Source: Nitrospirota bacterium
GTDB lineage: Bacteria > Nitrospirota > Thermodesulfovibrionia > Thermodesulfovibrionales > Magnetobacteriaceae
Assembly (NCBI GenBank): GCA_015233895.1
Contig: JADFXG010000025.1
Location: 1-44,221, forward strand
Reading direction: 5' to 3'
Length of the DNA: 44,221 nucleotides
Below the pieces are notes generated by a model, which did not search any database, was not told the DNA's origin, and saw nothing but the letters and a program-made list of their open reading frames with translations. This document shows, one piece after another, positions 1 to 44,221 of this stretch. The position numbers and the translations under genes are program-made. Each line of letters begins with the position of its first letter. The stretch's first letter is position 1.

Positions 1-85
1 TACCTTACTCTATCCGCTTTGTCAAGTCTTTTTTCGGGTAATGTCCGCCTTAAACCCCACTCCCCTAAAGGTGATTCCCCTACTG

Positions 86-106
86 CACGGGGAATGATTC
101 CCCGTG
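86..106. repeat. Near-perfect inverted repeat in a gene-free stretch
   Basis: The first 204 bases hold no gene that I can support. The one structure in them is a palindrome with 10-base arms (CACGGGGAAT and its complement) around one central base. It could be a terminator stem or a dispersed palindromic repeat. It lacks a clean T-run on either side, so its role is unknown. Confidence 0.4.
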
Positions 107-204
107 ACCCCCGGTTTTGTTGTTAACGTTTGGATAGGTAGAGTTTAAAGGTTACCTTGCTCCCCACCATCGCCTTTTCTTTTTTACAGACAACCACCTG
201 TCTA

Positions 205-414
205 TTATCTCACCGATAATGCGTATTTGACAGGCAGTAAGTTGTCCAGTCTTATATTTTTTGAGGCATTCATGATTTCAATGCCTACTATTTTATCACC
301 GGTTCCAATATCAAGAACTACATCTTCTGATACCCGCGTGTTTACAACTTCTTGTGTCATATCATCTAATCTGAGATAAAGTACATCTCCCTTGTCATCA
401 TATGAAACATTCAT
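205..414 (-). CDS. DUF2283 family protein
   Basis: This 69-residue protein opens with the Y-D-x-x-x-D-x-L-Y-L-R-L pattern and continues with V-L-D-I-G ... I-V-G-I-E-I, which is the usual DUF2283 fold signature. DUF2283 proteins are small beta-rich proteins of unknown function that are often encoded next to DUF4258 proteins, and the pair resembles a toxin-antitoxin module. The start follows a good Shine-Dalgarno sequence (GGAGG) and comes directly after the TGA of the upstream DUF4258 reading frame (TGAATG), so the two were evidently co-translated. Family assignment is by recognition; function is unknown. Confidence 0.8.
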   Translation of the reverse strand: MNVSYDDKGDVLYLRLDDMTQEVVNTRVSEDVVLDIGTGDKIVGIEIMNASKNIRLDNLLPVKYALSVR

Positions 415-701
415 TCAAACCTCCCACTTTCCATAAAAAACATAAACCGTTATTGTTATTATAATATTTTCCTCTACAGTATAAAACACCTCAACCCTCT
501 TGTGTTCATAGTATTTGTTTAAACGAATCTGTTTGTAGAAAATATTTTGTATTTACCGTTCTTTCCGTATTTTGCCAAAACAGGGAAGCCTGTCTTTATG
601 ACATCTATTATCTCAGCTTCACATGTACCTCGCTCCATTGCTCTTTTTAACGTATGTTGCTCTATTCGTATTTCCATATCTGACAGCCCGGCATCTCCCA
701 C
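415..701 (-). pseudogene. DUF4258-like gene broken by a frameshift
   Basis: The first part (ATG at 701, or more likely 677) reads MEIRIEQHTLKRAMERG and continues to a stop at 519-521. Downstream of that point the frame offset by one base stays open and reads NKYYEHKRVEVFYTVEEN, ending in YVFYGKWEV and a TGA at 415-417 that abuts the DUF2283 start. The two halves together match the shape of DUF4258 proteins (H-x-x-x-R-x-x-x-R-G helix, then a beta sheet ending F-Y-G-K-W). Restoring one base near 520-528 would give one protein of roughly 85-95 residues. It is either a recent pseudogene or a sequencing error. Confidence 0.7.
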
Positions 702-756
702 ATATTACAATCTCAACATTAGCACATGTAGCAATGAAGGTAAGCGTAAATCTTTA

Positions 757-800
757 AGGCTCTTTCACGTTTTGAGTGGGTGAAAAACGTTATAGAGCCT
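757..800. terminator. Imperfect hairpin after the two-CW gene
   Basis: Arms AGGCTCT/AGAGCCT and ACGTTTT/AAAACGT form a two-part stem with small internal loops around a 9-base apical loop. It lies 19 bases beyond the stop of the minus-strand gene at 819. The plus-strand side is followed by ATATTTTTAA and the minus side by TTAAAGATTT. It is plausible as a transcription terminator for the 819-6069 minus-strand genes, but not decisive. Confidence 0.4.
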
Positions 801-818
801 ATATTTTTAAATAGTATT

Positions 819-1445
819 CTATCGGGAGTTTTTAAACAAAGGTGAAAAATAATTACCGACCTGTTTGCCGAGAGATTTAAATATTGTTTTCAAAAAAAGC
901 CTGGTAGCTCTTGTTCTTGGGTTATCCGCTACCGCATCTATAATCATCAACTCATCCACAAGGTCCTCCTTGCAAAGTCTCTTTGATCCCTCCAACATTG
1001 TAATAGACGGGCAAAGACTTGTCCATGCTATTAAGAGTGTTATATACAAAGAATCAACACCATCCTCAGAAGCCATTTTGCTCTTGGAGTAAACATGTTC
1101 TAAAAAACTCGGTTCCTTAAAAATCATCTTCCTTTCATCCAGCCTCGATTGCCTCAGGAATGTGGCAACACTTGTATAATGGTCTCCCTCCTCCATGATG
1201 ACTAACTGATGAAAGTTGCATAACGTACAATCCTTTAGCTTTTGAGCCATTGTGCCCTTGGGCTTACCACCACAAAGAGTGCCCGCTATTGCCCAACACG
1301 ATCTGCCGCCATTCTTTCCCCCGTGAAATCCATCCAGACGACTCTCCAGTGGTACAGGACATACACCTAATTCATACACTTTTGCACCACCAACTTCTCT
1401 TTGGCAGTTGTTGTATTCCCAGCAATTTAATTTAATGTCATTCAT
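819..1445 (-). CDS. Two-CW domain cysteine-rich protein
   Basis: The start chosen is the ATG at 1445 because GAGGT lies 6 bases before it; a longer frame to 1490 lacks such a site. This gives 208 residues. The N-terminal ~85 residues hold two Cys-Trp pairs (C-W-E-Y-x-x-C and S-C-W-A-I-A-G-T-x-C) with further cysteines, including C-T-L-C, ending in a C-x-F-x-x-x-V-x-x-E-E segment. This is the pattern annotated as 'two-CW domain' in anaerobes, presumably binding a metal or Fe-S cluster. The C-terminal half is helical with no motif I recognise. Role unknown; it may be a redox or metal-dependent sensor adaptor, which is inference. Confidence 0.65.
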   Translation of the reverse strand: MNDIKLNCWEYNNCQREVGGAKVYELGVCPVPLESRLDGFHGGKNGGRSCWAIAGTLCGGKPKGTMAQKLKDCTLCNFHQLVIMEEGDHYTSVATFLRQSRLDERKMIFKEPSFLEHVYSKSKMASEDGVDSLYITLLIAWTSLCPSITMLEGSKRLCKEDLVDELMIIDAVADNPRTRATRLFLKTIFKSLGKQVGNYFSPLFKNSR

Positions 1446-1529
1446 AATATTACCTCGGTTTTTTTGTAATAACCTTACTAATAATAACACAAAAGATATG
1501 AAAAAAGTTTAATGAGTTAGTAGCCACAT

Positions 1530-2252
1530 TTAGCTGATTGTCTTTCCAATAATATTTTGCACTTCTTGAGTGTACTGGCCGTGTGTTTCGTAAAGAAAAA
1601 GCGGGGGCTCTATTGTCAGTTCAGGTTTTCCCTCTTTGACCGCCTCCATTAAATACATCTTTGCCTCAGTTTCCGTGTTGGAATGAACAAATCTTATTCG
1701 TTTAGGCTCAAATTTATTTTTTTTCAGAATTTCTATGGTCTCAACAAATCTGGATGGATGGTAAATAAAAACAAGTTTCCCCTTACCTTTAAGCAAGTAA
1801 AAGGCGGAGTTAACAAGTTCATCAAAAGTGATTTTAAGTTCATGTCTTGCAATCGCTTTTTCCATATCCGGACAAATCATACCGCTTACCGGTTTGCGGA
1901 ATGGGGGGTTTGATACAACTATGTCAAAACTGTTTTGGCTAAAATACCCGTTTACTGTTCGTATATCGCGCATGTGAACAGTAATGTTGTCATCGAGAGC
2001 GTTAATTTCAACATTTCTTTTTGAAAGTGCCGATAACTCCTCCTGAATTTCTACTAAGTGGACGCCGGATTTTGTAAATTTTTTGGCAAGCAGAATTCCG
2101 ATAATCCCTGAGCCTGCCCCAAAGTCAGCTATTAACTTTGTATGAAATCCACCCCTTACGAAATCACAAAGCAGCAACGAATCAATGGAAAACCTGTATC
2201 CACGCTTTCTTTGATATATTTTTATATCCTTAATGAAATCAAGCGTCAGCAT
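1530..2252 (-). CDS. Class I SAM methyltransferase, TrmN6 (YfiC)-like
   Basis: This 240-residue enzyme carries SAM-binding motif I (GAGSGIIGILLAKKF) near residue 45, an acidic motif II residue in the strand HLVEIQ, and the N-P-P-F tetrad typical of N6-adenine methyltransferases. The N-terminal Q-x-x-x-G-Y-R-F-S-I-D-S-x-L-L motif is characteristic of the TrmN6 family, which methylates A37 of tRNA1(Val). The ATG at 2252 follows GGGG; a TTG at 2261 is an alternative. It lies 49 bases behind the stop of the GGDEF-EAL gene and could be co-transcribed with it. Substrate assignment beyond the family is inference, since related enzymes modify other RNAs. Confidence 0.75.
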   Translation of the reverse strand: MLTLDFIKDIKIYQRKRGYRFSIDSLLLCDFVRGGFHTKLIADFGAGSGIIGILLAKKFTKSGVHLVEIQEELSALSKRNVEINALDDNITVHMRDIRTVNGYFSQNSFDIVVSNPPFRKPVSGMICPDMEKAIARHELKITFDELVNSAFYLLKGKGKLVFIYHPSRFVETIEILKKNKFEPKRIRFVHSNTETEAKMYLMEAVKEGKPELTIEPPLFLYETHGQYTQEVQNIIGKTIS

Positions 2253-2301
2253 GTACCCCAATCAAGGATTCAGAATATAAATTTGTGGTTTATTGATTCT
2301 T

Positions 2302-4098
2302 CTAAAAAGTAACGGAACTGTCAAGAAACTCAAGGAATTCTTTTGATGGTAATGGTTGGGAGAAAAGGTAGCCCTGTGCCTCATCGCATTTAAGCGCCCG
2401 CAAAAACTCCAACTGCTCATATGTTTCAACCCCCTCTGCAGTGACGTCAAGTTTAAGGCTGTGAGACATGGCTATTATGGCAGTAGATATTGCCTCATCA
2501 TCGGGGTCGGTCGTTATATCTCTTACAAATGATCTGTCTATCTTAAGCCTGCATATGGGAAACCTTTTTAAATAACTCAAAGACGAATACCCCATACCAA
2601 AATCATCAATAGCAACGTGTATGCCCTTGTCCCTGACATTGCGCAGCACCTTTATGGCCTTCTCGGCATCCTCCATCACTATGCTTTCGGTTAACTCCAG
2701 TTCAAGAAGTTCAGGACTTAACTGCGTTTCTTCAAGAATATCCTCTATGGTTTTTATAAGGTTTTCCGCCCTGAATTGCTTGACTGAGAGGTTTACCGCA
2801 ATTACGATAGGGGGGTAGCCTGCCCTCTGCCATGCAATACTTTCCTTACATGCTGTCCTTAGTACCCACTCTCCTATTGGTATAATTAATCCGGTTTCCT
2901 CAGCAAGAGGAATAAACTCCACAGGAGAGATTATGCCATGCTTGGGATTTAACCAACGAATTAATGCCTCAGCAGCACAAACTTTACCGGTTGTAAGGTT
3001 TATTTTGGGTTGGTAATATAGGACAAATTCGTTTCTTTCTAACGCTTTTCTCAGGTTGTTTTCAAGCTTAAGGCGTCTTAACGCTCTTGAGTTCATCTCT
3101 GTGTTGAAAAACTGATAGTTGCTTCTACCCCTTTCCTTAGCTTGATACATAGCGATGTCAGAGTTTTTCAGAAGCGTATCTATATCGTCTCCATCACTGG
3201 GATAAATACTTATGCCTATGCTAGCGCCTACAAAACAATCATGTCCGTCAAGTAAAAAAGGCTCGGAAAGTGTCTCAATAATTTTTTCAGCCACAAAAGC
3301 TGCATCCTGCACTTTTTTTATAAACGGCAGGATTATAACAAACTCATCACCTCCCACATGGGCCACAGTGTCGGTATCCCTGACACAGTTGGGAAGTTTC
3401 TTGGCAGTTTGTTTCAGAAGCAAATCTCCCATATCATGCCCCAGTGTGTCGTTGATGTGCTTAAAACCGTCAAGATCTATAAACAACAGGGCAAACATCT
3501 GGTTGTATCTGCGTGAGTGGCCCAGCGTGTGGCTCAATCTGTCGTAAAAGAGCGTTCTGTTGGGCAAATCCGTAAGTGAGTCGAAATGGGCAAGGTATTG
3601 AAGGCGCTGTTCCGCTATTTTTCTTTCTGTTATGTCTAATCCCGTTAATACTACGTATTCAACCTGACCACTGTCTTCATTTAAAAGTGCTGTATTTGAC
3701 CATGTTATCAATCTCTGTTGGCCATTTTTAGTAAGCATGAAATTTTCAATGCTAAGAGGATATTGACCATCTACAATTTTAGCAAAATCCACTTTAAACG
3801 GCTCCACATCCTCTTTTCTTAGCAGGGACTCCCATACACATTTTCCCTGCAGCTCGTCAAAGGAATAATTTGTGGTAGTCTCACACATCCTGTTAAAGCG
3901 CACAATTGAACCATTTACATCTGAAACAATGACAAGAGCGCCCACTATGTCTAATATAGCATCAAGCAAATGAATATCAGAATTACTGCTGCCTGTCAAA
4001 ACAGCCTCAAAGTCCCCTGTAAATCTATGCACTACAGTTGTCTCCTCTGTAGTGCTGTCTTTTTGCTCTTTATCCACATCTATCCCAATTCCTTTCAT
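2302..4098 (-). CDS. PAS-GGDEF-EAL c-di-GMP turnover protein
   Basis: This 598-residue protein has no membrane segment. It has a PAS domain (about 42-160), a GGDEF diguanylate cyclase domain (about 165-330) with intact G-G-D-E-F at 249-253, and an EAL phosphodiesterase domain (about 345-595) with E-A-L at 377-379 and the D-D-F-G-M-G-Y-S-S loop. An R-D-T-D inhibitory site sits five residues before GGDEF, so product feedback is expected. Both catalytic motifs are intact, so it could make or degrade c-di-GMP; the PAS domain probably sets the balance. It is likely a cytosolic sensor. It is one of two GGDEF-EAL proteins in the window. Confidence 0.92.
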   Translation of the reverse strand: MKGIGIDVDKEQKDSTTEETTVVHRFTGDFEAVLTGSSNSDIHLLDAILDIVGALVIVSDVNGSIVRFNRMCETTTNYSFDELQGKCVWESLLRKEDVEPFKVDFAKIVDGQYPLSIENFMLTKNGQQRLITWSNTALLNEDSGQVEYVVLTGLDITERKIAEQRLQYLAHFDSLTDLPNRTLFYDRLSHTLGHSRRYNQMFALLFIDLDGFKHINDTLGHDMGDLLLKQTAKKLPNCVRDTDTVAHVGGDEFVIILPFIKKVQDAAFVAEKIIETLSEPFLLDGHDCFVGASIGISIYPSDGDDIDTLLKNSDIAMYQAKERGRSNYQFFNTEMNSRALRRLKLENNLRKALERNEFVLYYQPKINLTTGKVCAAEALIRWLNPKHGIISPVEFIPLAEETGLIIPIGEWVLRTACKESIAWQRAGYPPIVIAVNLSVKQFRAENLIKTIEDILEETQLSPELLELELTESIVMEDAEKAIKVLRNVRDKGIHVAIDDFGMGYSSLSYLKRFPICRLKIDRSFVRDITTDPDDEAISTAIIAMSHSLKLDVTAEGVETYEQLEFLRALKCDEAQGYLFSQPLPSKEFLEFLDSSVTF

Positions 4099-4194
4099 TC
4101 TTATAAACTGACCAATTCTGTATTACTAATTATATATTATAACAAATAAAAATAGTTTTAAGGTTTTAATTTACACGTATAAAATAAAAATCTT

Positions 4195-6069
4195 TTAACC
4201 TCCCCCTATAATCTTTCTGGCCTCACCTATTCTCATGGTTATTTTTTTCCCGTCGAGATGTTCAAGAAAAGGGAGAGCGTACTTTCTTGAGGTTTGCAAG
4301 AGGTCTCTGAATTCGGAAACACTTATCTCGGTTTTGTTCTTTGAGAATTCCTTTAATGCTGTAAGCATCTTACTGTGGTCTTCTTTTAAAAGGTAAATCG
4401 AATCGTTTATTCTGCTAACTGTCCCGTCTGAGGCCATAAGTTTCAAAATATCTGTAATTGCATTTAATTTTAACGAAAGCTTTGATGCTATTTCATCTTT
4501 AAGGGGAGGCTGAAATCCCGCAGCCTTAAGCATTTTAACTATCGCCGTACGGACATTTTCATCATCTGCGGTAAGGGTGGGATTAAAAGACTTTAACCGC
4601 ACAATGTCTTTGTCTGATACCAACAGTGGAAAAGAAGGTAAAATTTTAAAAAACGCTTTTGAATCAACCGCTTTAAACTTTCCACAAAGCTCATCTTTAG
4701 AAATCCCTGCTTTAAGTGGATTAGATTTATGGAAATCTTTGAGTATTGTTGCTACTTTTGACTCCAGAGCCTTTATCATTTCCATATGGTACAAAATCTC
4801 TGAAACTTCTACAATTGTACTGCTTTTCTTTAATTTTTCAATGGCAGCATCAATTTGTTTGACATCCTCATTAATCCAGCTGTGCAGTTGTTTGCGGGTA
4901 AAGCCAGACTGAGCCACTCGTCTGATTTTCTCTGAAATTTTTTGCTCCAATGTGCCTTTTTCATAAATCTCAAGGCTTGTCATGTCTTTTCCTCTGAGTG
5001 GTGGTAAAATATCAAGTACAATCCCTCCGCCTATGGTCTCAACCGGAGAGAATCTCCTTATGATAAATCTGTCATTAACCATTGCCGTTATGGGCTCTTT
5101 CAGTCGTATCTGACAGTATGCGCTCTCAACGGGCAGGATTTTCCCTCCGCCATGGACTATCACTCTTGCAGTTAACTCTGATGTCCCTATATGAAAATGG
5201 ACGATTGCCTTACCATCAAGGGCAATAGCATCCTTTAGCAGAGTGATTTTAACATCAATCCGCCTGGTTGTAATCCCTCTGTTTTGTTCAGTCAGGAGAT
5301 TGCCCCGGCTTAACTCAACCCTGTCAACTCCCTGAAGGTTTACTGCAAGCCGCTGACCAGCAAAACCTGTGGTTATCGGCTGGTTATGGCTATGCAGTCC
5401 CCGCACTTTTGTCTTAATCCCTGATGGATGTATCTCTATGTGGTCATCAACTCTTACCATCCCTGATATTGCCGTTCCGGTTACAACAGTGCCAAACCCT
5501 TTTAGAGTAAAAACCCGGTCAACCGGAAGACGGAATATCCCGCCATTGGATTTCGGCAGTGTTTGCATTGCAAGGACACCGATCATTTTTTTCAGATTGT
5601 CAATATTAGTGCCGTCTTTAACGGATACCGATATAATTTCGGCATTCTCTAAAAACGTGCCACGCACAAACCCCCGGACGTCCTCAAAAACCAATGACAA
5701 AAACTCTGAGTCAACTAAATCACACTTAGTGATTGCAACTATCCCTGTCTTAATGCCAAGCAGGTTACAAATAGCAAGATGTTCTCTGCTTTGAGGCATA
5801 ATGCTCTCGTCTGCGGCAATTACAAAGAGCACCATGTCTATTCCCTGAGCGCCTGCAAGCATGTTTTTAATGAGTTTTTCATGCCCCGGTACATCAACAA
5901 TCCCCACCGTTGCCTCTGCATACTTTAACTCGGCAAACCCAAGATCTATAGTTATACCGCGCTGTTTTTCCTCTTTTAGCCTGTCCGGATCAACACCGGT
6001 AAGAGCCTTAACCAATGAACTCTTCCCGTGGTCTATGTGGCCTGCTGTGCCAAGAACTGCATATCTCAT
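4195..6069 (-). CDS. selB: Selenocysteine-specific elongation factor SelB
   Basis: SelB is a GTPase that delivers Sec-tRNA(Sec) to the ribosome at UGA codons marked by a SECIS hairpin. The 624-residue protein starts with an EF-Tu-type G domain: GHIDHGKS at 10-17, [14 protein letters not shown] at 59-63, and TKCD near 114. Beta-barrel domains follow ([17 protein letters not shown]-type segment). The C-terminal ~250 residues are helical and match the winged-helix repeats that read SECIS RNA. Length agrees with bacterial SelB (about 610-640). No selA, selC, selD or selenoprotein was seen in this window. A promoter-like element sits immediately upstream (6078-6107), leaving almost no 5' leader. 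Confidence 0.93.
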
Positions 6070-6077
6070 TATGTTAG

Positions 6078-6107
6078 ATTTTAACTTATCTAACGAGATA
6101 CAGGCAA
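6078..6107 (-). promoter_or_regulatory. Promoter-like element shared with trpB2
   Basis: Read on the minus strand this is TTGCCT, an 18-base spacer and TAAAAT, ending 8 bases before the selB ATG. The whole 30-base block, spacer included, recurs with two differences at 9940-9969 upstream of the TrpB2 gene. Conservation of the spacer suggests a regulator site or a dispersed repeat as well as, or instead of, a plain promoter. Confidence 0.5.
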
Positions 6108-6239
6108 ATCATCACTGTTTTGCTTCTAAACTCCACTCCATTGACAAAGGGGGCATGCCTTTATCGCAATGCAAGTAATCGACAAAAAATCAGAAACATA
6201 GATAAAAGAACTGTTTTTGTATAGTTTCAAAATTTTAAC

Positions 6240-6270
6240 TTGACAAATGTTCCTGTGTTAATATTATAAT
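6240..6270 (+). promoter_or_regulatory. Sigma-70-type promoter of the candidate small RNA
   Basis: TTGACA at 6240-6245 and TATAAT at 6265-6270 are both perfect consensus hexamers on the plus strand, with a 19-base spacer, slightly longer than ideal. No plus-strand protein gene follows; the downstream sequence can fold into a closed RNA structure (6277-6353). Confidence 0.55.
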
Positions 6271-6276
6271 ATGGTT

Positions 6277-6366
6277 GAGGTTGGTGGGGAGCTTTCTAGT
6301 TTCCTAATATAGATTTATTTAGTCTTTCCCAGACTGACTGAATCGCCAGCCTCTTTCTATTTTTCT
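6277..6366 (+). ncRNA. Candidate structured small RNA
   Basis: Downstream of a consensus promoter, GAGGTTGGTG (6277-6286) can pair with CGCCAGCCTC (6344-6353) in a 10-bp stem with two G-U pairs. Inside it lies a 6-bp hairpin (6319-6324 with 6332-6337) with loop TTTCCCA. The stem is followed by the T-rich run TTTCTATTTTT, which would act as a terminator. Predicted length is about 80-90 nt. I do not recognise it as 4.5S, 6S, tmRNA or a tRNA. It ends against the 3' end of the convergent DUF3800 gene and could act in cis or trans. Everything here is inferred from primary sequence only. Confidence 0.35.
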
Positions 6367-7097
6367 CTTATAACTTTAAATCCCTTTAATGGCAGTTTTT
6401 TCCCGTTTATCTCTACAACTGGCGTTTTGTTTATAAATTGTAAAGCTTTTACCTTTGTAAAAAATTCAATGCTTTTTTTGTCACCAGTAAATCTTTTTCC
6501 TAAAACATATGCACCCACGTCTGCCATTTGTATGCCGACATTTTCTGAGGAAATTGCAAATAACGGAACTTTGATGATGGAATCAAAGCTTTGTCCTACT
6601 TTACATTTATGAAAGAAATTAATTAGACTTTTAGACGTTTTCTTATTAGACTCTACACCACGGTCATCAAAAATTAGTTTTGCCATAAGGTCAGGACAAT
6701 TATCTTTCATAAACTGATCTATTCGTTCAAATAAGAAATAATATGGTCTTTCAAGTTGATCTACATTTTCGCAAGCCAGGTCAATCTCTTTTTCTGAAAA
6801 TACAATAGAAGCAAAATATCTTACACCTAAAGTCTCCATATAACCAAAAATATTTCTTGCAAGTTCTAATCCGTTAGATTTTATACATCTTGCTTCAAGT
6901 TTAAAATAAAAATTTTTGAAAAGATCTTTTCCTTTAATTTCGCCGCTATTGACCCCTAAAAAAGCACTTTTTAGCCTATATATCTGTTTAGAACATTCAT
7001 TGAAATCGCGGCTATTAATTTGCATTGCTGACAAAACTCCCACTTTGTGTTTTTTGTTAAGTGACGATTGCCAACTCTCATCTATAAAAAATAACAT
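6357..7097 (-). CDS. DUF3800 domain protein
   Basis: The 246-residue protein starts MLFFIDES at 7097, which is the conserved N-terminal strand of DUF3800 (F-x-D-E-S). Later landmarks are I-F-D-D-R-G near residue 145 and Q-M-A-D-V-x-A-Y near 205, also typical; these acidic residues suggest an RNase H-like nuclease fold. A longer frame to a GTG at 7154 exists but adds non-conserved residues. DUF3800 proteins are common in mobile and defence-linked islands, but function is unproven. A P-loop protein is encoded divergently 190 bases away. No clear ribosome site precedes the chosen start. Confidence 0.75.
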   Translation of the reverse strand: MLFFIDESWQSSLNKKHKVGVLSAMQINSRDFNECSKQIYRLKSAFLGVNSGEIKGKDLFKNFYFKLEARCIKSNGLELARNIFGYMETLGVRYFASIVFSEKEIDLACENVDQLERPYYFLFERIDQFMKDNCPDLMAKLIFDDRGVESNKKTSKSLINFFHKCKVGQSFDSIIKVPLFAISSENVGIQMADVGAYVLGKRFTGDKKSIEFFTKVKALQFINKTPVVEINGKKLPLKGFKVIREK

Positions 7098-7153
7098 ATA
7101 GTCAAATATAACATGATAAATCACAAAACACAAATAAAATGTCCGCTTTCTCA

Positions 7154-7182
7154 CTTAGACAAAAGAATCCTTTTTGTCTAAG
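7154..7182. repeat. Perfect 11-bp palindrome between the DUF3800 and P-loop genes
   Basis: CTTAGACAAAA (7154-7164) and its exact complement (7172-7182) flank a 7-base loop and are followed on the plus strand by TTTTT. The shape fits an intrinsic terminator on the plus strand, but no plus-strand gene precedes it except the candidate small RNA. A repressor operator for the divergent genes is equally possible. Confidence 0.6.
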
Positions 7183-7230
7183 TTTTTATGAGGTTATGCA
7201 GAAATATCAGAAATGACATGTGCTTGTAAT

Positions 7231-7259
7231 TATAATCTACAGTATGTTAAAATACTGTA
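7231..7259 (+). promoter_or_regulatory. -10 box with overlapping operator-like palindrome
   Basis: TATAAT at 7231-7236 is followed after one base by a perfect inverted repeat, TACAGTAT (7238-7245) and ATACTGTA (7252-7259), spaced by GTTAAA. The palindrome covers the expected transcription start of the P-loop gene at 7288, as expected for a repressor site. No good -35 box is seen. Confidence 0.5.
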
Positions 7260-7287
7260 TTAAATTAATTTAACAGGAGGGACTTTC

Positions 7288-7743
7288 ATGGATATTATTG
7301 CTATAATTGGTAATACTAATACGGGAAAAAGTCTTACCATCAAAGAGCTTACTGGCGCATCACGTAGTGGTCCACGGTCTATTCCTTACATAAATGGTAG
7401 CCAGCATACTTATGTGCAAATACCAGCTCTTCAGGAATCGGAAATGTACGCAAAAGATTTTTTTACCGAGGTGAATAAGCATAACGTTAGCATCGTAATT
7501 GTGACACTTCGCACAAATGGTACAACTAAACATGGTAACCTTTTTCCTGATGCAGCGACTTATCTTGATGAATTTAAAAATTATGGGTGGAACATTATTG
7601 GTGTGGCAGAATTGGTTAAAGGAGCAAGATTGACACCCACTCCAAATCTTGCCAGATACACCCCTATAGTCATTTCTAATGTCCTAAGTCAGCCAGTAAA
7701 AGTCAATGCACAACGGTTGAAAAGCGCATGGGGAATATTATAG
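7288..7743 (+). CDS. Orphan P-loop protein of unknown function
   Basis: This 151-residue protein has a Walker A motif GNTNTGKS at residues 8-15 directly after a hydrophobic first strand (MDIIAII). A second hydrophobic strand (SIVIVTLRT) lies near residue 70, but it lacks the usual Walker B aspartate. The ribosome site AGGAGG lies 7 bases before the ATG and is the best in this island. It is too short to be a complete ATPase of a familiar class and may bind nucleotide without hydrolysis. It faces the DUF3800 gene across two palindromes, so co-regulation is possible. Function not recognised. Confidence 0.65.
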   Translation: MDIIAIIGNTNTGKSLTIKELTGASRSGPRSIPYINGSQHTYVQIPALQESEMYAKDFFTEVNKHNVSIVIVTLRTNGTTKHGNLFPDAATYLDEFKNYGWNIIGVAELVKGARLTPTPNLARYTPIVISNVLSQPVKVNAQRLKSAWGIL

Positions 7744-7933
7744 TTGGCAGAAGCTTTAACTTCTTTCTACGCGTTGGAGCAGTCAAGTCCATAACGTTTG
7801 GGATTTCAACACCAACATTAGGAGTGGTTATTACCTTTATTGTCAAGAATCTTGCATTTTGGAGTGCTGGCACTTTTTGAACAGACTACAGCGTTACGCC
7901 AGTGGTCGTAGAGCACCTTAAAGAGGCGTTTTA

Positions 7934-8140
7934 TTACTTAGTGGAATTGTGATGCTTTGCGATAAGCTGCCTAACAGCCGGTACTAAATCGTTCGGAACC
8001 TCCATAATGGTTGGGATATGTCTGTCGAAAGCAGATTCATCCTCGGCAACAGCCTCCTCCTCAGTTTGTTGTTCATAATGCGCTAGTACAGTCTGAACTC
8101 TTTTCTCATCCCACCCGGGTGGAAATCTGGTTTGTCTCAA
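7934..8140 (-). CDS. Antitoxin-like small acidic protein
   Basis: The 68-residue protein begins at a TTG codon that overlaps the TGA of the preceding gene (TTGA), preceded by a strong Shine-Dalgarno run AGGAGGAGAAG. It starts RQTRFPPGWDEKRVQ, has an acidic middle (EEEAVAEDESAF) and ends in a short helix (DLVPAVRQLIAKH). Small proteins with this opening are commonly encoded just after DUF4258 or BrnT-like genes. I infer that it is the antitoxin of the 8137-8427 partner. No DNA-binding fold is recognisable by eye. Confidence 0.6.
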   Translation of the reverse strand: MRQTRFPPGWDEKRVQTVLAHYEQQTEEEAVAEDESAFDRHIPTIMEVPNDLVPAVRQLIAKHHNSTK

Positions 8141-8427
8141 TCTCTTCTCCTCCTGCGCCGTCTGTAAGCTAACAAGGGCTTACCTTTTAACTCATAAGCA
8201 GTTACTAAAAAAATGCTTGATTGCTCAACGACATATATGACACGAAGGTAACGTCCTGTCTGAGTCTGACCAATAGCAACACGCGAGCCTTCACGACCAC
8301 GTCGATCCTCTCCAGGTCTGCTTAAAATCTCCATTACCTCCTGCTCACCAACATCGTGTTTGTATATGTGCGGCAATCCAGACTCCGCGTCAATATAATA
8401 CCGAACAATCACCGTTTTTCTGATCAC
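8137..8427 (-). CDS. DUF4258-like putative toxin
   Basis: This 96-residue beta-rich protein begins at a GTG and shows the order seen in small RelE/BrnT-like toxins: basic N-terminus, V-G-E-Q-E-V-M-E-I helix, G-R-x-x-S-R-V-A-I-G-Q-T strand, then R-Y-L-R-V-I-Y-V. It ends in seven consecutive arginines and an aspartate; the codons for that tail also contain the Shine-Dalgarno sequence of the following antitoxin-like gene, and the two genes overlap by four bases. A 12-bp inverted repeat covers its promoter. Toxin function is inferred from size, pairing and layout. Confidence 0.6.
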   Translation of the reverse strand: MIRKTVIVRYYIDAESGLPHIYKHDVGEQEVMEILSRPGEDRRGREGSRVAIGQTQTGRYLRVIYVVEQSSIFLVTAYELKGKPLLAYRRRRRRRD

Positions 8428-8439
8428 ACAAACAAAGGC

Positions 8440-8482
8440 TTATGTCTTTATTATATCTTAAACGTACCCGATAAAGACATAA
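8440..8482 (-). promoter_or_regulatory. Operator-promoter of the toxin-antitoxin pair
   Basis: TTATGTCTTTAT (8440-8451) and its exact complement (8471-8482) form a 12-bp inverted repeat with a 19-base spacer. On the minus strand a TATAAT (8455-8450) overlaps one arm, with a weak -35 in the other arm. The toxin GTG lies 13 bases downstream. This layout is classic for autorepression by a toxin-antitoxin complex. Confidence 0.6.
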
Positions 8483-8538
8483 ACCAAAAAAGCGGTTGTA
8501 CATGTCTATTCTATCACCTACCATCGTTGGCATAATTA

Positions 8539-9894
8539 TTACTTGATAACCGGAAGTTTAGCCAGTGATTCTTTTATCTTTTCGACCGGATACGGATAAT
8601 CAATAATTTTGCCGTCCATGTAATCAGCATAGGCAGTTAAGTCAAGATAACCGTGGCCGCTAAGGTTAAATACAATTGTCTTTTCTTTGCCCTCTTCTTT
8701 AGCCCTTAGTGCCTCATCAATTGCTGCTCGGATGGCATGAGAGCTCTCAGGGGCAGGTATTATACCCTCAGTTTGCGAAAATGTTATGGCTGCCTCAAAC
8801 ACTTTTGTCTGTCCGTATGCAACAGCCTCAATCAGTTTGTCATGGACAAGCTGAGAAACCAATGGGGAATCGGCATGGTACCTGAGACCGCCAGCGTGAA
8901 TTCCCGGCGGTATGAAATTATGTCCCAGTGTGTACATCATAAGAAACGGGGTTAGTCCCGCTGAGTCCCCGTAGTCATATCTGAACTCCCCTTTGGTTAG
9001 CGTTGGACATGACTCCGGTTCTACCGCAATGACGCGCACCTGCTTACCGTTTATCTTGTCATGGATAAATGGAAAACTCAAGCCGCCAAGGTTACTCCCG
9101 CCACCGCAGCACCCTATTACCACATCCGGGTATTCATTTATCAACTCAAACTGTTTCTTTAACTCAAGGCCTATAACCGTCTGATGTAGCACCACGTGGT
9201 TAAGCACCGACCCCAGTGCATAATTTGTATCCTTATGGGTAGCGGCATCCTCTACGGCCTCGGATATAGCAATGCCAAGGCTCCCAGGATTGTCAGCATC
9301 AGCAGAGAGAATTATTCTGCCCGATTCGGTCTCAAAACTTGGGCTTGCAAAGACCTTACCACCCCACGTTTCCATCATAATGCGCCTGTAGGGTTTCTGA
9401 TCGTAGCTTACCCTTACCATATAAACGGTTACATCCAGCCCAAAGAATTTACAGGCCATAGACATTGCGCAACCCCACTGGCCGGCTCCGGTCTCCGTTG
9501 CAATTCGCTTTATGCCTGCAATTTTATTGTAGTACGCCTGAGGGACAGATGTGTTTGTCTTATGGCTTCCTGCCGGGCTTACTCCCTCATATTTATAATA
9601 AATCTTAGCCGGTGTTTGAAGGTGTTTTTCAAGCCTGTGAGCTCTGTAAAGCGGGCTTGGTCTCCACAATGAATAAATTTCAAGCACCTCCTCAGGAATG
9701 TCTATCCACCTCTCATGGCTTACCTCCTGCTCTATTAACGACATAGGAAAAATAACCGATAAGTCATCCGGGCCGACAGGTCTTCTGGTAGCCGGATGAA
9801 GGGGCGCTTTAGGCAGGTTTGGCATATCTGCCATTATGTTATACCACTTGCGTGGTATATCCTTCTCATCTAATACGATTTTTGTAGTGTTCAC
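8539..9894 (-). CDS. trpB2: TrpB2-type tryptophan synthase beta-like enzyme
   Basis: This PLP enzyme of the TrpB2 subfamily joins indole and serine to give tryptophan. The 451-residue length and the long N-terminal extension with RKWYNI and LPKAPLHP are typical of TrpB2, as is the A-G-S-H-K-T-N motif whose lysine (K112) forms the Schiff base. The phosphate-binding loop [11 protein letters not shown] follows near residue 257. The GTG start at 9894 follows AGGGGG by 5 bases. TrpB2 proteins usually lack the residues that bind TrpA and act alone. The window also encodes a canonical TrpB, so this may be an indole-salvage enzyme; that is inference. Confidence 0.9.
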
Positions 9895-9939
9895 AAGTAC
9901 CCCCTGATAATATAGTTTTCATTGCTACTCGATATCAGC

Positions 9940-9969
9940 ATTTTAACTTATTTAACGAAATACAGGCAA
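9940..9969 (-). promoter_or_regulatory. Promoter-like element shared with selB
   Basis: Minus-strand TTGCCT, 18-base spacer and TAAAAT, matching 6078-6107 at 28 of 30 positions. It lies 46 bases before the TrpB2 GTG start, a normal promoter distance. The plus strand of the same gap also carries a TATAAT at 9976-9981 that could serve the 10018 gene. Confidence 0.5.
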
Positions 9970-10017
9970 TAATGATATAATCTTAAACACTGTGAAGCTT
10001 TGGAGAATTTCACTTTA

Positions 10018-10200
10018 ATGGACTCAAACAAAATTGATTGTTTTAAGTGCAGGAATTTTTATATTACATGGGACAGTAAGTTCCCATATGGCTGCCGTGG
10101 ACTTGGCTTTAAGAGTAAGGCGTTGCCATCCAGAGAGGTTAAGATTGCCTCAGGTACGGAGTGTCTTAAGTTTATTAAAAAACCAGACATTCGCAAATAA
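10018..10200 (+). CDS. Small conserved cysteine protein
   Basis: The predicted protein of 60 residues (ATG at 10018; a TTG at 10000 would add six) contains C-F-K-C-R-N-F-Y, then F-P-Y-G-C, then G-x-E-C-L-K-F. Four cysteines in a C-x2-C ... C ... C arrangement suggest a small zinc or Fe-S site. I recall similar short proteins in anaerobic delta-proteobacteria and Nitrospirota, without known function. Its TAA is followed within 3 bases by AAGGAG, which appears to be the ribosome site of bioA, so the two are probably co-transcribed. Confidence 0.6.
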   Translation: MDSNKIDCFKCRNFYITWDSKFPYGCRGLGFKSKALPSREVKIASGTECLKFIKKPDIRK

Positions 10201-10220
10201 TTTTAAGGAGTTTTTTTCTT

Positions 10221-11639
10221 ATTTTAGAACTTGACATTATAGAAAATAACAAGAGGCTTGAAGACCTCGACAAAGCCCACATCTGGCATCCGTTTACGCA
10301 GATGAAAGACTGGATAAACGACACCCCCATTGTGATAGCTGAGGGGCATGATTGTTTCATCAAGGATACGTACGGCAGGTGGTACATTGACGGGGTGTCA
10401 TCGTTATGGGTAAATATCCATGGACATGGCAAAAAAGAAATTAACGACGCTCTGATAAATCAGCTTACAAAAATTTCTCATTCCACACTGTTAGGACTTG
10501 CCAATGTGCCATCCACAGAGTTAGCCGGAAAACTCATCAGCCTCGTAGGTGAGCACCTTAAAACTGATAAACTTAACAAGGTGTTTTACTCCGATAATGG
10601 TTCAACCGCAGTTGAGGCGGCTTTGAAGATGGCATTCCAATATACTCAGCACACAAAGAAATGCGCAGATGATGCACTATTTGTAACCCTTGAAAACGGC
10701 TATCACGGCGATACAATAGGCGCAGTCAGTGCCGGAGGAATTGATTTATTTCATAAAACATACGCTCCCCTGCTTTTTAAGACTGTTAAAACGCCCTCAC
10801 CATACTGTTTTAACTGCTCACATGGTGTAGTTTCAAACCAAACAGATACCCCGTCTAAGTACAGGTGCAATGCAGAGGGCGAGTTTCCATGCCTTAGGGA
10901 ATTAAGACATATCCTTGGGAATTTAAAGGGAAATGTGGCGGCAGTTTTGATAGAACCACTGATTCAGGCCGCTAGCGGAATGATAACCTCTCCAGTTGGG
11001 TATTTAAGGGGTGTCAGGGATTTATGCACCGAATTTGACACGCTTTTGATAGCCGATGAGGTAGCAACCGGCTTTGGCAGAACGGGGACTATGTTTGCCT
11101 GTGAGCGTGAGGGTGTTGTACCGGATATTTTGTGTCTGTCTAAGGGGATTACGGGGGGATACCTGCCCCTTGCCGTGACAATTGCCACAGAGACTGTTTA
11201 TAACGCTTTTTTAGGAGAATTTGCCGAAAAGAAAACATTTTTTCACGGCCACTCTTACACAGGAAACCAGCTGGGCTGCGCTGCCGCACTGGCATCTCTG
11301 GAGATTTTTGAAAAAGAACACGTGCTGGCCAATTTGAAACCAAAAATAAAAATCCTCAGAGATTGGTTAAATTCAATATTTAATCATCCTAATGTTGGGG
11401 ATGTCAGAGTCTGTGGGATGATGGCTGGTGTTGAACTCATAAAGGACAAGGCATCTATGGAGCCTTTTAGTTTTGAGGAAAAGGCCGGATGGCAAGTGGC
11501 TTATGAGGCGCGTAAACGATCGGTATTTATCAGGCCGCTAGGTAATGTTTTAGTGATTATGCCTCCTCTGTCAATATCTGAAGAGAACCTCTTAGCCATG
11601 CTAATTCGCATTGAAAAATCCATTGATATCCAATTCTAA
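10221..11639 (+). CDS. bioA: Adenosylmethionine-8-amino-7-oxononanoate aminotransferase
   Basis: BioA converts 7-keto-8-aminopelargonate to 7,8-diaminopelargonate in biotin synthesis, with SAM as amino donor and PLP as cofactor. Motifs: DNGSTAVEAALKMAF, NGYHGDTIGAVS, IADEVATGFGRTGTMFACE and LSKGITGGYLPLAVT with the Schiff-base lysine near residue 307. The first in-frame ATG (10302) lies inside the conserved W-H-P-F-T-Q-M motif, so it cannot be the true start. The frame upstream is open and homologous-looking (RLEDLDKAHIWHPFTQ), but holds no ATG, GTG or TTG. An ATT at 10221, 10 bases after AAGGAG, is the best start, giving about 472 residues. No other bio gene is adjacent. Confidence 0.88.
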   Translation: MLELDIIENNKRLEDLDKAHIWHPFTQMKDWINDTPIVIAEGHDCFIKDTYGRWYIDGVSSLWVNIHGHGKKEINDALINQLTKISHSTLLGLANVPSTELAGKLISLVGEHLKTDKLNKVFYSDNGSTAVEAALKMAFQYTQHTKKCADDALFVTLENGYHGDTIGAVSAGGIDLFHKTYAPLLFKTVKTPSPYCFNCSHGVVSNQTDTPSKYRCNAEGEFPCLRELRHILGNLKGNVAAVLIEPLIQAASGMITSPVGYLRGVRDLCTEFDTLLIADEVATGFGRTGTMFACEREGVVPDILCLSKGITGGYLPLAVTIATETVYNAFLGEFAEKKTFFHGHSYTGNQLGCAAALASLEIFEKEHVLANLKPKIKILRDWLNSIFNHPNVGDVRVCGMMAGVELIKDKASMEPFSFEEKAGWQVAYEARKRSVFIRPLGNVLVIMPPLSISEENLLAMLIRIEKSIDIQF

Positions 11640-11658
11640 TTCATTCGTCTAACTTTGT
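11639..11658 (-). repeat. 20-bp repeat copy, after bioA
   Basis: Read on the minus strand this is ACAAAGTTAGACGAATGAAT. The same 20-mer with one change occurs on the plus strand at 27759-27778 after rdgB, next to the MITE-like element. It directly follows the bioA stop. Meaning unknown. Confidence 0.4.
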
Positions 11659-11665
11659 TCTTGTC

Positions 11666-11839
11666 TTATTCTGATTCTAATTCAGACGAACCAGTTTTAT
11701 AAGTGCCGTAAAGGTGATAAGCGCAGTCGGGTCCCACCATTTTAGCGGCAGCCTTATAAGGAATCCTGATTTTCCCCTTTATAATTAATGCCCTGTAGAG
11801 GTATTTTATTCTGATTTGCTCTGATTTCTCTGTTTCCAT
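11666..11839 (-). CDS. Small gene downstream of glgA, function unknown
   Basis: This 57-residue frame starts METEKSEQIRIKYLYRALII and continues through IRIPYKAAAKMVGPDCAY to SELESE and TAA. It is supported by AGGAG six bases before the ATG, by its position 12 bases after the glgA stop on the same strand, and by filling most of an otherwise empty 210-base gap. Composition is that of an ordinary soluble protein: a basic amphipathic N-terminal helix, one cysteine and an acidic tail. No family recognised. It may be co-transcribed with glgA. Confidence 0.6.
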   Translation of the reverse strand: METEKSEQIRIKYLYRALIIKGKIRIPYKAAAKMVGPDCAYHLYGTYKTGSSELESE

Positions 11840-11851
11840 AACCTGCTCCTT

Positions 11852-13363
11852 TTATTGAAATCGTTTTTCAAATCTGGTTTCACCAATGCGTTTTTTCACC
11901 GAATCATAGTAGAGGTTTTCGTATTTAACAGCAGCATTTTTCCATGAAAAGTCAATTTTCATGATACGTTTTTTAAGCGCCTCAAGCTTGTCCCTATTAT
12001 TATAGTAGCTATGAACTGCCCAACCAACTGTGTTTTTCAGAGCTTCAGCGTTAAAATCATAGAACTTAAATCCCGTGCCGGTTCCAGTTGTTTCGTCAAA
12101 ATTTTCAACGGTGTCGTTAAGTCCGCCTACTGAGCGCACTATAGGTATTGTGCCATAGCGCATACTGTACATCTGGTTTAGGCCGCATGGTTCAAACTCT
12201 GAGGGCATGAGAAAAAAGTCGGAGCCTGCCTCTGTCTTGTGCGCAAGTGCGTTGTCGTAACCAATGTAGCAGGCAAAGCGGTCTTTTGCCCTGTTGGGGA
12301 GATCACCAAAGAAAAAATTAGCCCACACCTCGCCCGTTCCAAGCAACACTATCTGAATATCCATTTCAAGAATATTACAGACTGCCTCGGCAAGCAGGTT
12401 AATCCCTTTTTGCTTGACAAGTCTGGTCACTATGCCGATAAGCGGAACGTCAGGGCGCTCTGGTAAACCAAATATCCTCTGAAGGTCACACTTACACAGT
12501 GCCTTGCCAGACATATCGGTATCGCTGTACTTTGCCGCTATCAAAGAATCGGTCTCAGGATTCCACAGCCCATAATCGACGCCATTGAGGATTCCAAACA
12601 AATCACCAGCACGTTCCCTTAAAACCCCATCCAGTCCAAAACTAAACTCCGGCGTAAGAATCTCCCGTGCATAAGACTCACTCACTATAGTTATAGTTGT
12701 TGCGTTATATATGCCGCCTTTAAGCAGATTTGTGTTACCGTCTTTTTCAAGACACAGGTAGTTAAAGTGTTCCCAGCCTAACCCTAGCACATCCATAAGA
12801 CCCTCGTAGAACTCACCCTGGTGCTGAAGGTTATGGATAGTCAGCACAGTTGCTGCCTCACCAACGAAAGGGTCACTCTGATAAACCTTATTTACAAACA
12901 CCGGCACAACAGCAGTGTGCCAGTCATGAACGTGGATAATGTCCGGTTTAAATTCTATAAGTTTACAGAGCTCAAGAGCAGCCCGTGAAAGAAACACAAA
13001 ACGGTTATCGTTATCCAGAAAGCCGGTGCCGTGAATATCTGAATACAGTCCGCCTTCGCTGCCAAAATACTGCCTGTTATCTATGAAATAAACAGTGACC
13101 TTAGTTCCGGGAAGTTTTCCATTAAAAACTCCCGAATCTACCACACCAATGCAGCCCATAGGAACACTAAGGGTTTTACCTGAATCGGTAAGAGCCGTAA
13201 TCTTTTCACTTATACTACTGTACTTCGGCATAACGACTCTGACGTCATGGCCTGACTTTGCAAGCTCCGCAGACAGTGAACCAACAACATCGGCCAACCC
13301 ACCTTCCTTAGCAAACGGCAGCATCTCTGAGGTTACCATTAAAACCTTTAGTTTCTTAAGCAA
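11852..13363 (-). CDS. glgA: Glycogen synthase (ADP/UDP-glucose dependent)
   Basis: GlgA extends alpha-1,4-glucan chains from a sugar nucleotide. The 503-residue protein shows the GT5 starch-synthase N-terminus (VTSEMLPFAKEGGLADVVG, carrying the K-x-G-G-L sugar-nucleotide motif as K-E-G-G-L), HDWHTAVVPVF, the HNLQHQGEF segment and the C-terminal PSEFEPCGLNQMYSMRYG with RSVGGLNDTV. Length is slightly above the usual ~480. It sits between an unknown small gene and a methyltransferase, and the GH57 enzyme at 17022 is a likely functional partner in alpha-glucan metabolism. Confidence 0.95.
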   Translation of the reverse strand: MLKKLKVLMVTSEMLPFAKEGGLADVVGSLSAELAKSGHDVRVVMPKYSSISEKITALTDSGKTLSVPMGCIGVVDSGVFNGKLPGTKVTVYFIDNRQYFGSEGGLYSDIHGTGFLDNDNRFVFLSRAALELCKLIEFKPDIIHVHDWHTAVVPVFVNKVYQSDPFVGEAATVLTIHNLQHQGEFYEGLMDVLGLGWEHFNYLCLEKDGNTNLLKGGIYNATTITIVSESYAREILTPEFSFGLDGVLRERAGDLFGILNGVDYGLWNPETDSLIAAKYSDTDMSGKALCKCDLQRIFGLPERPDVPLIGIVTRLVKQKGINLLAEAVCNILEMDIQIVLLGTGEVWANFFFGDLPNRAKDRFACYIGYDNALAHKTEAGSDFFLMPSEFEPCGLNQMYSMRYGTIPIVRSVGGLNDTVENFDETTGTGTGFKFYDFNAEALKNTVGWAVHSYYNNRDKLEALKKRIMKIDFSWKNAAVKYENLYYDSVKKRIGETRFEKRFQ

Positions 13364-13384
13364 ATCTGTTTACCCTTTGTGTAG

Positions 13385-14353
13385 TCAAAAGTCAAGCGTC
13401 TGGTCTGTTAACCGTGCACACATCACTACGGCCTCGTTAACGTGGGTTATAGAAATAGCAGTAAACCCGCATTTGTTAAGCCACAGGTCCATCTCTTTGA
13501 CAGTATAGCTCCTGCCATGTTCAGAGTTAACAAGCATATTTACGGAAAACATAGCGCCATCAAGCGGGGATGCCATATTATCCTCAATGATAAACTCCTG
13601 AATAGCTATTTTGCCGTTTTTATTTAGCGCCTTCTTAACCTTTCTTATAAGCCCCATACATTCCTTAACCGAATAAGAGTGAAACACCTGGCTGATGAAC
13701 ACCAAATCGTAGCCGCCACCGAGTGGGTCAGTTGTGAAATCACCCTCTATGTATTTAATGTTTTTGCGCCGGGACTTATTTACGTATTCTTTAGCAATAG
13801 CAATTGTATCAGGTCTGTCAAACAGGGTGGTTTCAACTCCGCGTTTAGCCAATTCTATGGTGTAAGTGGCCGGGCCGCCTCCAATATCAATAGCAGTTTT
13901 AACACCGGATAAGTCAATACAATCAATCACGTCTTTCACTTTCAACACGGAGAGATTGTGCATAGCCCGTATAAAACTGTTGTGATTGTGGGCACTGCGG
14001 TTTGGTTTTCCGGTTTTTAGAATCTCATCGAGTCCGCTCCAGTTTTTCCATAGTGTATCGCTGTGGCTTATGATATCCCCCTGATAAAGAGGAGATGAGC
14101 TAACCAGATACAGTGCGGCAAGCGGCGTATTTACGTAGCGAAAATCAGCGTCCTTTTGCAAAAATTCAAGGGCAGTTAAAGCGTCAAGCAAAATGGTTGT
14201 TGCTCTAAGGTCTGTGTCAAGTTTAGCGGCTAAGGCTTTAGCCGATTTAGGTTTTTTAAGGTAATCGAAGACTCTCAGATTATTAGCAGTAAAGAGAACC
14301 CTGCTTTTACCATATCCTGACATGATATTTTTAAGATTACGAATATCTGACAT
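13385..14353 (-). CDS. O-methyltransferase-like SAM enzyme
   Basis: This 322-residue protein has an N-terminal winged-helix dimerisation region (LFTANNLRVFDYLKKPKSAK, then a helix-turn-helix with LDALTALEFL), followed by a Rossmann methyltransferase domain. Motif I is AIDIGGGPATYTIEL near residue 165, and the acidic motif II is TLFDRPDTI. The region VFISQVFHSYS carries the histidine found at the catalytic base position in HIOMT/plant-type O-methyltransferases. Such enzymes modify small aromatic or polyketide compounds. The substrate is unknown. It lies between trpB and glgA on one strand with 21-base spacing to glgA, so an operon is likely. Confidence 0.8.
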   Translation of the reverse strand: MSDIRNLKNIMSGYGKSRVLFTANNLRVFDYLKKPKSAKALAAKLDTDLRATTILLDALTALEFLQKDADFRYVNTPLAALYLVSSSPLYQGDIISHSDTLWKNWSGLDEILKTGKPNRSAHNHNSFIRAMHNLSVLKVKDVIDCIDLSGVKTAIDIGGGPATYTIELAKRGVETTLFDRPDTIAIAKEYVNKSRRKNIKYIEGDFTTDPLGGGYDLVFISQVFHSYSVKECMGLIRKVKKALNKNGKIAIQEFIIEDNMASPLDGAMFSVNMLVNSEHGRSYTVKEMDLWLNKCGFTAISITHVNEAVVMCARLTDQTLDF

Positions 14354-14395
14354 GTCTTTATACCTCCTTCATCTCGATGACATGAAACAAAAGTG

Positions 14396-15586
14396 TTACT
14401 TTAGTTCAATACCTTTTATCCTTGCTACCTGTTGAACATCCTTATCGCCGCGCCCTGATAAATTAACAATAATGACGGCATCCTTTGACAGAGTGGGAGC
14501 AAGTTTAATGACCTCTGCAACAGCGTGGGCAGATTCAAGAGCCGGTATGATACCCTCCACTTCGGCTAAAGTTTCAAAAGCTGAAAGTGCCTCAGAGTCA
14601 ATCGCATAAGAGTACTGCACGGCCTCAGTGTCGTGGAGATAAGCGTGTTCAGGGCCAACTGATGCGTAGTCAAGGCCTGCTGAGACAGAGTGTGTGCTGA
14701 GGACATTTCCATTTTCATCCTGTAACAGATAGCTTTTACAGCCCTGAAAAACCCCCACCGAGCCGCCTGAAAACCGCGCTGCATGTTTACCAGTTTCAAT
14801 TCCCATTCCGCCTGCCTCAACTCCGATAAACTCCATATGTCTTTTTTTTCTATCCTTTAAAAAAGCGCTGAAAAGCCCCATCGCATTGCTCCCTCCGCCA
14901 ACACAGGCTATCAGGTAATCAGGGAGGCGTCCCTCGGCTTCAATAATCTGCTGCTTTGCCTCATTACCGATTACTGACTGAAAATCACGCACCATTGCCG
15001 GAAAAGGATGCGGGCCAAAGACGGTTCCCAACACGTAGTGGGTCTCTCTGACGTTAGTGGTCCAGTCTCTCAGAGCCTCGTTGATGGCATCTTTAAGGGT
15101 TTTAGAGCCCAGTGAAACCTCTTTTACCTGAGCCCCAAGAAGCCGCATTCTAAAGACGTTTAGCGACTGCCGTTCCATGTCCTCTGAGCCCATGTAAATT
15201 TCACACTTAAGTCCAAACAGGGCTGCCCCGGTAGCTGTGGCAACACCGTGTTGTCCGGCTCCGGTTTCAGCAATCAGGCGTCTCTTCCCCATCCTTTTAG
15301 CAAGCAGTGCCTGTCCAACAGCATTATTTATCTTGTGGGCTCCGGTGTGAGCCAAATCCTCTCGTTTCAGATATATCTTAGCTCCGCCCAGATGCTTAGT
15401 GAGTCTCCTTGCATAGTAAAGAGGCGTAGGCCGCCCCACGTATGTGCTCTGAATTTCCTTTAATTCACTCTGAAATTCAATGTCATCCTTTGATTTATTA
15501 TATGCTGCCTCAAGCTCGCTAAGAGCTGGTATCAGCGTTTCAGGAACATATCGTCCGCCATATATGCCAAAATATCCTTCTTTCAT
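14396..15586 (-). CDS. trpB: Tryptophan synthase beta chain
   Basis: TrpB condenses indole with serine inside the TrpA-TrpB complex. From the ATG at 15586 the protein is 396 residues, the family norm, starting [18 protein letters not shown]. The PLP lysine is K85 in [38 protein letters not shown] and [15 protein letters not shown] are intact. The frame continues upstream to 15625 but adds a non-conserved 13-residue tail, and neither start has a strong ribosome site. No trpA lies next to it, so it is outside the usual trp operon in this window. Confidence 0.94.
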
Positions 15587-15652
15587 TGTGTTCGATTCCC
15601 AGTAACGGTTTTTTATTTGCAGCAAGTTATGATTAGTCCGCGTACCGCGCTA

Positions 15653-15919
15653 TCATTTCAGAGTCTCATCGATTTTTTTAAAACCATCATCAATTGATTT
15701 TTTGAATTCATCCCTGCTTTTCCGTGAAGTTTCAAAAAACTCCCGTATTACTTTTTCACCCTCATTCTGCATAGCTTTCCCGGAGGATGTCATCTCTAAG
15801 AGCACCTTTTCACTTAACTCGTGTATTTCATATATATTATCTAAAGTAGCGTAAAAAGACGATTTTATAAACCCCAGAAATTGTATCAAATCAACGCTTA
15901 CGTCTTTTCTCTCACTCAT
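15653..15919 (-). CDS. Small helical protein, phasin-like
   Basis: The ATG at 15919 is chosen because GGAGG lies about 8 bases before it. The 88-residue product is almost wholly helical and charged (SERKDVSVDLIQFLGFIKSS, then repeated K/E/D heptads ending FKKSIDDGFKKIDETLK). Pattern and size resemble phasin-like or coiled-coil accessory proteins, without a firm family match. It lies 67 bases upstream of trpB on the same strand. Confidence 0.55.
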   Translation of the reverse strand: MSERKDVSVDLIQFLGFIKSSFYATLDNIYEIHELSEKVLLEMTSSGKAMQNEGEKVIREFFETSRKSRDEFKKSIDDGFKKIDETLK

Positions 15920-16132
15920 AAACCAAGCCTCCAACACTCTGATAATTATATATATACATTATGACCTCAATATATATGCTACATTTTAGATTGCATTTCT
16001 GTCAAGTTTGAGGAGTTTTATAAACGGGACAACGGAGCGGCCATAAAAACCATCTTAAGGGGACACTGACTATACTTATAAAAATACCAAAATTAAATAT
16101 AGCTGCCAGCCCAGGCAGATTATGTATAACGT

Positions 16133-16151
16133 GCCGTTAAAAGATAACGGC
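16133..16151. terminator. Stem-loop after the PilZ gene
   Basis: GCCGTTA and TAACGGC form a perfect 7-bp stem with loop AAAGA, 21 bases beyond the stop of the minus-strand PilZ gene. There is no good T-run on the minus side, so termination is possible but unproven. The rest of the 250-base gap (15938-16171) shows no gene. Confidence 0.4.
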
Positions 16152-16171
16152 TCTCTCTGAACTACATGAGT

Positions 16172-16834
16172 TTAAATACTGCTTACAATAGTCTCCAAAG
16201 CTGCAATTTCCTCCGCATTAGCAAAGAAGAACTCAACTCCCACCTCATACGACTTATCCGCTTCTTTGAAATACTTCAGCTTTCCATTAAAACTCTGTTC
16301 ATTTACGGTCTCTTTGACGGAAAGTAAAATATTTACAGGACAATTGTCCTCGTAGAAAAAGTGCATAGATGCCTTGTCAATGAGACTGGAATCATAGAGC
16401 TCGCACTTGCAGCCCGAGTCGCTTATGTTTGTTATTGAAGCTTTAATTTTATTATTTTTCAGAATAATTTTACAAGGTAATTTACAGTTAGACCTGTCAC
16501 CCCTGCGGCGCTCATACTCTTCAATCTTTTTAGGGCTGGTTATAATCAACAACAACGTCGGTTCTGTGATTATATTTGTAATTTGCGACTGAAAGAAAAA
16601 GAATTTATCATATATTGAAAAACTTATATGCACGCTGTCGCCATTGTTGAAATAATTATCAGTTCCTTTGCTTAACCTATCGTCATTAAGTTTTAGAATC
16701 AAAGCTGAGTTTATATCAACAAAAAAACCATCAAAGCGGATGGACGCATCTTTGATCTCCATAATAAAAGACAAACCGTTATGCTTAGGCTTTAGCTTAA
16801 ATGAGCCGTCAATAACATCCTCAGATGTTGGCAT
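16172..16834 (-). CDS. PilZ domain c-di-GMP receptor, YcgR-like
   Basis: The 220-residue protein has an N-terminal YcgR-like beta domain (about 10-110) and a C-terminal PilZ domain (about 115-218). The c-di-GMP-binding signature is present: arginine-rich E-Y-E-R-R-R-G-D-R at the domain boundary (R-x3-R) and N-I-S-D-S-G-C (D/N-x-S-x-x-G) about 35 residues on. Related YcgR proteins slow flagellar motors when c-di-GMP rises. The ATG at 16834 follows GGAGG by 8 bases. Together with the two GGDEF-EAL proteins it marks active c-di-GMP signalling; a role in motility is inference. Confidence 0.85.
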   Translation of the reverse strand: MPTSEDVIDGSFKLKPKHNGLSFIMEIKDASIRFDGFFVDINSALILKLNDDRLSKGTDNYFNNGDSVHISFSIYDKFFFFQSQITNIITEPTLLLIITSPKKIEEYERRRGDRSNCKLPCKIILKNNKIKASITNISDSGCKCELYDSSLIDKASMHFFYEDNCPVNILLSVKETVNEQSFNGKLKYFKEADKSYEVGVEFFFANAEEIAALETIVSSI

Positions 16835-17021
16835 AGTTTTAACCTCCAGCAATTTTTTAAATCACAGTCACTATATAATATACCACAATTCAAATAAAAT
16901 CAAGTGTATCATAAATAATGTGAAGAATCTGGGAATAAACAGCCCCTTGAGAATTAACACATATGGATTCTATAATAGAGAATACTCACATATTACTGAA
17001 AAAACACATAAGGGGCAAGAG

Positions 17022-19508
17022 ATGGAAAAATATGTTTGCATACACGGACACTTTTACCAGCCGCCGAGAGAAAACCCGTGGCTTGGTGAGGTGGAGTTTC
17101 AGGACTCAGCCTACCCGTACCACGACTGGAACGAACGTATTACTGCCGAGTGTTATGCCCCAAACACAGCTTCAAGGATGTTGGATAGCTTTGGGAAAAT
17201 TACAGATATTGTAAATAATTACTCCAGAGTTAGCTTTAACTTCGGGCCAACCCTCCTGTCATGGCTACAGCGGCACCGCCCCGACGTCTATGAGGCCATT
17301 GTTGAAGCTGATAAATTAAGCATGAAGAGATTTTCCGGACACGGCTCAGCCCTCGCCCAGTGCTACAACCACATGATTATGCCACTGGCCAACGAAAGAG
17401 ACAAAATCACTCAGGTCGTGTGGGCTATTGAGGATTTTAAGTACCGTTTCAATCGAATGCCGGAGGGTATGTGGCTCCCTGAGACGGCAGTTGATGTAGA
17501 AACTCTTGAAATCTTAGCGGCACACGGTATAAAGTTCACCATTTTAGCCCCGCGGCAGGCCTCGATGGTAAAAAAGATTGTGCAGGATGAAATTCAAAAT
17601 GACGTGGAATTTCAGACTGATGACGGCTCTGAAACTACCCTTGACCCATGGACTGACGTTAGCCACGGCAAAATTGACCCATCAACCGTATATCTCTGTA
17701 ACCTCCCATCTGGTAAAACAATACACCTGTTTTTTTATGACGGCCCAATATCCTCAGAGATAGCCTTTTCCGGACTTCTTAATAGCGGAGAGCGTTTCGT
17801 TGAAAAACTGATGGGCGCTATCAATGGTGAAAGGCAACACCCCCAGATTATTCACATAGCCACTGACGGTGAGACCTATGGCCATCACCACAGACAAGGT
17901 GAAATGGCTCTGACCTACTGCCTTCACCTCTTTGAACAGGGACAGTACCACGGACATGATCTTGTAAGACTCACCAACTATGGCCAGTTTATGGAATTGC
18001 ACCAGCCTGTTTATGAGGTCAAAATATATGACAACTCCTCCTGGAGCTGTATTCACGGCGTGGGCAGGTGGAAAGAACACTGTGGCTGCAACTCCGGTAT
18101 GCATCAGGAGTGGACACAGCACTGGAGAGCGCCTCTCAGGCAGGGCATGGATGTTGTCAGAGACAGCATTGCAGAAGTGTTTTACGATGAGGGTTCAAAG
18201 TATCTGAAAGACCCGTGGCACGCACGGGATGCCTATGTGCAGTGCCTATTGGCAAGCGACAGAGAAAGCCTCGGCAGCTTTATAAACCGCCATGCGCTCA
18301 GGGAGTTATCTTTGGAGGAGTGCCGCCTTGTGCTTAAACTTATGGAAATGCAAAAAAACGCTATGTACATGTTTACCAGTTGCGGGTGGTTTTTTGATGA
18401 AATCTCAGGGATAGAAACAGTGCAGTCTATGGCTTATGCAGCGCTTGCCATGCAGTATGCCGCCGAATTTATTGACGGCGGCTTAGATGGAGAGTTTATA
18501 AATAAACTCAAAGAGGCTGAGAGCAATGTCTATGGGGCAGGGGAGTATGCTTATGAGATGTTTGTCAAACCCCAGATGGTTGACCTGCGGCGGGCTGGCG
18601 CTCACTTTGCCATCTCCTCAATCTTTGAACACTATCCGCCAAATGTAAAAGTGTATAACTATCAGGTGGAGACTCTGTTTTATGACGAGAGACGTTCAGG
18701 ACGCTTAAGGATTGCAGCAGGCACCCTGAAAATATTTTCGGAAAATACATGGGATGAGCAGATATTTCAGTTTTTCGTCTTCAGAGGAGAACACGGTGTA
18801 AACTGTGCACTTGCCGATTACACCTCTGAGGAGGAGTTTTCATCTGTTAGAAAAGATATTTTTGACGCATTTGAAAAAGGCCGTATTCCTTACTCTGTCA
18901 GGATTATGCACGAGCGCTTTGGCGACAGCCACTACTCACTGTGGCACTTGTTTAAGGACGAGCAGAGAAAGGTACTTGATGAGATACTTGTGCGCTCTTA
19001 TGAAAAAATTGACAGCCTGTACAGACAGATTTATGAAAGCAATATTTCCCTTATGAATTTTCACAGGGGACTGGATATTCCACTTCCCGAGTCCCTCTCC
19101 ATAGCGCTTGTCTATGTGCTTAAGAGAGACCTTGAAAGTGTTTTAGAGGAGAGATTTCTTGACGCTGAAAAACTCAAAGACGCCGTCTCCGAGGTAAAGC
19201 GGTGGGATGTCCATATAGACAAGGAAAGACTCAACCTCTATGCCACAAAACATGTTAACTACCTGATGGATGCGTTAAAGACTCAGTGGGACTACGCAGA
19301 GTTGTACGAAAAAATAGCAGGGGTGCTTGAGTCTTTAAGCTCGATAGGAATAGAGCCGGATTTATGGAGCGCTCAGAACACATACTTTATTATTGGGAAA
19401 GAACATATGGAAAGTTTAAGGGAGCGGGCGGCTTTTGGTGATAAAACTGCAGAGCTGTGGCTATCTAACTATAAAAACCTTGGGGTTCATCTTTCGGTTG
19501 TAATCTAA
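17022..19508 (+). CDS. GH57 family glycoside hydrolase with DUF3536
   Basis: This 828-residue enzyme starts at the ATG at 17022 (AGGGG upstream); an open frame runs further back to 16668, but only as antisense of the PilZ gene. GH57 landmarks: HGHFYQPPRENPW near residue 7, GMWLPETAVDVETL near 150, DGPIS, and ATDGETYGHHHRQGEMAL near 290. The rest (about 310-828) matches the DUF3536 extension that follows such GH57 domains. GH57 enzymes are retaining alpha-amylases, branching enzymes or 4-alpha-glucanotransferases. Proximity to glgA suggests a cytosolic alpha-glucan role. The exact reaction cannot be read from sequence. Confidence 0.88.
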   Translation: MEKYVCIHGHFYQPPRENPWLGEVEFQDSAYPYHDWNERITAECYAPNTASRMLDSFGKITDIVNNYSRVSFNFGPTLLSWLQRHRPDVYEAIVEADKLSMKRFSGHGSALAQCYNHMIMPLANERDKITQVVWAIEDFKYRFNRMPEGMWLPETAVDVETLEILAAHGIKFTILAPRQASMVKKIVQDEIQNDVEFQTDDGSETTLDPWTDVSHGKIDPSTVYLCNLPSGKTIHLFFYDGPISSEIAFSGLLNSGERFVEKLMGAINGERQHPQIIHIATDGETYGHHHRQGEMALTYCLHLFEQGQYHGHDLVRLTNYGQFMELHQPVYEVKIYDNSSWSCIHGVGRWKEHCGCNSGMHQEWTQHWRAPLRQGMDVVRDSIAEVFYDEGSKYLKDPWHARDAYVQCLLASDRESLGSFINRHALRELSLEECRLVLKLMEMQKNAMYMFTSCGWFFDEISGIETVQSMAYAALAMQYAAEFIDGGLDGEFINKLKEAESNVYGAGEYAYEMFVKPQMVDLRRAGAHFAISSIFEHYPPNVKVYNYQVETLFYDERRSGRLRIAAGTLKIFSENTWDEQIFQFFVFRGEHGVNCALADYTSEEEFSSVRKDIFDAFEKGRIPYSVRIMHERFGDSHYSLWHLFKDEQRKVLDEILVRSYEKIDSLYRQIYESNISLMNFHRGLDIPLPESLSIALVYVLKRDLESVLEERFLDAEKLKDAVSEVKRWDVHIDKERLNLYATKHVNYLMDALKTQWDYAELYEKIAGVLESLSSIGIEPDLWSAQNTYFIIGKEHMESLRERAAFGDKTAELWLSNYKNLGVHLSVVI

Positions 19509-19515
19509 TCTGTAA

Positions 19516-19545
19516 TTGACGAAACCGCAGTTTTTTTGATACATT
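19516..19545 (+). promoter_or_regulatory. Promoter giving a leaderless Uma2 transcript
   Basis: TTGACG (19516-19521), an 18-base spacer and TACATT (19540-19545) end 6 bases before the Uma2 ATG at 19552, with no Shine-Dalgarno sequence between. Transcription would start at or next to the A of the ATG. Confidence 0.45.
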
Positions 19546-19551
19546 AACATT

Positions 19552-20064
19552 ATGCAGACACTCGTACGAGATTTAGACTTAACGGAGATCATTAACGGGG
19601 AGGAAGTTGTGGGGCCAAGCCCATTTGGAAAACATCAAAACGTGGCAGCTAACTTATATGACATTGTGCGTCAGTATATCAAAAAACACAATTTAGGTAA
19701 ATTGTATTTTTCTCCGCTTGATGTAATCTTTGAAGAGGAAATTGACAGGCTACAGCCTGACATCTTATTTATAAAAAAAGAGAATATGGCAATCTTTCAG
19801 GACTGGATACGAGGTGTGCCGGATATGGTCTGTGAAATAGTCTCCCCCGGCACGTACAAAAAAGATACCGCCGTAAAGAGAGCAATATATGAAAAATACA
19901 AGGTGCCTGAGTACTGGATAGTTTTACCCGAGTTTGACGCTATAGAGGTTCTAATCATTGAAAACGATAAGTATAAGACACACTCGTATGCAGAAATTGA
20001 AGGTGAGGTTACCTCTAATGTTATAGAAGGGCTTTGCGTCAACATCAAGGATGTATTTGAGTAA
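19552..20064 (+). CDS. Uma2 family endonuclease (DUF820)
   Basis: This 170-residue protein has the PD-(D/E)xK-like core of the Uma2 family: GPSPFGKHQNVAANL near 21, LQPDILFI near 67 (metal-binding aspartate), CEIVSPGTYKKD near 96 (glutamate then serine/proline), and K-R-A-I-Y-E-K-Y-x-V-x-E-Y-W-I-V. All expected active-site residues are present, so the nuclease should be intact. Uma2 proteins are common, multi-copy and of uncertain role, and are often found in accessory DNA. It is a lone gene without an obvious partner and may be translated from a leaderless transcript. Confidence 0.88.
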   Translation: MQTLVRDLDLTEIINGEEVVGPSPFGKHQNVAANLYDIVRQYIKKHNLGKLYFSPLDVIFEEEIDRLQPDILFIKKENMAIFQDWIRGVPDMVCEIVSPGTYKKDTAVKRAIYEKYKVPEYWIVLPEFDAIEVLIIENDKYKTHSYAEIEGEVTSNVIEGLCVNIKDVFE

Positions 20065-20244
20065 CCTGTAGCAGAGAATTATTTCACGAATCCCATCCCT
20101 GCTTAGCACAAAACCCGATAGAGTTCAGTTTTTATTTTCTCAGGGTTTCAGTTAGCAGATCTCTCGCAGTGTGCGTGAGTTTTCAAATGTATTGAAGAAA
20201 TCATCAAGTTATTGCTACAATCATTAACCTAACGAAAAGCAATT

Positions 20245-20778
20245 ATGGACAAAACAAACACAACAACTAAAAGCGAGGCACTGCTTGCCGAGGCAAAAAC
20301 CCTCAGAGGGCACAAGCAAGTTGTAGATGTCGAGGAAAAAACTGTCAAACTTGTAGTCTTTACCTTAGAGGATAAATTGTTCGCTTTTTATGGAGAGTTT
20401 ATAAAGGAGATACTTCATCCTCTAAAAGTGTACTTTGTGCCTGGCTGTCCTGAGTTTATAGTTGGTGTGATAAACATCAGGGGGGATATTGAATCCGTGC
20501 TGGATATCAGAGGGTTTTTGGGTTACGCTCCAAAAAGTTATGGCATTGACATAACACTTCATAAAAGCAATCGAATAGTTATCGGGCAGACTGATGATTT
20601 CAAAAGCGGAATCGTGGCAGATAGTGTAGTTGACGTACTTGATGTCTCCGTTCATTCTGTAAATTGCTCACTGGCAGCCATCTCCGGTTCTCTCAGAGAA
20701 TTTGCCATAGGAGAGTTCCTCTACGGTGATAAAAATGTAATCATTCTGGATTTTAAGAAGATACCGGATAAGCTCTGA
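20245..20778 (+). CDS. cheW: CheW-type chemosensory coupling protein
   Basis: The 177-residue protein is a CheW/SH3-like domain preceded by about 35 charged residues. Landmarks are VVFTLEDKLFAFYGEFIKEIL, VPGCPEFIVGVINIRGDIESVLDIRGFLG, which is the conserved V-G-x-I-N-I-R-G core, and SGIVADSVVDVLDV. CheW links receptors to the CheA kinase. It is the first of four genes (CheW, CheW-like, MCP, CheB) with very short spacings. The 180-base gap upstream shows only a small hairpin near 20160 and no clear promoter. No cheA is in the window. Confidence 0.9.
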   Translation: MDKTNTTTKSEALLAEAKTLRGHKQVVDVEEKTVKLVVFTLEDKLFAFYGEFIKEILHPLKVYFVPGCPEFIVGVINIRGDIESVLDIRGFLGYAPKSYGIDITLHKSNRIVIGQTDDFKSGIVADSVVDVLDVSVHSVNCSLAAISGSLREFAIGEFLYGDKNVIILDFKKIPDKL

Positions 20779-20779
20779 A

Positions 20780-21220
20780 ATGACAGCAGCCGGTTCACAT
20801 GATGTATCAACGTCAAAATGGTGCGATTTTGTAACATTTACATCCGCCTCAGGCAGTACATTTGCCGCTCTTTCTGAAGACATATTTGAAATGATTTCTG
20901 TTAATGAGGCTGTTAAAGCTAACTATAAGGTTTTCTATTTAGATAAAATCATAGGTCTCACAGAAACACACGGTGGCTCAAAGGTGTGTTTTGCCGTAAA
21001 AGGAACACAAGAAAACACTTTGTTAGCCGTTGGGGATTTGTGTGATGTTGAAAGCATCAGGCTTGATTCCATAAGTCCGCTTCCTGCTGTCTTAGTAAAA
21101 CACATGAAAAGGAAATCCATATGGGCAGCGGCCTTAAGAGAAGATAAGCTGCTGCTTCTTATAGATTTAAAAAAGCTTATTTCAGAAATTAAGGAGGATA
21201 GTAACTCAGATGACAATTAA
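20780..21220 (+). CDS. Second, divergent CheW-like protein
   Basis: The ATG comes one base after the TGA of the first CheW gene. The 146-residue product follows the CheW fold in outline: VTFTSASGSTFAALSEDIFEMI at the N-terminus and IWAAALREDKLLLLIDLKKLI at the C-terminus, which match the last strands and helix of CheW. The central I-N-x-R-G motif has been lost, so contact with CheA or the receptor may differ. It could be a receptor-specific adaptor. It overlaps the MCP gene by 11 bases, implying translational coupling. Confidence 0.7.
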   Translation: MTAAGSHDVSTSKWCDFVTFTSASGSTFAALSEDIFEMISVNEAVKANYKVFYLDKIIGLTETHGGSKVCFAVKGTQENTLLAVGDLCDVESIRLDSISPLPAVLVKHMKRKSIWAAALREDKLLLLIDLKKLISEIKEDSNSDDN

Positions 21221-22811
21221 AAAGAATTTATATCTTCTTGCTGCTTTAAATGTGGTTGTCTTTATAGTGATAACCCTGCTGTTTTTTATCCATAGCGCTG
21301 ATACAAGAGATAGAATCTCAAAGCTAATAAACAATGACCAGGCACTGCTGCTGCTCATTAACGATATGTACGCTAACGGCCTGCAAACAGAACAGGCAAC
21401 AAGAAACATAATCTTAAACAGCGCTGATGACAAGGCACGGAGCAACTACAAAAAAGCTATAGAGATTTTCGCTGAAGCCCATAAAGACGCAATGATCTTA
21501 TCTGGTGGACAAATGAAAACAACACTTGTGGAAATCAAAGCTCTATGGGAGGATAACGAACGCCTCCGGCAGGAGTGTCTAACGCTGTCCGCTCAAAAGA
21601 ATCTCTCCAGTGCCTCAGAGTGTATAGTGGTAAGAGAAACCCCAAAGTGGCGTGAGGTCAGGCAAAAACTCATTGACCTGATTGCCGTGCAAAAAAATAA
21701 GTTTTCAAAGGTAACTGACGATACTGAGGTTTTTATGTCCAGGACAAGAAAAAATCTCCTTACGATCATGTTTCTCTCCCTTACAATAACCTCAGGGTTT
21801 ATATATTACGTTGGACGCGGAATAAACAGGCCGCTACAAAGCATAATGAAGACACTTAAAGGCTCAGAAAGCGACCTTACCGTAAAAATTCCAATAGAAG
21901 GCAGTAACGAAATATACGCACTGGCCACAATTATCAACACCAACATTGATAATCTCCACCAAATCATAAGCACACTCTCCACCACAGTAAGAAACGTCTC
22001 AACCTCGGCAAATGAAATCTATGAGGCAGTTGAAAAACAAGCCGCTATCACCACAGAGCAGACAGCCTCAATATCGGAGATAACCTCCACTATGGAGGAA
22101 CTCTCGGCCTCAAGTACTCAGATAGCTGAGCACTCTCAGTCGGTAGCCGAAATAGCCGCGCACACACTTACTGATTCACAAGCAGGAGCGGACGTTACAG
22201 ATAAAACCTCCAAAAACATGGCGGAAATCAGCACCGATAACAAACGTGGATTAAATGAGGTGCTTGAACTTGGTAAAAAATCAAAAGACATAACCAGAGT
22301 TATGGAAATAATAAACAATATAGCGGACAATACTAAACTGATAGCTTTTAACGCGGCACTTGAGGCCTCAGGAGCCGGAGAGGCCGGAAAACGTTTTGGA
22401 GTTGTGGCAGTTGAGATACGGCGGCTTGCCGATAGTGTTATGGATTCCACGGCAGATATTGAATCAAAGATAACAGAAATACAGGACTCTGTAAACCGCC
22501 TTGTGGTGGCCTCAGAAAAGAGTTCAAGGGCTATTGCCGAAGGCCTTGGCACATCCTCAGAAACTACAAGAACTCTTGCTGAGATTTTAGAAGGAGCACA
22601 TGCCACAAGTGATGCGGCAAGGGAGATTTCCCTCTCCACGATGCAGCAGCGCACAGCAGTAGAGCAGGTCGTCATAGCGCTCAGGGAAATCGAAGATGGT
22701 GCGAAGCAGTCAGCTGGAGCAATTAACCATGTCCACGGTATAGCTAAGAATCTGTCCGCTTTGTCTGGTAATTTGCAGGATATTGTGAAAAAGTTTGTCC
22801 TAAAGGGTTAA
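21210..22811 (+). CDS. Methyl-accepting chemotaxis protein
   Basis: The 533-residue receptor has membrane spans at about 8-28 and 183-201 flanking a periplasmic four-helix-bundle sensor (TEQATRNIILNSADDKAR), then a HAMP domain and a cytoplasmic coiled-coil signalling domain. The signalling tip near 365-405 reads IADNTKLIAFNAALEASGAGEAG; standard tips read [20 protein letters not shown], so several contact residues differ. The gene starts inside the upstream CheW-like gene behind AAGGAGG. Context suggests a dedicated pathway with its own CheW pair and CheB; output may be other than flagellar. Confidence 0.9.
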   Translation: MTIKKNLYLLAALNVVVFIVITLLFFIHSADTRDRISKLINNDQALLLLINDMYANGLQTEQATRNIILNSADDKARSNYKKAIEIFAEAHKDAMILSGGQMKTTLVEIKALWEDNERLRQECLTLSAQKNLSSASECIVVRETPKWREVRQKLIDLIAVQKNKFSKVTDDTEVFMSRTRKNLLTIMFLSLTITSGFIYYVGRGINRPLQSIMKTLKGSESDLTVKIPIEGSNEIYALATIINTNIDNLHQIISTLSTTVRNVSTSANEIYEAVEKQAAITTEQTASISEITSTMEELSASSTQIAEHSQSVAEIAAHTLTDSQAGADVTDKTSKNMAEISTDNKRGLNEVLELGKKSKDITRVMEIINNIADNTKLIAFNAALEASGAGEAGKRFGVVAVEIRRLADSVMDSTADIESKITEIQDSVNRLVVASEKSSRAIAEGLGTSSETTRTLAEILEGAHATSDAAREISLSTMQQRTAVEQVVIALREIEDGAKQSAGAINHVHGIAKNLSALSGNLQDIVKKFVLKG

Positions 22812-22814
22812 GGC

Positions 22815-23840
22815 TTGCCAAAAGACAGTAAACTAAGAGTGCTTGTCGTTGATGACAGCTCCTCTGTCAGAACCCGCATCAGGAAAATTCTAAGCGGGGA
22901 CATTGAGATAGAGGTAATAGGTGAGGCCGCAGACGGCAGGAAGGCGACTGAACTTTCTAAAGCCTTAACTCCAGACATTATAATAATGGATGTGGTGATG
23001 CCTGTCCTGGACGGTTTGCATACTATAACTCAAATAATGGCTGAAGATCCTGTCCCAATCCTGGTTCTGACGTCACAGTCCTCGGCTGACACGGCTTTTC
23101 GCTGTATCTCAGCAGGTGCTCTTGAGGTACTGACCAAGGCAGACGTAGCCGCAGAGCCTGAAACTCTCATAAAAAAAATAAAACTCCTTTCAAAAGTTAA
23201 GGTCATAAGCCATATAAGGGGAAAGTTTGGCATAGTGGCGGAAAGCCGTGTGCAGCCGGATATTATAAAAACAACCGCACTTAAAAAGATAATAGCCATA
23301 GCCTCGTCAACCGGAGGCCCTAAGGCTCTGTCACTAATATTGCCCGGATTACCGGATGATTTCCCATGCCCTGTGGTTATAGCCCAACACATGTCAGACG
23401 GCTTTATAACCGGCCTTGTATCATGGCTTGATGCCATTGTCCAAATAGATATAAAAATAGCAGAAGATCAGGAACCTCTCAAACCGGCTGTTGTTTACTT
23501 TTCTCCATCTGAGTACAATATGGAAATTGGCGAGGAAAGGGTTGTTAATTTAACCAAACGGCTGCCTCATGAGATTTATCATCCCTCTTGTGACAAGCTC
23601 CTTGTCTCAACAGCCAACGCTTATGGAAATGGTGCCATGGGTATAATACTTTCAGGAATGGGAGATGACGGCGTCAAGGGAATCAAAGCAATAAAAGAAA
23701 AAGGAGGCACCACATTAGCTCAGGACAAGGACAGCTCGGTAGTTTTTGGCATGAATGCTGAGGCTCTAAAGTCAGGCTCTGTGGATAAAGTCCTCTCTGT
23801 TACAGAAATATGTAAAGAAATAATAAGATTTGCAAACTAA
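22815..23840 (+). CDS. cheB: Chemotaxis methylesterase CheB
   Basis: CheB demethylates receptor glutamates when phosphorylated. The 341-residue protein starts with TTG at 22815, three bases after the MCP stop. The receiver domain (about 7-125) has the acidic pair in V-V-D-D and phospho-acceptor D59 in IIIMDVVMP. The methylesterase domain (about 155-341) has the catalytic triad S165 (ASSTGGP), H192 (AQHM) and D285 (GMGDDG). All key residues are intact. It is co-transcribed with the MCP by position; cheR is absent from the window. Confidence 0.93.
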   Translation: MPKDSKLRVLVVDDSSSVRTRIRKILSGDIEIEVIGEAADGRKATELSKALTPDIIIMDVVMPVLDGLHTITQIMAEDPVPILVLTSQSSADTAFRCISAGALEVLTKADVAAEPETLIKKIKLLSKVKVISHIRGKFGIVAESRVQPDIIKTTALKKIIAIASSTGGPKALSLILPGLPDDFPCPVVIAQHMSDGFITGLVSWLDAIVQIDIKIAEDQEPLKPAVVYFSPSEYNMEIGEERVVNLTKRLPHEIYHPSCDKLLVSTANAYGNGAMGIILSGMGDDGVKGIKAIKEKGGTTLAQDKDSSVVFGMNAEALKSGSVDKVLSVTEICKEIIRFAN

Positions 23841-23985
23841 AAATTTATACTATTTCATTGCTAACGATACAGGTTGCTGAACGTATTATGAAACATTCAG
23901 AGAACAAAATCTTAGATATTGTCAGGTGCAAATGCCTGAATCGGAGCTTGTTGCATCAATATTTCTATAGCAAACATAAGACATG

Positions 23986-23996
23986 TATGCTATAAT
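23986..23996 (+). promoter_or_regulatory. Extended -10 promoter of the amidase operon
   Basis: TATGCTATAAT contains a TATAAT hexamer with the TGn extension one base upstream. It ends 9 bases before the GTG of the amidase gene, so the mRNA would be leaderless or nearly so. No good -35 box is visible, as is usual for extended -10 promoters. The preceding gap (23841-23985) shows no gene. Confidence 0.5.
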
Positions 23997-24005
23997 GTCT
24001 GGGTT

Positions 24006-24986
24006 GTGACAAAGAGGTATGTGCTTTTAACAGTGCTTGTTGTCGTGGCAGCGGGATTATGGCAATTGGCTGCAATGGCTATGGAAAGCAGCAATGTGAC
24101 TTTGCGCTTTAGCGAACAGACAGGCAGCTTTCGATTTGTCTTTGAGCTGCCTGATGAGACATGGCTCAACCAGGCTAAAGTTGCGGCCTCTTACAGTGTA
24201 ATAAAGATATCGCTTAGTGACTCTTTTACAATTGGAGCTCCCAAACTTCCTGATGGCATCAAGTTTTCTACCAGAGACAACAGCATATATTTAAATATTA
24301 AAAATCTTGATAATATTAAAGTAATACGGTTGAATAACCCTTACAGATTAGTAGTTGATGCTTATGTGACAGACTACAAGAAACCAGAGCAGAGTGCACC
24401 CCCTGAGGGCAAAGAACTCAAACAACTGACTATCGTTATAGATGCCGGCCACGGCGGCAATGATATAGGCTTACCGGTTGCTAACACAAAGGAGAGCGTT
24501 CTTACGCTGTCTTTGGCTAATGAACTCTCAAAAATGATAAACGCCAGATCGGCTAAATCAGTTTTAATCAGAAAAGACGACTCCTCAATGACACTGGCGC
24601 AGCGTATAACGGAGGCATCAAAGAGGCGCATAAGTATGTTCCTGTCACTACACGTGTCTGAGGGCAGGTATTTTACAGTTTACAGAACTACATTGCCAGC
24701 AGGCTCACAAACAATAGCCTCAAGGTACAAGGTGGATACGCTTCAGGCTGCATACTTAGAGAGAAGTTTGGCTCTTACACAAGCACTTGAGACATCGCTT
24801 AAAGACACTTTCAGTGATGTCGATGTTTACCACAGAGAGATGCCGCTGCCGCTCCTCAGTGCCATAGCAGCCCCAGCAGTCCTTATAGAGATCCCTAATA
24901 GCAGCGATTTTCTATACAACGCAGCTACTTTAAAATCCATCTCAGAAGCTATTTATAAAGCTTTGGTGTCTTATGCGAAAAAGTAG
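24006..24986 (+). CDS. Exported N-acetylmuramoyl-L-alanine amidase (Amidase_3)
   Basis: This enzyme should cleave the peptide from the glycan of peptidoglycan. The 326-residue product starts with a Sec signal (about 1-26, cleavage after AMA), which supports the GTG start despite no Shine-Dalgarno site. Residues 30-125 look like an AMIN-type beta domain. The catalytic domain follows: zinc ligands H149 (DAGHGG), E163 and H216 (SLHVSEG), with catalytic E295 in LIEIPNSSD. The motifs around H216 and E295 differ from the usual S-I-H-x-N and E-x-G-F but keep the key residues. It overlaps the GerMN gene by 14 bases. Confidence 0.87.
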   Translation: MTKRYVLLTVLVVVAAGLWQLAAMAMESSNVTLRFSEQTGSFRFVFELPDETWLNQAKVAASYSVIKISLSDSFTIGAPKLPDGIKFSTRDNSIYLNIKNLDNIKVIRLNNPYRLVVDAYVTDYKKPEQSAPPEGKELKQLTIVIDAGHGGNDIGLPVANTKESVLTLSLANELSKMINARSAKSVLIRKDDSSMTLAQRITEASKRRISMFLSLHVSEGRYFTVYRTTLPAGSQTIASRYKVDTLQAAYLERSLALTQALETSLKDTFSDVDVYHREMPLPLLSAIAAPAVLIEIPNSSDFLYNAATLKSISEAIYKALVSYAKK

Positions 24987-25557
24987 CACGGTTTTTTTGC
25001 TGCTGATACCAATATTTGTAATGGCAGGAATTGGTATCGGATACTTTCTAATGTCCAAGGGAGACGATCTCCCCTTATCGCAAAGTGTCGTTGCTCTTAA
25101 GGAGGCAGGACAGGGCAAGGTAATAGGCGAGGAATCCACCGTAACAGTGGTGTATCGTAAAGGCATGGAATTAAAGACCACCACAATTAAAACAAAAAAA
25201 TACTTTGAACCTCTGAAACTGGCAGGGGCTGCAGTGTCTGAGCTTCTAAGTGGTGAGCATATTACCGATAGAGAGGGTATCCCTGAGGGAGCGAAACTTC
25301 TGGGGCTTTACTATGGTGTTGACAGAATGGTGTATGTTGATATATCGTCTGAGTTAAAAAGGAATTTTAGTGGAGACGCTGCCGGAGAGTTTCTTTTGCT
25401 AAAGAGTCTCTATGACACCATAACAAGCAACGTTGAAGCTGATGATGTTTTTTTACTCATAAACGGCAAAGAAGAGGAAACCCTCGGCGGCCATTGCTAT
25501 ATAAAGTATCCATTGAAAAAAATGTTGACACAAGAGGTAAAATTTAATGAAACATAA
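24973..25557 (+). CDS. GerMN domain membrane-anchored protein
   Basis: The 194-residue protein has one N-terminal membrane span (about 7-28) and a GerMN domain covering about 75-190 (KLAGAAVSELLSG, PEGAKLLGLYYG, VYVDISSEL, FLLLKSLYDTI). GerMN domains occur in the spore germination protein GerM and in envelope proteins of non-sporulating bacteria, often beside an amidase as here. It probably acts at the cell wall with the upstream amidase. It overlaps both neighbours (14 and 11 bases), so translational coupling is likely. Confidence 0.87.
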   Translation: MRKSSTVFLLLIPIFVMAGIGIGYFLMSKGDDLPLSQSVVALKEAGQGKVIGEESTVTVVYRKGMELKTTTIKTKKYFEPLKLAGAAVSELLSGEHITDREGIPEGAKLLGLYYGVDRMVYVDISSELKRNFSGDAAGEFLLLKSLYDTITSNVEADDVFLLINGKEEETLGGHCYIKYPLKKMLTQEVKFNET

Positions 25558-26386
25558 GAATGCGGCTGATAAACCTATCGGGATATTTGACTCTGGCGTA
25601 GGCGGCCTTACGGTGTTAAAAGCTATACATGCTCTGCTTCCTAACGAAAGTACTATATACTTAGGTGACACAGCACGCGTACCCTATGGGATACGTTCTC
25701 CCGAAACTGTGACCAAATATTCCCTGGAAAACAGCTCTTTTTTGATAGAAAAAGGAATAAAACTTCTGATAATAGCCTGTAACACGGCCTCAGCTATCAG
25801 TCTTGACGTTATAAAGCAGACCTTTGACATACCTGCTCTTGGCGTCATTGACTCAGGAGCCAGGGCAGCAGTCAATGCCACAAGAAACGGCCGCATAGGA
25901 GTAATCGGAACTGAAACCACAATTAAAAGCGGAGCTTACAGGCGAGCAATCCAGAACCTTGACGAATCTGCTGTTGTGTTTGAACGGCCGTGTCCGCTGT
26001 TTGTTCCGCTTGTTGAGGAGGGATGGCTTGACACAGACGTTACATATCTTGTTGCAACCAGGTATCTTGCCGGCTTAAAACAATCAATGATAGACACACT
26101 GGTACTTGGGTGTACGCACTACCCGCTTTTAAAAAATGTTATAACAGCTGTGATGGAAGACGAGGTCACGCTAATAGATTCAGCAATAGAGAAGTCGTTA
26201 AATATCAGGCAGCTTTTGTCTGATTCAGATATTCTCAAACAAGATTCACATGGTACCTTCAGGAAATATTATGTAACTGACAGCCCAGAGAGATTCCAGA
26301 AAATAGGGAAGCGATTTCTTGAGGACCCAATAGAGGACATAACAAAAATCGAGGTGACATCCCTTGAAACGGCAGTGGCCGTCTAA
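25547..26386 (+). CDS. murI: Glutamate racemase
   Basis: MurI makes D-glutamate for peptidoglycan. The 279-residue protein has IGIFDSGVGGLTVLKAI (10-27), GDTARVPYG, the first catalytic cysteine C78 in IIACNTAS and the second, C189, in LGCTHYPLL. Length and motif spacing are normal. It overlaps the GerMN gene by 11 bases and so belongs to the same envelope operon. Confidence 0.96.
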   Translation: MKHKNAADKPIGIFDSGVGGLTVLKAIHALLPNESTIYLGDTARVPYGIRSPETVTKYSLENSSFLIEKGIKLLIIACNTASAISLDVIKQTFDIPALGVIDSGARAAVNATRNGRIGVIGTETTIKSGAYRRAIQNLDESAVVFERPCPLFVPLVEEGWLDTDVTYLVATRYLAGLKQSMIDTLVLGCTHYPLLKNVITAVMEDEVTLIDSAIEKSLNIRQLLSDSDILKQDSHGTFRKYYVTDSPERFQKIGKRFLEDPIEDITKIEVTSLETAVAV

Positions 26387-26416
26387 TCCTTTTTTAAAGA
26401 CAGGAACAACTACAGT

Positions 26417-27133
26417 ATGAGAGCAGATGGCAGAGCAGATGATGAGTTAAGAGCCGTAAAGATTGAAACAGGAGTTATGAAGCACGCCGAGGGTTCGGTT
26501 TTAATTACCGCTGGCAGCACTAAAGTAATCTGTACGGTAACGATAGAGGACTCGGTCCCAACATTTTTAAAAGACAAAGGCAAAGGGTGGATAACAGCTG
26601 AGTACGGGATGCTGCCCAGATCCACTAATCAACGAATGCAAAGGGAGGCACGCGGTGGGAAACAAAGTGGCCGCACTCAGGAGATTCAACGACTAATAGG
26701 GCGGGCTCTTCGTTCCGTAGTTGATTTGAAATCCCTTGGAGAGAGAACAATTCTGATAGATTGCGACGTAATTCAGGCAGACGGAGGCACTCGCACTGCC
26801 TCTATAACTGGCGCCTATGTTGCCCTTGTTGAGGCACTGAAATTTGCTAAGGAAAACGGCATAATTTTCAAAAATGTGATAAAAGACTCCCTTGCAGCAG
26901 TAAGCGTTGGGGTTATCGAGGGAACCCCTGTGTTGGACTTATGCTATGACGAGGACAGTGTTGCCGATGTTGACATGAATGTTGTTATGACAGGTTCCGG
27001 CAAATTTGTTGAAATCCAGGGAACAGCCGAGGGCCCTCCATTTAGCAGGGAAACGATGGACATCATGATTTCCTTAGCCGCTAAGGGGATAGGAGAGTTG
27101 ATAGAGATGCAGAAAAAGGCGCTAAGCGCATGA
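26417..27133 (+). CDS. rph: Ribonuclease PH
   Basis: RNase PH trims tRNA 3' ends phosphorolytically. The 238-residue protein shows the complete family pattern: [61 protein letters not shown] and [20 protein letters not shown]. All catalytic arginines and the aspartate pair are present. It starts 30 bases after murI and overlaps rdgB by 4 bases (ATGA), an arrangement common in Gram-negative anaerobes. Confidence 0.97.
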
Positions 27134-27735
27134 AAATTTATCTTGCCACTAACAACAAAGGGAAGATACGAGAGATAAACTCACTGTTTAAAGACACAGG
27201 CATTGAGTTTATAGGCGGCGTTGACTTATCCTCTGTGGTAGAGGACGGCAATGGTTACCGTGAAAATGCTTTAATAAAAGCTCTGTTTGTGTATAAACTC
27301 TCTGGCACGTATGTGGTTTCAGAGGATTCGGGGCTTGAGGTTGATGCCCTTCAGGGAGCACCAGGCGTTCATTCAGCAAGGTATGCGGATTTGTTAAAAG
27401 CCAACAATGCAACCGATAACGATAACATCGCTAAACTTCTCAGTGCTCTTAAAGACGTGCCGAAAGACAAAAGAACTGCTAAATATGTCTCAGCTTTTTG
27501 TTTTATAGATGGCGGAGCAGAGTCGTTTTTTATGGGCGAGGTGCACGGTAAAATCATTGACTCTCCACGAGGTAATCGGGGGTTTGGCTACGACCCAGTG
27601 TTTGTGCCTGATGGTTACGATAAAACTTTTGCCGAACTTGGCGGTGAGGTTAAAAACAAAATAAGCCACAGAGCAGTGGCATCAGCCAAACTGAGAGATT
27701 TTCTTGTTGATAAATTTGTCAGAAGTAATGGGTAA
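27130..27735 (+). CDS. rdgB: Non-canonical purine NTP pyrophosphatase (RdgB/HAM1)
   Basis: This enzyme hydrolyses ITP, dITP and XTP to keep deaminated purines out of nucleic acids. The 201-residue protein has the N-terminal [12 protein letters not shown], the catalytic [22 protein letters not shown], and [15 protein letters not shown] followed by K-x-x-x-S-H-R-A. All expected residues are present. It is the last gene of the 24006-27735 operon. Confidence 0.96.
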
Positions 27736-27758
27736 TACCTAATTCCCCTTATAATCAC

Positions 27759-27778
27759 ACAAAGTTAGGCGAATGAAT
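27759..27778 (+). repeat. 20-bp repeat copy, next to the MITE-like element
   Basis: ACAAAGTTAGGCGAATGAAT, matching the 11639-11658 copy at 19 of 20 bases. It ends two bases before the left target-site duplicate of the 27786-28001 element. Confidence 0.4.
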
Positions 27779-27785
27779 GCGGCTT

Positions 27786-28001
27786 GAGACCGTTGCAAAA
27801 TTCACAAAAATGTCTTTATAGTTAACTCAGCTAATAAAAGACTGGATTCCTGCCTTCGCAGGAATGACAGGATAAGAACCACCCCTTTGTCATCCCGCAC
27901 TTGTTGCGGGATCCAGTCCTTTTCTCTACATCCGTAAAAGTAATTAAGCCATCTATCGGAGTTAAATCAATAAACAATTATATTATTTTTGCAACGGTCT
28001 C
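27786..28001. mobile_element. 216-bp MITE-like non-autonomous element
   Basis: GAGACCGTTGCAAAA (27786-27800) and its exact complement (27987-28001) form 15-bp terminal inverted repeats. GGCTT directly flanks both ends (27781-27785 and 28002-28006) as a 5-bp target-site duplication. There is no coding capacity inside, so a transposase elsewhere would be needed to move it. Inside lies a second, larger palindrome (27841-27917). It sits between convergent genes, ten bases from the stop of the 28011 gene. The parent transposon family cannot be named from this sequence alone. Confidence 0.72.
27841..27917. repeat. Palindromic double-hairpin repeat inside the MITE
   Basis: The ends ACTGGAT and ATCCAGT are inverted, and each half is itself a hairpin: ATTCCTGCC-TTCG-CAGGAAT and ATCCCGCA-CTTG-TTGCGGGAT. 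The phrases 'GGAATGACA' and 'TGTCATCCCGC' resemble widespread intergenic palindromic repeats of the GTCATTCCCGC type. It looks like a repeat nested within, or captured by, the MITE. Confidence 0.65.
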
Positions 28002-28010
28002 GGCTTGGTA

Positions 28011-28175
28011 TCAGATGGTTTTGTAACCCGGACACCCCTCAAACCCTTTGCAACCTTTCTCTCTCAGGCGGCACTCTTTATTGATACAGTGGGCCTTTAC
28101 CTCACGCATTGATTTTCTGCGGCTGTGAATCTGTGGCTCGTCTTTTTTTGTACTGCGCTTATAAACTATAGACAT
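28011..28175 (-). CDS. Small cysteine-rich protein overlapping the GGDEF-EAL gene
   Basis: The 54-residue frame starts at the ATG at 28175, with GAGG 8 bases upstream, and overlaps the 3' end of the upstream gene by 17 bases. The sequence is basic at the N-terminus and ends with four cysteines near 30-48 (A-H-C-x4-C-x6-G-C-x5-G-C-P-G-Y), a spacing that suggests a zinc or Fe-S site. The stop lies five bases from the target duplicate of the MITE, so the natural C-terminus may have been slightly changed. Function unknown. Confidence 0.5.
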
Positions 28176-31005
28176 GCTCATCCTCAAGCAGCTCTGTAAA
28201 TTCATGGGCGCTGACGGGTTTGCTAAAGAGATAACCCTGTACCTCGTCACAGTCAAAGGTACGCAGTAACTCCAGTTGTTGAGTGTTTTCAACTCCCTCA
28301 GCAATGACCTTAATATTAAGACTGTGTGCCATCGAGATGATTGTTGATGTTATAACCGCATCTGCAGCATCATATGGGCAGTTTCTGATAAAACTCTGAT
28401 CTATTTTCAGAGTTTGAAGTGGAAAACGTTTCAAATAAACCAAAGACGAATATCCTGTGCCAAAATCATCGACAGAAATGCTTACGCCCAGTTCTCTGAT
28501 CTGATTCATGATTTTTATGCTTTCCTCAACGTTTTGCATAAGGCCGCTTTCCGTAATCTCAAGCTCCAGATACTCAGGGGAGATGCCGGTCTCATCCAAA
28601 ACATCAGTAATCGTCTTTAGCAGCTCATGCAGTTTAAAGTGCTGTGCCGAGAGGTTTACTGAAACAACAATGGGCTTATACCCTGCCTCAAGCCACTTAC
28701 GGCTCTGCCGGCAGGCTGCAGCTATTACCCACTTGCCAATAGGAATTATCAAATGCGTCTCCTCAGCTATGGGAATAAATTTAGCAGGAGATATCAGACC
28801 GGTCTCAGGATGCTGCCATCTTATAAGAGCCTCACAACCGGCTATTTTGCCTGAACTCATATCTATTTGCGGTTGATAGTGGAGCACAAACTGCTCTGAA
28901 TCCAAAGCATTGACAAGTGCTTTTTCAAGAGTCACACGCTCAGTTATGGCCTTATCCATAGACGAATCATAGAACCTGTAATCGTTCTTCCCGTGCTCCT
29001 TTGCCTGATACATGGCCACATCCGCACACTTATTTAACGCCTCAAGTGTTTCTCCATCATTAGGGAATATGCTTATACCTATACTGACCCCTACCTTACA
29101 CGTATGCTCACCAAGCACATAAGGTTCATTTATGGATTTTATGACTTTTTGAGCTATAGGCACTAAATCTGTTGGCTGAAGAATCTTTGAAACCAGTATT
29201 TGGAACTCATCGCCGCCCATACGGGCCACCGTGTCAGATTTCCTGACACAGTCTTCAAGCCTACAGGATACCTCTTTAAGTAAAAGATCCCCCACGTTGT
29301 GGCCAAGCGTATCGTTTACAAGCTTAAACCTGTCAAGGTCCAAAAACATCACCGCAAATGAGTAGTTGTTTCTTGTGGCTTGAAGGATAGACTGCTTCAC
29401 CCTGTCTTCAAACAAGGTGCGGTTAGGAAGCCCTGTAAGTACGTCGTGGTGAGCAAGCTGTCTCAGGTGTTCCTCCATTCTCTTCCTTTCTGTGTCATCC
29501 AGCTTAACAGCAATGAAGTGAGTTATCTCCCCACGCGGGTTTTTAATTGGAGAGATAGACAGATATTCCCAGTAGAGTGTCCCATCCTTCTTTTTGTTAC
29601 ACACATCACACCTGAATTCGTTGCCGGATTGTATGGTATCCCACAAGTTTTTATAAAATTCCTGATCATGTTTCCCGGATTTAAGAATGCGGGGATTTTT
29701 GCCTTTTACCTCGGCAAGGGTGTAACCGGTACACTCGGTAAACTTCTGATTTACAAACTCAATGTTACCGTTTATATCTGTAATAACAATCGAACTTATG
29801 CTTTGCTCAACAGCCGTGGAGAGTTTCCTTAAATCCTCTTCAAAGCGCTTTCTCTGAGTGATGTCATTTGCCACACAAACTATGTCGTTTCTGTCTGAGA
29901 CCCGCATAAAAGAAAAACTGCATTGAACTGGAAACTTAGTGCCACTTATCGTAATGAAAGTGCCCTCTACATTGCCTAAACCGCCTTTACCCATCGCTCC
30001 CATGTCTAATGCCTCTTTCAGCTTATCCTCCACCATTGGTTTTTCTGCAGGGATAAATATATCGGTAACTGGCCTGCCAACAAGCTCATCACGTCCAATT
30101 CCCAGCACGCTTTCGGCAGCATTATTTATAGTCTTAATTATACCCAATGAGTCAACCACAAACAGCATATCTACCATGGCGTTAACCACACCATCTATGA
30201 AGTCTTTTGTTACTGTGGTCTCATTCAGGCTATGAGACATGGTATTAAATGCAACGGCAAGGTCCTTTATCTCATCGTTTGTTTTTGGCAGGGCAACCTT
30301 CTGGCGAAAATCACCTTTTCCTATTTTAGTAACAGACTGTGAAAGCTCACTTAGCGGCCTTACGAGTTCATAGACTTTATACCCGCCAAAAAGAAATATC
30401 AAAATATCAAGCGCTGTCATCATAAGCAGTACATTCATAAGATATCTGTGTTTTCTGTTGGAAATATCTTCAAAGCCGTGAGTTATTTTGTTACTTATGG
30501 CAAGCAGAGTGTCATTGTTAACAAATTCTGTTCTAAGGGTATCGTTAATAATACCCCCGCCTTTTATGGCATCAATGTCCTTTTTAAATGCGTTCCATAT
30601 TTTTATGTTTTCCTCAAACAGTGCCGTCATCTCTTTTGGTGCAGGGGAGATAACTACCTCGCCATTTGGTCTATGTGCACCACCATGGAAATCACCCGTG
30701 CCTTTGTAAAGCATATCAAGAGCTGAATCATAGTTGTTTACTGCCTTATCGAGAAGTTTTATATCACTGCGCTTACCGTAAGCCACAGACAGTATGTACT
30801 TGCTGATTGTCTGAGAGAGCATTCGCTGCTGGCCGGCTATGTTGATTATTGCAGCATCGTATTTTTGAATTGACTGGTAAGAATAAATAGCAAGGAGCTC
30901 AGCTACCGCTATTAACGTCATAAGAAGAAGGAGAGCGCTTATTTTATTGCCAAGCGATAATCTCAAAGTCTGCCACCTCCTAAAATTAAACCGAATCCCA
31001 GCCAT
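28159..31005 (-). CDS. PilJ-HAMP-PAS-PAS-GGDEF-EAL membrane protein
   Basis: This 948-residue sensor has membrane spans at about 21-41 and 189-208. Between them is a PilJ-type sensor domain with the signature [12 protein letters not shown] (54-65), then HAMP (about 210-262), PAS (about 270-385), PAS (about 395-510), GGDEF (about 515-680; G-G-D-E-F 597-601) and EAL (about 690-945; E-A-L 725-727). An R-K-S-D inhibitory site sits at 588-591. All catalytic motifs are intact. PilJ-type domains often bind small anions such as nitrate in related NarX-like sensors, but the ligand here is unknown. The second PAS contains C-D-V-C, which might bind a metal. Confidence 0.93.
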
Positions 31006-31125
31006 CAGCGGCTTTCGTACACTGTTCCTTCTTTACATATAATTCTGATTTGATGAATTATAGCACACGCAAATTAATAAGGAAAAGCAACTGCGTTTGC
31101 CCCCTATGTATATCTGTGTGAGAAA

Positions 31126-31136
31126 AATGCTATAGT
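31126..31136 (+). promoter_or_regulatory. Extended -10 promoter upstream of the GT-C gene
   Basis: AAATGCTATAGT carries a TATAGT hexamer (31131-31136) with a TGC extension. It lies about 57 bases before the 31193 start. No -35 box is evident. The same TATGCTATARY form recurs at 23986 and 39295. Confidence 0.4.
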
Positions 31137-31192
31137 TTTAATATTATGGGCATGAGGATGGCAGATGAGGGCTACTTAATAATCTTATATAT

Positions 31193-32968
31193 ATGCTGCT
31201 TTTTGCAAATAACTTATCAGACAGGACAAACATCTTGACATTACAGGCAAAAGAAAACAGAGTAATTTTAGATATTTGTTTCAACAAGCGGATTGACTTA
31301 TACCATATTGTTACAATTGCAGTTTTCCCAATTATTTTATTAACACTAAACAATAAATGGATTTTTACAAATGCGTTTTTTATATATGTTGATCCATGGA
31401 TTTATTTAGGTTATTTCCTGGATTTCTCAGGACACCTTAATGCCTTTAAAAGCTATTTTTATACAAATTACTTCGGCACTCGTTTCCCATGGATTGTTCC
31501 AGGCATATTGGCATACAAAGTATTTCCACCTCTTACAGCCAACTATGTTTTACATCTTGGTTTCTTATATACTGCCCTTTTTTCAGCATATTTTATTATT
31601 AAAAATGTTCTCGATAAAAACTCTGCCTTATTCACTACTATTTTACTCGGTTGCTACTCATACTTTCTCTTTTCGTTAGGATGGGATTATGTTGACGGCG
31701 CTGAAATTACTTATCTCTTACTTATCATACTGTGTCTGGTTAACTTAAAGAAAACAAATGAAAAACTTCTTTTAGGTTTTTTCACAGGTTTCTTTTATGC
31801 ACTTTTATTATATACAAATTTGTATATGATAATTTATACCCCAACATTTTTAATATTTTTCTTTTATGGGAATAAAGCCCTGAAAACCAATTTTGATTTC
31901 GTTAAATTGGCCACCTGGATTTCTATCAGTTTCCTCCTTGTAACAATTTCTTTTTGTATCTTAAACTACGCTGTTTCCGGACAGATACTTTTTTTTCTTC
32001 CACAAATTAAAGTGGCATTGGATTTATCGCTAGGATATCACAGGTGGAAGCAACCATTTGCTGTGTGGCTTTTCAATGCGGGCCATCTGGTAATACCGGT
32101 AATAGCCTTTTTTATAAACTTGATACTTCTGTTTTATTCTTTTTTTAGAAAAACAAATGAAAAAAATATTACTTTATTACGTTTATTATATGTTTTAAGT
32201 TTTATTATGGCCGTTATTTTTGAATTACTTAAAAAGCCAGTCCTTCAACAGATGTTTTATGCTTCTAATCTAATACCATTTTTGTTTTTATCCATAGCTA
32301 CATGGTTTTATCCTTTTTTGGAAAAACTTAACAGCAAACAAATGCTCCTTGTGGTAGTGTGCTCGATTGCTACCTTGCTCATTCCTTTTGGTTTATATTC
32401 AGATGAAGGATTTATCTATGTCATGATAAGGTATAGGAGGTTTATCTTATTATTTATTTTTATTGCCGGTAGTTTTTTTATTTACATTACTTCAAAAACT
32501 AACAGGTATGTTGCCTATGTGCTTTTCTTTTGTTTATCTTTCAGCGTTATAAACTATTTATCCTCTTTCAGGGAGGTTTTTCAAAACACTAATAACCCGG
32601 AAAGAGAGAGTGCTCATATTGCTGTTGTAAAAACAATTGAATACTTAAAAGAAATCAACCCTGACTGTGAAGCATTGTTTTGGTATAACTCTGAAACTGA
32701 CCCAATGGGGCGAATGTTTCGTGCTGTCAATTCAGCATATATGTGGAGATACCGCCGGATTGGGACTGAATTTCCTAAAATAGAAAAAAATATACATCCT
32801 GACAATTCAACTAAAATCGTCTTTCTTACCTCTAATAACGAGGATTACGAAAATGCAGTTAATAGCCTTAAAAACGTAAATTATAAAGCAAAACTTGTAT
32901 CATTAAAAACAATAAAACAAGATAACATAAATTTCAGTATATATTTTCTCGCATATGGCCAAAATTAA
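31193..32968 (+). CDS. Multispanning membrane protein, GT-C glycosyltransferase-like
   Basis: The 591-residue protein is rich in Phe, Leu, Ile and Tyr with about 11-13 predicted membrane spans, followed by a soluble C-terminal region of about 130 residues. A D-P-W-I-Y-L-G-Y segment lies in the first external loop near residue 68, where GT-C enzymes keep an acidic residue. This and the layout suggest a lipid-linked sugar transferase of the GT39/GT83-like group, though no signature is decisive. The gene is clearly AT-richer than its neighbours, which may point to transfer. No ribosome site is seen at the chosen ATG, so the true start is uncertain. Confidence 0.6.
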   Translation: MLLFANNLSDRTNILTLQAKENRVILDICFNKRIDLYHIVTIAVFPIILLTLNNKWIFTNAFFIYVDPWIYLGYFLDFSGHLNAFKSYFYTNYFGTRFPWIVPGILAYKVFPPLTANYVLHLGFLYTALFSAYFIIKNVLDKNSALFTTILLGCYSYFLFSLGWDYVDGAEITYLLLIILCLVNLKKTNEKLLLGFFTGFFYALLLYTNLYMIIYTPTFLIFFFYGNKALKTNFDFVKLATWISISFLLVTISFCILNYAVSGQILFFLPQIKVALDLSLGYHRWKQPFAVWLFNAGHLVIPVIAFFINLILLFYSFFRKTNEKNITLLRLLYVLSFIMAVIFELLKKPVLQQMFYASNLIPFLFLSIATWFYPFLEKLNSKQMLLVVVCSIATLLIPFGLYSDEGFIYVMIRYRRFILLFIFIAGSFFIYITSKTNRYVAYVLFFCLSFSVINYLSSFREVFQNTNNPERESAHIAVVKTIEYLKEINPDCEALFWYNSETDPMGRMFRAVNSAYMWRYRRIGTEFPKIEKNIHPDNSTKIVFLTSNNEDYENAVNSLKNVNYKAKLVSLKTIKQDNINFSIYFLAYGQN

Positions 32969-32972
32969 ACAA

Positions 32973-33004
32973 TGCACGTACCGAGAGCTTGGCAGTAACG
33001 TGCA
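32973..33004 (-). terminator. Terminator between convergent genes
   Basis: TGCACGT (32973-32979) and ACGTGCA (32998-33004) form a perfect 7-bp outer stem. On the minus strand the stem is followed by TTGTTTAATTTT. It fits a terminator for typA, whose stop lies 28 bases upstream, and could also serve the convergent membrane-protein gene. Confidence 0.5.
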
Positions 33005-33032
33005 CCTAAGGACTTAAATATCTATAAAGGTT

Positions 33033-34844
33033 TTATTCTGTTTTCTTTTTTGGCCTTTTGCCAGCCTGAAGGATACTTTTTCGCAGTCTTATCGATTGAG
33101 GTGTAATCTCCACAAGCTCGTCCTCTTTGATAAACTCAAGAGCATTGTCAAGGTTCATAATCTTTGGCGGAACCAGTAACAGTGCTTCATCTGAGCCGCT
33201 TGCCCGCATATTTGTAAGTTTCTTCTCTTTCGTTATATTAACATCTATGTCGTTTTCTCTGGAGTTTTCACCAATAACCATTCCCTCATAGACCTGAGTG
33301 TTTTCTGTGACAAAGAGGGTCCCTCTGGGTTGCAAATGAAACAGTGCATAGCCGGTAGTGCGTCCGGCTCTGTCGGCAACAAGAGCACCTGTTTGACGCT
33401 TACTTATGGGCCCCTGCCATGGCTCATACCCATCAAATATATGGTTTAAAAGACCTGTGCCACGAGTGTCAGTCAGAAACTGAGAACGGAAACCTATTAG
33501 CCCCCTTGATGGTATTTTGTACTCAAGCCGAACACGCCCAAATCCCTTATTGTGCATTTTAAGCATCCGGCCCTTACGAATTCCAATTTGCTTTGTGATA
33601 ACGCCGACAAAGTCCTCAGGAATGTCTATCACCAGCACCTCCATTGGTTCGTAAACTGTGCCGTCTGTTTCTTTTGTAATTGTGGTAGGCATCGCAACCG
33701 AAAGCTCATAGCCCTCACGGCGCATCATCTCGATAAGAATAGCCAGTTGCAGCTCCCCTCTGCCCATAACCTCAAATGTTTCCATAGCAGAAAAATTAAC
33801 TCGTATGGATACATTATAAAGAAGCTCTTTTTCCAGCCGCTCCCTGAGATTTCTGCTTGTTACAAATCTGCCCTCTTTACCGGCAAACGGAGACGTGTTT
33901 ATTGAAAACAACATGGAAATTGTCGGCTCATCTACTTTTATTCGAGCTAACGGTTTTGGGTTATCAACACTTGTTACGGTATCCCCTATGGTGATTCCCT
34001 CAATTCCTGCCAGTGCTATAATGTCGCCACAGCACGATTCGTTAGTATCAACCCTTTTTAATCCGTCAAAGGTATAGAGTGAGACCACTTTGGTTTTCAT
34101 CGTCTCATCCTGGGCTTTAACTACGGATATGGTGTCGCCCACTCTGACTGTGCCGGAAAAAATCCTGCCAATAGCCAATCTGCCTACGTAGTCATTGTAG
34201 TCTATGTTAGTTACAAGAATCTGCAGCGTTTCGTCTCTTTTGTCCTCTGGCGGAGCAATACGGGTTACTATGGCATCAAAGAGAGCCTTAAGGTCAGTTG
34301 AATCACCATTGATATCGGTCTTTGCCACTCCTTTTTTGGCATTTGTATAGATAATCGGGAATTCAAGTTGATCTTCTTTGGCGTCAAGGTCAATAAACAG
34401 ATCGTATATTTCGTTGAGAACCTCTGAGATTCTGGCATCTTGTCTGTCTATCTTGTTAATTACAACAATCTGAGGAAGGTTAAGTTCGAGGGCTTTTTTT
34501 AGCACGAATCGTGTCTGAGGAAGGGGGCCCTCTGAGGCATCCACAAGAAGCAGAACCCCATCCACCATTTTGAGGGTTCTTTCCACCTCGCCACCGAAAT
34601 CGGCGTGCCCTGGCGTGTCAACTATGTTAATCTTAATTCCGTTATAATAGACAGCCGTGTTTTTTGCCATTATAGTGATACCGCGCTCTCGTTCAAGGTC
34701 AATATTATCCATAACACGGTCTTGAACCCTCTCGGTCTGCCGGAAAGTCCCTGACTGCCTGAACATTGCATCCACCAGTGTGGTCTTGCCATGATCTACA
34801 TGGGCTATTATTGCTATGTTTCTTAAATCATCTCTTTTTTTCAT
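33033..34844 (-). CDS. typA: Ribosome-associated GTPase TypA/BipA
   Basis: BipA is a translational GTPase involved in 50S assembly and stress growth. The 603-residue protein starts [21 protein letters not shown]-motifs are [28 protein letters not shown] and NKIDR. EF-G-like domains II, III and V follow, and the C-terminal domain carries [19 protein letters not shown], which is diagnostic for BipA. The frame extends upstream to 34898 with non-conserved residues, so the ATG at 34844 is chosen. Neither start has a clear ribosome site. Confidence 0.96.
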
Positions 34845-34933
34845 AACATTAATAATAACATAGTTTGTATGATAATGTAAAAGGATTTTTTTATTCACGC
34901 ATAATTAAAATAAACGTATATGCGTAAGGCGTA

Positions 34934-36760
34934 TTAATGGGTATCTTCTGATTCTAACAAGGCAATTTTCTCGTCAATTTTAACCTGGGTTTTGCCTAAC
35001 ACAATTCCATCCCTTTTTACCACAATATTGTAATGAGAAGCTTTATCAGCAGTTAACTCGTTTATATGAAAGGAATCACCGGGGAGCATTTTCTTAACAA
35101 TTTCTCCATTACGTTGTGGCAAGGCTTTTTCGAAACTATAAGTTACTCCGTCGTTTTTATTAACATTAGTTTTGGCATCAACAATTTCAACCGTATCTTT
35201 TGAATTAAATGTAATTACATCTCCGCTTGTATAGCAGCGCTTAACACCGCTATTTTGCTTTAATACGATGTAGTCCATTTTGGGCTCATCAATATCAACA
35301 TAAACAGCACCTATTAAGGATTTCCCTATACTTATCTCAACGGAGTATGACTTTCCGGCCTTATCGAGGGAATAATCTTTCCATAGGTCCTTTGCTGTGT
35401 TAATGGTGTATCCTCTGTCCTCTCCTGTGTTATGCACCTTATCACCGACAAAACCAAGGAAATTAACTGTAAGCGCTGAGGGACTGATTCCATCAGCAAC
35501 CACATCAAGCAGCATGAGCTTATCACCACGGATCAACTTCAGGTGTTCTTTGTCATTTAATACGTGTTTCAAGCCATTGAGTTCTACAACAAGATACTTG
35601 AACTTTGCATCCTTAACACTAAGCGGTTTATGAGACACTGCAGCTTTAATGGCAGCAGGCTGGTTTTCAGCTAAATCAAAACTCACCCCGCCAAACCGCA
35701 CTCCATCCTTCTTTATATTTGCTTTCACCGAGGACTGGACGATAAAGTCCCTTTTAAACATATTAGCCACCCCTATACCGCTGATATCGGCACTCAATCC
35801 CCTTCTGTAATTTGCCGATATGTCGGTTATAGTTACATTGTCGCCCTTGCTTACCCGCAGGGAGTTGTTATTGTGAACTATGTGTTCATCACCGTTTACG
35901 GAAACCACGATGTAGTTAAGCCGTGGGGCATCAAGCACAATGCGCGGATTATCCGGCAGTATTCCAAATTTCTCTAAAAAAGCATTTATAACCGTCGCCT
36001 GGTAACGAACCTTTTTCTCAAGGTCGTGTATCTCTTTTGAGACTTCTATTCCAAAAGCCGGAATACCGTGCGTTGAGAGGGCATAGAAGGTTGCCGATTT
36101 TCGCTGTTCAGGATGTCTGGTGGTTTTCTCAAAAGTATGGTGGTTATTAAATCTGAAGTAGTGAGACTCATCCTTTATTGTTGCATTTACTTCAGTTGCA
36201 ACCTCAGAGGCAATTCTCCCCAGATACAACACCCTTCCGTCATCTGTTTTATACATGTCAGCATCGGCTATTATGGACTGCCCAAAGCGGTCTGGGTTTA
36301 TAAGATTGCTGACCCTCGTCTCTGAATAGAAACCGGATCCCTCGTGGAGGTTTAACAGATAGTCGCTCTTGCCTATAAGCTCTCTCAGGATTTCCACTAT
36401 TTTGTCCTCATAGTCCTCACGGTCTTTTACTTTGAATCTCCTGTTCATGTCGTTATTTATTTCTCTTTTATGTTTGATAATCGAAAGGAAATTAGCTCTG
36501 GGAACAACAATCATGTTGCCTTTTTTCAGGGTAATATCCGCAAAAAGATCTGCAGTTGTATAACCTCCCGGTTCATCCCCCTGAATGCCACCTATAATCA
36601 TAAGAGTTTTACCCTTTTCTGTGCCAGAGATATGGTAAACATGCAGCTCATAATCAGTGTTTTCAAAATACACCGTATGTTCAGTCTTACCAAAACAAGG
36701 ACTTTGCAACACTGCAACCAGAAATGCCAGAGATAAAACGAAATATTTAACAACCTTCAT
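34934..36760 (-). CDS. Periplasmic M99 carboxypeptidase, Csd4-like
   Basis: The 608-residue protein has a signal peptide (about 1-24) and an M14/M99-type carboxypeptidase domain (about 30-265). Candidate zinc ligands are Q60 and E63 in GGIQGDEPGG and H139 in LNLHEGSG, with candidate catalytic E239 in FGIEVSKE. The Gln-Glu-His set, instead of the usual His-Glu-His, is the hallmark of Csd4, the D,L-carboxypeptidase that trims peptidoglycan tripeptides and sets helical cell shape in Helicobacter. Residues 281-600 hold three related beta units starting near 281, 387 and 495 (Y-I-V-V-x-V-N-G). It ends the bactofilin operon. Confidence 0.85.
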   Translation of the reverse strand: MKVVKYFVLSLAFLVAVLQSPCFGKTEHTVYFENTDYELHVYHISGTEKGKTLMIIGGIQGDEPGGYTTADLFADITLKKGNMIVVPRANFLSIIKHKREINNDMNRRFKVKDREDYEDKIVEILRELIGKSDYLLNLHEGSGFYSETRVSNLINPDRFGQSIIADADMYKTDDGRVLYLGRIASEVATEVNATIKDESHYFRFNNHHTFEKTTRHPEQRKSATFYALSTHGIPAFGIEVSKEIHDLEKKVRYQATVINAFLEKFGILPDNPRIVLDAPRLNYIVVSVNGDEHIVHNNNSLRVSKGDNVTITDISANYRRGLSADISGIGVANMFKRDFIVQSSVKANIKKDGVRFGGVSFDLAENQPAAIKAAVSHKPLSVKDAKFKYLVVELNGLKHVLNDKEHLKLIRGDKLMLLDVVADGISPSALTVNFLGFVGDKVHNTGEDRGYTINTAKDLWKDYSLDKAGKSYSVEISIGKSLIGAVYVDIDEPKMDYIVLKQNSGVKRCYTSGDVITFNSKDTVEIVDAKTNVNKNDGVTYSFEKALPQRNGEIVKKMLPGDSFHINELTADKASHYNIVVKRDGIVLGKTQVKIDEKIALLESEDTH

Positions 36761-36840
36761 CTATATTCCCTCCTGTTTCTAAGTGCCTATGGTTGTATTT
36801 TAGCATTATTTGATTAAAATTACTTTTTTTAATAATTTCG

Positions 36841-37548
36841 TCATTTGCTGGCTCCAAGAACTTTCCCTGTAATATTCTCCCTTAAAAGGATGTTTCCGTC
36901 TAAGGCATAAACCACAACGGTAAGCGATTGTATGCCAGAGCCACTGTAGTTGATTTTCCATGAGATTGGTTTTCTGTACCTTATATCAAAAGTATCGCCT
37001 TCTTTAAAATCAGCCGGAATGCCATTTTTTATTTCCTCAGACTCCGGGAGACTATGATACTTATCAGACAGTTTCCACACTAAAAAAACATATCCTGAGA
37101 GTTTTGTAGTGGAAACCTGTGCCTTTACCAAATCAAGAGAAATCACAAGGGCATCACCCCGGTTAGATCGTTTTGCCAGAATATTTTCTATCCCAATTAA
37201 CCCTGTATTGATGTTTTGCACCTCAGAGGAAACACTCTGGACGGGTTTTTCAGTAGCAACCTCAGGTTTTTTAACACGCACATCTAAAACAGGCTTTTTA
37301 GCTTCTGCTTCTTTAACAGCTGCTTTTATATTCCTGTTTTCCCTGTCGGTTGCGTCTAACTCAGTAAGAATACTTATATTTTCTTTTTTAAGTTTGTAGA
37401 CAAAGTAAATAGCAAACACCGACAAAGCAAAAAAACACAGAGTAAACACCACAAGGAACTTAAACAACCACGAACGAAGCTTCAGGGTCAGGGCCTTGCC
37501 GCTTTTATCTTTAAAATATATTAAAGTTATAGTTTGCCGGATTTTCAT
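36841..37548 (-). CDS. Single-span membrane protein of the bactofilin cluster
   Basis: This 235-residue protein has a short cytoplasmic N-terminus, one membrane span (about 29-52), a coiled-coil stretch (about 53-85), a lysine/proline-rich linker and a periplasmic beta-rich domain (about 120-235). Its first 30 residues (TITLIYFKDKSGKALTLKLR before the span) follow the same plan as the M23 peptidase of this operon (T-I-M-I-V-P-H-D-A-E-K-T-Y-H-F before its span). No family recognised. Context suggests a link between cytoplasmic bactofilin filaments and the periplasmic peptidases. Confidence 0.65.
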   Translation of the reverse strand: MKIRQTITLIYFKDKSGKALTLKLRSWLFKFLVVFTLCFFALSVFAIYFVYKLKKENISILTELDATDRENRNIKAAVKEAEAKKPVLDVRVKKPEVATEKPVQSVSSEVQNINTGLIGIENILAKRSNRGDALVISLDLVKAQVSTTKLSGYVFLVWKLSDKYHSLPESEEIKNGIPADFKEGDTFDIRYRKPISWKINYSGSGIQSLTVVVYALDGNILLRENITGKVLGASK

Positions 37549-37593
37549 TCAAATAACAAACACTCATTGAAATGTCGTAAAAGATTTCCTCAA

Positions 37594-37971
37594 TTACCCC
37601 TCAATCTCTATGGCAACCTGATTGGAGGGAGTCTGCCTGAATCTTGACATTTCACAATAACCTTCAAAAAAAGCCCCTGAGTAAACGACTAAAAGAGGGG
37701 TCTTTATATCCCCATACACTCTGCACCGTGAGAGAAGCTCCACTTTGGTTTTAGCCTCTACCACACCCCTTACCTCACCTGAGATCAAAGCCGTATCCAC
37801 ACTTATACTCATAGAGTCTATGAAGGCGCCCTCCCCTACAACAAGCGTACCGGAGGAGTCAATTTCACCCTGAAACTTACCGTCAATTCTGAGTGTACCA
37901 TCAAAGACCAGTCTGCCGGTTAAAACAACACCTGTGCCGATAAATCCGTCTATTTGCGGTGCACCCTTCAC
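37594..37971 (-). CDS. Bactofilin (second of pair)
   Basis: Bactofilins are beta-helical cytoskeletal proteins that polymerise without nucleotide. The 125-residue protein has the repeating hydrophobic-glycine pattern of the right-handed beta helix: TGVVLTGRLVFDGTLRIDGK, GEIDSSGTLVVGEGA, AKTKVELLSRCRVYGDI. Short polar tails flank the core, as in typical bactofilins. It overlaps the first bactofilin gene by 4 bases (ATGA), so balanced expression is likely. The two are only loosely similar and may co-polymerise. Confidence 0.92.
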   Translation of the reverse strand: MKGAPQIDGFIGTGVVLTGRLVFDGTLRIDGKFQGEIDSSGTLVVGEGAFIDSMSISVDTALISGEVRGVVEAKTKVELLSRCRVYGDIKTPLLVVYSGAFFEGYCEMSRFRQTPSNQVAIEIEG

Positions 37972-38354
37972 TGCTCTATCTGGTTTCTTATTTCAACGGA
38001 TAGTTCTTTTTCCATCTTGCCGCCCTGGTGCATCTTAGAGTGGCCTTCAAAAAGCCCACCCTCTAAAATGGCAAGTTTTTGGGTATCTACATCTCCAAGC
38101 ACCCTGCCCTTTGACATTATCTCTATGTATTCAGAGGCATGTATGTTGCCCTCGGCAAAACCACCCACCACAACACCGCTGGCAACCATGTCACCCTTAA
38201 TGTGGCCTTTTTCTCCAACAATTACCCAGTCGGCTTTCACGTTTCCTTCAAAATAACCATCTACCCTAAGAGTTCCCTTTAAGGTTATAATCCCTTTTAT
38301 CTCTGAATTTACCCCTATTAAAGTCTCTATCCTGTCGTGTTTTTTATTAAACAT
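37968..38354 (-). CDS. Bactofilin (first of pair)
   Basis: This 128-residue bactofilin starts MFNKKHDRIETLIGVNSEIK, where the short N-terminal tail often contacts membrane or partners. The beta-helix core reads GIITLKGTLRVDGYFEGNV, GEKGHIKGDMVASGVVVGG and KGRVLGDVDTQKLAILEGG. A positively charged, methionine-rich tail follows. It comes 2 bases after the M23 peptidase stop. In Helicobacter and Hyphomonas, bactofilins recruit M23 peptidases to shape the cell; the same gene pairing here supports that role by analogy. Confidence 0.93.
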   Translation of the reverse strand: MFNKKHDRIETLIGVNSEIKGIITLKGTLRVDGYFEGNVKADWVIVGEKGHIKGDMVASGVVVGGFAEGNIHASEYIEIMSKGRVLGDVDTQKLAILEGGLFEGHSKMHQGGKMEKELSVEIRNQIEQ

Positions 38355-38356
38355 GT

Positions 38357-39199
38357 TTAGGTGTCCTTATGCAAAAAAGGCTGAGGATCTATAGGGACGT
38401 TATCTTTCCATACCTCATAGTGGACATGCGGACCTGTTGAGTTGCCAGTTGAACCTGAATAGGCTATTACATCGCCACGTTTGACCATTTGACCCACTTT
38501 TACGGCTATTTCGCTGTTATGGGCATAACAAGTAGTAAAGCCAAAACCATGTTCTAAGATTACGAGCCGCCCGTTTCCGGAACTCCAGTCAGCATACACC
38601 ACAATGCCGTCTGCTGTTGCTCTTACGGATGAGCCTGGGGACATTGGTAAATCCACTCCGGTGTGATACTCAGACCTCCCGCTCATTGGATGCGTCCTCC
38701 AGCCAAAGCCTGAACTGATTTTACCCTCCCCTGCCGGCAGCCCTGTAGGAGTAGAGTAAAAAACATCTTTTTGCTGCTTAAGATATTCTTTTAACTCAGC
38801 CACAGTGTTGACTGACTCCTCTATCTGCTGCCTTATCAGCCCGATATTTACGGAGCCGGAATCGGTCTGATCCATGTTTTTAAATAAGTCCTCTTTTCCC
38901 TTGTTGTGGCCGAGCATGGTTTTTAACTGAGACTCGGCTTTTTTAATTGAACTGATTGTTGATCTTACCTCTACAAACTGTGTGTAATAGTAATCGGTTT
39001 TATCTTTTAATTCGTTATACTTTTTTGTTGTTACGCCCATATTTATCATATAGGCGGTAAATGTAAACCAAAAACCGCAAAGAATAACAATGCCGACAGA
39101 GGGCATCTTAAAATGGTATGTTTTTTCAGCGTCATGGGGAACAATCATTATCGTTATTGGACTGAACAAACGTCTGATATATCTTTTAAACCCGGACAT
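38357..39199 (-). CDS. M23 peptidase with membrane anchor
   Basis: The 280-residue protein has one N-terminal span (about 33-54), a coiled coil (about 58-145) and a C-terminal LytM/M23 domain (about 155-278). Metal ligands are intact: H170, D183 (H-T-G-V-D) and H260 (H-V-H), with H227 and H258 as further active-site histidines. The domain should cut peptidoglycan cross-bridges. Gene pairing with two bactofilins and a Csd4-like peptidase marks it as the wall-cutting arm of a cell-shape system, as for Csd1/LmdC. It is the first gene of the operon, with a promoter about 90 bases upstream. Confidence 0.92.
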   Translation of the reverse strand: MSGFKRYIRRLFSPITIMIVPHDAEKTYHFKMPSVGIVILCGFWFTFTAYMINMGVTTKKYNELKDKTDYYYTQFVEVRSTISSIKKAESQLKTMLGHNKGKEDLFKNMDQTDSGSVNIGLIRQQIEESVNTVAELKEYLKQQKDVFYSTPTGLPAGEGKISSGFGWRTHPMSGRSEYHTGVDLPMSPGSSVRATADGIVVYADWSSGNGRLVILEHGFGFTTCYAHNSEIAVKVGQMVKRGDVIAYSGSTGNSTGPHVHYEVWKDNVPIDPQPFLHKDT

Positions 39200-39294
39200 A
39201 ACCTATTACAACCCCCTTGTTAATGCTATTGGCGACTCCACTGCTAAAATAAACACCGTCGCATTGGGCAGCCTTGTATATTATGAACTAGAGA

Positions 39295-39305
39295 ACTATA
39301 GCATA
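39295..39305 (-). promoter_or_regulatory. Extended -10 promoter of the cell-shape operon
   Basis: On the minus strand TATGCTATAGT carries the TGn extension and a TATAGT hexamer. The first gene (ATG at 39199) lies about 96 bases downstream, leaving a leader of roughly 90 bases. No good -35 box is visible. The 200-base gap otherwise holds no gene. Confidence 0.45.
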
Positions 39306-39402
39306 AGAGCACACAAAAAAGAAACTACACTGCAGGCATAAGCATTATATTTTGCAAAAAACTTCAATTTTAGTACCCTTCCTTATTAAAATCCTCTATG
39401 TT

Positions 39403-39798
39403 TTATTCAGTCTTACCAGTAAGTTTATAGTACTTAGCTGTTAAACTGACCATTTTTGACGTTGTTTCCCTGAGTCTTTCAGTTAATGCTTTTATAATCA
39501 TTCTAAAATCCTCAGAGGTCTTGTTTATCTCATTTTCAAGATAATCCATATCGAAAATCCCTACTTTTGTTTGTCCTATTGAAACAGCTGTGGCCGAACG
39601 AGGTTGTTTGTCTATAAAGCTCATATGTCCAAATATATCGCCTTTGTTCAAAGTTGCAATGACTATATCCACACCATCTACTTTTATTTTAATTGCAACA
39701 GAGCCGGAAAGTATCACATACGTCCCCTCCCCATGTGTGCCTTGCTTGATTATCGCCTGCCCATCCTCGTATATTTCAGTTACGGCTACTCTTTTCAT
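39403..39798 (-). CDS. Cyclic-nucleotide-binding domain protein
   Basis: The 131-residue protein is a lone Crp-type effector domain: YEDGQAIIKQGTHGEGTYVI, LSGSVAIKI, LNKGDIFGHMSFIDKQPRSATAVS, where the F-G-x-M/E-x-x-F and P-R-x-A phosphate-binding cassette is present with M in place of the usual glutamate. That change may alter or abolish cAMP binding. There is no helix-turn-helix; the C-terminus is a long helix (LTERLRETTSKMVSLTAKYY). It lies 85 bases downstream of the cytochrome gene on the same strand and may be co-transcribed. Confidence 0.85.
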   Translation of the reverse strand: MKRVAVTEIYEDGQAIIKQGTHGEGTYVILSGSVAIKIKVDGVDIVIATLNKGDIFGHMSFIDKQPRSATAVSIGQTKVGIFDMDYLENEINKTSEDFRMIIKALTERLRETTSKMVSLTAKYYKLTGKTE

Positions 39799-39883
39799 TG
39801 AATCCTCCGCTTGTTGCTGCTCTTACTGTACTTTATGTTGCCAAATCCACTTCAGCTGTATAAACCCCGCCTATGACTTTTAG

Positions 39884-41803
39884 TCATTTCCTAAAAAAAC
39901 CATCAAGAGCTGCAGTCTCATCAGGGTCATGGAGTGCAACACCAACGGTTGATTTTACACGTTTTCGTGTAACATTATCAAGTGTACTGGCAGCTTTTGC
40001 CAGAATTTTTATTTTCCCCTCGATTTCCTCCGAAATTTGCAGGTATTTTTTGTATTTTTCAGCATCCGCCTTAACAGAGAAATCCCCCGGCATTTGCCAC
40101 TTGTCTTTTAAAAATACCCACGACGCAAAATCTTCAAGCTTTGCCCCTTCCATTAGCTCAATAGGGGATGTGTTTTTCATATCCTCAATTCTGAGGCCGT
40201 TTTCATCGGCCTTGATAGAGTGGGAACCGGTAAACGAATATGCTCCTTCATCATCGAAAAACTCCCACGTTGAACTGGACTTTTGGGCATGGCCGTGGCA
40301 AGAGGCACACTCTCGTGCTTTACCAAAAGGATGTGCTGCCTGATCAAACTGAATCCACAGCAGATGTTTGTTATTAGCTGTTAAATTGTCAAACGTACCG
40401 TTTATAAAGTATGCGTCATTAGTTTCGCCGTTAGGCCACCTAAACATTACAGACTTAGAGGGAGGAACATCATTTTTAATATTTCCCACACTATGGGGCC
40501 ACACCTTATAAGGGCGCCATATACCCTTTTCGTCTTTCATTATTATAGGAGGGCTCTGTATGCCATAGTAGAGCGAATACTTTTTAAATGGATTTTCTAT
40601 GCCTGCAATTTTGCCCGGCCCCCATATAGTGATTTGATAACCGCGCAGCTCGCTTATATGGCAAGAGCTGCAGTCCAGATTTTTGTGAATACTGCGTGCG
40701 TGAGCGTCTTCAATTTCAATGTGGCAATCCTGGCATGTCGCTTTGCGTTCCATATCGGCCATGCCTTTTTCCCCTGTAGGATGACAGCTTACGCAGTGAA
40801 TACCACGCGTGTAGTGGACATCGGGCTTCATCCCTGTTGGAATAGAGTAATCGCCGCCTATGTAGGTCTCACCGCGGCGGGACTGCATAGCTCCAGGGTG
40901 GCATATGCTTGTGCCTCGCCCTGAGCCTGCGCAGGTCTCAGACTTTGGAGATTTATTAAAGGAATGGACTCCCTCCTTAACATTAGGACTGTAGTGGCAG
41001 TCAAGACATCCGGCATGGCAGACGTTACAGAACTTCTGTTTGTCCTCTGCCTGATGTTTAGTAAACGGAACATTAAGGTTTTTAGCGATTTCTTTAGTGT
41101 TTTTATAGTCAAAACCAGCGCTTTCAAGCACCTCAACAGGCGGTGTGTCGGCAAAAGACGGTCCGCAGTTGTGAGGACCATAAGGGTTAACCCACGTTTT
41201 CATATAACGCTGCCGGTAGTTTCTGCCCATAACGGAGTGTTTGAACTGTTTTAGTTCCTCAGGGTGGCAGGAGGGAGCGCCGCAAGTCTGTTTGGCAATT
41301 TGGGGATCAAAGTTAAGGGTTTCCGGGTTTCTGTCATGCCAGAGGAGATTTCTTAATTCAAAGGGGATAACTGATTTGCCCCCGGCTTCAACTTTAGGAA
41401 TAAGCTCGTAGATTTTATCCTCCCCATGGGGCAAAAGCGGGCCCTTAAATATATTGTCTCTTTTAATAAGAGTGCCATCTTCTGAGACAAAAAGCGCCTT
41501 TAGCATACCCTTATGGGCCGTGTCTTTGTCCTTTGCCCGTCCATTACCCAGATGGCAGGCGCGGCACTCGACAAACGGATGCTTACTTTGCCTTTGAGCC
41601 ATTTCGTTTGTAACATAAAAAAAGGGATAACCTGCCTTTTCCATTACACTCTGATTGCCGTGGCAGTTTACGCACTCAAGCGATGTATTAGTCCACGACT
41701 TATACATTAGCGGAGTCAAACAGGCTATTACAATTACTATGAAAATAAGCACAGATTTTTTGCTTATATGAGAGCGTATGAAACCAAATTTAAAATCAGC
41801 CAT
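39884..41803 (-). CDS. Membrane-anchored multihaem c-type cytochrome
   Basis: The 639-residue protein has one N-terminal membrane anchor (about 16-35) and a periplasmic body. Eight C-x-x-C-H haem sites are visible at residues 44, 80, 259, 266, 337, 357, 378 and 499 (first cysteine). Two more cysteine pairs ending in C-H have unusual spacing: CGAPSCH at 174-180 (CX4CH) and a CX9CH at 291-302. If both bind haem the total is ten. The C-terminal ~130 residues are haem-free. It probably carries electrons in anaerobic respiration at the outer face of the inner membrane. I do not recognise a catalytic family, so no substrate is assigned. Confidence 0.88.
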   Translation of the reverse strand: MADFKFGFIRSHISKKSVLIFIVIVIACLTPLMYKSWTNTSLECVNCHGNQSVMEKAGYPFFYVTNEMAQRQSKHPFVECRACHLGNGRAKDKDTAHKGMLKALFVSEDGTLIKRDNIFKGPLLPHGEDKIYELIPKVEAGGKSVIPFELRNLLWHDRNPETLNFDPQIAKQTCGAPSCHPEELKQFKHSVMGRNYRQRYMKTWVNPYGPHNCGPSFADTPPVEVLESAGFDYKNTKEIAKNLNVPFTKHQAEDKQKFCNVCHAGCLDCHYSPNVKEGVHSFNKSPKSETCAGSGRGTSICHPGAMQSRRGETYIGGDYSIPTGMKPDVHYTRGIHCVSCHPTGEKGMADMERKATCQDCHIEIEDAHARSIHKNLDCSSCHISELRGYQITIWGPGKIAGIENPFKKYSLYYGIQSPPIIMKDEKGIWRPYKVWPHSVGNIKNDVPPSKSVMFRWPNGETNDAYFINGTFDNLTANNKHLLWIQFDQAAHPFGKARECASCHGHAQKSSSTWEFFDDEGAYSFTGSHSIKADENGLRIEDMKNTSPIELMEGAKLEDFASWVFLKDKWQMPGDFSVKADAEKYKKYLQISEEIEGKIKILAKAASTLDNVTRKRVKSTVGVALHDPDETAALDGFFRK

Positions 41804-41923
41804 ATAATCTACTTTAACTTTTTTAGTGGTTCTCTGGTCAAGATGATTGTTACGCCTTTACCCTGTAAAGATTTTGCTCTGTTCTGCCGAATAAAATAAG
41901 AGTGGTAATCTGGAGAAAATAAA

Positions 41924-42432
41924 ATGAGAAAAACATTTTGAAAACTATATATTTAGCAGGCCCTTTGTTTTCTAAAGCTGAACGCAGGTGGGTTAATCTT
42001 ATAAAGGGGTATATTAAACGATTTGCGGAGGATAAGGGCCTCGATGTCAACATAATAAACCCTCAGGAGCTAATATCCTATAAGGAGATATTGGCTTTAG
42101 GTGAAAATGCAAAATTTGAAATATTCAATCGCTGCAGGAGCCATCTTGATGAGGTGGATATATTGGTGGCAGTTTTAGACGGAAGTCAGGTGGACGATGG
42201 CACGGCCTGGGAGGTCGGATATTTCACTAAACACAAGCAGCAAAGACAAAAAATAGTCGGCATAAGAACTGATGTAAGAAATGTCGGAGAATTTACCGCA
42301 ACAACAGTTAACGCCATGATAGAGTGCTCGTGTGACAAAATTGTTGATACTATCGAAAAACTATTAAAAACTCTCTTTATTTGGCTATACATTGACATCA
42401 AAAACGGACATCAGCAAAACCATCCCTATTAG
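41924..42432 (+). CDS. Nucleoside 2-deoxyribosyltransferase-like protein, start uncertain
   Basis: The family body begins at or near the TTG at 41938: KTIYLAGPLFSKAERRW, followed by EVDILVAVLDGSQVDDGTAWEVGYF, which holds the D-G-x-x-x-D-x-G-T-x-x-E motif with the catalytic glutamate. These enzymes transfer deoxyribose between bases; relatives act in nucleotide salvage or defence. The best ribosome site (GGAG, 8 bases upstream) points to an ATG at 41924, but that frame stops after five codons exactly at the TTG (TTTTGA). One extra T would fuse both as MRKTFLKTIYL. The last 20 residues look unrelated to the family. From 41938 it is 164 residues. Confidence 0.75.
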
Positions 42433-42633
42433 ATAACTCACTTTTATCCTTCTTGTCGTATAATTTTTAACAACCCATGTGCAATTAGGATTATTGCCAA
42501 TCTTTTAGGCCTTAATACACAAAAAAAGCGTGTGGTACTGGGAAATTGACGATAAGAGACCATAACAGGTAAAAAATATTTACATACAAATTTACAAAAT
42601 CAAAGTGGTTGGATTAAACTAACATCAGGAGCT

Positions 42634-42659
42634 TTGACAACAGAAATAACATCTGTCGT
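42634..42659 (+). promoter_or_regulatory. Operator-like repeat upstream of the antitoxin
   Basis: TTGACA (42634-42639) overlaps an inverted repeat, ACAACAGA (42637-42644) and TCTGTCGT (42652-42659), with one mismatch. It lies 27 bases before the antitoxin ATG. The -10 box would be weak. It is typical of toxin-antitoxin autoregulation. The rest of the gap 42433-42633 shows a TATAAT near 42460 but no gene. Confidence 0.35.
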
Positions 42660-42685
42660 AAGGTGTTTGAAAAGGGGGTGTTTGA

Positions 42686-42895
42686 ATGCAGCAGGTACAT
42701 ATAGAGATAGATGAAAGCATTTACGATAATGTTCTCTGGTTTTTGAATCAATTACCTAAAGATAAAATTGAGATAATTGATGATACTTTTTTTACAGAAG
42801 AAGATAAAGTCTCATATGAAAAGGCATTAGGAGAACTGGAGGCAAAAGAAACTATATCTTTGGATCAACTCAGGAAAGAATTGATTGATGTATGA
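42686..42895 (+). CDS. Antitoxin-like protein
   Basis: The 69-residue protein starts behind AAGGGGG, 7 bases from the ATG. It opens with a beta strand (QQVHIEIDESIYDNVLWFL), continues with KDKIEIIDD and ends with an acidic helix (EEDKVSYEKALGELEAKE, then SLDQLRKEL). This is the layout of many small antitoxins of RelE-type toxins. Its last codons overlap the start of the toxin frame at 42888. Confidence 0.65.
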   Translation: MQQVHIEIDESIYDNVLWFLNQLPKDKIEIIDDTFFTEEDKVSYEKALGELEAKETISLDQLRKELIDV

Positions 42896-43147
42896 ACTCC
42901 ATTTTTCTAAGGATGTATATAAATTCATAAAATTAAAAGATATTAAACTAAAGAAAATTTGCTTTGTATTTTTAACAAATTAGCAGAAAATCCTTATTAT
43001 AATAACCTGGGCATTAAAGCGCTGCAAGGGAAAAAGAAACATTACAGACTAAGGATAGGGAAATATAGATTTTTGTATGAAGTGAATGATGAAAGTTCCT
43101 TAGTTCTTTTTTATAAAGCTGACGTCAGAGGTAGTGTGTATAAATAA
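42888..43147 (+). pseudogene. RelE-like toxin gene broken by a frameshift
   Basis: The ATG at 42888 opens MYELHFSKDVYKFIKLKD and runs to a TAG at 42981-42983. A frame offset by one base then carries the family's C-terminal half: CIFNKLAENPYYNNLGIKAL, followed by KKHYRLRIGKYRFLYEV and a final strand to 43147. Joined, the two give an ordinary RelE/ParE toxin of about 86 residues. The break lies within about 42945-42975, in an A/T-rich run. The partner antitoxin is intact. It may be an inactivated toxin or a sequence error. Confidence 0.75.
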
Positions 43148-43223
43148 TAAAAAGTACCAGAACTAACATCTCTACTATCATATAACCTAAAAAAACTTAT
43201 AAATTACTGTAAAGACATTATAA

Positions 43224-43320
43224 TTTTTTTCTTGACTTATTTTTTTACATATGCTAAAGTCTCCCCAACAACGGTCAGAGAGAGGAGTGCAGTAAGCGTT
43301 TATGTTTTATAGTTCTCTGA
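43224..43320 (+). repeat. Promoter-bearing direct repeat, copy 1
   Basis: A 97-base block repeated at 44085-44181 with no net length change. The first ~45 and last ~29 bases are nearly identical, while the middle has diverged. It contains a strong promoter: TTGACT (43232-43237), 17-base spacer and TAAAGT (43255-43260) with a TGC extension. A transcript from here would give a leader of about 180 bases before the ORF6N gene. TCAGAGA and TCTCTGA can pair in this copy. Confidence 0.75.
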
Positions 43321-43445
43321 AAAAGACTGCATGTGATTAGCGGTTTGAAGCCAGCTGTTTTGTAAAATACCGAGTTACACATAATAATGATATAGTTTAG
43401 TGAAAATACGATTTTTGCTTTTAAGATATAGTAAAAGAGTCTGAA

Positions 43446-43958
43446 GTGACCAATCTTAAACTGCATGAGATTATAGAGAATAGGATAATCTTAATCCGTG
43501 GACATAGGGTTATGCTCAGCCCGCACCTTGCCGAACTTTATGCAGTGGAGACCAGAGCGTTGGTTCAGGCTGTTAAAAGAAATATCAAACGGTTTCCAGA
43601 AGATTTCATGTTTCAGATTTATGACACTGAGGTGGAATCATTGGTATCACAAAATGTGATACCTCACAAAAAGTATCTTGGCGGTTCACTACCATATGCT
43701 TTTACCGAGCAGGGTGTGGCAATGCTCTCCAGCGTGCTTAAGAGTGACAAAGCGATAGAAGTCAATATTACGATAATGAGGGCTTTTGTAAAACTCAGGG
43801 AGATTCTTTCCACTCACAAGGACCTTGCACTAAAACTTAACGAGATGGAGAGTAAATATGACTCTCAGTTTAAAACAGTCTTTGATGTTATTAGCCAGCT
43901 TATGAACCCAGCTATTAAGCCAAAGAGGATAATTGGATTTGGGAAAGATAGTGAATAA
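43446..43958 (+). CDS. ORF6N domain protein
   Basis: The 170-residue protein starts with a GTG at 43446 without a clear ribosome site. The ORF6N domain fills about residues 8-90: VMLSPHLAELYAVETRALVQ, VKRNIKRFPEDFMFQI, then YAFTEQGVAMLSSVL, the conserved F-T-E-x-G-x-x-M-L-S-x-V-L motif. A helical tail follows (LREILSTHKDLALKLNEMES). ORF6N is a KilA-N relative of phage origin, presumed DNA-binding; such genes are often clustered in accessory regions. It lies between the two copies of a promoter-bearing repeat. Confidence 0.88.
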   Translation: MTNLKLHEIIENRIILIRGHRVMLSPHLAELYAVETRALVQAVKRNIKRFPEDFMFQIYDTEVESLVSQNVIPHKKYLGGSLPYAFTEQGVAMLSSVLKSDKAIEVNITIMRAFVKLREILSTHKDLALKLNEMESKYDSQFKTVFDVISQLMNPAIKPKRIIGFGKDSE

Positions 43959-44084
43959 TTAACAGGGTAAAAGACACCTGCTCTGATATTCAACTATATC
44001 CCTCTACTGTTCAAATTAATAAAGATACTGTACATCTGCTTAATATAAGCTCTCACGATGAAATCTACTAAAAGCGATAAATAT

Positions 44085-44181
44085 TTTTTTTCTTGACTTA
44101 TTTTTTTACATATGCTAAAGTCTCCTCAATCACGGGCAGGAAGGGGAGATGCTTAAGCGTTTATGTTTTATAGTTCTCTGA
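44085..44181 (+). repeat. Promoter-bearing direct repeat, copy 2
   Basis: Second copy, 861 bases from the first, with TTGACT (44093-44098) and TAAAGT (44116-44121) at identical spacing. The window ends 40 bases later, so what it drives is not visible. An ATG at 44163 opens a frame that continues to the window edge, but the same ATG in copy 1 stops after 12 codons, so coding is not supported. Confidence 0.75.
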
Positions 44182-44221
44182 GAAATATGCAATTAAACGC
44201 AGTAACATCTATCTATCTATC

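Follow-up and report, generated by a model that had tools for sequence, protein, structure and literature searches.

Can a bacterial filament system direct two kinds of wall-cutting enzyme from a single operon, and if so, to what end? The question is raised by a group of neighbouring genes in a 3.7-Mb Ca. Magnetobacteriaceae genome, which belongs to the same genus as the vibrioid LBB01. The window analysed is a stretch of 44,221 nucleotides (positions 1 to 44,221 of contig JADFXG010000025.1). An ORF check of the window recovered five minus-strand ORFs spanning 39199 to 34934, listed here with two predicted hairpins:

38357..39199, minus strand: LmdC-like M23 peptidase (280 aa; Pfam Peptidase_M23, 120 bits)
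39098..39157, minus strand: M23 residues 15-34, proposed bactofilin-docking hairpin (alignment; profile match to LNK 7-26)
37968..38354, minus strand: bactofilin A, BacA (128 aa; Pfam Bactofilin, 86 bits)
37594..37971, minus strand: bactofilin B, BacB (125 aa, GTG start; Pfam Bactofilin, 90 bits)
36841..37548, minus strand: LNK, one-span protein, proposed adaptor (235 aa; no Pfam or NCBIfam family)
37471..37530, minus strand: LNK residues 7-26, predicted cytoplasmic hairpin (hhalign against the M23 hairpin; AF2 model)
34934..36760, minus strand: Csd4/Pgp1-type M99 peptidase (608 aa; Pfam Peptidase_M99, 126.5 bits)

The Pfam matches of the M23 protein, both bactofilins (PF04519, cut-off 27.9) and the M99 protein (PF17033, cut-off 27) all exceed the curated thresholds. 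ORFs and Pfam thus agree with the initial annotation, which had described an operon of an M23 peptidase, two different bactofilins, a one-span protein and an M99 peptidase. The five genes are indeed closely spaced on one strand; of the two overlapping pairs described, however, there is a single one, the 4-bp overlap of BacA and BacB. M23 and BacA are separated by 2 bp, BacB and LNK by 45 bp, and LNK and M99 by 80 bp. Positions 39200-39305 lie upstream of the M23 ORF, which starts at 39199. A search for a promoter of its own before M99 gave 9 promoter-like sites, against 11.1 expected from shuffles, and a search for internal terminators gave minus-strand stem-loops that all fall within genes. 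Flanking genes were rejected as members: the upstream cNMP protein and multihaem cytochrome flank the operon only within the genus, as does the downstream TypA gene, which is absent from this position in LBB01 and G040.

The grouping goes beyond chance: BacA and BacB are the only bactofilins of the host genome and the M99 protein is its only M99, and each of the 11 family genomes carrying both bactofilin and M99 has this arrangement as well. These genomes represent five genera, and in each of them the two are linked with a full-length M23 gene and LNK. The order M23-BacA-BacB-LNK-M99 is kept in four Magnetobacteriaceae genera and varies in the fifth. Hence gene order around the bactofilins, which the initial annotation had proposed as a check, is conserved, and its suggestion that filament, linker and two wall enzymes form one conserved cell-wall/cytoskeleton unit is borne out at this level. 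The remaining 8 of 19 family genomes lack bactofilin, this M23 and LNK alike. M99 is found in the same 11 genomes and in one more, G104. A gene for a Csd6-like LD-carboxypeptidase is inserted into the operon of the vibrioid Magnetocorallium (XS-1) and is part of the operon in two related genera.

The M23 protein has a cytoplasmic N-terminus, one membrane span, a periplasmic coiled region and a catalytic domain (span and hairpin shape were read from sequence). Its catalytic residues H179, D183, H227, H258 and H260 are invariant in an alignment of 15 homologues, which also revealed a conserved cytoplasmic segment, residues 15-34, immediately before the span. Wherever M23 is present in the genomes of the class that were examined, a bactofilin adjoins it. 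By its intact catalytic residues, bactofilin neighbour, single span and cytoplasmic segment, the protein is classed as LmdC-type. In Rhodospirillum rubrum, LmdC binds BacA and shapes curvature, and its hairpin is required for BacA-dependent recruitment (PMC10945521). By analogy, we propose that the hairpin 15-34 may serve as a bactofilin-docking element.

Across the class, BacA is the bactofilin that accompanies the M23 gene. The BacA N-terminus (MFNKKHDR, judged by eye) is of the canonical, K-rich MF-K kind, a putative membrane-targeting peptide that is common but not universal in bactofilins. Comparison of N-termini showed that BacB and its orthologues lack it. BacB is not orthologous to BacA and forms a separate paralogue lineage, its 8 rows in the tree making up a clade apart from BacA.

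The M99 protein carries a Sec-type signal sequence, a catalytic domain and three C-terminal beta domains. It matches Csd4 with E-values of 8e-29 by sequence (Csd4 chains) and 1e-19 by fold. Csd4 is characterized by a QxxE...H metal motif, Arg86/Arg94 and Glu222 (PMC4220969), and its residues Q46, E49, R86, R94, H128 and E222 correspond to Q60, E63, R99, R107, H139 and E239 here, all six invariant in ten M99 relatives. The Gln-Glu-His zinc set noted earlier is thus Q60, E63 and H139. The match to the C-terminal Ig-like family PF17129 (19.4 bits) remains under the cut-off of 27; the fold-based alignment with Csd4 covers about 500 columns, and the C-terminus has one additional beta domain. With all catalytic residues kept, the protein is a predicted DL-carboxypeptidase of the Csd4/Pgp1 type. 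Csd6/Pgp2 supplies the substrate for Csd4/Pgp1 (PMC10151779), and a Csd6-like enzyme is encoded in the host genome outside the operon; "self-contained", as the locus had been called, is therefore too strong. Both this homologue and the enzyme of the XS-1 operon score above cut-off for PF03734 and PF24125, that is, a YkuD catalytic domain followed by an NTF2-like domain. For the XS-1 enzyme the closest solved relative is 7o21 (Bd1075; E 7e-52).

LNK, for which 13 homologues were aligned, matched no Pfam or NCBIfam family. An AF2 model of modest confidence (mean pLDDT 66) places a short cytoplasmic hairpin (strands 6-13 and 19-25) before a span that continues as a coiled coil, followed by a disordered stretch and a periplasmic beta-sandwich. 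No SH3 domain was matched in Pfam, and a structure search for a specific fold of the sandwich gave generic Ig-like domains only. Profiles of LNK 7-26 and the M23 hairpin align with an hhalign E-value of 9e-5, a score reached by none of 1000 column shuffles. An hmmsearch with the M23 hairpin does not pick out individual LNK sequences, the similarity being significant profile-to-profile only. The two hairpins thus appear similar, a resemblance short of established homology. Within the family, LNK occurs in exactly the 11 of 19 genomes that bear bactofilins, and in two genomes (G009 and G151) its periplasmic domain is fused to a Csd6-like enzyme. Tentatively, LNK may represent a new family of transmembrane adaptors linking bactofilin filaments with stem-peptide trimming enzymes of the Csd6/Csd4 type; cross-link cleavage and peptide trimming, the two arms of curvature control, would then be united in one operon and on one scaffold.

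M23-bactofilin operons are already known. The adjacency occurs in 226 species (PMC10945521), and in curved and helical epsilonproteobacteria the M23 gene usually overlaps a bactofilin gene that lies downstream of it (PMC10151779). The earlier contrast with functions scattered in Helicobacter consequently fails for this pair (PMC10151779, PMC10945521), which leaves the Csd4/Csd6 arm as the sole unusual feature. The BacA-LmdC systems of Hyphomonas neptunium and R. rubrum (PMC10945521) share adjacent genes, a bitopic M23 protein, the cytoplasmic segment before the span and intact catalytic residues, whereas the present operon also encodes another bactofilin, a DL-carboxypeptidase and a one-span adaptor candidate, joined in relatives by an LD-carboxypeptidase. 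The Helicobacter/Campylobacter set (Csd1-CcmA, Csd5, Csd6/Pgp2, Csd4/Pgp1) comprises the same M23, bactofilin and M99 classes, and its Csd6 has a counterpart elsewhere in the host genome or, in XS-1, in the operon. It differs in having one bactofilin rather than two; here the Csd4-type gene, and in XS-1 also the Csd6-like gene, shares the bactofilin operon. LNK recalls Csd5 in its one-span layout, but Csd5 has a periplasmic SH3 domain where an Ig-like beta-sandwich is predicted in LNK, and a cytoplasmic N-terminus that binds bactofilin, where LNK shows hairpin resemblance to M23 alone. The CcmA complexes described for H. pylori comprise Csd1/Csd2 together with Csd5 or Csd7; Csd4 and Csd6 are not among their members (PMC9507126). 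The LD-carboxypeptidase Bd1075 makes Bdellovibrio curved; unlike the Csd6-like gene of the XS-1 operon it is monocistronic, with no bactofilin partner reported in the available portion of that account (PMC8938487). Our literature search found no description of an M23-bactofilin pair joined to the Csd4/Csd6 pathway by a dedicated adaptor, and nothing relevant on bactofilin in magnetotactic Nitrospirota.

With modest confidence, we regard the operon as probably a membrane-spanning wall-remodelling module, in which filaments recruit the endopeptidase by direct contact, whereas LNK mediates recruitment of the trimming enzyme. Cytoplasmic bactofilin filaments would consist of BacA, which its N-terminus would anchor to the membrane, and BacB. 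The M23 hairpin would dock on these as in LmdC; the similar hairpin of LNK would do likewise before the protein crosses the membrane, so that its beta-sandwich could hold or position M99 and, in relatives, also the Csd6-like LD-carboxypeptidase. The filament would thereby localise cross-link cleavage by M23 as well as the shortening of tetrapeptides to tripeptides (Csd6-like enzyme) and on to dipeptides (M99), altering local wall stiffness and, in turn, cell shape. Such an operon suggests how a cytoskeleton could direct the site of wall trimming, and the candidate adaptor together with the LNK-domain/LD-carboxypeptidase fusion makes a link between bactofilin and stem-peptide carboxypeptidases directly testable by binding.

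This reading draws on the conserved order and all-or-none occurrence, the fusion, Csd6-M99 and M99-bactofilin adjacency, hairpin likeness, the AF2 layout, intact residues and the LmdC, Csd6 and Bd1075 precedents. Against it count the profile-only hairpin similarity, the modest LNK model, the generic Ig-like matches, and the occurrence of M99 without filament genes and of Csd6-like enzymes in genomes that lack the module. A rival reading is two separate neighbouring units: M23-bactofilin would shape the cell, and LNK-M99, without touching the filament, would serve to recycle the wall or trim stem peptides. In most of the class M23-bactofilin stands beside purM without M99 or LNK, in G046, G062, G094 and G009 a Csd6-like gene adjoins M99 away from any bactofilin, and an 80-bp gap precedes M99 here. 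M99 is not always filament-dependent, as G104 keeps it without bactofilin, M23 or LNK, and G046, G062 and G094 have it with a Csd6-like gene but no LNK. Separate units are nevertheless unlikely: LNK is in every bactofilin-bearing family genome and in none without bactofilin, its M23-like cytoplasmic hairpin would be superfluous in a purely periplasmic role, and Desulfobacterales also have bactofilin-M99 adjacency in a different order. There the order is Csd6-M99-bactofilin, with bactofilin directly 3' of M99 in two; a Csd6-like gene immediately before M99 is found in Thermodesulfovibrionia as well.

Cell forms of magnetotactic Nitrospirota range from vibrios to cocci, and the wall-remodelling module is a candidate shape determinant for these uncultured bacteria. 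LBB01 and XS-1, both vibrioid, carry it, as does g5, probably a rod-shaped Magnetobacterium; it is missing from g2, which probably belongs to the ovoid Magnetominusculus clade, and also from G104, probably the coccoid XYC. Curvature, as initially suggested, is possible, but a specific role in it is a guess, since probable rod-shaped relatives carry the module. The distribution would fit control of elongation or width (rod versus ovoid) instead, yet this remains somewhat doubtful: the independent lineages are few, the genus identities of g2, g5 and G104 derive partly from sequence neighbourhood, and MYbin6, placed by publication in the Magnetominusculus clade, carries the module. Two MYbin6 operon neighbours have their nearest counterparts in g2 (63-69%; in g5 they reach about 50% or are absent), which is why g2 is probably of that clade; its assignment as a rod-shaped Magnetobacterium was rejected as wrong or unsupported. 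An empty-site comparison in g2 located just one flank of the MYbin6 operon.

Bactofilins elsewhere scaffold polar and stalk structures, and the hosts make magnetosome chains, so the module might position magnetosome bundles, a stalk-like extension or some other structure at the pole or inside the cell. We found no support for the stalk module suggested earlier, the published accounts consulted describe no stalk for these cells, and positioning of this kind is very improbable: the operon carries wall enzymes and no magnetosome genes, and some magnetosome-forming relatives lack the module.

All five open reading frames that the initial annotation had grouped into a same-strand cell-shape operon were found; they occupy minus-strand positions 39199 to 34934. 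The order is M23 (an LmdC-like endopeptidase), BacA and BacB (bactofilins), LNK (a one-span protein) and M99 (a Csd4/Pgp1-type carboxypeptidase). M23 and BacA lie 2 bp apart, BacA and BacB overlap by 4 bp, and gaps of 45 bp and 80 bp precede LNK and M99; the coordinates thus give one overlapping pair, not the two that had been claimed. M23, both bactofilins and M99 showed Pfam matches well over the curated cut-offs, and a Pfam/NCBIfam search assigned LNK to no known family. BacA and BacB are the sole bactofilins of the 3.7-Mb host genome, and M99 is its sole gene of that family. The operon and two further loci of the window are:

34934-39199, minus strand, M23-BacA-BacB-LNK-M99 operon
39403-41803, minus strand, multihaem cytochrome c and stand-alone cyclic-nucleotide-binding protein, upstream of the operon, a position kept only within the window genus
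24006-26386, plus strand, second wall locus of closely spaced genes: N-acetylmuramoyl-L-alanine amidase (Amidase_3), GerM-domain protein, Asp/Glu racemase

The norm in Thermodesulfovibrionia is purM-M23-BacA, then often a MoeA-like gene. Within Magnetobacteriaceae, BacB, LNK and M99 come after M23-BacA in the window genus, in genus g5 and in MYbin6 (locus L034), and genus g91 has the same order as judged from match coordinates. The order around the bactofilins, which had been put forward as a check, therefore recurs in several genera. In Ca. Magnetocorallium paracelense XS-1 a gene for a Csd6-like enzyme, a putative LD-carboxypeptidase, sits between BacB and LNK, and genome G151 has the order M23-bactofilin-Csd6-like-LNK-M99. 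Gene order has been kept through considerable divergence, M99 identity between genera being no higher than 50-64%. Bactofilin, full-length M23 and LNK are present in 11 of 19 family genomes and all absent from the other 8; M23 of these 11 is 49-100% identical to that of the window, N-terminal region included. Among the 19, M99 occurs in the same 11 plus G104. This distribution shows that M23, bactofilin and LNK were gained and lost together, in few independent events rather than 19, since the genomes are kin. The nearest named relative of the host is Nitrospirae bacterium nDJH6bin1 (M99 97% identical), with which a published tree groups the magnetotactic Ca. Magnetomonas plexicatena LBB01, probably a member of the window genus (PMC9376291). 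The nDJH6bin1 BacB frame is broken by an in-frame stop (L129 of G159, 7494-7868; L033, 5793-6167), leaving a 72-aa ORF; the other module genes are intact, which points to a mistake in the assembly or to a BacB in decay.

A curvature role had been suggested for the module. The module is found in two vibrioid species, LBB01 (PMC9376291) and XS-1 (PMC10278575), but also in g5, which is probably the rod-shaped Magnetobacterium. Bactofilin is missing from two genera, g2 and G104. G104 fits the coccoid XYC, and g2 is probably the Magnetominusculus clade: two neighbour genes of the MYbin6 operon are nearest to g2 (63-69%), MYbin6 was placed in that clade (PMC9376291), and the sole observed member of the clade is ovoid. 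On this reading, which relies on indirect identifications, cells with the module are elongated and those lacking it ovoid, so that it does not go with curvature alone. Counter to it, MYbin6 itself has the module.

Alignment of the window M99 placed Q60, E63 and H139 on the Csd4 metal ligands Q46, E49 and H128, bearing out the Gln-Glu-His zinc set proposed earlier; R99 and R107 correspond to Csd4 R86 and R94, and E239 to the general base E222 (Csd4 numbering from PMC4220969). Csd4 crystal structures were the best fold matches (E 1e-19), the predicted model being weak around the active site. M99 is about 120 residues longer than its shorter relatives and has an extra C-terminal beta domain. The M23 domain retains H179, D183, H227, H258 and H260 in the homologue alignment. 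The activities of both proteins are predicted from their families. The G130 and G151 versions of M99 are shortened, to about 400-430 aa (L068 8869-10077, L125 9264-10547); the G130 protein retains the family C-terminal end, suggesting an internal deletion or frameshift.

Across thirteen LNK homologues the N-terminus is short and basic; a span and a variable middle part follow, and the C-terminal domain is conserved. An AlphaFold2 model from four sequences (mean pLDDT 66) has strands at 6-13 and 19-25 and a helix at 26-83; beyond a disordered stretch, residues 118-225 form a beta-sandwich, whose fold matches (best Z 9.1) are Ig-like domains of a generic kind. The N-terminal segments of LNK and M23 aligned over 21 gapless columns (hhalign E 9e-5); none of 1000 column shuffles scored as high, and the reversed profile gave no match. 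A profile of one family did not pick out the other among single sequences, so the resemblance is weak but non-random, and convergence may explain it. Its interest lies in the precedent of R. rubrum, where bactofilin recruits LmdC and needs the cytoplasmic hairpin of that protein to do so (PMC10945521).

Few genomes of the class have M99 (11/150). Where no bactofilin accompanies it, in G046, G062, G094 and G009, the gene directly before it is Csd6-like (a YkuD domain and an NTF2-like one); two Desulfobacterales loci (L036, L038) have the order Csd6-like-M99-bactofilin, with a bactofilin that the tree places as a distant kind. G009 and G151 each have the LNK periplasmic domain as a C-terminal extension of the Csd6-like enzyme, with a stand-alone LNK just downstream; this fusion is evidence for joint action of the domain and the trimming enzymes. 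The host itself encodes a Csd6-like enzyme away from the operon (contig C8, L130); this one carries two NTF2-like domains. In one Gemmatimonadales and three Glassbacteria genomes (L037, L039, L040, L041), with neither bactofilin nor Csd6-like gene in sight, a radical-SAM gene resembling an anaerobic sulfatase-maturating enzyme (CxxxCxxC, cysteine-rich tail) lies just upstream of M99.

The simplest account is that M23 is recruited to the filaments directly, by its own hairpin, whereas LNK brings in the trimming enzymes. Cross-links would be cut by M23, and stem peptides would be trimmed by the Csd6-like enzyme and M99 to tri- and dipeptides that can no longer be cross-linked; jointly they would weaken or relax the wall locally. 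The contacts, activities and shape effect in this account are all inferred. Bactofilin-M23 operons are studied and widespread, being known from 226 species (PMC10945521) and also from helical epsilonproteobacteria (PMC10151779), so that this part of the module is ordinary. In the literature searched we found neither the joining of the M99/Csd6 pathway with M23-bactofilin in one conserved operon nor a description of a separate BacB or of LNK. LNK is the one uncharacterised protein of the module, and it leads to a clear prediction.

BacA begins with MFNKKHDR, an N-terminal peptide of the type by which bactofilins are brought to the membrane (PMC12448750); comparison of N-termini showed that BacB and its orthologues lack it. 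BacA orthologues and BacB form separate supported clades (97/96, 96/98), with weak deeper branches, and BacB is therefore not a recent copy. A bactofilin nearer BacB than BacA follows parA and parB in G009, from another family (L076 4375-6369); with weak tree support, it may hint at the origin of the BacB lineage.
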